Shown here: positions 1 through 46,063 of the stretch, piece after piece
Position numbering within the stretch: position 1 is the stretch's first letter
Layout of the letters: each line of letters begins with the position of its first letter
IMG/VR virus record: IMGVR_UViG_3300019863_000025
Location: 1-46,063 of that record
Length of the DNA: 46,063 bases
From: a virus
Strand: one strand, 5' to 3'
The notes under the pieces: generated by a model
Database searches by the model: none
Told to the model about the DNA's origin: nothing
The model's input: the letters and a program-made list of their open reading frames with translations, nothing else
Translations under genes and position numbers: made by a program

Positions 1-28
1 CTATACCTCTTTCTTAATAATCAATTAA

Positions 29-56
29 TACTAATAACGGGTATTCTATATTAGTT
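29..56 (+). promoter_or_regulatory. Short leader inverted repeat upstream of HNH gene
   Basis: ACTAATA (30-36) and TATTAGT (49-55) can pair around a 12-nt loop containing ACGGGTATT. A similar TTAACGGGTACTGT stretch occurs at 29597-29610 upstream of another operon. It may be a leader hairpin or an operator-like site. No function can be assigned. Confidence 0.25.
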
Positions 57-79
57 GAAATAAAAATAAGGAATAATAA

Positions 80-460
80 ATGCCTAAGGAAGTAAAGAAA
101 AAGATAACTAAGAATAACCTAATAAACTTAAAGGGTTATAACTTTGACGATAGATATATTGTTAATACTAATGGGGATGTTATATTAGTTAAAACTAACA
201 AGAAGATGAAACCATTTAAAACTAGAGATGGTTATTTGGAATTTGTACTTACTCAGAAAGATGGTACCAAGAAACATATACAAGGACAAAGGATAGTGGC
301 TCTTATTTTTATACCTAATCCTAATAACTTACCACATGTAAACCATAAGAAAGGAATAAGAACAGATAATAGAGTCTCTGAACTAGAATGGACTTCTATA
401 ACTGATAACTTAAAACATTCTTATAATAAATTAGGTAGAAAGCCTTGGAATAAGAAATGA
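80..460 (+). CDS. HNH homing endonuclease, free-standing
   Basis: This 126-residue protein has the layout of phage HNH (HNH_3-type) homing endonucleases. The first half, from about residue 24, resembles the NUMOD4-like beta region (YIVNTNGDV, then GYLEFVLT). It is followed by HIQGQRIVALIFIPNP and the nuclease motif around HVNHKKGIRTDN...ELEW...DN, where the conserved His and Asn residues are visible. Such enzymes make site-specific cuts in related genomes that lack the endonuclease gene and so spread themselves. RBS AAGGAATAAT precedes the ATG at 80. The stop codon overlaps the start of a tiny membrane ORF (457). No intron core was recognised around it, so it looks free-standing, but the upstream flank leaves the window. 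The family call is solid; the target site is unknown. Confidence 0.85.
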   Translation: MPKEVKKKITKNNLINLKGYNFDDRYIVNTNGDVILVKTNKKMKPFKTRDGYLEFVLTQKDGTKKHIQGQRIVALIFIPNPNNLPHVNHKKGIRTDNRVSELEWTSITDNLKHSYNKLGRKPWNKK

Positions 461-555
461 AATTAGGCTTAATAATATTAGTTATACAACTCTTAGTTTT
501 TATTTTAGAGTACTTATTCTTAATCAAATATCCTATTTTTAATACTTACCTTTAA
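457..555 (+). CDS. Putative 32-residue single-pass membrane peptide
   Basis: ATG at 457 overlaps the stop of the HNH gene (ATGA), so it is translationally coupled. The product is almost entirely hydrophobic (MKLGLIILVIQLLVFILEYL...) and would span the membrane once. The stop codon lies directly before a strong hairpin terminator at 557-586, which suits a real last gene of a transcript. No family is recognised; it could be a chance ORF in AT-rich DNA. Confidence 0.4.
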   Translation: MKLGLIILVIQLLVFILEYLFLIKYPIFNTYL

Positions 556-556
556 T

Positions 557-586
557 ATACTAGCTTAGGAATTTCTAAGCTAGTAT
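557..586 (+). terminator. Hairpin terminator after HNH gene
   Basis: Perfect 12-bp stem ATACTAGCTTAG / CTAAGCTAGTAT with the 6-nt loop GAATTT. It separates the HNH transcript from the next operon. Confidence 0.7.
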
Positions 587-589
587 AGT

Positions 590-612
590 CATATATTATT
601 TAATTAGTATAC
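590..612 (+). promoter_or_regulatory. Degenerate copy of candidate phage promoter element
   Basis: CATATATTATTTAATTAG followed by TATAC resembles the element found identically at 9294-9318 and 19095-19119. As at those sites, a TCTTTAAG sequence follows (at 648-655) before the start codon at 686. The match is imperfect and the background is AT-rich. Confidence 0.3.
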
Positions 613-685
613 TGAACGCAATAAACTGAATGTTAATTGCAGGTGCTCTTTAAGAGTAAATAATTATAAGTAAGAAAGGTCGATT

Positions 686-1747
686 ATGACAGAGTTAAAA
701 ATATTAAATGGTAAAAATAAAATAAAAATCAAAACAGATTTAGAAGCTACTCAAATAGTAACATTATTAGAGGGAATATCTAAACCAACATTTGTATTAG
801 GAAAAGGTGTTCCTAGCGTACAAACAGTTACTTCTGTTGATAAAGAATCTGCAAGTAGCAATGTTAATGCTATAAAAGAAAAAGTATTAAAGTCAAAATC
901 TATATTTAAGAAAGTAAATGCACATACTATCAAAGTAGCTGACAATATTCTTGACTTAGATAAAGATATTAAAGAAGGTAGTAAAGTTCCAGGTACAGAT
1001 TATTATGTATATAAAGATGTTAACGATACTTACTATATTTCTATAGTTTCTCCTAAAATAGCAGATACCTCTGAACCAAAATTTATAGGTGGGTTTCATT
1101 ATGGCTTAATACCAGAAGATTTTGAAGCTAGAAACAATATAAGTACAAAACAAGCTAAAAAGATTAGAGGTATTAATTTCTATAGTATGTGGGATTACAA
1201 CCATAGACCTGTTTCTAGACCAGAGGGTATGGTATACATTCCTAAAATAGATTTATGGTTTGATATTTATTTAACTAATAGCGAACATAAAAAGTTTGGT
1301 ACTTCTAAAGCTGGTAAACATATTATGTGTGGATATGAAGAGTATAATGGTAGAAAATTACCTGAAGGTAGAGATGATCTTAAAGGTGAAGATATAGAAG
1401 CTATCCTTAAAGAACATAATAAAAGACTGCCTTCTAACCACGAATTTCAAGTAGCTGCAGATGGTGTTAAAGAAAATGTAAGTGCTGGTGATGAAGATAA
1501 TGGTATTATAAAACATATGGCTGATTTTGTATCTATGTATGGTATAGAGCAAGCTGTTGGACATCAATGGGTATGGAGTCAAACTCCTTATAGTGACGAT
1601 GATGAAGATAGATATCTATTAGGTGGAAGCCGTCTCTACGGGTCGAGTTCTGGCTCTCGGGTTGTTCTTGCTTTCAGCTTTGTGCGTTATTCGAACTGGT
1701 TTTTCGGTGTTCGGTGTGTCTCAAAACCCTTGAACCCTGTTAAGTGA
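686..1747 (+). CDS. Phage surface/receptor-binding-like protein with DGR-type variable C-terminal lectin domain
   Basis: 353 residues. The C-terminal half (from about residue 135) resembles the C-type-lectin/formylglycine-enzyme fold of DGR target proteins. It contains FHYG, SMWDYNHRP, GMVYIP...LWFDIYL, WVWSQTP, LLGGSRLYGSSSGSR and the typical ending FVRYSNWFFGVRCVS. DGRs rewrite such domains by reverse transcription with adenine mutagenesis, varying phage receptor binding. The DNA for residues 313-353 breaks sharply from the genome: in 1631-1720 I count 6 A in 90 bases and 46 G+C. That is what repeated loss of template adenines would leave. RBS GAAAGG precedes ATG 686 and a 28-nt palindrome follows the stop. 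The N-terminal ~130 residues are unrecognised and may attach to the virion. No reverse transcriptase or template repeat is visible in this window. Confidence 0.75.
   Translation: MTELKILNGKNKIKIKTDLEATQIVTLLEGISKPTFVLGKGVPSVQTVTSVDKESASSNVNAIKEKVLKSKSIFKKVNAHTIKVADNILDLDKDIKEGSKVPGTDYYVYKDVNDTYYISIVSPKIADTSEPKFIGGFHYGLIPEDFEARNNISTKQAKKIRGINFYSMWDYNHRPVSRPEGMVYIPKIDLWFDIYLTNSEHKKFGTSKAGKHIMCGYEEYNGRKLPEGRDDLKGEDIEAILKEHNKRLPSNHEFQVAADGVKENVSAGDEDNGIIKHMADFVSMYGIEQAVGHQWVWSQTPYSDDDEDRYLLGGSRLYGSSSGSRVVLAFSFVRYSNWFFGVRCVSKPLNPVK
1622..1747 (+). repeat. Candidate DGR variable region (VR)
   Basis: GC-rich, adenine-poor 3' end of the lectin-like gene. It covers the LLGGS...GVRCV variable-domain segment and reaches the stop codon. 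The end around TGGTTTTTCGGTGTTCGGTG sits where the invariant homing-initiation sequence (IMH) of a VR is expected. A matching adenine-richer template repeat would be needed to confirm it and is not seen in the window. Confidence 0.5.
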
Positions 1748-1776
1748 GTGGCAACGAACTGGCAATTATTGTGACA

Positions 1777-1804
1777 GTACTGTAAGCTTTAAAGCTTACA
1801 GTAC
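1777..1804. terminator. 28-nt perfect palindrome after variable gene
   Basis: The two 14-nt halves GTACTGTAAGCTTT and AAAGCTTACAGTAC are perfectly complementary, followed by a T-rich run from 1811. It is probably a terminator like the others in this genome. DGRs also often carry a hairpin just after the variable region, so it could have a role there. Confidence 0.6.
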
Positions 1805-1834
1805 ATAAGATTATTTTTTATTAAAAGGAAGAAA

Positions 1835-2386
1835 ATGTTTAAAGAAATAAATTTTGCTTATTTAAAAGCGGTATTAGACCATAAGAAATTATTGCAAGAA
1901 CCTGTAGTTATAGCCAATGACATAGGTAATAAAGAGATAGTTATTACTAATGAGGTATTGGTATTAAATACAACCAATGATGGAGAAGATTCAATTTTAA
2001 TCGTAAGAAGTGATGATAAGCATAATTACGGTAAGATGGAAAAAGAGTTAGATCTCTTCTTAGATGGATGTAAGTTCAATATAGAGAGTACTGTTAGTCT
2101 TATAGAAAAAGATTTATCTGAACTTACAGAAGAAAGCAACAGTGATATATCTGAAAGGTCGTTATTAGAGATATTATCTCTAATAGAAAAAGGTACTTAT
2201 CTTAAATGTATACAAGTTGAAGAAGATTCTCCATTTAGATTACATACAGCTTATCCAGTAACAGATATAGATAAAGTAGATAAAAATAATATTAAACAAT
2301 ATCTTTTTACATTGTTAGATCATATAGATTTCCAATATACTGGAAATGAAATACTCAGGTATTTTAAAATTGTTAAAGAAGTTTAA
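1835..2386 (+). CDS. Unknown protein, 183 residues
   Basis: RBS AAAAGGAAG lies upstream of ATG 1835. The protein is acidic, with helical stretches and no signal peptide, membrane segment or motif I recognise. It has an ILIVRSDDKHNYGK segment near residue 51 and an acidic stretch KDLSELTEESNSDIS. Its 3' end overlaps the next ORF by 41 nt, unusually long for this genome, where overlaps are mostly 4-20 nt. It lies first in the run of small unknown genes that reaches 6940. Confidence 0.6.
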   Translation: MFKEINFAYLKAVLDHKKLLQEPVVIANDIGNKEIVITNEVLVLNTTNDGEDSILIVRSDDKHNYGKMEKELDLFLDGCKFNIESTVSLIEKDLSELTEESNSDISERSLLEILSLIEKGTYLKCIQVEEDSPFRLHTAYPVTDIDKVDKNNIKQYLFTLLDHIDFQYTGNEILRYFKIVKEV

Positions 2387-2645
2387 CTTAACAAGATTGA
2401 TAATAGGTACATTTAGAGATGTAGCGGAGTTAAATACTGATTTGACTTCCAGAGTTCATGTTACTTGGAATGTATTAAGAGTAAACACTGCATATGATGT
2501 TACAAAAGAAGAGATATACTCAATAATTATAAAGCTTAATTTACATCGTAGATTAAAAGTTATTAAAGATATGTCTTATGAAGAAATCATGTGTAAAGAT
2601 ATTTTAATCCCTCTAATAGGATTATATAAAATAAATAAGGAGTAG
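2346..2645 (+). CDS. Unknown protein, up to 99 residues, start uncertain
   Basis: A basic, hydrophobic-rich small protein with no recognised domain. The only in-frame ATG near the beginning (2346) lies 41 nt inside the previous gene with no clear RBS. The true start may be a later TTG, or the frame may be reached from the upstream gene by frameshifting. I found no canonical slippery heptamer in the overlap. The stop at 2645 is followed by RBS-start spacing typical of the operon (next ATG 2648). Confidence 0.45.
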   Translation: MKYSGILKLLKKFNLTRLIIGTFRDVAELNTDLTSRVHVTWNVLRVNTAYDVTKEEIYSIIIKLNLHRRLKVIKDMSYEEIMCKDILIPLIGLYKINKE

Positions 2646-2647
2646 AT

Positions 2648-3529
2648 ATGAAAAGATTTATAAGTTTAACCGGTATGATTGTATTTAATACAATAGAAGG
2701 ATACGATAAGTATGTTGCAGATATAGCTGAATGGACGACACAGTGTGATGATGGTAAGTTAAGATTTGATAATCTTACAGATGCAAATAACTTCTTTAGA
2801 GAAAGTAAAACAATTGTATTCACTCCAGGTTGTGTAGACCAAAATAACAATAATAAATATCTAGTAAGTCTATTAGCAGATGATGATGCTTATGATATCA
2901 ATATTGAGAAAACTATAATAAGATATGATAGTGACGACGGTAATTTGATTTGTGGTGAATTTTCTAATGGTTATATGTGGAATAAAGAATTTTCTACATA
3001 TGAGGATTTTATAAATCTCTTTGGTAAGAGTGTAATAGATAATATATTCGGAAATAAAAATAATTTTGAAGTAGCTTATGTTCTTAATGAATATGAAGGA
3101 TCTCCGCTTAGTGAACTAAGAGAGCTAGTAATAGGTTGGAGTAATGAAACATTATTTCATATTAACCATATTAATATCACTAAGACAGAAAGAAACTTTA
3201 TAAATATTAAATTTAGAGACCATTATAATACCGAGTGTTTAATAGGTGAGTCATCTACAGCTAATATAGACACACTTTGGTTAGGTGTTAAAGTTACTCC
3301 AAAGATAATGTGTAAAGACGCTAAAGCAGTAGGTATCACGATACCTGATAATGCAGAGATAATCGACGGAGTACCAGTTGGATGGATGGAATACCCAGTT
3401 GATGACAATGCTCTATTAAGTGGAGATATGTTAGTGACTAAAGAGACAGCTATTTTTTTAGTTGACGCTTTAAATGTATTTATAGAGACAGGTCGACTAG
3501 AAGGTGTAAAAAGACCTGTTATAATATAA
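2648..3529 (+). CDS. Unknown protein, 293 residues
   Basis: RBS AAGGAGTAG precedes ATG 2648. The protein starts with a hydrophobic patch (FISLTGMIVFNTIEGYDKYV) that looks like a buried strand rather than a signal peptide. It is otherwise acidic and mixed alpha/beta, with no motif I recognise. The stop TAA overlaps the next ATG at 3529 by one base (TAATG), indicating translational coupling. Confidence 0.65.
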   Translation: MKRFISLTGMIVFNTIEGYDKYVADIAEWTTQCDDGKLRFDNLTDANNFFRESKTIVFTPGCVDQNNNNKYLVSLLADDDAYDINIEKTIIRYDSDDGNLICGEFSNGYMWNKEFSTYEDFINLFGKSVIDNIFGNKNNFEVAYVLNEYEGSPLSELRELVIGWSNETLFHINHINITKTERNFINIKFRDHYNTECLIGESSTANIDTLWLGVKVTPKIMCKDAKAVGITIPDNAEIIDGVPVGWMEYPVDDNALLSGDMLVTKETAIFLVDALNVFIETGRLEGVKRPVII

Positions 3530-3909
3530 TGCATGCTTTATCATCACTATATCATAAGTTTAGATATAGAAGGGATGATGTTATGTTGGCTATTAAAATA
3601 AAAGAACTTAAGATAGAAATAAAGACCCTGCAAAGAATAAACACAGATAGAAGTGTCAGTGCTATACTTTCCACTAAGTATAGTAGGTTACATTTAGCTA
3701 AGAGTCTTCTAGATTGTAGATTTAATAGTTGGGTTGCCTTAAATTATAAAGAAAAAGAGAGAAGAGCGACTTATAATAAGTATCTAAGATTTATTTTCTT
3801 AGGTACTGGTAACGAATACCAGATAAAGAGAGATTTAAGTAATTATAGTTTTTGTTATAAGTATAAAAACGGTTACTTTGATGTAAAGAAGAAAAGATTT
3901 TTAATTTAA
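3529..3909 (+). CDS. Unknown basic protein, 126 residues
   Basis: Translationally coupled to the preceding gene through TAATG. The protein is strongly basic (many Lys and Arg, for example KIKELKIEIKTL and YKEKERRATYNKY), with a heptad-like helix near residues 20-40. This could suit nucleic-acid binding, but no family is recognised. A MYG1-like hydrolase follows after 10 bases. Confidence 0.6.
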   Translation: MHALSSLYHKFRYRRDDVMLAIKIKELKIEIKTLQRINTDRSVSAILSTKYSRLHLAKSLLDCRFNSWVALNYKEKERRATYNKYLRFIFLGTGNEYQIKRDLSNYSFCYKYKNGYFDVKKKRFLI

Positions 3910-3919
3910 AGGATAAAGT

Positions 3920-4897
3920 ATGAAACAAATATTAATAGGTACACATTATGGTAAGTTCCATAACGATGAAATAATGGCAATAGCTTTACTTAAGATTTTT
4001 AAGTATCCAGCTAATCATCTTGATTTTATTAGAATACCTCACGCTAATGATATATCTGAAATAGAAGATTTAGATAAATATGATTATATTATAGATACAG
4101 GTAGGCTATATGATAAAGTTAAACATTTTGACCACCACCAGTATAAAGGCGGGCAATCTTCGGCTGGTATGGTATGGAGTTATATCAAAGAAACTATGAA
4201 TATCAAAGATACAGACTTTATGGACATAGAAGAACTCATCTATGTTATAGATAGAGATGATGTAGGTGATAAGAAAGCAGGAGTTGCTGAATTACCTAAT
4301 TTGATAAGTCTATTTAATACAGATGATATTTATGCTCCTGTGCAAGAAGAAGCTTTTAAAATGGCGTTATCGTTTACTATCATGATAGTAGATAAAATGA
4401 AACATAAAGGTCTAGCTGGACAAGAAATAATCTCTAAGTTTGAAAAAGCTGAAAGATTAGGTGAATATGGTAATGTTATAAATATACAAGAAAGACCTAA
4501 GCATTGGAGTAACTATATAACAGGTCAAGTATTTCCAGAAGTAGATGCAGTTATTTGGTATAATGATTATAATGATACATGGGGTATAAAAACTATAACA
4601 AAAACAAATGATTCCTACGAACCTAACGGTAAAACTTTACCTGAAGATGAAATGATGGACTTTGTACATAAAGCTGGATTCTACGGTGTTGCTAAAGATA
4701 AAGAAACTATGTTATCATACTTAGATAAACATATTCTAAATTACGATGGAGTAGAATTAAGAAATGGATGGGTGGCTTGTGAAACTTGTGGTAGTCATTA
4801 TCCTAAAGATTACATAGGTGAATGTACATGTAATAATTGTAGTAAAAGTGTTATTTATACTGATAAAGTATATGGATTAGGAGTAAGAGATGTTTAA
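3920..4897 (+). CDS. MYG1-like DHH-family metal-dependent hydrolase/exonuclease with C-terminal zinc ribbon
   Basis: 325 residues. The N-terminus matches the MYG1 (UPF0160) family: IGTHYGKFHNDEIMA is the conserved THxGxFHxDE metal-binding motif. It is followed by YIIDTGRLYD and HFDHH (residues 69-73), then SSAGMVW, the usual order in this family. Known MYG1 proteins are metal-dependent 3'-5' RNA exonucleases. The last 50 residues add CETCG...CTCNNC, a four-to-five-cysteine zinc ribbon that is not a usual MYG1 feature and could bind nucleic acid. RBS AAAGGATAAAG precedes ATG 3920. The 3' end overlaps the next gene by 8 nt. Substrate preference (RNA, DNA or nucleotide) is inferred only at family level. 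Confidence 0.8.
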   Translation: MKQILIGTHYGKFHNDEIMAIALLKIFKYPANHLDFIRIPHANDISEIEDLDKYDYIIDTGRLYDKVKHFDHHQYKGGQSSAGMVWSYIKETMNIKDTDFMDIEELIYVIDRDDVGDKKAGVAELPNLISLFNTDDIYAPVQEEAFKMALSFTIMIVDKMKHKGLAGQEIISKFEKAERLGEYGNVINIQERPKHWSNYITGQVFPEVDAVIWYNDYNDTWGIKTITKTNDSYEPNGKTLPEDEMMDFVHKAGFYGVAKDKETMLSYLDKHILNYDGVELRNGWVACETCGSHYPKDYIGECTCNNCSKSVIYTDKVYGLGVRDV

Positions 4898-5360
4898 GTT
4901 AGTACTTTTAATTATAATATCTATAAGTTCTTTATTCGCTACTGTTACATTTAAACCTATATCTAAAGCTCCATTGAAGGTAGAGTATAATGACGAATAT
5001 GTATCTTTTCATGGTTACTTATTTCCTAGTACAGAAGAAGGTGACATAGAAGTTATAGTAGAATATGGTGAGATGAAAGAAAATACTAGATCGTATAATA
5101 AAGTCACTACCGATAACTTTATTCGTAAAACATTCAGTAATTTGAGAATAACTTACTATCGCATAAGCGAGGAATCATTACTAGAACTTAAAGGTATTTA
5201 TAAAGATGTCCATGTAGTTGACAAATACAAATATATGTATAGAGATTTAAACCATGTAACGGATGATGTTTTTCTATATAATGTAGAAGAGATATTTAAA
5301 GATAAAGTATTACCTAGGTTATTACCTAGAATATTAGATAAACTTAAAATTAAGGAGTAA
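4890..5360 (+). CDS. Exported protein of unknown function
   Basis: 156 residues, overlapping the MYG1-like gene by 8 nt. The first 18 residues (MFKLVLLIIISISSLFAT) form a typical Sec signal peptide without a lipobox cysteine, so the mature protein should be periplasmic. The remainder is mixed charge and ends with a lysine-rich helix. No enzyme motif is seen. An exported phage protein of this size might act in lysis or superinfection exclusion, but nothing specific supports either. Confidence 0.6.
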   Translation: MFKLVLLIIISISSLFATVTFKPISKAPLKVEYNDEYVSFHGYLFPSTEEGDIEVIVEYGEMKENTRSYNKVTTDNFIRKTFSNLRITYYRISEESLLELKGIYKDVHVVDKYKYMYRDLNHVTDDVFLYNVEEIFKDKVLPRLLPRILDKLKIKE

Positions 5361-5363
5361 GTT

Positions 5364-5630
5364 ATGACTTATTTAGAATCTAAAAATATATTTACGGTAT
5401 GTGAAGATAAACTCACAGAAAAGTTAATTAACCTTACCAGAGTATCAGAGTTAAAAACTAATGAAGAAAGAGAAGTTGAAGCTAGTGTCATTATGTCTAA
5501 TAAATTAGGCATAGAAATTAAATGGAGTACAAAAACAGATACATTGTTAATTTTCTCTAAGGATAGAATGACATCTATAGAGAATGTAGATCTAGAGGAA
5601 TTAAAACTTCTAAGTGATAAAATAAAGTAA
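5364..5630 (+). CDS. Unknown protein, 88 residues
   Basis: RBS AAGGAG lies just before ATG 5364, three bases after the previous stop. A small mixed alpha/beta protein with no recognisable motif, signal peptide or membrane segment. Confidence 0.55.
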   Translation: MTYLESKNIFTVCEDKLTEKLINLTRVSELKTNEEREVEASVIMSNKLGIEIKWSTKTDTLLIFSKDRMTSIENVDLEELKLLSDKIK

Positions 5631-5635
5631 CAATT

Positions 5636-6043
5636 ATGGGTAGAAAAAGTACTGTTAAAGATGGTAAAAAGATACACTTTTGTAAAAGATATAATAGGAC
5701 ACATCATTATGTACCTATCTATGGTTTCCATATAAATGTAGTATTTACTCAAAAAGAATTTAAATATCTTTGTAAGAAGTATCAAGACTATGACTTTGAA
5801 CTTGATGATAATTATAATGGATTATCTTTATTGAATCCAGTTAATCAAGAAGTTACTATAGGTATATTTAATAACTCTTTGGGAACGATTGTACATGAAT
5901 GTACACATGCTAGTTTGTTTATGCTAAACGAGCGTTCTATGGACCCTTCAGACTCTCAAGGCGAAGCTCTTGCTTATTTACAAGAGTATCTTTTTAACCT
6001 AATAGTAAAGAAAATGAAAAAATTTAATAAGAAAGGAAAGTGA
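5636..6043 (+). CDS. Putative zinc metalloprotease (HExxH), phage peptidase family
   Basis: 135 residues. IVHECTHASLFML contains HECTH (residues 87-91), the HExxH zinc-binding and catalytic motif. It is followed by GEALAYLQEYLF, whose Glu110 is positioned as the third zinc ligand of gluzincin-type enzymes. Similar small HExxH proteins with an E(A/P)LAYL helix are common in tailed phages, but their substrates are mostly unknown. It is probably cytoplasmic, as no signal peptide is seen. The start at 5636 has only a weak RBS. It sits within a run of unknown small genes, so context does not reveal the substrate. Confidence 0.7.
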   Translation: MGRKSTVKDGKKIHFCKRYNRTHHYVPIYGFHINVVFTQKEFKYLCKKYQDYDFELDDNYNGLSLLNPVNQEVTIGIFNNSLGTIVHECTHASLFMLNERSMDPSDSQGEALAYLQEYLFNLIVKKMKKFNKKGK

Positions 6044-6044
6044 T

Positions 6045-6584
6045 ATGAATAAAAGTATATTTCACGATTGGGTAGTAGATTTAGACTTAAAATCTCAATC
6101 ATCTTTGTTACCTGTATTAAGAGGATGTGATATGGAACATCCAGAGTTAAAAAAGATAACTAAGATGCTAAGATATATCATAGGTAAAAACTTTGTTAAA
6201 GAAACAAAGTATAGTGACGATACTATATTACAAGCTAAAGATACAGCTAGAATAATTATAGATATAGGTCAAAGAGAGTCTATGCATTGGTATGAACATA
6301 TTAGATACGCTATAGACACTATACAAGGTAAACACCATGATAGTTATGTAAGGTACTATTGGAGATTAGTAGTAGATGAGATGAATATACTACCTAAGAA
6401 AGAATCGCATGTATATAGAATGGAAAAGGAATACAATGACTTAAAAGATAAAACAGATAAGTTATCTAATTTCATAAATCAAGGTTCTGATAAAATTACA
6501 GAAGATCAAAAAGAACAATTAAGTTATATGAAAAGTTATTTGATTGTTCTATCTAAAAGATTACATAACGCAAGTAGTAAATAA
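6045..6584 (+). CDS. Conserved-looking phage protein of unknown function, 179 residues
   Basis: RBS AAGGAAAG precedes ATG 6045. The N-terminal SLLPVLRGCDMEHPELKKIT resembles a motif (LxxLRGxD...HP) I associate with widespread phage hypothetical proteins. The centre has HWYEHIRYAIDTIQGKHHD and SYVRYYWRLVVDEMN, rich in His, Tyr and Trp. The C-terminus (from about residue 125) is a charged coiled coil. The gene overlaps the next ATG by one base (TAATG). No function is assigned. Confidence 0.6.
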   Translation: MNKSIFHDWVVDLDLKSQSSLLPVLRGCDMEHPELKKITKMLRYIIGKNFVKETKYSDDTILQAKDTARIIIDIGQRESMHWYEHIRYAIDTIQGKHHDSYVRYYWRLVVDEMNILPKKESHVYRMEKEYNDLKDKTDKLSNFINQGSDKITEDQKEQLSYMKSYLIVLSKRLHNASSK

Positions 6585-6940
6585 TGAAAAGAGGTTTTAG
6601 AAAATATATTAATTCACTACCTAAAGTAAAAGAAGTAACCTTAAATGATTTTAAATCTATTTTGCTATATAAAAATAAACATGATTTAATTAGGTTAAAG
6701 ATAGACGGTATGTTATATGAATTTACTGATACAGATGTTTTATTTGGTACTATGGAAGATGATGAATACCCAGAATGGATGCATCATTTCTTATCTTTAG
6801 AAAACGGTAAAGTAGTTTCTCAAAGAGATAATAGTTTACTAGTTTCAGAGTATTTAAAAGATGTAAGGATAAACTTAAAAGATTTATTACTTAACTCTAT
6901 AGTTAACAAAACTAATGAACCAAACATAATAATGATATAG
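6584..6940 (+). CDS. Unknown protein, 118 residues
   Basis: Coupled to the preceding gene by TAATG. The basic N-terminus (MKRGFRKYINSLPKVK) is followed by a mixed domain containing DDEYPEWMHHFLSL. No family is recognised. It is the last gene of the rightward run and ends inside a bidirectional terminator shared with the convergent terminase gene. Confidence 0.55.
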   Translation: MKRGFRKYINSLPKVKEVTLNDFKSILLYKNKHDLIRLKIDGMLYEFTDTDVLFGTMEDDEYPEWMHHFLSLENGKVVSQRDNSLLVSEYLKDVRINLKDLLLNSIVNKTNEPNIIMI

Positions 6941-6966
6941 AGTATGGGTAACCCATACTCTATATC
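6934..6966. terminator. Bidirectional terminator between convergent genes
   Basis: The 15-bp stem GATATAGAGTATGGG / CCCATACTCTATATC closes on the 3-nt loop TAA. It contains the stop codons of both the rightward gene (ending 6940) and the leftward terminase (ending 6960). Confidence 0.75.
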
Positions 6967-9203
6967 GTAGCTACTGTATTTTTTCTTCTATTAAGGTAAC
7001 TATTTCTAGTATTAAACTTTCTATTTAGTTTATATACATTAGATTTAGTATCTTTTTTCTTATTTTTATTTTTTTCTCTAGAGATATTTTCCAAAAGATT
7101 ATTTATATTTAGATTAGTTATAAGCTTACTATCTATATCCTTGCTAAGAAATTTTATTTTATTAGTGAGTCTATCTATCATAGTTTCACTATGTTCTTTT
7201 CTTAAAGCATCCAATAGATTATCTATTCTTTGTTTTAATCTTCTCTGACTTTCTAATAGCTTAGCTCTATGTTCTCTAGTCATTCCATCGTTATCATCAT
7301 CTATAGAGGCATTTATTATTTCTGTAAGTACTATGTTAGTATTTATACCATAGTGTTCTTTAAACTTACCTAACAATAAGAACCAATGACCCAATGACCA
7401 ACTGATGACCATATCATCCTTACCACCTGTTCTGTGATCTATCCTACCGTGTTTTACCACTAAACCTCTAATTTGATTAATAGTATATTCATCCCTTACA
7501 CCAGCTCCAGTATAACTCATAGCTGAAATCAAAGCTTCATTATAGATATTATCTCTACTACTTCTACCACCTGCTGATGTTGCATAACCAAAGTGTTTTT
7601 TATATTTAGTATATAGGAAAGGATCTCTAGATTCTACATTACAACTAAATACTTCATCTATCCTATCAGGAAACATATCAGCTTCATGTACTATCCAGTT
7701 AAACATCCTTTTAAAAGGATCTATTCCTCTAGCTGGTAATATCAATAATAGATTATCTATAATAGCTGGACCTGTACTTCTACGCTCTATGATTAAAGTT
7801 AAGTTTTCATAAGTTTCTATCCAATCAGCTAACCATTCTGAATAAGTGATTACATTAGTTTCATTGTAGTTACCTGCAGCTACTACAGCTCCAGATTTAG
7901 CATCTTTAAGGTGTAATGCTATATCATCATTACCTAAAGCTTCTGATGTATCTGTAGACAATACTAAATGAGATGTTTTAAGTAAGTGTTCTAATTCTTC
8001 TTCAGTAACATACCATCTAGTAATATAACCTTGTTTACTTATAGTAGTTCTTACTACTCTCATAAGAGAATCATTTACTACTTCTAATGTTTTCTTATTA
8101 AAAGGGGATTCTTTCTTACCCACTGACCATATATTTAAAAAGTCTGTTTTAGCTTCTTCTACAGTACACATAGCATCTTCAATCTTCTGAGCTAGCCAAG
8201 CATCCGTATAGCCTAACTCTCTATGATTAAATTCACTTATTACTAATACTTTACCATTAGTACCGCTTCTACTACTACTATTCTTTCTAATAATCTTAAC
8301 TAAATCAGCTTCGTCTATACAGTCAAATAGCAATTCAGTCCACCTCATACCTATCATAAAGATAGTATTATAAACATATTCACCTTCTGGAGTATCTAAG
8401 TAACCAGCCGTAGATGTAAAGATGTTACCATAAGGTTCGCCTTTTTCTTTAGCTTCATCTCTTACAGCCCCACCAGATGCCAATAGAGCGCCTAAAGTAA
8501 TTTGTATATTCTTAACAAAGTTTATCTCATCTATCTGATTAATAGGAATTGTCATACCTCTACCCATATTAAGAGCAGCTTTAGCAGATGCTTGACCTAT
8601 ATTAGCTAAGTAAACATTACCTAAAGCATTAATAGTGATTTGCTCTGTACTATTAGTATCTCCAGTTTGCTTAAGCTGTAAGTACCAAGGTAAACATTCG
8701 TATATCCTTTTAAGTCTCATAACATTAGAAACCCTTAGTTTATCATCTTTGGTTAAAAGGTTTATTCTAGTATTTTCTGTAATTAACATAAGACAAGTCA
8801 TAAGTGTATCTGTACCAAAAGACTTACCAGTTTGTCTAGGTTGTATCACTAAGTTAGTAATATGATTAAAGAATAGCCATATCAGAGATATAATAGATCT
8901 ATTAGCTCTTATAGGATTACTACCAGAGCCTGAGTTAGATGGAGCTCTAGCTATCTCCCTAAAAAAGTACCAAGGATTTACCTTAATTTCTCTACCTATT
9001 CTAGTTACCATTTCTGGAGATAAGTTTTCATCAAATGGATCTACACCTTGTAACTTAGGGTCGTGTAAAGCTAATAAAAAAGCATGGTTCTTTATACCCA
9101 TTTTCTTATATACTCCAGCTAATCTTAAAAAACTTTTATTAGATGTTTTTAAATCTGGAAACGCTGTTGGATAACGATTCCAGTTTTCGTAAAATAATAT
9201 CAT
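6960..9203 (-). CDS. Terminase large subunit (phiKZ-like), DNA-packaging ATPase-nuclease
   Basis: 747 residues, typical of jumbo-phage large terminases. The N-terminal region has NPWYFFREIARAP and FRAN-like RANRSIISLIWLFFNH, seen in phiKZ-type enzymes. Walker A is QPRQTGKS (Lys127). Walker B is probably INQIDE. The C-terminal RNase H-like nuclease shows STDTSEALGNDD (first Asp near 418), LIIERRSTGP (Glu) and GGKDDMVISW (Asp pair near 596). It cuts concatemeric DNA and drives it into proheads at the portal. About 120 C-terminal residues are a basic, lysine-rich extension. The start has RBS AAGGAATAG. It is transcribed alone on the minus strand between rightward operons. The assignment is secure. 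Confidence 0.93.
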   Translation of the reverse strand: MILFYENWNRYPTAFPDLKTSNKSFLRLAGVYKKMGIKNHAFLLALHDPKLQGVDPFDENLSPEMVTRIGREIKVNPWYFFREIARAPSNSGSGSNPIRANRSIISLIWLFFNHITNLVIQPRQTGKSFGTDTLMTCLMLITENTRINLLTKDDKLRVSNVMRLKRIYECLPWYLQLKQTGDTNSTEQITINALGNVYLANIGQASAKAALNMGRGMTIPINQIDEINFVKNIQITLGALLASGGAVRDEAKEKGEPYGNIFTSTAGYLDTPEGEYVYNTIFMIGMRWTELLFDCIDEADLVKIIRKNSSSRSGTNGKVLVISEFNHRELGYTDAWLAQKIEDAMCTVEEAKTDFLNIWSVGKKESPFNKKTLEVVNDSLMRVVRTTISKQGYITRWYVTEEELEHLLKTSHLVLSTDTSEALGNDDIALHLKDAKSGAVVAAGNYNETNVITYSEWLADWIETYENLTLIIERRSTGPAIIDNLLLILPARGIDPFKRMFNWIVHEADMFPDRIDEVFSCNVESRDPFLYTKYKKHFGYATSAGGRSSRDNIYNEALISAMSYTGAGVRDEYTINQIRGLVVKHGRIDHRTGGKDDMVISWSLGHWFLLLGKFKEHYGINTNIVLTEIINASIDDDNDGMTREHRAKLLESQRRLKQRIDNLLDALRKEHSETMIDRLTNKIKFLSKDIDSKLITNLNINNLLENISREKNKNKKKDTKSNVYKLNRKFNTRNSYLNRRKNTVATI

Positions 9204-9293
9204 ATCTATTCCTTATTTGTATTTCATTAATAAGTATCTTAATTGGTTCTAAGTTATTATTAAAGTTTTTTTTTTTTACTTTTTAGTTACTTA

Positions 9294-9318
9294 TAACCTT
9301 ATATTTATTAAATAGTAA
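9294..9318 (+). promoter_or_regulatory. Candidate phage promoter, copy A of an identical 25-nt element
   Basis: The element begins TAACCTTATATTTA and ends TTAAATAGTAA. It is identical over 25 nt to 19095-19119, and both copies lie 76-88 nt upstream of the first gene of a rightward operon. A TCTTTAAG sequence follows 17 nt downstream (9336-9343). It is likely a promoter for a phage RNA polymerase, or another fixed transcription-start element. Confidence 0.6.
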
Positions 9319-9349
9319 AGCTTACAGAAATCTGTCTTTAAGCTAGGTA
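9318..9349 (+). promoter_or_regulatory. Leader hairpin upstream of 9406 operon
   Basis: AGCTTA and TAAGCT flank an inner CAGA..TCTG inverted repeat directly after the 25-nt element, so the 5' leader could fold. A comparable hairpin follows the second copy of the element at 19125-19142. Confidence 0.35.
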
Positions 9350-9405
9350 AGATGTTATTATACATCATCCAGTCTTTTGACTATAAATCATAACAAGGAA
9401 CGCAC

Positions 9406-9801
9406 ATGAATTCATTTCTCATTATAGGACTAATCACTACATGGATTAGTTATTTTATTTTAGCTTATTTAGTAATAAACAATAAACATATTACTTTTAA
9501 AATAGGTAGTTTTAGGAAAAATAAAGATGCTAGTAAAATAGCAGGTTTAGAACAGCTTCTTATCTTAAGAGATAAAGAAATAAAAAAGATCAAAAGAGAT
9601 AACCTATCTCTAAATATGGATCTTGAAAAGTGTAGAAAAACTGTAAGAAAGTTCGGTAAGTTAGTAGATGCGATGGTAGTTACAGATAAAGCTACTTTAG
9701 AGGTTAGTAAAGAAACTAAACTAGAAGCTGAATTGATTATAGCTTCATATCCAGAAGGAAAGTATTGTGAGCAATTGTTTAAAAATAGAATTAGTAAATA
9801 A
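9406..9801 (+). CDS. Inner-membrane protein with cytoplasmic or periplasmic coiled coil
   Basis: 131 residues. One N-terminal transmembrane helix (about residues 4-25, FLIIGLITTWISYFILAYLV) is followed by a long charged coiled coil (about 45-90, rich in K/E/L heptads). This topology resembles inner-membrane spanins of the Rz type, but no outer-membrane partner lipoprotein is seen next to it, so the role is open. It is the first gene after the 25-nt promoter-like element. RBS AAGGAACGC. Its end overlaps the next gene by 35 nt. Confidence 0.6.
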   Translation: MNSFLIIGLITTWISYFILAYLVINNKHITFKIGSFRKNKDASKIAGLEQLLILRDKEIKKIKRDNLSLNMDLEKCRKTVRKFGKLVDAMVVTDKATLEVSKETKLEAELIIASYPEGKYCEQLFKNRISK

Positions 9802-10156
9802 CCATTTAAGTATAGGTAGAAATTTTAAAATAGATAATGTTATAGCTTGTGAAAGAGGCGAGAATAATGAAGACTTAATAATAGTATTAGCAGGTCCATT
9901 TAATTTAGAAAATCATGAAGTAGGTAAAAGGTATTTACCAGATACTAATAAAGTTAAGTATATTGTATTACAGTTAGAAGAATATAATGGAGAGATAAAG
10001 GTCATGAAACAAACTGATATAAGGTTAGCTGAAAGACAAGATCTTTCGCTGTATGATTTTTATTTTAGTAAATATGATAGTGAGTATACTTTGGAGTATA
10101 CAGGATTACACGGAACAGCATTTATGACAACATCGGTAGAAAGGTATAAGAAATGA
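9767..10156 (+). CDS. Unknown protein, 129 residues (GTG start)
   Basis: The chosen start is GTG at 9767, because AGAAGGAAAG lies 5-14 bases upstream inside the previous gene. The protein is an acidic mixed alpha/beta domain with no recognised motif. The 3' end overlaps the next gene's ATG (ATGA at 10153), so the two are coupled. Confidence 0.55.
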   Translation: MSNCLKIELVNNHLSIGRNFKIDNVIACERGENNEDLIIVLAGPFNLENHEVGKRYLPDTNKVKYIVLQLEEYNGEIKVMKQTDIRLAERQDLSLYDFYFSKYDSEYTLEYTGLHGTAFMTTSVERYKK

Positions 10157-10653
10157 ATAATATAAATAGTAAATTTAAAACAATAAAAATAGAAGAGAGG
10201 TTAGGTCAATATGAAATAGTAGAGTTACTTATTTCTGAGAATAAAGAACCTATGTTAGAAGCTATAGTTACAGAGTGTGATACATTCTTTGGAGATAATA
10301 GAGAAAACTGCATATTTAGGTTCTTTCCTATAGATGCTGTAGGTAAAGAGGATATGTATAAGTATGATGATACTTATCCTAAAGGTGTGTTATTACATCT
10401 ATTAAGACAAATAGAATATGTACCAAATGTACAAAATATAACTTCCATAGAGAATATGGTTATTCAAGTGCTAACTAAAACTTTACCTACAAAAAGCATA
10501 ATCGTTATAGCTTTAAAGGATGATGTAACATATGAAGATATCTTTATAACTAACAAAGTAGTAAGTATGTTATCTAGTAGTCTAAAGACTAGTTTAAGAT
10601 TTGATAGAAATAAAATACAAATAATAGATGTAGATTGGAGAAGTGATGGATAA
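10153..10653 (+). CDS. Unknown protein, 166 residues
   Basis: Starts in an ATGA overlap with the previous gene and overlaps the DNA ligase start by 8 nt, so all three are probably translated together. The protein is acidic with alternating strands and helices. The C-terminal part (KSIIVIALKDDVTYEDIFI... then RNKIQIIDVDW) looks like an alpha/beta core, but no family is recognised. It may assist ligase or replication, judged only from coupling. Confidence 0.55.
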   Translation: MNNINSKFKTIKIEERLGQYEIVELLISENKEPMLEAIVTECDTFFGDNRENCIFRFFPIDAVGKEDMYKYDDTYPKGVLLHLLRQIEYVPNVQNITSIENMVIQVLTKTLPTKSIIVIALKDDVTYEDIFITNKVVSMLSSSLKTSLRFDRNKIQIIDVDWRSDG

Positions 10654-12565
10654 AGATAGATTAGTCTATATTAATAAAGTAAAGAAGCTTAACGACTGGA
10701 GTAAAGCTTATTATGTAGATGATGAACCTATTGCTACAGATAAAGAGTATGATGACCTTTATAAAGAAGTGAAAAACTATGAAAATAGTACAGGTTATGT
10801 CGCTATTTCATCACCTACTAATAGAGTAGGTGAAATAGTAACTAATGGGTTTAATAAAGAACCACACATAAATAGAATGTGGTCTATGGAAGATGCTTTT
10901 ACTAAAGATGACATAGTAAACTGGTTAAAGAATAAACCTAAGGTCGATATGGTAGCTGAGAGTAAGTATGACGGACTTAGTTTAAATCTTTTATATAAAG
11001 ATGGTATATTAACTAAAGCTATTACTAGAGGGGATGGTTTAGTAGGTGAAAATGTTCTAGCTAATGCTCGAACATTACAAACTATACCTTTAGAGATAGT
11101 AGATAAAACTACTATGGAAATAAGAGGTGAAGTAGTACTAGGATTTAAAGACTTTATTAAGATAAATGAAGAGTTAGAAAAGTTAGGTAAAAAACCTTAT
11201 ATCAATCCTAGAAATGCTGCTGCTGGTATATTAAGACAACACAATATGTCTGACTTGACTAAAGGTAAGCTTAAATTTATACCTTGGGATATAAAAGATG
11301 AAAGTAACATAATAAAGTTAACTACACATAGTAAAAAGATGGAGTATTTAAATACTTTAGGATTTCTAAAGAATAAAGGTTATTTAGTAAGTAATATAGA
11401 AGAGATAGAATCTATTTATAATAAAATGCATAAGGATAGAAAAACTAGCGACATTGGTCTAGATGGTATGGTTATTAAAATAGATAATTCTAAGATATTC
11501 GAATCTATAGGTTATACTAATAAGTTCCCTAAGGGTATGATAGCTTATAAGTTTGAAGCTGTAGAAGTAACTACTAAAGTGTTAGATGTTAAGTTACAAG
11601 TGGGTAGAACAGGTGTAATCACACCTGTAGCTATATTAACACCTACATTTATAGATGGTTCTACCGTAGAGAAAGTAACACTACATAACTTTGAAGATAT
11701 AAGAGTAAAAGATATTAGGTTAAATGATACTGTCACGCTTATTAAGTCGGGTGATATTATACCTAAGATTATAAAAGTATTTAAAGATAGAAGAGATGAT
11801 ACTGTAAAACCTATAAGTATACCTACAGAATGTCCAACTTGTAAAACTACTTTGATTAATAAAGAAGGGATATTAAAATGTCCTAATTTATCTTGTCCAG
11901 ATAGAATTATAAACTCTATTGTACATTATGCAAGTAGAGATCATTTGTATATAGATGGTTTAGGTGTTAAAGTAGTAGAGATGCTAGTTAAGAATAACTT
12001 AGTAAATAAGTTTACTGATTTATATAAATTAGATAGAGACAAGTTGAGTAAACTAGATGGCTTCGCTGATAAGAAAATAACTAATCTATTACAAGGTATA
12101 GAAAACTCTAAAGGTTGTGATATTGACAAGTTCTTAAGTGGTTTAGGTGTAGAGAATATAGGTAAAAGTGTTTCTAAGATGTTATCTAAGAAATATGGTA
12201 AAGGTATATTCACTCTAACTAAAGATGAGTTACTTTCTAATAGAGGTATAGGTGATGTAATAGCAGAATCATTCTACGAGTTAATTACTAATAACAATGA
12301 GATGTTAGGAGAATTGATGGATATAGTTAAGCCTGTATTTGTAGAGACTAAAACAGGTAGATATGAAAATATGACATTTGTATTATCTGGTACTATGTCC
12401 AAGCCTAGAAATGAGATAGCTAAAGATATAGAAGCTGAGGGTGGTGTAGTTAAAAATAGTGTAACTAAAGCAACTACATACTTAGTAACAGAAGAAGTAA
12501 GTGGTAAAAAATATGAAACAGCTATGAAGCTTAATATACCAATAATAAAAGAACAAGACTTATAA
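10646..12565 (+). CDS. ligA: NAD+-dependent DNA ligase
   Basis: 639 residues, close to bacterial LigA length (about 670). The order is a Ia-like N-terminal segment (YYVDDEPIATDKEYDDLY), an adenylation domain with the KxDG nucleophile AESKYDG (Lys107), then the OB fold (QVGRTGVITPVAIL...GDIIPKI). A four-cysteine zinc finger (CPTC...CPNLSC), helix-hairpin-helix repeats and a C-terminal BRCT domain (FVLSGTM...) follow. It seals nicks using NAD+ as adenylate donor. ATG 10646 is preferred over the adjacent upstream GTG (10643) because GGAG lies 5 nt before it. Phage use of an NAD-dependent ligase is notable beside the NADAR-macro-SLOG gene, since both touch NAD chemistry. Confidence 0.95.
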   Translation: MDKDRLVYINKVKKLNDWSKAYYVDDEPIATDKEYDDLYKEVKNYENSTGYVAISSPTNRVGEIVTNGFNKEPHINRMWSMEDAFTKDDIVNWLKNKPKVDMVAESKYDGLSLNLLYKDGILTKAITRGDGLVGENVLANARTLQTIPLEIVDKTTMEIRGEVVLGFKDFIKINEELEKLGKKPYINPRNAAAGILRQHNMSDLTKGKLKFIPWDIKDESNIIKLTTHSKKMEYLNTLGFLKNKGYLVSNIEEIESIYNKMHKDRKTSDIGLDGMVIKIDNSKIFESIGYTNKFPKGMIAYKFEAVEVTTKVLDVKLQVGRTGVITPVAILTPTFIDGSTVEKVTLHNFEDIRVKDIRLNDTVTLIKSGDIIPKIIKVFKDRRDDTVKPISIPTECPTCKTTLINKEGILKCPNLSCPDRIINSIVHYASRDHLYIDGLGVKVVEMLVKNNLVNKFTDLYKLDRDKLSKLDGFADKKITNLLQGIENSKGCDIDKFLSGLGVENIGKSVSKMLSKKYGKGIFTLTKDELLSNRGIGDVIAESFYELITNNNEMLGELMDIVKPVFVETKTGRYENMTFVLSGTMSKPRNEIAKDIEAEGGVVKNSVTKATTYLVTEEVSGKKYETAMKLNIPIIKEQDL

Positions 12566-12576
12566 AGGATGTGTTC

Positions 12577-13092
12577 ATGAATGAAATAAAATTACACAAC
12601 TCTAACATCCCAGTAGCATTAGCTATTGGGGTGGCTTGTGGTACTATCAAATCTAGAGAATATGTAGATGAAAGAGATGTAGATGTTGTTAAATTAACAG
12701 TTAGTAAAAAAGAAGCTAATCAAAAGAGAAAACCATTAGCTAAGATACAAAAAGCTCTAGACGATATCTTTGTTAGATATCAGACTTATCTGAATCATCT
12801 AGACCATAAAACTCTTACTAAAATAAAGAATAGTAATATGCGTTACATTATGCAAGCTATTCCAGAGAAAACCACTAACTTAGAAGTATTAGGTCTTTCT
12901 ATTTTAGCTAGGGTAATTAAAGATAAAGAACATGGATTAAAGTTTATAGATCCTGTATTTGATATATTTAAAGAAGTAGATTATAACTCTATAGTAAAAA
13001 TGATTACTATAGAGTTTAAGATATCTGAAGATACTGTACATGATATGTGGAGTATAGCTGGTAAAGTATATGAAAGAATAAAGTGTGCATAA
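12577..13092 (+). CDS. Unknown protein, 171 residues
   Basis: ATG 12577 is chosen because AAAGGA ends 7 nt before it; the in-frame GTG at 12571 is too close. A largely helical, lysine-rich soluble protein. It begins with a hydrophobic stretch (NIPVALAIGVACGTI) and continues with a basic segment SKKEANQKRKPLAKIQ. No domain is recognised. It follows DNA ligase by 11 bases and probably belongs to the same transcript. Confidence 0.6.
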   Translation: MNEIKLHNSNIPVALAIGVACGTIKSREYVDERDVDVVKLTVSKKEANQKRKPLAKIQKALDDIFVRYQTYLNHLDHKTLTKIKNSNMRYIMQAIPEKTTNLEVLGLSILARVIKDKEHGLKFIDPVFDIFKEVDYNSIVKMITIEFKISEDTVHDMWSIAGKVYERIKCA

Positions 13093-13110
13093 AAACTTTA
13101 AAGGAGAAAT

Positions 13111-13857
13111 ATGTATAGTAAAATAATATTGATATTGTTATTAAGTAGTTATTCGTTAGCAGGTTGGGTTTCTAAAATTCAATATGAAAGATTGGTAGTT
13201 AAAGAACAGTATTTAATTAAAAAAGTAAAACAACTTAACTTACCGAAAGAAACAGTAGATATATTCTTAGGTAAATACTTAAGAGAATCTTCTATAGGTA
13301 ATGTAACTATAGGTGATAAGGAACGAGATAGATATTATTATATACATCAAGGTGAAAAGATATTTATCTCTAGAAAAGAATGGAAATACGCTAAGAAATT
13401 TAAGAGAAGTAAAGAGAAGTATATTAGAGTTAAGTACTGGGGTAAATATTGGAATAAGAAACTATATGTTAAGTATGGTGATCTTAAACCTTTAGAAGAA
13501 GCTTCCCTAGGTGATTACCATGTTACATTCCCAGCAATAGTACATACTATAAGAAAAGCTAAGCTTAAAAAGTACTATTGGTTTCTTAATAAGAGAAAGA
13601 ATAAGGTTATACATAAATTAGCTTTAGTTAATAAAATTATAAACGATAAAAAGTTTAATACTGATATAGCTCTTCACTACTTCAAGATCAATTACTTAGA
13701 AGCTAAAAGAAGAAAGTTTAAAAGTCCACTAGATAGAGCTATAAGTAGACATAATGGAAGATGGTATAACTATAGGTATATAAAATTAGTAAAGAAAGAT
13801 ATAAAATATGTTTTATCTGCTATTAAAGAAGATAGATACAATCTCAGAAAGGATTAA
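13111..13857 (+). CDS. Secreted lytic-transglycosylase-like protein
   Basis: 248 residues with an N-terminal signal peptide (MYSKIILILLLSSYSLAG). The sequence LRESSIG (Glu59) matches the catalytic ES-x-G motif of SLT-type lytic transglycosylases. Near the C-terminus, DIALHYFKINYLEAK...RAISRHNGRWYNYRYIKLV has the layout of the family's later motif (A-x-x-NG, then Y-x-x-V). These enzymes cleave peptidoglycan glycan strands in the periplasm and phages use them for lysis or DNA entry. The central insert (residues 70-150) is rich in Lys, Tyr and Trp and is unusual. RBS AAAGGAG. The fold is inferred from a few motif residues, so confidence is moderate. Confidence 0.6.
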   Translation: MYSKIILILLLSSYSLAGWVSKIQYERLVVKEQYLIKKVKQLNLPKETVDIFLGKYLRESSIGNVTIGDKERDRYYYIHQGEKIFISRKEWKYAKKFKRSKEKYIRVKYWGKYWNKKLYVKYGDLKPLEEASLGDYHVTFPAIVHTIRKAKLKKYYWFLNKRKNKVIHKLALVNKIINDKKFNTDIALHYFKINYLEAKRRKFKSPLDRAISRHNGRWYNYRYIKLVKKDIKYVLSAIKEDRYNLRKD

Positions 13858-13859
13858 TT

Positions 13860-13952
13860 ATGGAATTCATAGCAAGTAATTATATATGGGTCGCAGGTGC
13901 TGTTATACTCACATTAGTATTTAGTTATAGAAAGCTAATACCAAATGAGTGA
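13860..13952 (+). CDS. 30-residue single-pass membrane peptide
   Basis: ATG 13860 follows RBS AGAAAGG by 6 nt. The peptide MEFIASNYIWVAGAVILTLV... has one transmembrane helix and a short basic tail (FSYRKLIPNE). It overlaps the next large gene by 8 nt (ATGAGTGA) and starts 2 nt after the transglycosylase-like gene. Spacing and RBS make it a likely real gene, perhaps related to lysis. Confidence 0.55.
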   Translation: MEFIASNYIWVAGAVILTLVFSYRKLIPNE

Positions 13953-16900
13953 ACATAGTAAATTAGGTTATTCTGACGAATGGCTTAAAAAGAAGTTAAA
14001 AGATAAAGATACGATACCAGATGTATTCAGGTTACATTTTGAAATGGAACGAGAAACATTTGAATGGCTAGAAAAGTCTAATAAAAATAATAAACATAAT
14101 AAAAGGAAAGTAATGTTAAAAAGAATAGAGATCAAAAAGTATACAGATGTAAAGGCTTACGAAGATAAATTAGAATCTGGTAAAGCTAAGTTGACTTTAA
14201 TTATAGAAAATGGTGATAATAAAGTAATGAGAAATGAAGGTAATAAATTAACTGCATATTTTAAAGAGTTTACTGTACTTTCTTCTGAACAAGTAAGACC
14301 TATAGATGCATTACTGATCCCAGGTATGGTAGTTAAGTTTGAAAGACTATTTGTTATGGGAGATGTATTAAAAGCTTATGAATTTATGCATGAATTGTTA
14401 CCTAGAATGGAGTCTTTAAAAGAGATAAATGTATTTGGTGAATGTGATGATAGTATATTTGAATCGGTAATTTTACACAACTTACAAGTGGGTAGAGAGT
14501 TTATAGATAGAAATTCTATGTATGGTGCTTTTGGTTCTACAGATAGTGTATTAAGTAACCCTTCACATATGTACGATATATTAAACCAAGGTATTTCAGG
14601 TAGACAACAACATAAACAAGATATGTCTCGTGGTTGGGGATTTGATAGAGTTAGTAATGGTATAAGTGCTTTATCTGAAAAATTCGTAGATATTGAGAAA
14701 GTTAAGTCTGAAGTAAATAGCTCTGCAGAAGTAGCTGGTGAAATTAATGCAAGAACTGAACACGAGTTAAGTAAATTGATTAATATGGTAAGAAGTAACC
14801 AAAAGGGTAATAGTACAGTTATGTTAATTACACAAGATGCTCCTTATATTTGGGAAGATCTAAGAGCGTCTTTAGGACAGGGTACATTTCTTTATACTAG
14901 AGAAAATCCTGCTAGTGAAATAGCAATGCCTATACAAACAGAAATTTACTCTTTAATGGGTAGCGAATTAAAATGTTTTATAGATTGGTGTAAGACTTCT
15001 TATTTTCATCCTGAAACAGTAGGTCAAATCATTTTAGATATAAATCCTTATAAATGGGAAGAAGTAAAACCTTTATTAGTAAGCACATTTCCTAATTTAA
15101 ATAAAGTTTATATCCCTGGCGGTGAAAGCTTTTCTATTGAAAAAGAAGAGTTTAAAGTTTTAAGTAAGGTAACGATAGAAGAAGATACTTATGAGCTTAG
15201 ACATTATTTAGACGATAATAGTAAGTATGTATATTGTGGAACTCAAAAGAGATTTGATAGAGGTTATAGAGTAGATGATTCTGCTATCTCATTAACTATA
15301 GGTGAATATTTTAGAAACCCTTTATTACCATCTCTAGAGGTTCTTAATGAAGATCAAACTATAGATGAGATACAAATATCTGTAAGTCCTTCTTTTGAAG
15401 TAGGTAATGAATTCTACCATAAAGAAAATAATACTAAATTTGAGTTATTAGAGTGGATAACTCCTAACGATATGGTAAAAGTTAGAAATACTTTTAGCGA
15501 TGAAATATTTCAATTAGAAGCATCTAAGTTAGTAAGATTAAGAGTGGATTTTAGTCCAGTTGATGCATCTAATAAAGAGTATGTTATGGGTGACAAATGT
15601 TTTGTAGGAGTAAAGCCATGTACATTTATTAGACATGTAGATGCTATAACTTCTGAACTTGTAGATGATAAAGATAATATAAGATATGCTTACACTAAGG
15701 CTATTTCAAGTAAGTCTGATGAGAATGTTTATTATCAAGGACAAAATGTATTTGTTGCGGGAAGAGCGGCTGTTTTTATAAGGTATGAAGATGGTATGAC
15801 TACAGCGGTTGTCGAATTTAAAGAACAGATGAATAGTTACCATCAAGGTCCTAAAAATGTCAAAATTAATAAAATATCTCATTTAGATAAAGATAGATTA
15901 TGTTTGGGAGAGAAATATTATCTGGGTAATAAAAGATGTGTTCTTATAGAACTAATACCAAATTCTTTAGATGCTAGAGTTTTATTAGCTGGCGAAGTTG
16001 ATGAAGAGCACATAGTTAATTCTATAACATTATGTAAAGAAAAAAATGATGAGTATTTCTATCCAGGAGAACCAATAACAATTTACGACATGAAAGCCAC
16101 TTATATTAAATATCAAAGTGCTAACTTTGCTTCAATTAGATATGATGAAGCACCTAGTAATAGTATACCTAGTGATATGTCAAGAGATTTTATAAGTAAA
16201 GTGTCACCTAAGGTAAATAAAGAGTATGAACCAGATAATGAATTATGCCTTAAAAAGAAAGATAAATTTGATGTTGATAACGATGGAGAGACTATCATAT
16301 CTGGTAAGAGATACATCTGTATGAACTCTACAGATATAAAGTTTTTAGAGGGTACTGAAGTATTAGCTATGGTAGATGGAAAAGAGGTACATGGTACTTA
16401 TGTATCTGATCTTAATGATATTATGTATCTTGTTAAGCTTGTAGATAGTTCAGGAAGTATAGGTGTAGAAAAGGGTAATGTATATGTACCTGTACCAAGT
16501 GATAAGCCTTTAAGAATAAATCTTAATAAAGATAGATTAAATAACTTTATATTCTTTAATCAGTTTAACTTAAATAGTTTTAAAAATGGTGATAAAGTAT
16601 TGTTTGTTAGTGACTTTATGACAAATAATGATAAGTTAGCTATGGAACAGATGAAGACATCTTATGTCACTATTATACATATGACTTCAAAAGAGTTTAT
16701 TAAAATGCAAACAGAATCTACAGGTCCTGTAGAGATATTTCGTATAGTAGTAATAGATGTATGTGAGATAGGTAAACAAGCTTGTATAAACATAGCTCAA
16801 GGTATGAGTGTATTAGAAACTCTAATAGTATTTAATAATACGGATAGTTGCTCTACATCTTTTAAACATAGAGATTATAGTTTAGATAACTTAGCACAAG

Positions 16901-17301
16901 CTGAAGTAACAGTTAATAACGCTATGAAAGCTATGCATGATGGTATACCTGTAAATGTTAAAGATAACTTTAACTTAGCTAATATAATAAGTAAAGGTGT
17001 GAAAGATGAAATAGTGGTAGTTTTTAGTGATAATGAAGAAAAATGCAACAAGTGGTTAACTGCTTTTAATGGAACATGGAGTAAAAATAGTTTTGTTACA
17101 AAGTTACCTAATATCGCTTTAACTATTAAATTTACTTTAAAGTTTGATAGGATTGCAGATGAGTCTAAAATTAAACAAATACTAATTTTAGACTTTACTA
17201 AAGATGAAATACTTTACAAACTTAAAGAAATAGCAAATATTTATACTGACTTAGAAACTATTTGGTTTACAGATGGAGATAAAATAAATATTATTAGGTA
17301 A
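13945..17301 (+). CDS. Large protein with tandem degenerate ~55-residue modules, unknown function
   Basis: 1118 residues, the longest gene here. No enzyme family is recognised. Residues about 486-745 hold five degenerate modules starting near 486, 547, 596, 653 and 705. They share a pattern like Y/C-x-x-G-(E/D/Q)-x(8-10)-(F/V/Y)-I and then a beta-rich stretch, as expected for tandem small beta-barrels. The C-terminal third (from about 850) has alpha/beta segments such as NGDKVLFVSDF, FRIVVIDVCEIG and DEIVVVFSDNEEK, reminiscent of repeated Rossmann-like cores. The N-terminal 60 residues are charged and helical. It overlaps the small membrane ORF and is followed by a strong terminator. Candidate roles are a virion inner component or scaffold, but this is not shown. 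Confidence 0.65.
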   Translation: MSEHSKLGYSDEWLKKKLKDKDTIPDVFRLHFEMERETFEWLEKSNKNNKHNKRKVMLKRIEIKKYTDVKAYEDKLESGKAKLTLIIENGDNKVMRNEGNKLTAYFKEFTVLSSEQVRPIDALLIPGMVVKFERLFVMGDVLKAYEFMHELLPRMESLKEINVFGECDDSIFESVILHNLQVGREFIDRNSMYGAFGSTDSVLSNPSHMYDILNQGISGRQQHKQDMSRGWGFDRVSNGISALSEKFVDIEKVKSEVNSSAEVAGEINARTEHELSKLINMVRSNQKGNSTVMLITQDAPYIWEDLRASLGQGTFLYTRENPASEIAMPIQTEIYSLMGSELKCFIDWCKTSYFHPETVGQIILDINPYKWEEVKPLLVSTFPNLNKVYIPGGESFSIEKEEFKVLSKVTIEEDTYELRHYLDDNSKYVYCGTQKRFDRGYRVDDSAISLTIGEYFRNPLLPSLEVLNEDQTIDEIQISVSPSFEVGNEFYHKENNTKFELLEWITPNDMVKVRNTFSDEIFQLEASKLVRLRVDFSPVDASNKEYVMGDKCFVGVKPCTFIRHVDAITSELVDDKDNIRYAYTKAISSKSDENVYYQGQNVFVAGRAAVFIRYEDGMTTAVVEFKEQMNSYHQGPKNVKINKISHLDKDRLCLGEKYYLGNKRCVLIELIPNSLDARVLLAGEVDEEHIVNSITLCKEKNDEYFYPGEPITIYDMKATYIKYQSANFASIRYDEAPSNSIPSDMSRDFISKVSPKVNKEYEPDNELCLKKKDKFDVDNDGETIISGKRYICMNSTDIKFLEGTEVLAMVDGKEVHGTYVSDLNDIMYLVKLVDSSGSIGVEKGNVYVPVPSDKPLRINLNKDRLNNFIFFNQFNLNSFKNGDKVLFVSDFMTNNDKLAMEQMKTSYVTIIHMTSKEFIKMQTESTGPVEIFRIVVIDVCEIGKQACINIAQGMSVLETLIVFNNTDSCSTSFKHRDYSLDNLAQAEVTVNNAMKAMHDGIPVNVKDNFNLANIISKGVKDEIVVVFSDNEEKCNKWLTAFNGTWSKNSFVTKLPNIALTIKFTLKFDRIADESKIKQILILDFTKDEILYKLKEIANIYTDLETIWFTDGDKINIIR

Positions 17302-17307
17302 ATATAT

Positions 17308-17335
17308 CTATATGGTTACATTTGTAACCATATAG
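17308..17335 (+). terminator. Intrinsic terminator with T-tract
   Basis: The 12-bp stem CTATATGGTTAC / GTAACCATATAG closes on loop ATTT and is followed by cTTTTCTTTTTTC. It is a textbook rho-independent terminator ending the ligase to 1118-residue gene transcript. Confidence 0.85.
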
Positions 17336-17400
17336 CTTTTCTTTTTTCTTTTTGTATAGATTATTTTTCAAGTATTAAATGACTTAATTCATAAATTATG

Positions 17401-17416
17401 TTTTAAGATCTTAAAA
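17401..17416. promoter_or_regulatory. 16-nt palindrome upstream of envelope cassette
   Basis: TTTTAAGATCTTAAAA is a perfect palindrome 31 nt before the start at 17448, in the only gap that could hold the cassette's promoter. It could be an operator or leader element, but in AT-rich DNA it may also be chance. Confidence 0.3.
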
Positions 17417-17447
17417 GTGTTTAATGATAAATAAGATAAGGATTTAC

Positions 17448-17810
17448 ATGGATAATATTTATACTAAACTACTAGGACTTACGGGATTAGGAGCAGGTGT
17501 GCTCTACTTACTAAAATACAACTTTAGAAAAGAGAGCAGAGATTATATAGATGAGGATGGTAAGATAGTATGGTGGTTATTTATCTATAGCTTTATACTA
17601 CATGTACTTATGGCTTTATTTGGAGCTACTTTACTTTTTTTACTATTTGATACTAGTCTTCTAGTTGAATATAAGGAGTACCAGCTTATAGGTTCTATTG
17701 TAGGTGGGTTAGTAGCCAGAGAGATTATACCTATAGGTTTAGATCTCCTTATAGAAGAAGTCGAAGTCTTCGCTAAGAAACGAAGAAAGAGACGAAGAGA
17801 AGACGACTAG
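17448..17810 (+). CDS. Holin-like inner-membrane protein
   Basis: 120 residues from ATG 17448, chosen because AAGG lies 6-7 nt upstream; an in-frame ATG at 17424 lacks an RBS. There are three hydrophobic segments (LLGLTGLGAGVLYLLKY; WWLFIYSFILHVLMALFG...LLF; YQLIGSIVGGLVAREIIPIG) and a very basic C-terminal tail (KKRRKRRRE). The size, three segments, GG-rich third helix and charged tail resemble holins of the LydA-like superfamily III, which form inner-membrane holes at lysis. It is first in a three-gene cassette with a cytochrome c and an outer-membrane barrel. It could instead be a membrane partner of the cytochrome. Confidence 0.55.
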   Translation: MDNIYTKLLGLTGLGAGVLYLLKYNFRKESRDYIDEDGKIVWWLFIYSFILHVLMALFGATLLFLLFDTSLLVEYKEYQLIGSIVGGLVAREIIPIGLDLLIEEVEVFAKKRRKRRREDD

Positions 17811-17824
17811 GTTAGGAGTAAGTT

Positions 17825-18292
17825 ATGGCTGAAGAAGGGAATACTCGTTCTGATAGAAGAAGTGATAAAAATAAACCTCCGTATTTTTTATATGGAATTA
17901 TTCTTATCATTGGACTATGGGGTATGAGTAAAGGTATATGGAAGTTAATAGGTGTTCTAGAGACACAGAATAACACACAGCAGGCAATTGTACAGACTAA
18001 AGAATCTATAAATAAACTTACTGAAAGAGTTAATTTAATACTAGAAGATAATGTACTTTATAATAAAAATTATAAAGCTTTTAATTTTAGAGAAGAATCT
18101 AAGGTATGTGCTAGTTGTCACCTTAAACCGAATATGTATCTCTTAAGATCTAATTTACCTCTTACTGACTTTACTGCATATGTAAGAGGAACTAAGAGAC
18201 ATATAAAGAACAATACGATGCCTAGTTTTACTAAAGAGATGATATCAGATCACACTTTAGAAAACATATGGTTAATTTTAAGACACGAATAA
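17825..18292 (+). CDS. Membrane-anchored monohaem cytochrome c
   Basis: 155 residues. After a short charged N-terminus there is one membrane anchor (about residues 20-40, YFLYGIILIIGLWGMS). A coiled-coil linker (about 45-80) follows, then a C-terminal class I cytochrome c-like domain. CASCH at 95-99 is the covalent haem attachment site with His99 as axial ligand. NTMPSF places Met132 as the likely sixth ligand, followed by a helix (TLENIWLIL) like the family's C-terminal helix. The domain would be periplasmic, with haem added by host cytochrome c maturation. It lies 14 nt after the holin-like gene and overlaps the reading region before the outer-membrane protein. A c-type cytochrome in a phage is very unusual. 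The topology also resembles an inner-membrane spanin. Confidence 0.8.
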   Translation: MAEEGNTRSDRRSDKNKPPYFLYGIILIIGLWGMSKGIWKLIGVLETQNNTQQAIVQTKESINKLTERVNLILEDNVLYNKNYKAFNFREESKVCASCHLKPNMYLLRSNLPLTDFTAYVRGTKRHIKNNTMPSFTKEMISDHTLENIWLILRHE

Positions 18293-18306
18293 GAAAGAGA
18301 GAATTT

Positions 18307-19053
18307 ATGAAAAGATTTTTATTACTATTAAGTTGTATGTTTATCATACCTACAATGCTTATGGCATCTACTAAAATAGAGAAGTTAGAACAACATAACC
18401 CTGTTATAAAAGCAGGTTATAAATCTGTAAGCGATAATGCTGAAAGAACTGATAGTTTCTTACTATATACTAGATTGAAAACAGATGTTACTATTAAAGG
18501 TGAGAAGTTTAGACTACTTCCTAGTATTGATATCAAGTATGATAAAAGAGATGGTAAAGTTATAAATAAAAAGTATAATGTTGGTTTATTAACAGAATAC
18601 ACTATTCCTGGTAAGATACATGGTATATATGCTAAAGTATCTGAAGACTCTGATAAGTCTAGTAAGATAGATACTAGAGATAAATTAGGATTAGGTCTTT
18701 ATCAATACCTTTATAAAGGTGATAAATTCTTATTTAAAATAAGAGAAGGTGTTCAAGTAGCTATTATTGATTATACTGATGACATAGAAGATAGAACTAT
18801 TACATATGGTAAGTTAGGTTTTCTTACAGGATACTATGTAAATGAATTTGTTTTCTTTAAAGCTAAAGTAGATTATGATAAAGCATTTAATACTAGTAAT
18901 AACATAGTAGATGGAAGTGTAGCTTTAGAGTATAAAGTTACAGATAAGTTCTCTATAGAAACTAAATATACTTATAAGTATGATGATATCAATATAGAAG
19001 ATATTCAAAAATCTCAGAGAGTATTTAGTACTTTCTTAGTGTACCAATTCTAA
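18307..19053 (+). CDS. Outer-membrane beta-barrel protein
   Basis: 248 residues from ATG 18307, preferred over the upstream in-frame ATG 18268 because AAGAAAGAGAG lies just before it and the product then starts with a signal peptide (MKRFLLLLSCMFIIPTMLMAS). The mature part is a series of amphipathic strands separated by charged loops (for example DSFLLYTRLKTDVTI, VALEYKVTDKFSIETKYTYKY). The chain ends FSTFLVYQF, the terminal aromatic Phe signal recognised by the Bam machinery. No haem motif is present. Roles could include blocking superinfection, altering permeability, or partnering the cytochrome. The fold is inferred from pattern only. Confidence 0.7.
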   Translation: MKRFLLLLSCMFIIPTMLMASTKIEKLEQHNPVIKAGYKSVSDNAERTDSFLLYTRLKTDVTIKGEKFRLLPSIDIKYDKRDGKVINKKYNVGLLTEYTIPGKIHGIYAKVSEDSDKSSKIDTRDKLGLGLYQYLYKGDKFLFKIREGVQVAIIDYTDDIEDRTITYGKLGFLTGYYVNEFVFFKAKVDYDKAFNTSNNIVDGSVALEYKVTDKFSIETKYTYKYDDINIEDIQKSQRVFSTFLVYQF

Positions 19054-19055
19054 AT

Positions 19056-19084
19056 GACTACAGTATCCGACGGATACTGTAGTC
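19056..19084 (+). terminator. Hairpin terminator after envelope cassette
   Basis: The 14-nt arms GACTACAGTATCCG and CGGATACTGTAGTC pair around a single A (effectively a 13-bp stem with 3-nt loop), followed by a T-rich stretch. It isolates the three-gene cassette as one transcript. Confidence 0.75.
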
Positions 19085-19094
19085 TAATAGTTTT

Positions 19095-19119
19095 TAACCT
19101 TATATTTATTAAATAGTAA
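19095..19119 (+). promoter_or_regulatory. Candidate phage promoter, copy B of an identical 25-nt element
   Basis: Identical to 9294-9318 and likewise placed between a terminator and the first gene of a rightward operon (start 19195). A TCTTTAAG sequence follows at 19150-19157, as in the other copy. Exact conservation over 25 nt in non-coding DNA argues for a functional site. Confidence 0.65.
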
Positions 19120-19124
19120 TAAGC

Positions 19125-19142
19125 ATAGAGTACATACTCTAT
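19125..19142 (+). promoter_or_regulatory. Leader hairpin after candidate promoter
   Basis: ATAGAGTA and TACTCTAT pair around CA. A related TAGAG..CTCTATAA hairpin with a following TCTTTA occurs at 31149-31176, so it may be a shared 5' leader structure. Confidence 0.4.
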
Positions 19143-19194
19143 AAGTCCGTCTTTAAGACCACATAACAATAACAATAATAATGGAGATCATAAA

Positions 19195-19614
19195 ATGATA
19201 CTTGACACAAACTACGAAACAATAATCGCACAACTTTTAAGAGGTGAAGAAAACAAACATATACAAGAAGAAGAAATAGAGCTAATGAATACACAACTAT
19301 TTTATCTTTTACCAAATAGTATAAGAATGTTTGATGATGAATGTTTACATATATTCTTAAGAAGAATAAATCCTGAGTATACTTCTAACATAACTTTAAT
19401 GGACATTATAAAGCGTTTAGAAGCACTTTCTACAATACTTTATAGTTTAACTAGTGTAAAGACATATTTAACACCTGAAAGAATTTATGAGTTAATATGT
19501 TCAGCTATGGAAAGAAGATTAAAGTTAGTTAGTTCACAAGAAACATTAGCTGTAGAGCAAATTGCTCTACAGCTACAACTTATAAAAAATAAAGGAGTTA
19601 GTTATGCAAAATAA
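19195..19614 (+). CDS. Unknown helical protein, 139 residues
   Basis: RBS TGGAGATC precedes ATG 19195. The protein is predicted to be nearly all helical, with leucine-rich amphipathic segments and acidic patches (EENKHIQEEEIE). No recognised family, signal peptide or membrane helix. It is first in a four-gene operon driven by the 25-nt element and ending with a KH-domain protein. The 3' end overlaps the next gene by 11 nt. Confidence 0.6.
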   Translation: MILDTNYETIIAQLLRGEENKHIQEEEIELMNTQLFYLLPNSIRMFDDECLHIFLRRINPEYTSNITLMDIIKRLEALSTILYSLTSVKTYLTPERIYELICSAMERRLKLVSSQETLAVEQIALQLQLIKNKGVSYAK

Positions 19615-20182
19615 TAAAACATATTTTGGCTTATACCCTGTTAACTCTGGAATTACTTTAAGAGAATACTTTGAAGATGTAGTAAGTAAATCTTATATAA
19701 AAAATGTTTATAAAGATTATAGAATGGCCTTATGTCCAGAAGCATTTTGTATGGATGTTCCATTAGCTGATGATGTTAATTTGGACTATTCTGACATAAT
19801 GTTTTGTAGTTCTATTAATAAAGGATTAGATTACAAAGTAAGTAAATTAGAAGATGGAGCTTTAATTTCTTATATAGATTTAGAAAAAATAGCTAAGTTT
19901 AAAAGTGATTATCATACTGATGTAAGGTTAGCTCTTTGTCCATTCAGAGTAATGGTAGATAAAAAGACTAGAACATTATTAGTAGATATGGATTCTAATG
20001 ACATCATACAGGTGGTTGATGTACCTGAGTTATATAGAGGTGAGAGAGATATAAGATGGGTACATACAGACTTAACTGACCTTAGTATATTTACTGGTAA
20101 AAGTGATAGAATAAAAGATATGATAAGATCTACTAACATACTTCCATTTCCTTGGTTTACTACATATAGAAAGGATAAGTAA
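19604..20182 (+). CDS. Unknown protein, 192 residues
   Basis: RBS AAAGGAG precedes ATG 19604. The sequence is mixed alpha/beta with repeated ALCP motifs (MALCPEAFCMDVPL near 47 and LALCPFRVMVD near 112). This suggests two related halves, each with a Cys-Pro turn after a strand. It has no known family. The stop overlaps the next ATG (TAATG), so it is translationally coupled. Confidence 0.6.
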   Translation: MQNNKTYFGLYPVNSGITLREYFEDVVSKSYIKNVYKDYRMALCPEAFCMDVPLADDVNLDYSDIMFCSSINKGLDYKVSKLEDGALISYIDLEKIAKFKSDYHTDVRLALCPFRVMVDKKTRTLLVDMDSNDIIQVVDVPELYRGERDIRWVHTDLTDLSIFTGKSDRIKDMIRSTNILPFPWFTTYRKDK

Positions 20183-20721
20183 TGAGAGCTTATTTTAACA
20201 ATGTAATAGCTGGCGATAATGTATTGGACCTTATATTAGGTATAGGTCAGGTTCATGAAGTTCGGGGAACAGGAAATAATACAGAGGTACATGTAATCTT
20301 TTGGGTAGATAAACCTTCTTTCAAAGGTCTGACACCAGTACTTAGACATCTTTGTGTATACGATAAAGATGGTGTTTATAAATCTATAGGTTCTACTAAA
20401 CTAAATACTATTAAAAGTCAAACTTTATTTTATACTAAAGATATAAAAACTAGTGAATTAGATATGTCAGAAATTTCTGATAATAAACTAATAGAAGACA
20501 AAGGGGTATTTAGTAACTTATTTACAGATACTTTAGAAGTAAAAGTAAAATCTGGTATATGGTTAGATAGTAAGTTTATCTATCCTAATATTTTAGAAGA
20601 GATGTTAAATGATATACCTAATAATCATTTTAGAGAGACTTTAGATAAAAAGAAAAAACATAACAAAGTATGGGATAAATACTATACTAAAATTATAGAA
20701 GAAGATATAAATGGAGAATAA
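20182..20721 (+). CDS. Unknown protein, 179 residues
   Basis: Coupled to the previous gene by TAATG, with AAAGGATAAG as RBS. The N-terminal half is beta-rich (ILGIGQVHEVRGTGNNTEVHV) like a small beta-barrel. The C-terminus is lysine-rich (LDKKKKHNKVWDKYYTK). No family is recognised. Confidence 0.6.
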   Translation: MRAYFNNVIAGDNVLDLILGIGQVHEVRGTGNNTEVHVIFWVDKPSFKGLTPVLRHLCVYDKDGVYKSIGSTKLNTIKSQTLFYTKDIKTSELDMSEISDNKLIEDKGVFSNLFTDTLEVKVKSGIWLDSKFIYPNILEEMLNDIPNNHFRETLDKKKKHNKVWDKYYTKIIEEDINGE

Positions 20722-20723
20722 AA

Positions 20724-21044
20724 ATGGATAAAATTAAAGTAGATGCTTTAAATGGTAAAGAGATTACTATTAACGAAGCACATGGATTAAATAGAGAACA
20801 GTGTAACAATGTTAAGCTTATCTCTAAAATAAAAGAAGAGCTTAAAGGTGCTGGATTTGTGATGATTATGTTCACACATAGAATATTTACAGTAGTTACA
20901 GAAGAAACACTTATCAAAGGAGGCATTATACATGCTGTTCCTAAAGATATGGGTTTCATAATAGGTCGAGGTGGCGTTAATATAACTAGAGTTATAAAAG
21001 AATACAATATACCTTATCTAAATGTTAAACCAATAGAAGACTAG
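20724..21044 (+). CDS. Small KH-domain RNA-binding protein
   Basis: 106 residues. The C-terminal half carries DMGFIIGRGGVNITRVIKEY, a clear KH-domain core with the GxxG loop GRGG (residues 81-84) between two helices, preceded by strands. KH domains bind single-stranded RNA or DNA. The N-terminal part (about residues 1-55) is a mixed domain without a recognised name. RBS GGAGAATAAAA. It is last in its operon and its stop lies in a 30-nt palindromic bidirectional terminator. It could be an RNA chaperone or a translation or transcription regulator. Confidence 0.75.
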   Translation: MDKIKVDALNGKEITINEAHGLNREQCNNVKLISKIKEELKGAGFVMIMFTHRIFTVVTEETLIKGGIIHAVPKDMGFIIGRGGVNITRVIKEYNIPYLNVKPIED

Positions 21045-21068
21045 TATAGGAATATTCCTATACTAGTC
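21039..21068. terminator. Bidirectional palindromic terminator
   Basis: The arms GACTAGTATAGGAAT and ATTCCTATACTAGTC form a perfect 30-nt palindrome spanning the stop codons of the rightward KH gene and the leftward fusion gene. A T-run follows on the plus strand. Confidence 0.75.
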
Positions 21069-22552
21069 TAAGTTATTTTTTTTCTGTAGTTTATCTGACC
21101 TTTGTTAATATAGTCTCTGCTTTTATCTAATCTATGGTCTTGACTTTGATAATCACCTAACGCTTCATTTATTAAAAGCTGTTTCCAGAACTTAAAATCT
21201 TCTTTATCGGCTAAGTTGTATATTGGAACACCTAAACTATCTGCTAGCGAAATAGCTAATCCAGTACCTCCTGTATCTTTACTTCTAGTAGACGAACTCT
21301 TACATCCGTCTTTAGTATAACATATTACAAACTCTGAAATCTTATTAAGATCTTTACCTAACACTTGGTATGTATTTCTACCCATAAGTTTCTTAACTGG
21401 AGGTTTTAAGAATGGAAATGCTAAGTGATGTTGACTTGATAACTCTATAGCTTCAAAAGATACTTCGTGTAGTTTAGAAGTATTACTATTGAAACCTTTC
21501 CAAGGTAAATATATCTCTTTCCTATCATCGTTAGTAACACCATTCTCAAAAGCTAAGTCACTTCCATCAGCTCCTCCAGATCTTAAGATGTATCCTTTTC
21601 TTTCTAAGCATCTAGCTATATCACTCATCATAGTTTTAATCTTATCAGGTATATCTCTACTACCTATACCAGTATAGTGGAAAGTAGGTAGTGAATAAAC
21701 ATATACATTACTAGGTAAAATACTTAGGTATGGTAATATAGTAGATACTTTTAATCCGCCATGGTTTATAGCAGGAAATGGAATACCTATCTTTTTATTA
21801 GGTATCTGTTCCGCAAAGAAAGCTAATGACTTTAAAGTTCTAATCACTAAAGGTAACTCACTATCATCTTTAAAGTGTTTCTTAGTTTGCACGGCTATAA
21901 GCTTACTATCTTCATCTACCTTTATACCATACTCTGATAAGTGTTCTATATTCTTACCAAAGTACTGACTAGACTTAGTAAACTTATCTCTAATTACTTT
22001 AGCATTACCTGCACCCATAACTAAGCTTCCCATACTATTAATAAAGCTATTAGCTGTGAATCCTATATAGTCATACTTCTTTATCTCTTCAGTCTCGTAA
22101 AGGTCACCTATAATTATATTAGGTTTCCTACTAGAATAAGTTTCCTCTAGTTCTCTCTTTTTATCTTCTATAATCTTACCTAGATGATTACTACCCTTTC
22201 CATTACACATACCAAAGAAAGTATCACCCCATGAGTTTTCTTCTATAATAGGAACATCTACTTTTAATAACTGGTCTCTAAAATAAGGAATATTGAATTT
22301 TATATCTATAATCTTTCTCATTACTTTTAATCTAAATTCATTATTATATTCTTTTCTTAACTCCCAACTTTTAGATACTTTCTTACACTCATAAGGATTC
22401 ATTTCACTTGCACTCCTTATTAACTCTTTATCAGTAGTTTTTTGAGCTTGATAATAACATTCACTATTATTCCACATAAGTCCATCTATCTCTATAGGAT
22501 AAGGAAATAAAGACATATTGCTTAAGAAAGCATATTTACCTTTAAATAACAT
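21068..22552 (-). CDS. NADAR - macrodomain - SLOG fusion (ADP-ribose/NAD-processing, probable anti-defence)
   Basis: 494 residues with three domains. Residues about 1-140 are NADAR (YbiA-like): GKYAFLSNMSLFPYPIEIDG, YYQAQK, ENSWGDTFFGMCNGKGSNHLG. Residues about 145-290 are a TARG1/DarG-like macrodomain: IIGDLYE, FTANSFINSMGSLVMGAGNA, KVIRDKF, IGIPFPAINHGG. Residues about 295-494 are a SLOG/DprA-like domain: YTGIGSRDIP, YILRSGGADGSDLAFE, EIYLPWKGFN, TGGTGLAISLA. NADAR and DarG-type macrodomains remove ADP-ribose from guanine or thymine bases, and SLOG domains bind NAD-related nucleotides. One chain could therefore sense and erase ADP-ribose marks made by host DarT-type toxins. It is last in a minus operon with RecJ. 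RBS AAAGGA. Domain calls are strong; the combined role is inference. Confidence 0.88.
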   Translation of the reverse strand: MLFKGKYAFLSNMSLFPYPIEIDGLMWNNSECYYQAQKTTDKELIRSASEMNPYECKKVSKSWELRKEYNNEFRLKVMRKIIDIKFNIPYFRDQLLKVDVPIIEENSWGDTFFGMCNGKGSNHLGKIIEDKKRELEETYSSRKPNIIIGDLYETEEIKKYDYIGFTANSFINSMGSLVMGAGNAKVIRDKFTKSSQYFGKNIEHLSEYGIKVDEDSKLIAVQTKKHFKDDSELPLVIRTLKSLAFFAEQIPNKKIGIPFPAINHGGLKVSTILPYLSILPSNVYVYSLPTFHYTGIGSRDIPDKIKTMMSDIARCLERKGYILRSGGADGSDLAFENGVTNDDRKEIYLPWKGFNSNTSKLHEVSFEAIELSSQHHLAFPFLKPPVKKLMGRNTYQVLGKDLNKISEFVICYTKDGCKSSSTRSKDTGGTGLAISLADSLGVPIYNLADKEDFKFWKQLLINEALGDYQSQDHRLDKSRDYINKGQINYRKKIT

Positions 22553-22554
22553 AT

Positions 22555-22821
22555 TTAATCCTTTACTTCTAGTTTTAAGTCAAGTATTCTATATAGGTCT
22601 ATTTCGCACTCTTCTATGTTCTTAGCAGATATACCGTCAATATATTTTAAATCAAATTTTTTAAACTTCTCTGTTTTAAGTATTCTATAAAGAAGAGAAT
22701 TAACTATATAATTCTCAACTATTTTAATAGCATGCAGCATAGGATAAATAGTAAGTTCATTTTCGTTACTATCAGATAATTCCATTATATTATCTAACTT
22801 AACTATTCTATGGTAATACAT
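22555..22821 (-). CDS. Unknown protein, 88 residues
   Basis: The start (22821) overlaps the preceding gene's end by 19 nt and the stop lies 2 nt before the fusion gene's start codon, so it is tightly co-transcribed. A small acidic helical protein without recognisable motifs. It could be a partner of the NADAR-macro-SLOG protein, on context alone. Confidence 0.55.
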   Translation of the reverse strand: MYYHRIVKLDNIMELSDSNENELTIYPMLHAIKIVENYIVNSLLYRILKTEKFKKFDLKYIDGISAKNIEECEIDLYRILDLKLEVKD

Positions 22822-23159
22822 ATCAACTCTTTCTTAAAAACTCTAGTTAGTCTATTCAGTAACTGTTTAAATGCAACATCATAATCTGTACTTAATGAAC
22901 TAGTCATTACATATTTATGTATTCTTATCTCTGTATGTAATCTAGTATACATTAAAGCATTATCAATACTGTAAGTTTTAGTTTGTTCAAACATATCAGT
23001 ACAAATAGATTCAGCATAATCACCTAATCTATCATACTTCAATACTTGAAAGAATAAATTATTAAATAAAGGTACTTTATCATTTTCTATCATAGAGATT
23101 ATTGGTTCTACTACATTAGCTATTTTATCTACTCTTGCTGTCTTTTCTGTAAGTTTCAT
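22803..23159 (-). CDS. Unknown helical protein, 118 residues
   Basis: RBS AAGGAGTG precedes the start. Mostly helical with no membrane segment or known motif. It lies 10 nt after the RecJ-like gene and overlaps the next gene by 19 nt, the second of four genes in the minus operon. Confidence 0.55.
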   Translation of the reverse strand: MKLTEKTARVDKIANVVEPIISMIENDKVPLFNNLFFQVLKYDRLGDYAESICTDMFEQTKTYSIDNALMYTRLHTEIRIHKYVMTSSLSTDYDVAFKQLLNRLTRVFKKELICITIE

Positions 23160-23169
23160 TATTCACTCC

Positions 23170-24873
23170 TTATAAGTGTAAACTATTTATATTAAACTGT
23201 ATAGTTAGTTGTCCCATAAACATATTGAATTGGGGTATACCTATAACCGTAGCTATTTGTGGTTTATCTAACAATTTGTTTATAGTATCCATATCCTTTA
23301 TACTATACATACCCTTTAATGGATTATTGTTATCGTCTATCATCTCTATTAAAGCAAAGTTACCATATATCTTTATATCTTTAATAAATATTTTCATAGA
23401 TAGATTTACTTTATCCCAATCCATTCCATATGGTCCCAGTTTATCTATTTCATATATTAAGTCTTCTGTAATCTCAGTATTCTTAATACTACCATCTATT
23501 TTTATAGGTTTTAATTTAACTTTACCTTTACCATATAATTTACTATAAGTTTTATCAAAAACTTCTTTAAAAGTTTCAAATTTATCTTTATGTAAACTAC
23601 ATCCACCAGCACCAGCATGTCCACCTGCTTTTATAAATACATCTGGATTAGTTTCTTTTATAGTATTAAAAATCTTAGATATATTTACATGTTTTAAAGT
23701 AGCTCTAGCACTTCCTGTCATGATAGGTTTACCATCTTTATCTTTACCCTCTATAAAGCATACAGATGGTTTATTATGCACTTCACCTAACTGACCTGCT
23801 ATGATTCCATTTATAGCTACATTAGTCTTTATAGTAGTTATAAGAGTAGGTTTATTTTCTCTGGGTAATATCTGCTCTTTTACAGAAGCTATCATATCTT
23901 TTTGTAATCTTTTCCTAGACATATTCATCTTCTTAAGCTCTTCAGCATATTCTATTATATTATATCTATCATTACTTATAAGTAATTTATACCCTATTTC
24001 AGCTTTATTCATTCTACCAGATGAGTTTATAAGAGGAGCTAAAGTAAAGCCTATATCCATATAATCTACTAATGGTTTCATACCTATGGTATCTTTTATA
24101 ATACTCCATTTATCAGGATGTTTACTTAAAGACATAACTTCAAATCCCATTCTACAAATAGCTCTATTAAGCGGTTCTGCTAAAGACATAACATCCGATA
24201 TAGTAGTAATAGCTACATAAGGAACTATATCTTGCCATGCTTTTAAGCTATAATCCATCTTTAAAGCTTTAGCTGTAGATAACATAACTACAAAAGCAAC
24301 AAAACACCCTGAAGTACTTTTAGGAAATAAAGAACCTTCTCTTTGATTGTTTACAAATACCGTAGGTGTAGATGGATAATTATCACCAGTTGGTATAGTA
24401 TGGTGGTCTGTAAGGATTACCCTTATACCATTCTTTTCTAAAACACCTATATTTACCTTATCACTAGAACCATGGTCTGCTAATATCAAAATATCTATAG
24501 GGCTTTCATTATGTCTAGTCATAATTCTACCTAGCAATGTATCGTTTATACCATTGCCATCTCTTCTTCTATTTAACATAACAGAAAGCTTATTTGTTGG
24601 GTAATTGAAATGTTCTTTAAAACTTCTATACATGACTGCAGCTGAAGAGATGCCGTCTGCATCGTAATCGGTAACTAATGCTATATGACTTTTTTTCTTT
24701 ATATGCTTAGCTATTAATTTACCTGCTTTATCTGAATCTAACAATAATGTTGTATCTATATAAGGTTCTTTAAATACATATTCTTCTATTACTTTATTAG
24801 TAACCTTTCTTCCGTTTAACCTATTCTTTAGAATATTATTTTGCAACTCCGTAAGTTGTTTATCTTTATTCAT
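23170..24873 (-). CDS. recJ: RecJ-like DHH single-strand DNA exonuclease
   Basis: 567 residues, the usual RecJ length. DHH-domain motifs run in order: LVTDYDADGISSAAV (the DxD-type metal site near residue 66), ILADHGSSD, then VILTDHHTIP (DHH at 156-158) and NSSGRMNKAEIG. The DHHA1 domain follows with KAGGHAGAGGCSL, and a C-terminal OB-like region (YGNFALIEMIDD...) ends the chain. RecJ degrades single-stranded DNA 5' to 3' using metal ions, in recombination and repair. It is the first gene of a minus operon ending with the NADAR-macro-SLOG fusion, starting at a divergent promoter region (24874-24981). RBS AGGAGTAAC. The family call is secure. Confidence 0.9.
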   Translation of the reverse strand: MNKDKQLTELQNNILKNRLNGRKVTNKVIEEYVFKEPYIDTTLLLDSDKAGKLIAKHIKKKSHIALVTDYDADGISSAAVMYRSFKEHFNYPTNKLSVMLNRRRDGNGINDTLLGRIMTRHNESPIDILILADHGSSDKVNIGVLEKNGIRVILTDHHTIPTGDNYPSTPTVFVNNQREGSLFPKSTSGCFVAFVVMLSTAKALKMDYSLKAWQDIVPYVAITTISDVMSLAEPLNRAICRMGFEVMSLSKHPDKWSIIKDTIGMKPLVDYMDIGFTLAPLINSSGRMNKAEIGYKLLISNDRYNIIEYAEELKKMNMSRKRLQKDMIASVKEQILPRENKPTLITTIKTNVAINGIIAGQLGEVHNKPSVCFIEGKDKDGKPIMTGSARATLKHVNISKIFNTIKETNPDVFIKAGGHAGAGGCSLHKDKFETFKEVFDKTYSKLYGKGKVKLKPIKIDGSIKNTEITEDLIYEIDKLGPYGMDWDKVNLSMKIFIKDIKIYGNFALIEMIDDNNNPLKGMYSIKDMDTINKLLDKPQIATVIGIPQFNMFMGQLTIQFNINSLHL

Positions 24874-24981
24874 TGGTTACTCCTATTCTTTTATATTTCA
24901 ATTAAGTCGAGTACATATATTTTTAATATAAGAAATGCTCGTATTTTATGATAATATTTTAATGTTTAAACGAGGTAAAAG
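24874..24981. promoter_or_regulatory. Divergent promoter region
   Basis: 108 bases separate the leftward RecJ operon from the rightward gene at 24982, so promoters for both must lie here. TATGATAAT (24949-24957) resembles a -10 box for rightward transcription. CGAG and CTCG arms (near 24908 and 24938) form a weak inverted repeat. No copy of the 25-nt element is present. Confidence 0.4.
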
Positions 24982-25542
24982 ATGAAAATCTTACAATTAA
25001 CTAAAGAGGGAGTAGAAACTGTATTTACTAAAATAGTAACTAATAAAAAGAATTCTAAAAAATACCATAATTTAAAACATGGTAGTAAGCGTAATAGAGG
25101 ATGGGTATGGTCAGCTAGTATGGATAATAGATTCTTTAAACTACATACGGGAATACCGATACCTTTAACCTCTAATGATTACTTACTAAAAGAGATAAAG
25201 AAAGATGGAGTGATTCTAAAAGATGCTAATGATAATGTTTTATACTCTATATCTAAGACTAAGTTTCCTGATGATGATATAATGGTTTTATGGAAATGTA
25301 ACTATGATAACTTTATAAACATTACTTATAAATTAAGTGAAAATATAAAGCTCTTAGGAGTTAGTAGGAATATATCTGACCTAACTGAGGTATTAGAGAT
25401 GCCTATATTCTTAGTTAAAGATAAATGTCGTATGTTATGGTATGGTGTATGTCTTGAGAGTCGTAAGAAATACGAACAACTTATAGAATTTGATGGAAAG
25501 ACATTTAATATAGGAAACTTAAAGGAGATACCATATGAGTAA
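24982..25542 (+). CDS. Unknown protein, 186 residues
   Basis: Start 24982 follows GAGGTAAAAG. A basic, soluble mixed alpha/beta protein with several Trp and Lys residues (SKRNRGWVWSASMDNRFFKL). The later part contains LLGVSRNISDLTEVLEMPIFLVKDKCRMLWYG. No family is recognised. Its end overlaps a small lysine-rich ORF by 8 nt. Confidence 0.6.
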   Translation: MKILQLTKEGVETVFTKIVTNKKNSKKYHNLKHGSKRNRGWVWSASMDNRFFKLHTGIPIPLTSNDYLLKEIKKDGVILKDANDNVLYSISKTKFPDDDIMVLWKCNYDNFINITYKLSENIKLLGVSRNISDLTEVLEMPIFLVKDKCRMLWYGVCLESRKKYEQLIEFDGKTFNIGNLKEIPYE

Positions 25543-25642
25543 TAATATGTTTACAACAGACAAAGATAAAAAGAAGAAAGAAACTAATGCTAAGAAAATA
25601 GCTAGACAATTGCTTAAAGATAAGAAGAAGGATAAAAGATGA
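25535..25642 (+). CDS. 35-residue lysine-rich peptide
   Basis: ATG 25535 overlaps the previous stop and its TGA overlaps the next gene's ATG (ATGA at 25639). RBS AAAGGAG lies 8 nt upstream. More than a third of the residues are Lys (TDKDKKKKETNAKK...). The coupling on both sides makes it likely to be translated. It may bind nucleic acid or be a small adaptor. Confidence 0.55.
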   Translation: MSNNMFTTDKDKKKKETNAKKIARQLLKDKKKDKR

Positions 25643-26880
25643 AGCCTTTACTAAAAGATATGTTAGACGAACAATTTAAGAAAGTAAAGATTGATAAGAA
25701 GCTACATAATAAACTTTTATCTTTTAGATTAAAATGGATGCAACAATCTTCTGATTATATAAGCTTTTTAGGTTCTAATTTATTTGGAGTAGAAAGAATA
25801 GCATTTACACCTAATGATGTACAAATGGTATTAGAAGATATCTTAGGTTTAGATATTAAGAAGCTTAAAAAAGCTATAGATAGTAGCGAACATATCAATC
25901 CTAGCTGGAAAGTATCTAGTGATCCTTATTGGTTGGGTTTAGTTTACTTAATGAATAGATTTATGTTAGAACCTGGAATAGATAAGTTTAGAGAAGAAGC
26001 TCTTAAAAACCTTTATTTCTTATTTACTTACAAAACCATAGGTAGATTGATAACTAACTGGTTAGAGTACCCTGTAGACCCAGGAACAGCTAAAGAAGTT
26101 CATCGTAGGTTATCTGGTAGATTTATTATAAAGCAAGTGGCTAGCTGGCAAGAACTTTTTGAATATAAAAGTAACGATATTTTACCTACAGGTTCTCATT
26201 TTGATAAAATAAAGAAGAAAGAGATAAAGGGTGGAATACATTATGAAAGAATTAAAGAATTTGACACTTTAACAATCATAAATACTACTAATGATTTACA
26301 AGGTAGAATAAGAGAAATAGTAAAGAATATTTATGAAGTTTTAGTCCAAGTAGATGAAGAGAAAGCTAAAGTATCAACTACTACTCTTAATCAAGAGTTT
26401 GAAGGTGAGAGTTCTAATAAAGACATTATAGAAAGACCTGATAAATATATTACATTTATGAATAGTGTTATAGATAAACCAAATGATTTAATAAAACATG
26501 ACTTACTAGGTATAATAGCTGATATATTACCTAATCTTAATAAGACTATGTTATTTGATACATTAACTTATATAAGTAAAAGTAAACTAAAAAGTCATGA
26601 GCTTACAGAACCTATAATGACTCTTTCTTTACAATACTTACAAGCTAACAATATCAATAGTAATTATTCTTCTGATATTGTTAATATTATAGGTATGTTA
26701 AAAAGATATTGGTCTAGCAGTAAAGTAAGTTCTAAAGAAGTAAAAGATTTAAAAAAGAATACTAATGATTTAGTAGTGAAAGCTACTAATAAAAGAACTG
26801 GTTGGCTTATAGCTACAGTTACTATAGGTGTTTTAGTTTATATCTTCTTAAGAGCTATAGCTAAAGATAGTTACAAATAA
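25639..26880 (+). CDS. Tail-anchored membrane protein of unknown function, possible virion protein
   Basis: 413 residues, coupled to the lysine-rich ORF. The body is a mostly helical soluble domain, with HINPSWKVSSDPYWLGLVYL near residue 87 and LITNWLEYPVDPGTAKEVHRR near residue 138. It ends in one transmembrane helix (about 388-408, GWLIATVTIGVLVYIFLRAI) and a short basic tail, so it would be anchored by its C-terminus. No database family is recalled with certainty. It ends at a convergent terminator with a fibre-like gene, and some phage structural proteins have this shape. Membrane anchoring is the firmest point. Confidence 0.6.
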   Translation: MKPLLKDMLDEQFKKVKIDKKLHNKLLSFRLKWMQQSSDYISFLGSNLFGVERIAFTPNDVQMVLEDILGLDIKKLKKAIDSSEHINPSWKVSSDPYWLGLVYLMNRFMLEPGIDKFREEALKNLYFLFTYKTIGRLITNWLEYPVDPGTAKEVHRRLSGRFIIKQVASWQELFEYKSNDILPTGSHFDKIKKKEIKGGIHYERIKEFDTLTIINTTNDLQGRIREIVKNIYEVLVQVDEEKAKVSTTTLNQEFEGESSNKDIIERPDKYITFMNSVIDKPNDLIKHDLLGIIADILPNLNKTMLFDTLTYISKSKLKSHELTEPIMTLSLQYLQANNINSNYSSDIVNIIGMLKRYWSSSKVSSKEVKDLKKNTNDLVVKATNKRTGWLIATVTIGVLVYIFLRAIAKDSYK

Positions 26881-26914
26881 ATATACACTATAGGGAATTC
26901 CCTATAGTGTATAT
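26881..26914. terminator. 34-nt perfect palindromic bidirectional terminator
   Basis: The arms ATATACACTATAGGGAA and TTCCCTATAGTGTATAT are perfectly complementary. It separates the rightward membrane-protein gene from the leftward fibre-like operon. Confidence 0.75.
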
Positions 26915-26921
26915 AATGTTA

Positions 26922-29189
26922 TTAAGCTTCTAATATTGTTATAGTTGCTTCTGATGTCATCAATGATAATGTTTCATAAGTAACAGGATCATAACCAGTA
27001 TAGTTTGTTACTACTATTTGAGAATCGTTTAATACAACTATTCTTCTCCAATCAGTAATAGGATTTTCAGGTAAGTTATTTATATTTACTGTATCATTAG
27101 GTACTAATATATCTAAATAATCAAATGTAATTAATTCACCATCTATTACTACTTTTAAAAGACCTGTATCTTCAGGGCTAGTTCCTTCTATTTTAATAGT
27201 TCTATAAAGTAAGATGTTATCTATAGTAATTACTTCATTAAGACCTATAACTAAATCTTCTACCGCAGTAAGTTCACTCTCTATGATTAAAGCATCTGGC
27301 GTAGTGTCTGAAATGTATCTATAAGATACTTGAGGATCTTGTATTCTTGAAGATACTCTAATAATATCACCATCTGGAATAACTACAGTCCCATTGTATC
27401 TCATCTCATCACTCATATCGTTAGCTAAAACTTCTACAGAATAATCTAGTAAGTCTATAACAATAGTATCTTGGTTACCTATACTAGGTCCATCTTCACT
27501 ATTATTAAATAGCATAACTTTACCATCTTTTCTCAATACAGGTAATAAAGCATAAATATCTTCGCTAACAGTTAAAGGTAATTCACCAACTAAGCTTATC
27601 TCTTTCGTAATAAGATTTAAAGTATAGATATCTCTATTCTCTAACTTAAGTGTATCATTTAGACTTCCACCTAGTAACAGTACATTATCTTTATCTATTC
27701 TACACATACTTATATTAGTTTTAAAATCTAACTTTCCAGCTAAACTTATACTATTAGTAAATTCACCTGTTTCTACATTAAAGCTTCTTATCTCTAAGTT
27801 AGCTCCATTACTTAAACTTCTAGGAATATAATAAGCTTGATTAGTAGATTCATGTATTACTAAACTATTAGTTAAAGCTGTACTATCTAACTCATCTGCT
27901 TTATCAAAAGTATATACTTTTTTGATATTACCATTTATAGTATTAAACTCGTATAGTTCAAATCTACTCTTAGCTAGACCACCTACTCCATCTTCTCCAA
28001 TAGCATAATTTAGTAACACTCTTCCTGTGGAAGTATGTATAATGTTTACATCAGCTATATTGAAAACATTTTCTAATACTATATTATCGTAAGGTAAGTA
28101 TCTAAATTTACCATCTTTATACTCTTTAGGTGTAAGTATTACATTATCATTAACTGGATCATTACTAGGTATAAATGCTAAGTTATTGATATTTAGATTA
28201 GCTGTGAAAACAGTAAGTCCATTTAACAATAGTCCTTGTTCAAAAGTATACTTATTTAAGTAAGTAGTATCTTCATCTATAGGATAAACTACATTCTCAA
28301 AAACGGTACTTTTATTTACTGTTATCCAAGGAGTATACTTATCATCAGTAATTCTTATTCTAGACTTAACTGTATATTCAGTCCCTACATTTAAGTTACC
28401 TGTATAAATAGATGGCGTAAGAGTATCTTGGTCTAACTTACTAACTATAGTAGTACCTAAAGCATCTTCTATTTTTAAATCTACACTTACAAAACTACTA
28501 GTCTTTAAGCTTAAATTAAAATAGATATGTCTATCAGGCATCAAGTTATTTTTTTGCACTATATTGTAAAGTGAAGTTGATGTATCCGTTATAGATATAC
28601 TCATAGTACCTGCTTTACTAGTCGCACCTGTATCTGTATGGTAATAGTTTGTAAGTACATACATTTTATTTACTTCTATTAAGTTAGAAGGGATATCTAT
28701 AGATGTCTTATTAAACTTATCTCTTTTTGATTCTAAAATGATTTTACCATTAGTATCTTTTAAATACCAACTAGTACTATCATGCTGACCAGCACCTGCT
28801 ATCAGTTTAAAATCTTTTGACATAATATGGATAAATGGTTCTGATTTATTAACTGTAGCATTCTCTATAAAAAGTATAGGAGTTTCTACTACAGTACCTG
28901 TTATAATAAAACCTTTCTGATCTTTAGCAATAGGTGTAATGCTAGACCAAGTAGTCTCATTACCATTACTAAAATGCATCTTCATTCTACAATAATACTC
29001 AGTAGTATCATTATCAGGTGCTACAAATTCATATCTTAACTTATTTATAGTATCTTCCACTTCGTCTACTACTAAATTATTTATATCATCCAGATTTATA
29101 TCTGTACCTATTTGCCAGCTAGTAGATACTAACTCTATACCTGAACCCTCAGGAAACACTGGTGGTCTTATACTTATCTTCAATTTCAT
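26922..29189 (-). CDS. Fibre- or decoration-like virion protein with fibronectin-like and kelch-like repeats
   Basis: 755 residues. The N-terminal part contains several immunoglobulin/fibronectin-like modules (TSWQIGTDINLDDINNL...YYCRMKMHF...TTWSS near residues 23-85, then STSWYLKD... and VSVDLKIEDALG...). Residues about 380-620 look like kelch or propeller blades, with repeated hydrophobic strands and NTxxG motifs (SRFELYEFNTINGNIKKVYTF, NLEIRSFNVETGEFTN, RDIYTLNLITKEIS). Such beta-rich repeats suit a surface-exposed virion protein binding host carbohydrate. RBS AGGAGAAGATA. It is the second gene of a two-gene minus operon; the smaller first gene shares its N-terminal module. The virion role is inferred from architecture. 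Confidence 0.65.
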   Translation of the reverse strand: MKLKISIRPPVFPEGSGIELVSTSWQIGTDINLDDINNLVVDEVEDTINKLRYEFVAPDNDTTEYYCRMKMHFSNGNETTWSSITPIAKDQKGFIITGTVVETPILFIENATVNKSEPFIHIMSKDFKLIAGAGQHDSTSWYLKDTNGKIILESKRDKFNKTSIDIPSNLIEVNKMYVLTNYYHTDTGATSKAGTMSISITDTSTSLYNIVQKNNLMPDRHIYFNLSLKTSSFVSVDLKIEDALGTTIVSKLDQDTLTPSIYTGNLNVGTEYTVKSRIRITDDKYTPWITVNKSTVFENVVYPIDEDTTYLNKYTFEQGLLLNGLTVFTANLNINNLAFIPSNDPVNDNVILTPKEYKDGKFRYLPYDNIVLENVFNIADVNIIHTSTGRVLLNYAIGEDGVGGLAKSRFELYEFNTINGNIKKVYTFDKADELDSTALTNSLVIHESTNQAYYIPRSLSNGANLEIRSFNVETGEFTNSISLAGKLDFKTNISMCRIDKDNVLLLGGSLNDTLKLENRDIYTLNLITKEISLVGELPLTVSEDIYALLPVLRKDGKVMLFNNSEDGPSIGNQDTIVIDLLDYSVEVLANDMSDEMRYNGTVVIPDGDIIRVSSRIQDPQVSYRYISDTTPDALIIESELTAVEDLVIGLNEVITIDNILLYRTIKIEGTSPEDTGLLKVVIDGELITFDYLDILVPNDTVNINNLPENPITDWRRIVVLNDSQIVVTNYTGYDPVTYETLSLMTSEATITILEA

Positions 29190-29198
29190 TATCTTCTC

Positions 29199-29549
29199 CT
29201 ATTCTTTTATATCTATTGTATCTGTAAGTATTTCTATACTTCCATCTATTAATACAACTGTTATCTTACTATTGTCTTGTTTACATACTGGAAGTTCAAA
29301 CCAATCACTTACACTATCATAAATGTGTACCTTTACCCTAAAGTAAAGTTCATCCAAATCAGAATAATAACCTTCCTCTGGAGGTATCTTAGGTAATGGA
29401 GTAGACCAACTTGTAAGGTTTACTTCATCCTCTAAACTCTCATCTATTACCTCTTCAAATTCTGAATCCTTAGCGGCTTGCCAACTACTTGCAGTATGGT
29501 AACCACCAGTATCCATATCTAAAAAAGATATTAGTGATATTTTAGCCAT
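29199..29549 (-). CDS. Small fibronectin-like domain protein related to the N-terminus of the next gene
   Basis: 116 residues from ATG 29549, chosen because AAGGAGGAAC lies 7 nt before it. The sequence YHTASSWQAAKDSEFEEVI...YFRVKVHIYDSVSDWFE matches the first module of the adjacent 755-residue protein (TSWQIGTD...YYCRMKMHF...TTWSS). It therefore appears to be a single-domain relative made alongside it. Such modules occur as decoration or tail-fibre domains in jumbo phages. It lies 9 nt upstream of the larger gene and is co-transcribed. Confidence 0.65.
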   Translation of the reverse strand: MAKISLISFLDMDTGGYHTASSWQAAKDSEFEEVIDESLEDEVNLTSWSTPLPKIPPEEGYYSDLDELYFRVKVHIYDSVSDWFELPVCKQDNSKITVVLIDGSIEILTDTIDIKE

Positions 29550-29648
29550 TATAATGTTCCTCCTTGTATACATATCAATTAAAGTGAGCTATGTTAACTT
29601 TTAACGGGTACTGTTTATTTGATTAAATTAAACTCAAGGAGTAACGAT

Positions 29649-30590
29649 ATGAAAATAGATGTAGCTGATAGTACGGTAGGTAAGTTAACTAATACTTCTG
29701 TAATAAGAAAGAAACTTATGGATTTTATTATACTAAATGATGTAAAGAATCTTAAGTATGAATGGAGAAGTTTAGGAACTAAACAATTAGTTTTTATAAC
29801 TGGTAAAAATGATAAAGAACAAGCTTTACCTATTTTAGAAGACCCTATGGTATTAGATTATCATATAGTAGTAGATGTAAGAGCTTATGTAAGACCTAAA
29901 GATGACTTTTCTTCATTATCTGAAATAGTAAGTAATGAAACTAGTCTTAACTTTATAGTACATAGAGCTATGATAATGGCTGACTTATATGATTTAAGTA
30001 AATCAGGTGGTCTAGGTATAAATACTTTAGTTCCTTTTGCAGCAACTGCATATGCTTCTTGGTTAAAAACTGTATTTGTAGTAAACTTAAGATTAGACAT
30101 CGTAGAAGAATCTCTATTAGAAGTAGCTTTATTATATTTCTTCTTTAGTATGGTAGAAGAGGCTGAAGTTATAGATAATAAACTTTTAGGAGTAATAGCT
30201 ACTAGAATACATAAATCTCAAGCTAGAACTACTACAATGTCTATAGATAGAATAATGGAATATATATCTGATAAAGGTAAAGTAGAAAGTATTGAAGATT
30301 TAATAAAGTTAATAAAAGATATAGTGAGTAGTCCTAAGATAACTCATTTAGATTTAAATCTTTTAAGTAATATGTTAATAAATACTTGGTATGGTCCAAA
30401 TGCAGATAGAAATGTTATGCTAGCTGTTGAACATTTACCTACTTGGTTAAGTATGTATTATAACACAACTACTATGACTGGTTATAAAAAGACTAAGTTA
30501 GCTACTATGTTAAGTAGAGATAAGAAACATTTAAATACTAGTGACTTTACTAAAAAATATGAACTTTATATAAATGGCAGACATATCTAG
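29649..30590 (+). CDS. Unknown protein, 313 residues
   Basis: ATG 29649 is chosen over an in-frame ATG at 29619 because CAAGGAGTAAC lies just before it. Mostly helical, with a hydrophobic central helix pair (LNFIVHRAMIMADLYDL, WLKTVFVVNLRLDIVEESLLEVALLYFFFSM) that may be buried rather than membrane-spanning. No family is recognised; a virion or replication role is possible. The next gene follows after 2 nt. Confidence 0.6.
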   Translation: MKIDVADSTVGKLTNTSVIRKKLMDFIILNDVKNLKYEWRSLGTKQLVFITGKNDKEQALPILEDPMVLDYHIVVDVRAYVRPKDDFSSLSEIVSNETSLNFIVHRAMIMADLYDLSKSGGLGINTLVPFAATAYASWLKTVFVVNLRLDIVEESLLEVALLYFFFSMVEEAEVIDNKLLGVIATRIHKSQARTTTMSIDRIMEYISDKGKVESIEDLIKLIKDIVSSPKITHLDLNLLSNMLINTWYGPNADRNVMLAVEHLPTWLSMYYNTTTMTGYKKTKLATMLSRDKKHLNTSDFTKKYELYINGRHI

Positions 30591-30592
30591 TT

Positions 30593-31132
30593 ATGAAATA
30601 CTTTAAATTTATATTTATTATATTCTTTACTATTATTGTATTTACTCTAGAACCTTTTATGTTTATATTAGCTTATAGATTTAGGTATAAAGCTAGAGAT
30701 GTAGTACATGGATATAATTATCAAAATAAAATATGGATTTATGGTTATTATAACTTAGGTGGGTATAAAAACCTACCTAAGGTATCCTATAGTGTTTATT
30801 TATTTTATAAGTATGTTATATGGATATGGTTAAATGATTTCACTTATGACGACACATATAATTTATCATATTTCTTATCTAAAAAAGGTAATAAGAAGAT
30901 AAGTATAAGTGAAGATAGTCCAAACAATCTTATACTTAATAAAAATAACAAAGCTAATAGTAACTTTATTAGAGCTTTTACTTATATGTTGCAAAATCAT
31001 ACTAATAATTTTATTCTTCAATTCCACTATACTCTGTGTAAAGAAGATGTATTTACCTTTAAAGATGTAGGTTATGAAAATATAAAAGAGAATTATAATA
31101 GCAGAGAGATATACAGACTCAAGTTTTTTTAA
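30593..31132 (+). CDS. Membrane protein of unknown function, 179 residues
   Basis: ATG 30593 lies 2 nt after the previous stop. A strong N-terminal membrane segment (about residues 5-28, KFIFIIFFTIIVFTLEPFMF) is followed by an aromatic, basic soluble part with VIWIWLNDFTYDD and RAFTYMLQNHTNNFI. The order TM, W-x-W-x-N-D, then R...NH-x-NN-F vaguely recalls a widespread phage membrane-protein family, but I am not sure of this. Its stop overlaps a promoter-like motif at 31130-31150. Confidence 0.55.
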   Translation: MKYFKFIFIIFFTIIVFTLEPFMFILAYRFRYKARDVVHGYNYQNKIWIYGYYNLGGYKNLPKVSYSVYLFYKYVIWIWLNDFTYDDTYNLSYFLSKKGNKKISISEDSPNNLILNKNNKANSNFIRAFTYMLQNHTNNFILQFHYTLCKEDVFTFKDVGYENIKENYNSREIYRLKFF

Positions 31133-31176
31133 CAATATATTAATTATGTAGAGCAACAAACTCTATAAACATCTTT
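31130..31176 (+). promoter_or_regulatory. Degenerate copy of candidate promoter with leader hairpin
   Basis: TAACAATATATTAATTATG resembles the 25-nt element (TAACC..ATATT.ATTA). It is followed by TAGAG (31149-31153) and CTCTA (31161-31165), then TAAACATCTTTA. The same order (hairpin, TAA, TCTTTA) follows the exact copy at 19095. It lies upstream of the gene at 31238. Confidence 0.4.
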
Positions 31177-31237
31177 ATAGTAGTATAAAGGTAAGCGATG
31201 GTAAAACATCTTATAATAATAACAATGAGGAGAAAAT

Positions 31238-31630
31238 ATGGACAGTTTACAATATAAATGTACTGTATGTGGTGAAATGGAAGATGCTAAAGATACTGAT
31301 GTTATCTCAGAAAGAGGTAAGAGATGTATGGTATGTTTCTTATTAGATAGTCAACCTGGTGACGAGATAGAATACAAAAGAGGTAAATCTCCTAAAAAGG
31401 ATTCGACACCTAAGACTAAAACATTTAATAATAAATGTAACAAAGAGAAAAGAAAGAAGTACCCTAAAAGAGTACAGAAAGCTTCTTTAGAGCAAGAAAA
31501 CAGAAACTATGTAATAGTAGGTGAAGTGGAACATCAACATAAAAAGAAATCTACTATAAGATTAGAAGATTTTGAAGTAGATGAGACTGAAGCAAATGAA
31601 TTCACAAACAGTATGTTAGGAGATGTATGA
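31238..31630 (+). CDS. Small zinc-ribbon protein
   Basis: 130 residues. The N-terminus YKCTVCGEMEDAKD...GKRCMVCFLL has two CxxC pairs, a likely zinc ribbon. The middle (about 50-90) is very basic and probably flexible (KKDSTPKTKTFNNKCNKEKRKKYPKR), and the C-terminus is acidic. This suggests a nucleic-acid or RNA-polymerase binding adaptor, without firm evidence. RBS GAGGAGAAAAT. It overlaps the next gene by 4 nt (ATGA) and is 0.35 kb upstream of the tubulin gene. Confidence 0.65.
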   Translation: MDSLQYKCTVCGEMEDAKDTDVISERGKRCMVCFLLDSQPGDEIEYKRGKSPKKDSTPKTKTFNNKCNKEKRKKYPKRVQKASLEQENRNYVIVGEVEHQHKKKSTIRLEDFEVDETEANEFTNSMLGDV

Positions 31631-31959
31631 TGAAAGTTTTTAGAATTTTTGAGGATATTTTTAGTAATCCTTACTTAGGTAAATTAAATGTAGATTTAAA
31701 CAATCTAAAGAAAGTAATTATATCTAATATTTTCCTACTTGGAATTATTATATTCGCTCCTTTATATATGGAGTGGTATGTTATTATATTTATGGTAGTG
31801 CTAAACATTTTAGTTACTATTTATGGATTTAATAGATTAAAGTTTGATATAGCTTCATATGGTTATAGATATGCTTTAAAGGTACAAAGAGTTTTGATGG
31901 CAATAAACATACTATATTTTATAATAGTGGGTTTATATTTAACATATTTTAAATTTTAG
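31627..31959 (+). CDS. Small multi-pass membrane protein
   Basis: 110 residues, coupled by ATGA to the zinc-ribbon gene. Hydrophobic segments lie near residues 30-48, 49-67 and 88-108 (KKVIISNIFLLGIIIFAPLY; WYVIIFMVVLNILVTIYGF; LMAINILYFIIVGLYLTYF), so two or three helices span the membrane. It lies just before the phage tubulin gene, which raises the possibility of a membrane partner, but nothing in the sequence shows that. Confidence 0.55.
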   Translation: MMKVFRIFEDIFSNPYLGKLNVDLNNLKKVIISNIFLLGIIIFAPLYMEWYVIIFMVVLNILVTIYGFNRLKFDIASYGYRYALKVQRVLMAINILYFIIVGLYLTYFKF

Positions 31960-31976
31960 AAAGAGAGAAATAAAAA

Positions 31977-33023
31977 ATGAATAACAATAGAAGTAAATTA
32001 GTAATACATGGTGCAGGTGGATGTGGTATATCTTTAGGTGGTAGTATCTATGCAGACCTTAACAAATTAGAAGATGGTTTTTGTAATACAACTATAAACT
32101 TTTTAGATACAAGTGCAAATAGTGTACATGAAGGTAATAAAGATGTCTCTCTATTTAGAATAAACAATACTGATGCTGGCGGTAATGTTATTAAAGGTGG
32201 AGGTGGTGAAAGACAAACTAATGCTAGTCATATCCCATCTGAAGTAAATAGATATCTTAATGAAAATAAGTTTACTAAATATAATGGTGATGAATTTCAT
32301 CTAGTAGTATTCTCTGCTGGTGGTGGTTCTGGTTCTGTTATAGGACCTGTATTAGTTAAACAATTATTATCTACAGGTATCCCTGTTATCGCTATGATAG
32401 CGGGTAGTAATGATTCGGCTATTATAGCTAAACATACTAAAAATACTTTAGCTGGTTTAGATAGTGTTGCTAGAAAGTTAAATAAACCTTTAAGCATAAT
32501 GTATTCTAATAACAGTGCTTTTAATACAGGTTCACCTACATTAGATGCTGTTGAAGCTAATAAAGCTTTTAGAAAAAATATAAAGTTATTATCTACTATG
32601 TTATCTGGTACTCATAATGAACTAGATTATAAAGATATGGTAAACTTTGTAGATCAATCTCATTATGGTACTGTAAATGTAATACCTGGTCTATATGGTA
32701 TCTCTATGTTTGATAAAGAAGTTAGGTTACCTGATAGTGCTGTACATAGCGGTATTAGAAGCTTAACACTTAAAGAGATACCTGTGACTAGTGTATTATC
32801 TACACTACATTCTAAAATAGGTTATGTTGCTTTTGAAGAAACAGCTAATGAATTTAAAGATATCAATTGGCCAATTCATGCAGTTACACATACTAATTGG
32901 TATGGTTCAGAAGTAGCTCATTTAGATAAAGAAATAGCTAAAGCTGAAGAAGCTATGAGAGCTATGCAAAATAGTGTCATTACAGGGTCTTCTGAAGCCT
33001 CTGATGATGGTTTAGTACTTTAG
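31977..33023 (+). CDS. phuZ: PhuZ-like phage tubulin/FtsZ-family GTPase
   Basis: 348 residues. The nucleotide-binding motifs of the tubulin/FtsZ family are clear. There is an N-terminal Gly-rich loop HGAGGCGISLGGSI (residues 10-23), the tubulin signature FSAGGGSGSVIGP (about 106-118) and a T7-like loop NELDYKDM (about 217-224) with the catalytic acids. The C-terminus is a charged helix (DKEIAKAEEAMRAMQN) followed by an acidic tail (SSEASDDG), like the polymer-contact tail of PhuZ. In phiKZ-like phages PhuZ filaments centre the phage nucleus and carry capsids. Last gene of the 31238 operon; RBS AGAGAG. A strong terminator follows. Confidence 0.9.
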   Translation: MNNNRSKLVIHGAGGCGISLGGSIYADLNKLEDGFCNTTINFLDTSANSVHEGNKDVSLFRINNTDAGGNVIKGGGGERQTNASHIPSEVNRYLNENKFTKYNGDEFHLVVFSAGGGSGSVIGPVLVKQLLSTGIPVIAMIAGSNDSAIIAKHTKNTLAGLDSVARKLNKPLSIMYSNNSAFNTGSPTLDAVEANKAFRKNIKLLSTMLSGTHNELDYKDMVNFVDQSHYGTVNVIPGLYGISMFDKEVRLPDSAVHSGIRSLTLKEIPVTSVLSTLHSKIGYVAFEETANEFKDINWPIHAVTHTNWYGSEVAHLDKEIAKAEEAMRAMQNSVITGSSEASDDGLVL

Positions 33024-33033
33024 ATATACTAAG

Positions 33034-33062
33034 TGTAGGGTATGGGTATTCCATACCCTACA
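33034..33062 (+). terminator. Intrinsic terminator after phuZ
   Basis: The 12-bp stem TGTAGGGTATGG / CCATACCCTACA with loop GTATT is followed by tacctctcTTTTTT. Confidence 0.8.
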
Positions 33063-33096
33063 TACCTCTCTTTTTTAAACGAGAGATATATAATTG

Positions 33097-33115
33097 ATAG
33101 ACGGGAGTCGTCTAT
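33097..33115 (+). promoter_or_regulatory. Leader hairpin upstream of 33144 gene
   Basis: ATAGACG and CGTCTAT pair around GGAGT in the 5' leader, 29 nt before the start codon. Loop bases GGAGT could mimic a Shine-Dalgarno sequence, but the true RBS appears to be the downstream AAAGG. Confidence 0.35.
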
Positions 33116-33143
33116 GATTAAATTAAACTAAAGGTATTAAACA

Positions 33144-33872
33144 ATGGAATTAATAAAAGAAAAAGTATACTCACTTACGCACTTAGAAACTAACTTAATT
33201 TGTTTAGAAGATATTATTGCTAAATATATAAACTATCCAGAAGGAGCTGTTTATCATTATGGTGCTAGATTACCAGTAGAATCTAGAGGTGAATTAGGTA
33301 GAAAAGCTAGGACTAGCTCTATACCATTCCATCCTATAGTAGGTGCGGAATTGTTTAAACAAATAGCTGAAAATGAATTGATACAATGTAATACTAATAA
33401 ATTATTATTAGAGAAAAATCCTCTAATGAGAGAAGGAACTACAGGTAATAAGTTATTTGATTCTAGAGACATAGAATTGGAAGAGATAGTAGAAGGTTTA
33501 GTACCTGGTATAAATTCTAAAGACCTAAACTCTGTATTAGGTTTATGTAGTACTATGATGAGAAATGTTATAGGTATGTTAGGTGACTTACAAGATGACA
33601 GAGTAAGATACTTAGATGTAACTTCACCGACTGTTTATCTTATAGAGTGTGAGTCTATAACTAGCTATAGGTATCGTGAGTTGTTAGAAGACATAAATGA
33701 GATAAACTCAGATATAGAAGAAACAGGTAGTTATGTTATAAATCAAAAAGATGTAAATATTGATTTGATAGTTAACAGACATATTGAATCTATAGAAGTG
33801 GTAGAAAATATTACAGCTACTAAAGGATTTGAAGTTTCTTCAAATAGGAGATTATTTAAAAAATATAAATAA
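33144..33872 (+). CDS. Unknown protein, 242 residues
   Basis: RBS AAAGG lies upstream of ATG 33144. Helical and acidic, with a central conserved-looking segment (GAVYHYGARLPVESRGELGRK, residues about 34-54). No signal peptide or membrane segment, and no family recognised. First of a five-gene run that ends with a terminator at 35769. Confidence 0.6.
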   Translation: MELIKEKVYSLTHLETNLICLEDIIAKYINYPEGAVYHYGARLPVESRGELGRKARTSSIPFHPIVGAELFKQIAENELIQCNTNKLLLEKNPLMREGTTGNKLFDSRDIELEEIVEGLVPGINSKDLNSVLGLCSTMMRNVIGMLGDLQDDRVRYLDVTSPTVYLIECESITSYRYRELLEDINEINSDIEETGSYVINQKDVNIDLIVNRHIESIEVVENITATKGFEVSSNRRLFKKYK

Positions 33873-33878
33873 AGGTAA

Positions 33879-34397
33879 ATGATGGAGTGTTTTATAAATA
33901 AAGAGATAACCAAACACATTAATGTAGGAGACTACAAAATAACTACATATGTCATACCTGAAAAAGTATTACTAGACTTTATAGTTATATGTGAATCTGA
34001 TATTAGTAATTTAGCTAATAAGCTTAATATAACTGATGATGACCACATACTATCTTTTGTGATGAATTTAATAGAAGTATGTATGAAGTTTCCTAATAAG
34101 AATGATTTAGATTGTTTTAATTATACTATAGATGATTTTAATAATAAATACCATTATGGTCTAAGTGAACATGATATGGTAAACATATCTGGTATAAGAC
34201 ACTTCATAACTAGATTTATAAAACCTAAAGGTCCTATAAGTATAATGGAATTGAATGGTAATTTCTCTTTTTATATAGTAAATGAAGTACAGTCTAAAAC
34301 TATAACTGATAGTAATGGTTCTACTAAAATAAGCTTAGTATTTATACTTACTATTTTTGAACTAATAGAAGGAGGTATATATGTCGATAATAAATGA
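33879..34397 (+). CDS. Unknown protein, possible paralogue family member 1
   Basis: 172 residues. The middle is a helix bundle (ILSFVMNLIEVCMKF) followed by an acidic stretch, GLSEHDMVNISGIRHFITRFI, and a beta-rich C-terminus. The next two genes have similar length and order of elements (see 34381 and 34937). The RBS AAAGG precedes paired ATGs at 33879 and 33882. The end overlaps the next gene by 17 nt. No database family is recalled. Confidence 0.55.
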   Translation: MMECFINKEITKHINVGDYKITTYVIPEKVLLDFIVICESDISNLANKLNITDDDHILSFVMNLIEVCMKFPNKNDLDCFNYTIDDFNNKYHYGLSEHDMVNISGIRHFITRFIKPKGPISIMELNGNFSFYIVNEVQSKTITDSNGSTKISLVFILTIFELIEGGIYVDNK

Positions 34398-34920
34398 ATC
34401 CATAATAATTAAACTTAAGAATAATAAAATAGAGTTACTTACCGAAGAACTAAAGTTAGCTAACTCGGGGTTATTTAATATCTATTCTTCTGATATTAAA
34501 ATACATAAAATAGATTTAAGCGATTTTGTAGAAGTATTGTCCGAGTATGTATTCAACTTTGTAGATAAAAACTATAGACTCACAGTTATAAAAGTTTTTA
34601 TAGAAGTATTAGTCTTATCTGTTATTTTTAGTAAAGAAACTGAATTGGAATGGTGTTGGGATTATGTAAAAGATGATATAGCTGGTAACTGTGGTCATGA
34701 ATTAGACTTAACTGGTATAGGTGACTTAGGTATATCTGTACACGATAGTATAACTAGTAGTAGTAAGTTAGAAAGATTAGCTTCTGATCTTATTTTTAAA
34801 ATAAAGGAATTCACTACACACGATTTATTTTCTTTAGCGGGTATAGAGTTTGTAAATGGAACTACTATGGGGTACTTTGTAACTACAGACAATATGTATG
34901 CTGCATTGTGTTATAGGTAA
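34381..34920 (+). CDS. Unknown protein, possible paralogue family member 2
   Basis: 179 residues. RBS AGAAGGAGG is strong. A helical centre (VIKVFIEVLVLSVIF) is followed by GISVHDSITSSSKLERLASDLIFKI and a beta-rich end, the same layout as its neighbours on both sides. Acidic, with no signal peptide. Function unknown. Confidence 0.55.
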   Translation: MSIINESIIIKLKNNKIELLTEELKLANSGLFNIYSSDIKIHKIDLSDFVEVLSEYVFNFVDKNYRLTVIKVFIEVLVLSVIFSKETELEWCWDYVKDDIAGNCGHELDLTGIGDLGISVHDSITSSSKLERLASDLIFKIKEFTTHDLFSLAGIEFVNGTTMGYFVTTDNMYAALCYR

Positions 34921-34936
34921 TGTGAAAGGATAATGA

Positions 34937-35416
34937 ATGGCTTTATGTAAAACATTGACAGATTGGAATGAATTTATGTTAAGTGAAAATTGTTATAATG
35001 AAATAGATACTAGAAAATTTGATTTTACAGACATCTATATCTGTATAAAAGACTGTTTAGTATCTTTAGGTGTTCCAGCTCCTACTACTATAGTTATGAA
35101 GATTATGTTAGAAGTAATAGCCATGCAGTGTATATTGGATGTAATTGAGCTATTTGAATTGGATAAGAATAGTATGTTCATATCTTCTATAGAAGAAGAG
35201 ATACATTATAATGGTATAATGCATGTAGGTAGTTTAGAATACTTGATACAACACTTAATAACTACTCATAGACCAGTTTTAAACTTAGTTATAGAGAAAT
35301 TTAACGATATAAGTAAAGACTTTAATAGACATGTATTGATATCAGGTTATGATATAAGTCACGATCGGTTTTCAGTATTTGTTAATACTTATAATCAGTT
35401 TACAGAAGGAGAGTGA
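34937..35416 (+). CDS. Unknown protein, possible paralogue family member 3
   Basis: 159 residues. RBS GAAAGGATAA. The centre KIMLEVIAMQCILDVIELFEL and then IMHVGSLEYLIQHLIT aligns by eye with FIEVLVLSVIF...LERLASDLIF of the previous gene and with LIEVCMKF...IRHFITRFI of the first. Acidic. Function unknown. It probably shares an RBS region with the next gene. Confidence 0.55.
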   Translation: MALCKTLTDWNEFMLSENCYNEIDTRKFDFTDIYICIKDCLVSLGVPAPTTIVMKIMLEVIAMQCILDVIELFELDKNSMFISSIEEEIHYNGIMHVGSLEYLIQHLITTHRPVLNLVIEKFNDISKDFNRHVLISGYDISHDRFSVFVNTYNQFTEGE

Positions 35417-35418
35417 AT

Positions 35419-35772
35419 ATGAAAAATAAAGAGGTGGTAATTATACCTAAACCCGAAAGTCTTACTTTACTTACACAAGTAGTGGTTTTAGAGGATGAAA
35501 CTGTACTTATAGAAAAGTTATTACAGGATGGAATAGACCATATAAATAATATCAATAATGAACCTAGAGTACATGGTTCTTTAGAGTATATAAATGGTCT
35601 TTATCAAGGTCAAATTGACCCAACTGGTTTAGCTACTATAAATAAACTAATTGACAGTACAGTAACTGAACTTATAGATACTATGGGTAGATATAATTTA
35701 CTTAAAAAGATTCTATTTGTAATTAAATATGATAAAAGAAAAATTGATTTAGAAACATACGATAGCTTTTGA
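35419..35772 (+). CDS. Unknown protein, 117 residues
   Basis: ATG 35419 is chosen because AGAAGGAGAG lies 7 nt before it; a GTG at 35413 would overlap the RBS. A small acidic protein with two hydrophobic strands at the N-terminus and a lysine-rich end. No family recognised. Its stop lies in the terminator stem region. Confidence 0.55.
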   Translation: MKNKEVVIIPKPESLTLLTQVVVLEDETVLIEKLLQDGIDHINNINNEPRVHGSLEYINGLYQGQIDPTGLATINKLIDSTVTELIDTMGRYNLLKKILFVIKYDKRKIDLETYDSF

Positions 35773-35790
35773 TAACCCTATGGTTATCAA
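35769..35790 (+). terminator. Intrinsic terminator with T-tract
   Basis: The 9-bp stem TTGATAACC / GGTTATCAA with loop CTAT is followed by ggcTTTCTTTTTTCTTTC. Confidence 0.8.
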
Positions 35791-35839
35791 GGCTTTCTTT
35801 TTTCTTTCTGTTAAAATGAATAATAAATAAGGATATGAC

Positions 35840-36238
35840 ATGTTCAATATAAACCAAACATATAAGTTTGAAACATTAGCTCCTAGTATACTAGGCATAA
35901 GTGTATCACAAGCTAAAGTTATTTCTACTTCTAATTACGCTGGAGCTATAGCTAAAGATAGTAATATAGCTAACTTACACCAAACTCTAACTACAGTAAT
36001 AGATAGTTTACCTAAGCCAGAGGATTGTGTATTTACTGAGTTCGAATTACAGGATGGAACTAAAGTAGTATTAGCTCACGAGTATATAAATATAAGTACG
36101 ATAGAGTTGAGTAATACATCGCAAGATATAATAGTTATTAAAGTACAGAATACTTCTGACTTAGATGCTTCTATTATTTCAGCAAGATTAAAAGAATTAG
36201 GTTATAAAAACTTTTCTTTAGAAAGAATTTCGAGTTAA
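35840..36238 (+). CDS. SH3-like beta-barrel phage protein
   Basis: 132 residues. The N-terminus TYKFETLAPSILGISVSQAKVIS is followed by a histidine-containing loop and LP-x-P-x(n)-F-ELQDGTKVVLAHEYINISTIEL. This is the pattern of small SH3-like barrel proteins found in many large tailed phages. The C-terminal part (SDLDASIISARLKELGYKNFSL) looks like a separate small alpha/beta unit. Their role is unknown, though some are virion-associated. RBS AAGGATATGAC. It lies between two terminators, so it is a single-gene transcript. Confidence 0.6.
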   Translation: MFNINQTYKFETLAPSILGISVSQAKVISTSNYAGAIAKDSNIANLHQTLTTVIDSLPKPEDCVFTEFELQDGTKVVLAHEYINISTIELSNTSQDIIVIKVQNTSDLDASIISARLKELGYKNFSLERISS

Positions 36239-36251
36239 ATTACACATGATG

Positions 36252-36275
36252 CATATAGTCTGATAGGACTATATG
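36252..36275 (+). terminator. Hairpin terminator
   Basis: The 9-bp stem CATATAGTC / GACTATATG closes on the 6-nt loop TGATAG. A T-run (TTTCTTTTTTT) lies 15 nt further on. Confidence 0.6.
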
Positions 36276-36313
36276 TATTAAAATAGTTTCTTTTTTTAAA
36301 CAATGGAGTTAAC

Positions 36314-38596
36314 ATGTCAGAATTAATAAAACCTAATAAATATGTCTTTAAAAGAGACTTAAACGAATATGAAACTAATCTAAATCCTACTGACCAATAT
36401 GTAAAACAAGCTGGTTTATTTTTAACTAGATTACATGGAGGTGATGTAAAAGATAATAAGAAAATAGTAAAAGACTTACTTAAAGGTTATGCTATAACTA
36501 ACCCTATAGTAAAACATAATAGAAAAGATGAGAACGGAGATATGCATGTAAAGGAAGTAAAGCTTACAGAGTATATAAACGATGCCTTAGAAGATAATAG
36601 AGTAATAGCTCCATCATTTACTACATATACTCATCCTAGTAAAAAATTAAGTTTACATAGTGAATTTCTAGATGTTAATATTAAGGCTAGGAGTAAAGAA
36701 AAGAAGCTTGCTTTTAAATATAAACAAGCAGGTGATAAAGATAAACACAATTATCATAATGTACTACAAAAGGTACTTAAAGTTTTTAATAACTCTTTAT
36801 CTGGGGCTTACGCTAGTAGTGGTACAGTATTGAATAATAATAGTGCTCATTATACACTTACTAGTATGACTAGATGTGTGGCTAGTATAGGTAATTCTGT
36901 ATCAGAATCTATGGTAGCTGGTAACAAACACTTTAAAGACCCTATGTTAGCTATAAACTACATAACTTCTATTATAACTAATTTAAATATGAGTCATGTA
37001 GCTAAAGTAGTGGATAAGTTTAAACTTAAAAAACCTAGTAGTCAAGAAGTATTAGATATGATACTTTTTAGTAGTAGAAACTACTGGAAAGATGATGAAA
37101 GGGAAGCTCTCATACTCGAACTTATAGAATCATTAAGTGATTATGAAAGATGTGCTGTTATGTATGTTAACGATCTTTACCATATGAGAAAACATAACGA
37201 TAAGTTCATGAGAGATTTATTAGGAAGAATGTCTGAAAGAAAGACAGGAGATTCTATAAAAGTATCAGATATAACTGATACAGCTGAGGGTGTATCTAAC
37301 TTAGCACATTTTATCTGTAGAGATGATATTATAGGTATAGATATAAACTATGGTGAACTAGAAACTTTTACTAGATTAGAAGATGAATTTATGAAATCTG
37401 ACGAGTATAAAGATAATAGTGTAAACTTTAAAACTTGGTTAGAAAATAAAGGTAATAAAATAGATGAAAAGTCTTTTGATAAACTTTATAAAGATGGTAG
37501 GACCCCTAGAAAGATATTAAGTGCTTTAGCATCTACAGCTTTAAATGTAACTAAAACACTAAACGAATTTGCTGGTTTATTTAGAGTATTCTTTGTTAGT
37601 AATGTATCTCCTGTAGGTATTGCTCATATTAGGGAAATGCTTAGAGACGCTATTGTGTTATCAGATACTGATAGTACTTGTGCATCATACGATGAATGGG
37701 TAGAATGGTACTTTGGTAAGCAAGACTTTAGTGCGTTAGCTACAGCTCTAGTAGGTGCTGTTATGACTATAAATGTTGAAGTAATTGACCATAACTTAAG
37801 ATTACTAAGTAAGAATATGAATGTCCCTAAAGATTTAGTAGATTTACTTAAGATGAAAAATGAGTTCTATTGGCCTGTATTTATTAATACTAATGCTTCT
37901 AAACATTACTTTGCGGGTACTTTAATTTGTGAGGGTAGAGTCTATAATGAAATGGAACTAGAAAGAAAAGGTGTTCACCTTATTGCTTCTCAAACTACAG
38001 CAGAGATTAGAAATGCCGCTGAAGACCTAATGAATGAACTTATGAAGAGAATAGAAAATAATGAGAAGTTAGAGATTACTAAGTATATTAAGCAAGTAGC
38101 TGACTTAGAACGATACTTAATTGGTGAAATAAATAAAGGTAATGTAGAAATTCTTAAAACTGGTAAGATTAAAGACCCTAAGAGTTATAAGATAGAAGAT
38201 AAAACTAAAACTCCTTATTTACATCATCTACTTTGGAAAGAAGTATTTTCTGATAAGTATGGGTATCCTGGAGACCCAACTTATATGGTAGTTGAAGTAT
38301 CTAGTAAGTTAACTACTAAAGCTAGAATGACTAAGTTCTTAGATGGCATAGAGGATAGAAATATAGCTGATAAATTCATGAAGTTTTTAAATAAGTATGG
38401 TAAGGAATCGTTAGGTACATTTAGATGTCCATTAACTATTGTTGGTGCTGAAGGAGTAGGTTTACCTGAAGAACTAAAACCTGCTATATATACTGATAAG
38501 ATTGTTATGAATAATTTAAAGATATTTTATATCATTTTAGAGTCTCTAGGTTTCTATGTTAAACCAGATAAGCTTTTAATTAATATGGGTTATTAA
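36314..38596 (+). CDS. Family-B DNA polymerase, C-terminal catalytic subunit (split type)
   Basis: 760 residues. Motif B of family B polymerases is visible as FNNSLSGAYASSG (residues 158-170), preceded by a basic finger helix (ARSKEKKLAFKYK). Motif C is LSDTDSTCASYDEW with the metal-binding pair D451/D453. A KxGV-like segment (ELERKGVHLIAS) follows near residue 556, and then a helical thumb. Motif A (D-x-x-SLYPS) and the 3'-5' exonuclease motifs are not seen, so the remaining half must be another polypeptide, as in jumbo phages with split polymerases. RBS TGGAG precedes ATG 36314. It converges on minus-strand structural genes. Family call is strong; the split is inferred from missing motifs. 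Confidence 0.85.
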   Translation: MSELIKPNKYVFKRDLNEYETNLNPTDQYVKQAGLFLTRLHGGDVKDNKKIVKDLLKGYAITNPIVKHNRKDENGDMHVKEVKLTEYINDALEDNRVIAPSFTTYTHPSKKLSLHSEFLDVNIKARSKEKKLAFKYKQAGDKDKHNYHNVLQKVLKVFNNSLSGAYASSGTVLNNNSAHYTLTSMTRCVASIGNSVSESMVAGNKHFKDPMLAINYITSIITNLNMSHVAKVVDKFKLKKPSSQEVLDMILFSSRNYWKDDEREALILELIESLSDYERCAVMYVNDLYHMRKHNDKFMRDLLGRMSERKTGDSIKVSDITDTAEGVSNLAHFICRDDIIGIDINYGELETFTRLEDEFMKSDEYKDNSVNFKTWLENKGNKIDEKSFDKLYKDGRTPRKILSALASTALNVTKTLNEFAGLFRVFFVSNVSPVGIAHIREMLRDAIVLSDTDSTCASYDEWVEWYFGKQDFSALATALVGAVMTINVEVIDHNLRLLSKNMNVPKDLVDLLKMKNEFYWPVFINTNASKHYFAGTLICEGRVYNEMELERKGVHLIASQTTAEIRNAAEDLMNELMKRIENNEKLEITKYIKQVADLERYLIGEINKGNVEILKTGKIKDPKSYKIEDKTKTPYLHHLLWKEVFSDKYGYPGDPTYMVVEVSSKLTTKARMTKFLDGIEDRNIADKFMKFLNKYGKESLGTFRCPLTIVGAEGVGLPEELKPAIYTDKIVMNNLKIFYIILESLGFYVKPDKLLINMGY

Positions 38597-38737
38597 TACC
38601 CTATTAATTGATATACATAAGACTTGTTGCACCTTATGTATTCACATTTATATTGAGCTTGGTTAATCTCCTTAATCGAACTCCTCCTTTTTAAAAAATC
38701 CTCTTAACATGCTAAGGGGTGATATAATACTTTATTC
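38597..38737. other. Non-coding gap 3' of the polymerase gene
   Basis: No ORF of note. It contains a minus-strand terminator-like hairpin (CCCCTTA / TAAGAGG, 38700-38719, with a T-run beyond it) and an unexplained stretch at 38620-38690. I see no tRNA. Confidence 0.4.
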
Positions 38738-38773
38738 ATATACTACTACACTGCGGGCAGTGTAGTAGTATAT
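38738..38773. terminator. Bidirectional palindromic terminator
   Basis: The 17-nt arms ATATACTACTACACTGC and GCAGTGTAGTAGTATAT pair around GG, the longest hairpin in the window. It ends the leftward virion-protein operon and can also stop the rightward polymerase transcript. Confidence 0.75.
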
Positions 38774-38782
38774 TTCTTTTAT

Positions 38783-39562
38783 CTAGTAAACTGTCGGAAA
38801 CCTAGCTTTTATAAATCTATTATATCTAGGCGTGTCATTCATGAAAGCTATCTTAGTCCATTTGGTTTTAAGATATTCTTTATAAGCTTCTTCTGAATCA
38901 CTATAAGTATCTATAACTTCTTTTATTATAGTTAGTTCATTACCATTAAACACATAACCTTTATTAAGCTTTACTAAAGCGTTATTATAAATGTAAGATT
39001 TAACTGCTAAAACACATAGTTCTGAAAAGGGTATATAACTTTTAGGACTTATATTAGTTAAGTTTTCTGAATTAGATAAGATACATCTAAGTGTACCTGT
39101 GTGTATGTTTAAAATACTACCTCTAGCTAATATAACATTCTCTCCCACTACTTCTAATTCGGTTTCTGTTTGTAAACCTATAGGAGATACACTATTCATC
39201 ATATTCGTCATCATATTTCCACTATTATTTAAAGAACCATACCCCATAGTAGAAGATAAGCTTAAAGCTGATATTACTGTTTTATTATCGGTAACTGATT
39301 TAGGTACAGTGATTATATACTCACCATCCATGATAACTTCTACCTTACAATGTGTAAGAGGTATATTAACCATACTACCACCTACTAAGTTAGCATCTAC
39401 TAATACCCTTGGTCTTATTACTCTACGCATAATTAACTCATCTACAGTAATTACATTATTAAGTGTTATATGTGGAGGAGAGTCGTTTGTAAATATTATA
39501 TTTAATATCTCATTAGGAATATTAAAATATACTTCACTTATTGCTTTTGTTATTGCATTCAT
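38783..39562 (-). CDS. Probable virion structural protein (neck/tail type), 259 residues
   Basis: The N-terminal layout ISEVYFNIPNEILNIIF...LDELIMRRVIRPRVLVDANLVGG...VNIPL resembles virion structural proteins I know from jumbo phages. There, a similar IPxEIL ... VIxARVLVDxNLxGG ... NIPL order occurs at a similar length. The middle is beta-rich with a glycine/asparagine loop (SLNNSGNMMTNMMNSVSP). The C-terminus is helical (SEEAYKEYLKTKWTKIAF). Second of two minus-strand genes, 5 nt after the first. Role in neck or tail assembly is inferred from family resemblance. Confidence 0.65.
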   Translation of the reverse strand: MNAITKAISEVYFNIPNEILNIIFTNDSPPHITLNNVITVDELIMRRVIRPRVLVDANLVGGSMVNIPLTHCKVEVIMDGEYIITVPKSVTDNKTVISALSLSSTMGYGSLNNSGNMMTNMMNSVSPIGLQTETELEVVGENVILARGSILNIHTGTLRCILSNSENLTNISPKSYIPFSELCVLAVKSYIYNNALVKLNKGYVFNGNELTIIKEVIDTYSDSEEAYKEYLKTKWTKIAFMNDTPRYNRFIKARFPTVY

Positions 39563-39567
39563 TTTTA

Positions 39568-40644
39568 TTACCTTTTTCCTAGTAAATTGTCTAGGTATAT
39601 CATATCGTTATTTATTTCAGAAGTTAAAATATTATTAGTTAAGTTATTTCTTCTTAACTCTTTTAACCAACTAGGAATAGAATTTAATAGATCTTTATTC
39701 CTTTTCATTCCATTCCTATCACCTATATCTATTATACTTTTAATAATACTTATTCTACTTATAAGAGTAACCCATTTAGACTGAGCTGTATAGAACTTAA
39801 CATCTAATCTTAAAACTTCATACATATCATTCTCACTTACAGCAGGTATGTTTTTTAATAACTCTATATAAGATATATTCTTATCTGTAACTTCTTTTAT
39901 TATATCTTTAAAAATAGTATCTACTTTATCATTAACATCTATAAGTAGAAATGGATGATTATCATCTAACTCTGAAGTAGTGACATCATTATAGATATTA
40001 TTAAATCTATTAAATAAAGAGATATCTAGAATACTCTTTACTATATTAGGAGATACTATCTGTGCTACGAATCTAGCTGGATTTATATCTCTATCAAATT
40101 GTACTCTTTCCTTATGCCATTGTTTGTATTGTAACATTAAACCCACTACATCTATTTCATAAGTAAATATACTACCCGTATCTTCATATTCTGTATAGCA
40201 AGGTAATGATAAGTCTAAGTTGTCTAATGTATGGAAAGTAGATTTTATAGAGGAGTATGTCTTCCAGTTATTCTTAATATCGAATATATCAATATCTGTA
40301 TCTTTATATACTAAGACCTCTTTAGTATGTTTTCCATAGAACAAATTGTTAAATATAACACCTGACCCTATATCAGAAACTATACCTAAATTAGAAGATA
40401 CTCTTAAAGCTGCAGCATTTACATTTTTAAAATACTCTATATCTGATAAAGATAAATCTATATTTATATTCTTTATAAGCTTTACTAACAAATGATTGTT
40501 AGGTACTGTTCTTTCTTTCATAGAGTAATACTCTACCACCATATCTAAATTATCTTTTAATCGTTCCTTACAATATTTAAACTTGTTATTATGTCTTATA
40601 GAGTAAGAAGTTGTTTTATCATTCTTTATAAAAAGGTTAAGCAT
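39568..40644 (-). CDS. Probable virion structural protein, 358 residues
   Basis: Mostly helical with a central segment LMLQYKQWHKERVQFDRDINPARFVAQIVSP, which resembles a motif in virion structural proteins of jumbo phages. First of a two-gene minus operon opposite the putative chimallin gene. No enzyme motif is seen. RBS AGGAGAAATAG. Confidence is moderate because the family is recalled from memory. Confidence 0.6.
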   Translation of the reverse strand: MLNLFIKNDKTTSYSIRHNNKFKYCKERLKDNLDMVVEYYSMKERTVPNNHLLVKLIKNINIDLSLSDIEYFKNVNAAALRVSSNLGIVSDIGSGVIFNNLFYGKHTKEVLVYKDTDIDIFDIKNNWKTYSSIKSTFHTLDNLDLSLPCYTEYEDTGSIFTYEIDVVGLMLQYKQWHKERVQFDRDINPARFVAQIVSPNIVKSILDISLFNRFNNIYNDVTTSELDDNHPFLLIDVNDKVDTIFKDIIKEVTDKNISYIELLKNIPAVSENDMYEVLRLDVKFYTAQSKWVTLISRISIIKSIIDIGDRNGMKRNKDLLNSIPSWLKELRRNNLTNNILTSEINNDMIYLDNLLGKR

Positions 40645-40938
40645 CTATTTCTCCTATAGTATCTTTTTTATCAATTAAACAACCTTAGCGGTATATAAAT
40701 AAAAAAATATTTTTTATATTACTATGTATATATATGAGATTGTATCTGAAGTGTGTTTTTACATACTTAGCCCAGAGCTTAGTACGACAGAATATGATAA
40801 TCTAGTTATTTAAAGACATATATTTAAATAATAGTTACAGATACAACTATACATAACAAACTTATGTATACTGCAACGATCGTGATTTCACCGGTGAAAC
40901 CACAAACAAATTAATTAGTTAAAACTAAGGAGAATATT
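40645..40938. promoter_or_regulatory. Divergent control region and long 5' leader of the putative chimallin gene
   Basis: 294 bases without an ORF. AACCTTA followed by TATATAAATAAAA (40681-40704) is a degenerate copy of the 25-nt promoter-like element. TATATTAC (40715-40722) equals the core described for phiKZ early promoters. TTGTATCTG (40740-40748) and CAGATACAA (40838-40846) can pair over 89 nt, and TTTCACCGGTGAAA (40886-40899) is a palindrome near the RBS AAGGAG. A long structured leader is likely, suiting a very highly expressed gene. Confidence 0.55.
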
Positions 40939-42810
40939 ATGGCTGTAAAAAATACTGCTGAAAACAACAACAACAACAACAATGGTGGACCTGCTCAAAA
41001 CTCAGGTGCTGGACAACAAGAACATGGTAACAACTTTGAAGCGCAACAACAAACTGTTAAACCATCTACATTAGGTGGTGGATTTGGTTCTCCTATTGGA
41101 GCTGGAATTATTACTGCAAATAATGGAAGTGCTGATACTACAAGACTTGCTGCTGATATGTTAAAATTCTATACAGAGAAAATGCCTTCTGAGTATATTC
41201 CAAAAATTAACATCTTAACAAAAGAACCTTTTAGATTAGCTTATGATACTATCGTTGTATCAAACATTCATGCTGGTGTAGTTTACTACCACCTTATCAT
41301 TATGGAAGCTACTGGTATTAAGTGTATGACTGCAAAAGATATTTCTGCTACATTAAGTAGTATGTTACCACAACAAATGCAAAACATTCACCAATATATT
41401 TCAACACCTGATATGGCTATTGACAATGACTTACATGAAATTGTAACTGCTGTTCTTAAAGAAGAGTATAAAACTGCAACTGGTTTCTATCCAACAGATG
41501 GTTTAGTTATAAACACACATGTAGAAACTGATAGAGTATTTGGAAACATTGCTGCAACTGCGTCTAATGCAAATATTTCTGCAATCAATACTGCTGCACA
41601 AGGTGATCTAAATCTTAAAGATGCAATTACTGGTAACCAAACATTAGAGTTTGAAACTTTAATTAATAGCGGAACTGCTGTTGATACATTAGGAAATCCT
41701 GTAAGAAATGATATCCTTATTAACCTTGTAAGTAAAGAAAGAACTCAAAACCATAAAAGTATGAATGGTGGTGATGCGAGAGTTATTGTTACTGCTGTTA
41801 ATGCTTATGTTGATACTTTAGTATCTCAGAAAACATTACCTGCTACATTTGGTGCTGCTGGTGGTCTTATTACTAGATACCATCCACATATCATTATTAA
41901 CAATGCGACAACTTCTGTTAAAACTGTAAACTATATGTTACTTAACATTATTGCTGGTACAATTGCTCTTAATGAATCTATTTGGTTAGCTCCTCTATTA
42001 AAAGATGATGTATCTACTTCAAATATTGGTGCTTTAAACATCCTTACAAATATTGAAAACAATGCAAAAGGTTTAGGAAGTGTACTTAACTTAAATGATA
42101 AAAAGCTTACAAAAGAGCAAGCATTTGGTATGATAAAAGATATGATTTCTGAAGCTGGTGTTTTAAGTTATGATGTTAAAGCATATGGTGAAAATGCTGC
42201 TGTTGAAAGTATTTTAGTTGCTGCATCTAGTTCTAGTAATGCTGCTGTTATTAAAGGTGCTAGAAAGAAATTAGTTCAAGCTTGTCATAGTTTAACAAAT
42301 GGTGCATTCCCATTAGACTTTGATATCAACTCTATCTTTGCTACTGAAGGTGCTGATGTTCCTGCTGGTTACTACGATACAAGTAAAGGTCTTGAAGATA
42401 TTGCAAATGTAGATATGGCTTTTGTTGCTACACAAACAGGTGATGTAAATGCTATTACAGATGCTGCTATTAGTAAATTACCTAAGTCAAAATCAGGTGC
42501 TGATAGTTTCTTAACAACAACAAACATTATCGCACAACATGTTCCAGGTGCTGTAATTACTGGTAAGAAAACAAGAGTTACATTTAACACTGCTTTCTTA
42601 AATACACTTATTGCTTCTGCTAAAACTGCTGGTCTAGTACCAACATATAATCCAGAAGTTATCTTAGCTAACAACAGTAACTTAGCTACAGTTGGAAATG
42701 TATATGCAAATGCATTTAACAATAACATCCAAGGATTCAATCCTCATATGGTTGCTGGTAGTAATGCATTCATTATGCCAAATACTATGGGTGGTTACAC
42801 ACACTACTAA
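40939..42810 (+). CDS. chmA: Putative chimallin (phage-nucleus shell protein); major capsid protein is the alternative
   Basis: 623 residues, matching chimallin size (about 630). The N-terminal ~45 residues are an Asn/Gln/Gly-rich flexible tail, and the C-terminal ~25 are also low in structure (NPHMVAGSNAFIMPNTMGGY). Flexible terminal tails of this kind link chimallin subunits. The gene sits directly upstream of an RNA polymerase beta' gene, as gp54 lies beside gp55 in phiKZ, and 8 kb from phuZ. Codon use differs clearly from all neighbours: Ile is mostly ATT/ATC instead of ATA, and Ala GCT/GCA and Thr ACA are frequent, as expected for an extremely abundant protein. It has its own terminator. 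I did not recognise the sequence itself, so a major capsid protein is possible. Confidence 0.65.
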   Translation: MAVKNTAENNNNNNNGGPAQNSGAGQQEHGNNFEAQQQTVKPSTLGGGFGSPIGAGIITANNGSADTTRLAADMLKFYTEKMPSEYIPKINILTKEPFRLAYDTIVVSNIHAGVVYYHLIIMEATGIKCMTAKDISATLSSMLPQQMQNIHQYISTPDMAIDNDLHEIVTAVLKEEYKTATGFYPTDGLVINTHVETDRVFGNIAATASNANISAINTAAQGDLNLKDAITGNQTLEFETLINSGTAVDTLGNPVRNDILINLVSKERTQNHKSMNGGDARVIVTAVNAYVDTLVSQKTLPATFGAAGGLITRYHPHIIINNATTSVKTVNYMLLNIIAGTIALNESIWLAPLLKDDVSTSNIGALNILTNIENNAKGLGSVLNLNDKKLTKEQAFGMIKDMISEAGVLSYDVKAYGENAAVESILVAASSSSNAAVIKGARKKLVQACHSLTNGAFPLDFDINSIFATEGADVPAGYYDTSKGLEDIANVDMAFVATQTGDVNAITDAAISKLPKSKSGADSFLTTTNIIAQHVPGAVITGKKTRVTFNTAFLNTLIASAKTAGLVPTYNPEVILANNSNLATVGNVYANAFNNNIQGFNPHMVAGSNAFIMPNTMGGYTHY

Positions 42811-42833
42811 TATTTATATTAGTAATTACTTTT

Positions 42834-42865
42834 GATATATGGTTAGCAATTGCTAACCATATATC
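42834..42865 (+). terminator. Palindromic terminator after putative chimallin gene
   Basis: The 32-nt perfect palindrome has arms GATATATGGTTAGCAA and TTGCTAACCATATATC, followed by TATTATTTTTTAATT. It makes the shell-protein gene a separate transcript from the polymerase gene. Confidence 0.8.
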
Positions 42866-42895
42866 TATTATTTTTTAATTAGAAAGGAGTCATAT

Positions 42896-44145
42896 ATGGC
42901 TATCAATCAATGTTTCATATCTTTAGATGGTCTTTATCAATCATCTACAGGTGACAAGATCATACTTAATGATTTATCTTATTTAGATATGAACGATATT
43001 AAATCTATCAATGAATCTTTACTTACAGTGTATGGTGGTGAAGTGATATCTACTATACCATCTTGCGATTGCCCTACTGGAGGTCTAGTAGGAAGATATC
43101 TACTAGGTACAGTATGTGATAAGTGTGGTGTGGAAGTATCAGAAGCTAGAGACAAATTAGACCCTGTTATATGGCTAAGAAGCTTAAGTTCTACTGGACT
43201 TTTTATATCTCCTCATTTCTGGCTTATGTTGAGAAAAGCTATATCTAAAAACTTAGATGTGTTAAGATGGTTATCAGATACTTCTTATAATCCTCCTGTC
43301 ACACTACCTCCTTACTTAGATAACTTAAAGAATCTAATAGGTGGTAGGATGTATAGTAATATGTCTAATAACTTAGAAAAGATTATGTCTTTCCTTTTAG
43401 AACAACCATCTTTTAAAGTAGCTTCTAAAGCTACAAACTTAGAAGGTATATTAGAACTCTATAAAAGGAATAAGAAGCTTATACATAGTAACTATTTACC
43501 TATTGTAAATAAGAAGTTATTTGTTATGGAAGATACTTCTAGTGGTAAATATACTAACCTAGTGATAGGTGATGTAGTTGACTTAGTATTATCTTTCGTG
43601 AGAGTCTCTTCCCCGAATACTAGTCCAAGAAGAACTAGTAACGCTGTGGGTTCAGTTATTAGTAAACTTGCTAATATGTATAATGATTACTACTCTGACT
43701 TTATTACAGGTAAAGGTGGTAGTTTTAGAAAACATCTATATGGAAGTAGAAGTAACTTCTCTTTTAGAGCTTTAATTGTTCCTAAGACAGGAAGACATAG
43801 GTATAATGAAATAGATGTACCTTGGAGTATAGGAGTAACAGTATTCAGACCACATATCATGAATAAGTTACTTTATAAATACAAAATGAAATTCAGAGAA
43901 GCTTCGGCTTTGATGTTTGAATCTGTGCATAAGTACAGTGACCTTATAAACGACATTCTTAATGAACTATTAAGAGAAGCTCCAGATGGTAAGCTTTGGG
44001 TAATACTACAGCGTAATCCTTCTCTATTCTCTGGTTCAGCACAGAAAGTGTTTATAGGTAGTTTTAAAACAGACCCTAAGGATAAGTCTATGGCAATGAG
44101 CGTACTCATTGTTAAAGCACCTAACGGCGACTTCGATGGTGACAT
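42896..44145 (+). CDS. Split RNA polymerase beta' subunit, exon 1 (interrupted by intron)
   Basis: The first part of a multisubunit-type RNA polymerase beta' chain. Early zinc-binding cysteines C57, C59, C74 and C77 sit in a pattern like bacterial beta' (CDC...TVCDKCGVEVSEAR is almost the canonical GxxCxxCGVEV). The exon ends with NGDFDGD (residues 410-416), the catalytic magnesium-binding loop (NADFDGD in bacteria). Reading then runs into a short tail and stop (to 44161) because a group I intron begins here; the rest of the gene should lie past the window end. Placement beside the putative shell gene suggests the non-virion polymerase, as for phiKZ gp55. The exact splice site is uncertain; 44145 is my estimate. 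Confidence 0.85.
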
Positions 44146-44211
44146 AGCTGGCTTAAAATAAATAAAAAACACACATAACCTATTATATGATATAAAATAA
44201 AAGGATAAAAA

Positions 44212-45642
44212 ATGAAATCGTATAAAGTAGTAGGTAATGGTTATTACAGAATTACAGAAGAAAGAAAAGTTGTTAGAGCGGATGGTAGACCTTTAGATTT
44301 ACCTGAAACAGAAAAAACAGTAAGTATATCTATATATGGTATGTTTAGAGAAGTTGAAAAAGAGTGGTTATTTTGGTTATCATTCTTTAAGTTAGAATTA
44401 CCTATGTTGTATAGGATTAACGTATTTGATTATGAGTTTAAAGAGCATAGCGCACTTAAGCACATGAAAGTAGACCCTATGATAGTAAAGTTTAAAAGTC
44501 CTGTTTATTTAACCAATAATAGAGACTTTAGACTTATAGCTAGGTTTCCTAATTATGCTATAGATTTTATGGGTAATATTATAAATATGACTACTCGGAT
44601 AGCGGCGTATATAAAAAAACCACTCAACAAAAATTACCTTAAGTCTAACATAGTAGATCAAGCGGAACTTTATAAATCAGCCACTTTTGCTACACATAGA
44701 TTAGTAGCTCTTACTTGGGTAGATATAGATGATTATGTTAAGCATCCTATAGTAGACCATAAAGATGGTGATAAGACTAACTGTCATTATACTAACTTAG
44801 AATGGGTATCTTATAGCGGTAATAATAAAGCTGCTGTAAATACAGGTTTACGAAAAGATAATAAAATTACTCTATCTAGAAACATAGATACTGGTGAAGT
44901 AAAGGAACACGCTTCTCTTACTGATGCTAGTAAGTATATAGGTAGATCTACCATAGATTCTGCTAGAGGTAACTTAAGACCTAATAGAGTATGGACTGGT
45001 ACTTCTGGTAGATATGAGCTTAAGCTTAAATCAGATAAAAGAGATTGGTACTTTTTAGGTGGCGAAGTACTTCCTAAGATTAATAAAAAAGTATTGATTA
45101 CAATTACTGATGAAAATGATTCTAAGTGGTGTTATGACGACTCTAGTGAGTTTAGAGATAAAGAGCTAGGGATAAAGGGAATAATGTCTATGGATGTAGC
45201 TATAGAGCGATTTAAAGCTAAGTATCCTAAAAGAACTATAGAGGTAGAAAGACTAGATGATAGATTCAATGGTGGAGTAGAAGCTAGACACCTGTCTAGT
45301 ATGAAAGTACATCACGGTAGAACTATAGAAGAACTTTCTAGAATAATAAACATACCTAAAAGTACATTAACCAAATACATAAGTCTAAGCGATGGATATA
45401 AAATAGGTGATTACCAAGTTAGAGTAAGAGATGATAGAGATTGGGAAACTAAACCTAAAGATGTAAACTATATGCATAAAGCTAGACCATTGCAAGTTAT
45501 AGATATCGTAACTGGTGAGATAAAGAAATTTCCTAGTTATAGAAAAGTAGCTGAACAACTTAAAATTGACAAGAAAACTGTAAAGAAAATATTAAAAGAA
45601 CAAATCTTACTTCGTAGTAGATTTAAAATTATTATGCCTTAA
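44212..45642 (+). CDS. Intron-encoded HNH homing endonuclease
   Basis: 476 residues, large for an HNH enzyme. The first ~115 residues form an unrecognised domain. The region at about 120-205 is NUMOD4/HNH_3-like: RFPNYAIDFMGNIINM, then ATHRLVALTWV and the nuclease motif HPIVDHKDGDKTN...LEWVSYSGN. C-terminal DNA-recognition repeats follow (DTGEVKEHASLTDASKYIGRS near 224, and VTGEIKKFPSYRKVAEQLKIDKKTVKK near the end, NUMOD1-like). Such enzymes cut the intronless allele of the host gene and so spread the intron. Intron endonucleases in nucleus-forming phages can cut competing phages' RNA polymerase genes. RBS AAAAGGATAAA. It ends 36 nt before the P core region. Confidence 0.9.
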   Translation: MKSYKVVGNGYYRITEERKVVRADGRPLDLPETEKTVSISIYGMFREVEKEWLFWLSFFKLELPMLYRINVFDYEFKEHSALKHMKVDPMIVKFKSPVYLTNNRDFRLIARFPNYAIDFMGNIINMTTRIAAYIKKPLNKNYLKSNIVDQAELYKSATFATHRLVALTWVDIDDYVKHPIVDHKDGDKTNCHYTNLEWVSYSGNNKAAVNTGLRKDNKITLSRNIDTGEVKEHASLTDASKYIGRSTIDSARGNLRPNRVWTGTSGRYELKLKSDKRDWYFLGGEVLPKINKKVLITITDENDSKWCYDDSSEFRDKELGIKGIMSMDVAIERFKAKYPKRTIEVERLDDRFNGGVEARHLSSMKVHHGRTIEELSRIINIPKSTLTKYISLSDGYKIGDYQVRVRDDRDWETKPKDVNYMHKARPLQVIDIVTGEIKKFPSYRKVAEQLKIDKKTVKKILKEQILLRSRFKIIMP

Positions 45643-46063
45643 TGTCCGCTATGGTAGAAATGCTATAGTGAAATCTTTCTAATTGCGGGAAGAAGCTGTA
45701 TAAAGTAACGAGTACTACTTACACATGGAAACATAGTGTAATACTTCACCCAGTAATGGATTGTGTGGAGCATAGTAAAAACCTTGTTACCTGGCTTTAA
45801 TCGACGCAGCGAAGCACCTTCAAAGACGAGAGTCATCTTACGAGAGTAAGAGTGTGTGAGTTCAACGACTATCCCCTTACCAGGGAGTAGCGCCAAGTGG
45901 TGGAGTATAGTCTCCTTAAAGACGAAATGTTAGAGCCTAAACAAGTAATGTTGTAGGATTGATATAGTCTAGACGGTACGGAGTACCTTTCTTAGTAATA
46001 AACTAAGTCATTATCTGTAATGGATGAGCAGCATGTAGAGATGCGGGGTGGTGTAACGAGCCA
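45643..46063 (+). other. Structured intron core, no protein-coding signal
   Basis: 421 bases with higher GC than the genome average and no convincing ORF on either strand. The sequence is explained by the group I intron core listed above. The last ~40 bases are probably still intron, as I do not see the expected continuation of the polymerase. Confidence 0.6.

Follow-up and report, generated by a model that had tools for sequence, protein, structure and literature searches.

A NADAR-macrodomain-SLOG fusion protein of nucleus-forming jumbo phages as a candidate counter-defence de-ADP-ribosylase

What might a phage gain from joining three domains associated with ADP-ribose and NAD in a single polypeptide, and on which molecules might that polypeptide act? 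These questions are raised by a gene in the IMG/VR virus record IMGVR_UViG_3300019863_000025, of which we analysed a stretch of 46,063 nucleotides (hereafter the window). The gene lies on the minus strand at positions 21068-22552 and is a single open frame of 494 amino acids that begins with ATG and has a motif resembling a ribosome site, AAAGGA, a short way upstream. An original prediction, made from the nucleotide sequence, had read it as a NADAR, a macrodomain, and a SLOG domain fused in an unusual order, and had proposed that the product reverses DarT-type marks on both guanine and thymine while sensing or sequestering NAD-derived signals.

Domain composition of the fusion protein

Profile matches and AlphaFold models confirm that the gene encodes one protein with three folded domains, and all three domain calls of the original prediction were correct, including the DarG/TARG1-like nature of the macrodomain. 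The motifs on which it had relied are all present in the protein, none of them by chance: GKYAFLSN (residues 5-12) and WGDTFFGMCNGKGSNHLG (108-125) in the NADAR part, MGAGNA (179-184) and IGIPFPAINHGG (255-266) in the macro part, and YTGIGSRDIP (293-302), RSGGADGSD (324-332), and TGGTGLA (427-433) in the SLOG part. In the predicted structures, the middle third is a macrodomain and the C-terminal third a SLOG domain, so that the outcome named as refuting the prediction did not arise. The AlphaFold model of the whole chain, built on a 26-sequence alignment, has a mean pLDDT of 87.7 and a pTM of 0.65, at which the relative placement of the domains is unreliable. A C-terminal tail (residues 471-494; 21071..21142, minus strand) has a pLDDT below 50 and is missing from the homologue described below, which stops near residue 468.

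The NADAR domain is of YbiA type and spans residues 1-141 (22130..22552, minus strand). It matches Pfam PF08719 with an E-value of 4e-11 and 43.9 bits, above the cut-off of 35.1 (47.2 bits in the genome search), as well as phrog_1017 (E 3e-25), and in the full model its structural match is YbiA (2b3w, Z 14.0). Catalysis by NADARs involves E88 and K95, as numbered in the E. coli C7 NADAR, and an acidic residue of the last strand, a Glu in members of the YbiA subfamily (PMC11543638). The corresponding set is present and near-invariant in the fusion: E31 and K38 are unchanged in all 71 aligned NADAR sequences, with the same spacing of seven as E88 and K95, and E104 is kept in 69 of the 71. The active-site loop (residues 106-116) is modelled with low confidence. 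Fold, catalytic residues, and the YbiA-type Glu (E104) are thus common to the fusion NADAR, YbiA, and the NADAR antitoxin of DarTG1; unlike these, the domain is fused, has no adjoining DarT1, and scores far under the NCBIfam equivalog cut-offs. NADARs take ADP-ribose off guanine in DNA and RNA and not off thymine or uracil (PMC11125620, PMC11833690). The NADAR of phage T4 and YbiA are active in vitro and yet fail to rescue cells from DarT1, so that catalytic competence is no proof of a capacity to counter DarT.

The second domain (residues 142-290; 21683..22129, minus strand) belongs to the DarG/TARG1 type of macrodomain. Residues 143-290 match phrog_335 (E 4e-16), and a family profile of 47 phage macrodomains, compared with the PDB, recovered DarG crystal structures (5m3i/5m31; E 2e-17 and 2e-15) and TARG1 (4j5r, 8e-10). 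The top solved neighbour of the full model is the ADP-ribose-bound DarG of Thermus aquaticus (5m3e; Z 18.6 with 2.4 A over 139 residues), followed by DarG of M. tuberculosis (5m3i, Z 18.1), Thermosipho DarTG (16.9), and human TARG1 (16.4), with the remaining macrodomains at Z 15.7 and below (e.g. YmdB, 14.2). K224 lies in a QTK motif that aligns with the PTK of DarG, is invariant in 81 of 81 sequences, and is by this motif the likely counterpart of the catalytic DarG K80. ADP-ribose on thymine and uracil is removed by DarG, the antitoxin of DarTG2, and by TARG1 (PMC13036486). Both proteins share with the fusion the macro fold, the best structural match, and the catalytic Lys motif; unlike DarG, the fusion carries no C-terminal DarT-binding domain, has no DarT gene, and is joined to NADAR and SLOG. 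The NCBIfam DarG model aligns to it only at positions 68-131 of 338, below cut-off, and to the macro part of the homologue with an E-value of 6e-11, below the full-length cut-off. No ADP-ribosyltransferase toxin gene adjoins the fusion gene, and the fusion and the flanking genes covered gave no PADLOC match; with no ADP-ribosyltransferase nearby, a toxin-antitoxin unit was rejected.

The SLOG domain (residues 291-470; 21143..21682, minus strand) matches the DprA-like family phrog_768 over residues 292-461 (E 6e-51) and was modelled alone with a pLDDT of 90.9. It carries the conserved GSR, SGGA.G.D, RN, and GGT motifs, R392 and N393 being invariant in 65 of 65 sequences. Its closest structural neighbours are DprA (3maj, Z 13.2, 3.0 A over 136; H. 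pylori DprA, Z 13.1) and, tied at Z 13.2, a molybdenum-cofactor binding protein, with ShosA (11.1), YpsA (10.5), and ThsA (10.4) further away; by Foldseek E-value, H. pylori DprA ranks first. The Rossmann-like fold and the GSR and SGGA.G.D motifs are shared with DprA and ThsA alike. Searched against PDB sequences, the SLOG profile had no significant match, its one hit being DprA at E 0.05. The LOG phosphoribohydrolases carry the motif PGGxGTxxE, which includes their catalytic Glu. This Glu was not found in the fusion, which has TGGTGLAI, the position of I434 being occupied by I, L, W, V, or M across the 65 sequences; we infer a binding module. The SLOG domain of ThsA binds cADPR through contacts that include R371, K388, and E403 (PMC10022894). 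Since the models place the fusion SLOG nearer to ssDNA-binding DprA than to this cADPR sensor of Thoeris, its proposed sensing or sequestering of NAD signals appears to be the weakest step of the original prediction.

Carriers and recurrence of the fusion

The window is part of the genome of a nucleus-forming jumbo phage. It encodes the nuclear shell protein chimallin (40939..42810, plus strand; PF25677 E 8e-12, phrog_4795 E 3e-33), a PhuZ tubulin (31977..33023, plus strand; phrog_4733 E 3e-46), and multisubunit RNA polymerase, the combination that marks the Chimalliviridae type, together with the phiKZ vertex protein gp28, RNA polymerase beta, and a phiKZ-type DNA polymerase. The RNA polymerase beta-like frame (42896-45642) aligns to positions 2-422 of a family 478 positions long, and an HNH/NUMOD homing endonuclease lies after it at a distance of no more than about 50 bases, a possible sign of an intron or insertion. 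Elsewhere in the window, a 747-residue frame (6960-9203, minus strand) resembles the terminase large subunit over its first 218 residues, its remaining 530 or so residues having no family match; the C-terminal stretch of 6045-6584 matches the Pfam crAss001_48-related protein (E 3e-12); and a 1118-residue frame (13945-17301) has no PHROG or Pfam match.

The fusion gene stands in a same-strand run whose first gene encodes a RecJ-like ssDNA exonuclease (23170..24873, minus strand; phrog_2484 E 7e-73; DHH, DHHA1, and RecJ_OB domains). Between them, on the same strand, are a 118-residue gene of no recognised family (22803..23159) and an 88-residue gene (22555..22821) that lies 2 bp from the fusion gene in operon-like arrangement and has no Pfam match and marginal PHROG matches only.

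A search for the same fusion elsewhere found one further virus among 253 loci, IMGVR_UViG_3300028549_000365 (222 kb), in which a full-length homologue has the identical domain order; this excludes an assembly artefact. The two proteins are 44% identical over 462 residues (E 1e-128), identity being highest in the SLOG part (51%), followed by the macro (41%) and NADAR (36%) parts, and their neighbouring genes differ. The second virus also encodes chimallin, which makes the fusion a trait of nucleus-forming jumbo phages, and carries an additional, separate SLOG gene (145793-146290). A scan for the chimallin pattern returned this already known virus as its sole match. Scanning viral contigs with the window protein alone gave no match, the homologue having been reached via domain profiles. 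A tblastn search of 50,697 phage records yielded no match covering 80% of the fusion, and this result and the 253-locus survey rule out a wide spread among phages; a shallow scan of bacterial genomes with the two-member fusion alignment detected no relative. The fusion itself is rare, with two proteins found.

A single origin is favoured, although not proven, by the NADAR and SLOG trees, which pair the window copy with that of the second virus (support 0.88 and 0.91). The macro tree puts a stand-alone macrodomain (L014) beside the window copy (0.92) and gives weak support (0.315) to the node joining the copy of the second virus. Adjacent unfused pairs of these domains are common: SLOG is directly followed by macro at four loci (L025, L029, L045, and L054), NADAR adjoins macro at two (L214 and L247), and all three lie within 5.1 kb at another (L073). 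The contigs of the closest unfused relatives of each domain gave no chimallin match, these being fragments outside which chimallin may lie. In six complete chimallin phages, the DarG-type macrodomain occurs in five, the SLOG in three, and the NADAR in two, in no case fused. Klebsiella phage Eowyn encodes all three as distant genes (gp008, gp046, and gp315), and phiKZ has gp104 (macro) and gp207 (DprA-like). These are the domain types of the fusion, in chimallin phages too; unlike the fusion, they are separate, unlinked, single-domain genes. The "macro domain protein" gp104 (L278:1018-1506) reaches E 5e-40 against the NCBIfam DarG model, below cut-off, and gives the model phage of the nucleus-forming group a macrodomain of DarG type.

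Other arrangements came to light during the survey. The top BFVD match is A0A516MBM4_3, a protein of 1317 residues with 486 aligned columns. Zuri gp015, initially read as macro-SLOG, is in fact DUF4326-SLOG. One NADAR near the window copy (L266, G011:16263-16647; 40%) is split across two reading frames. A 2024-residue frame with its 5' end cut (L268:3-6074, IMGVR_UViG_3300010354_000044) has NADAR and macro at its end and, upstream, a DFDGDG motif resembling large RNA polymerase subunits, Pfam recognising NADAR and Macro only. On the Allochromatium tepidum plasmid pAt1 (L285:3562-5837), a gene with a SLOG end and a macro-like/A1S_2505 N-terminal part lies behind an IS1595 transposase, on whose far side is a DUF4326 gene; the two are possibly one module split by insertion.

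Candidate substrates and functions

We hypothesize that the fusion serves nucleus-forming jumbo phages as a counter-defence base de-ADP-ribosylase, a reading that we hold to be the most likely and to which we give about an even chance. The NADAR would hydrolyse guanine-linked ADP-ribose and the macrodomain thymine- or uracil-linked ADP-ribose, while the DprA-like SLOG would bind the substrate, either single-stranded nucleic acid or an ADP-ribose nucleotide, and deliver it to both active sites. A single polypeptide might in this way remove both principal forms of base ADP-ribosylation set on phage DNA or RNA by bacterial ADP-ribosyltransferases. With base specificities taken from the literature on relatives, the two hydrolase domains would be complementary rather than redundant, as NADARs act on G and DarG/TARG1 on T and U. 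Moreover, domains that are separate in related phages and fused here are a standard sign of joint function, and the presence of DprA-type SLOGs among the nearest folds of the third domain counts in favour of this reading as well. The proposed reversal of guanine and thymine marks is in keeping with what has been published on the activities of these families and with the intact catalytic residues; its focus on DarT-marked DNA is less secure. The phage nucleus keeps out host enzymes acting on DNA (PMC12931631, PMC13282480), which weakens the DNA version and shifts weight to RNA, soluble compounds, or an early stage before the nucleus forms. The main substrate may thus be something other than DarT-marked DNA, with RNA or soluble compounds of ADP-ribose equally likely. 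A more specific proposal, that the protein acts as a dual G and U/T de-ADP-ribosylase on exposed phage mRNA with the SLOG as nucleic-acid recruiter, strikes us as rather unlikely; if true, it would mean a dedicated RNA de-ADP-ribosylation shield complementing the phage nucleus.

The main rival to base de-ADP-ribosylation would place the target among small molecules, the domains binding or degrading ADP-ribose-derived immune signals or toxins of Thoeris-like systems (cADPR isomers, His-ADPR, or ADPR-1''-phosphate), with the SLOG as binder and the NADAR and macrodomain cutting different bonds. Iyer et al. (2022) explicitly proposed such a role, noting SLOG fusions with macro and/or NADAR, and argued that these phage domains act mostly on small ADP-ribose derivatives (PMC9503650). 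A cytosolic target would suit a nucleus-forming phage, phiKZ already sequesters such signals via Tad1 (PMC13282480), and the cADPR-binding ThsA SLOG shares the fold at Z 10.4. The DarG/TARG1 type of macrodomain is, however, best known for base- and protein-linked ADP-ribose, and the SLOG, whose nearer structural relative is DprA rather than ThsA or YpsA, has no counterpart of the catalytic Glu of LOG enzymes; we regard this rival as possible, if somewhat doubtful.

A role in housekeeping or RNA repair, in which the protein would clean up ADP-ribosylated RNA, NAD-derived damage, or by-products of nucleotide metabolism during phage replication, draws on XacN1 (L002:3974-5884) and RAS14 (L013:2474-4371), which carry, in this order, NADAR, a HAD "Swiss army knife RNA repair" protein, NUDIX, and SLOG, and on a weak match of the NADAR, below cut-off, to the riboflavin-intermediate N-glycosidase model. 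We consider it distinctly unlikely, given that NADARs leave phosphate-end ADP-ribose in place and that the neighbours of the fusion are RecJ and the two small genes without a family, none of them recognisable as a gene for RNA repair or NAD salvage. The RecJ-like gene at the head of the run and the DprA-like SLOG might instead indicate a recombination accessory, an ssDNA binder that shares an operon with RecJ and acts alongside it while the ADP-ribose domains guard recombination intermediates. The homologue in the second virus is not beside RecJ, so that the link is not conserved, and we find this explanation very improbable.

Relation to prior work and implications

Iyer, Burroughs, Anantharaman, and Aravind reported in 2022 that phages combine SLOG, macro, and NADAR domains, and proposed a counter-defence role for them (PMC9503650); their architectures, some with DUF4326, involve the same superfamilies, fused or as gene neighbours, in large phages. 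The relevant passages of that paper describe the combination in general terms and name neither nucleus-forming phages nor the exact NADAR-macro-SLOG protein. The three-part protein in such a virus therefore looks new, while its parts and the general idea were already known. To this our analysis adds the exact triple in two viruses, the assignment of the macrodomain to the DarG/TARG1 branch and of the SLOG to the DprA side, the finding that the catalytic residues are intact, and a connection with phages that form a nucleus.

A 2026 review lists Tad1 as the single anti-defence protein so far described from jumbo phages (PMC13282480). The compact two-hydrolase fusion offers a direct test of whether such phages meet ADP-ribosylation of RNA, DNA, or small signals, and the separate phiKZ homologues gp104 and gp207 put this question within reach of an existing laboratory system. 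More generally, the fusion also provides a test of the 2022 proposal of a division of labour among SLOG, macro, and NADAR.
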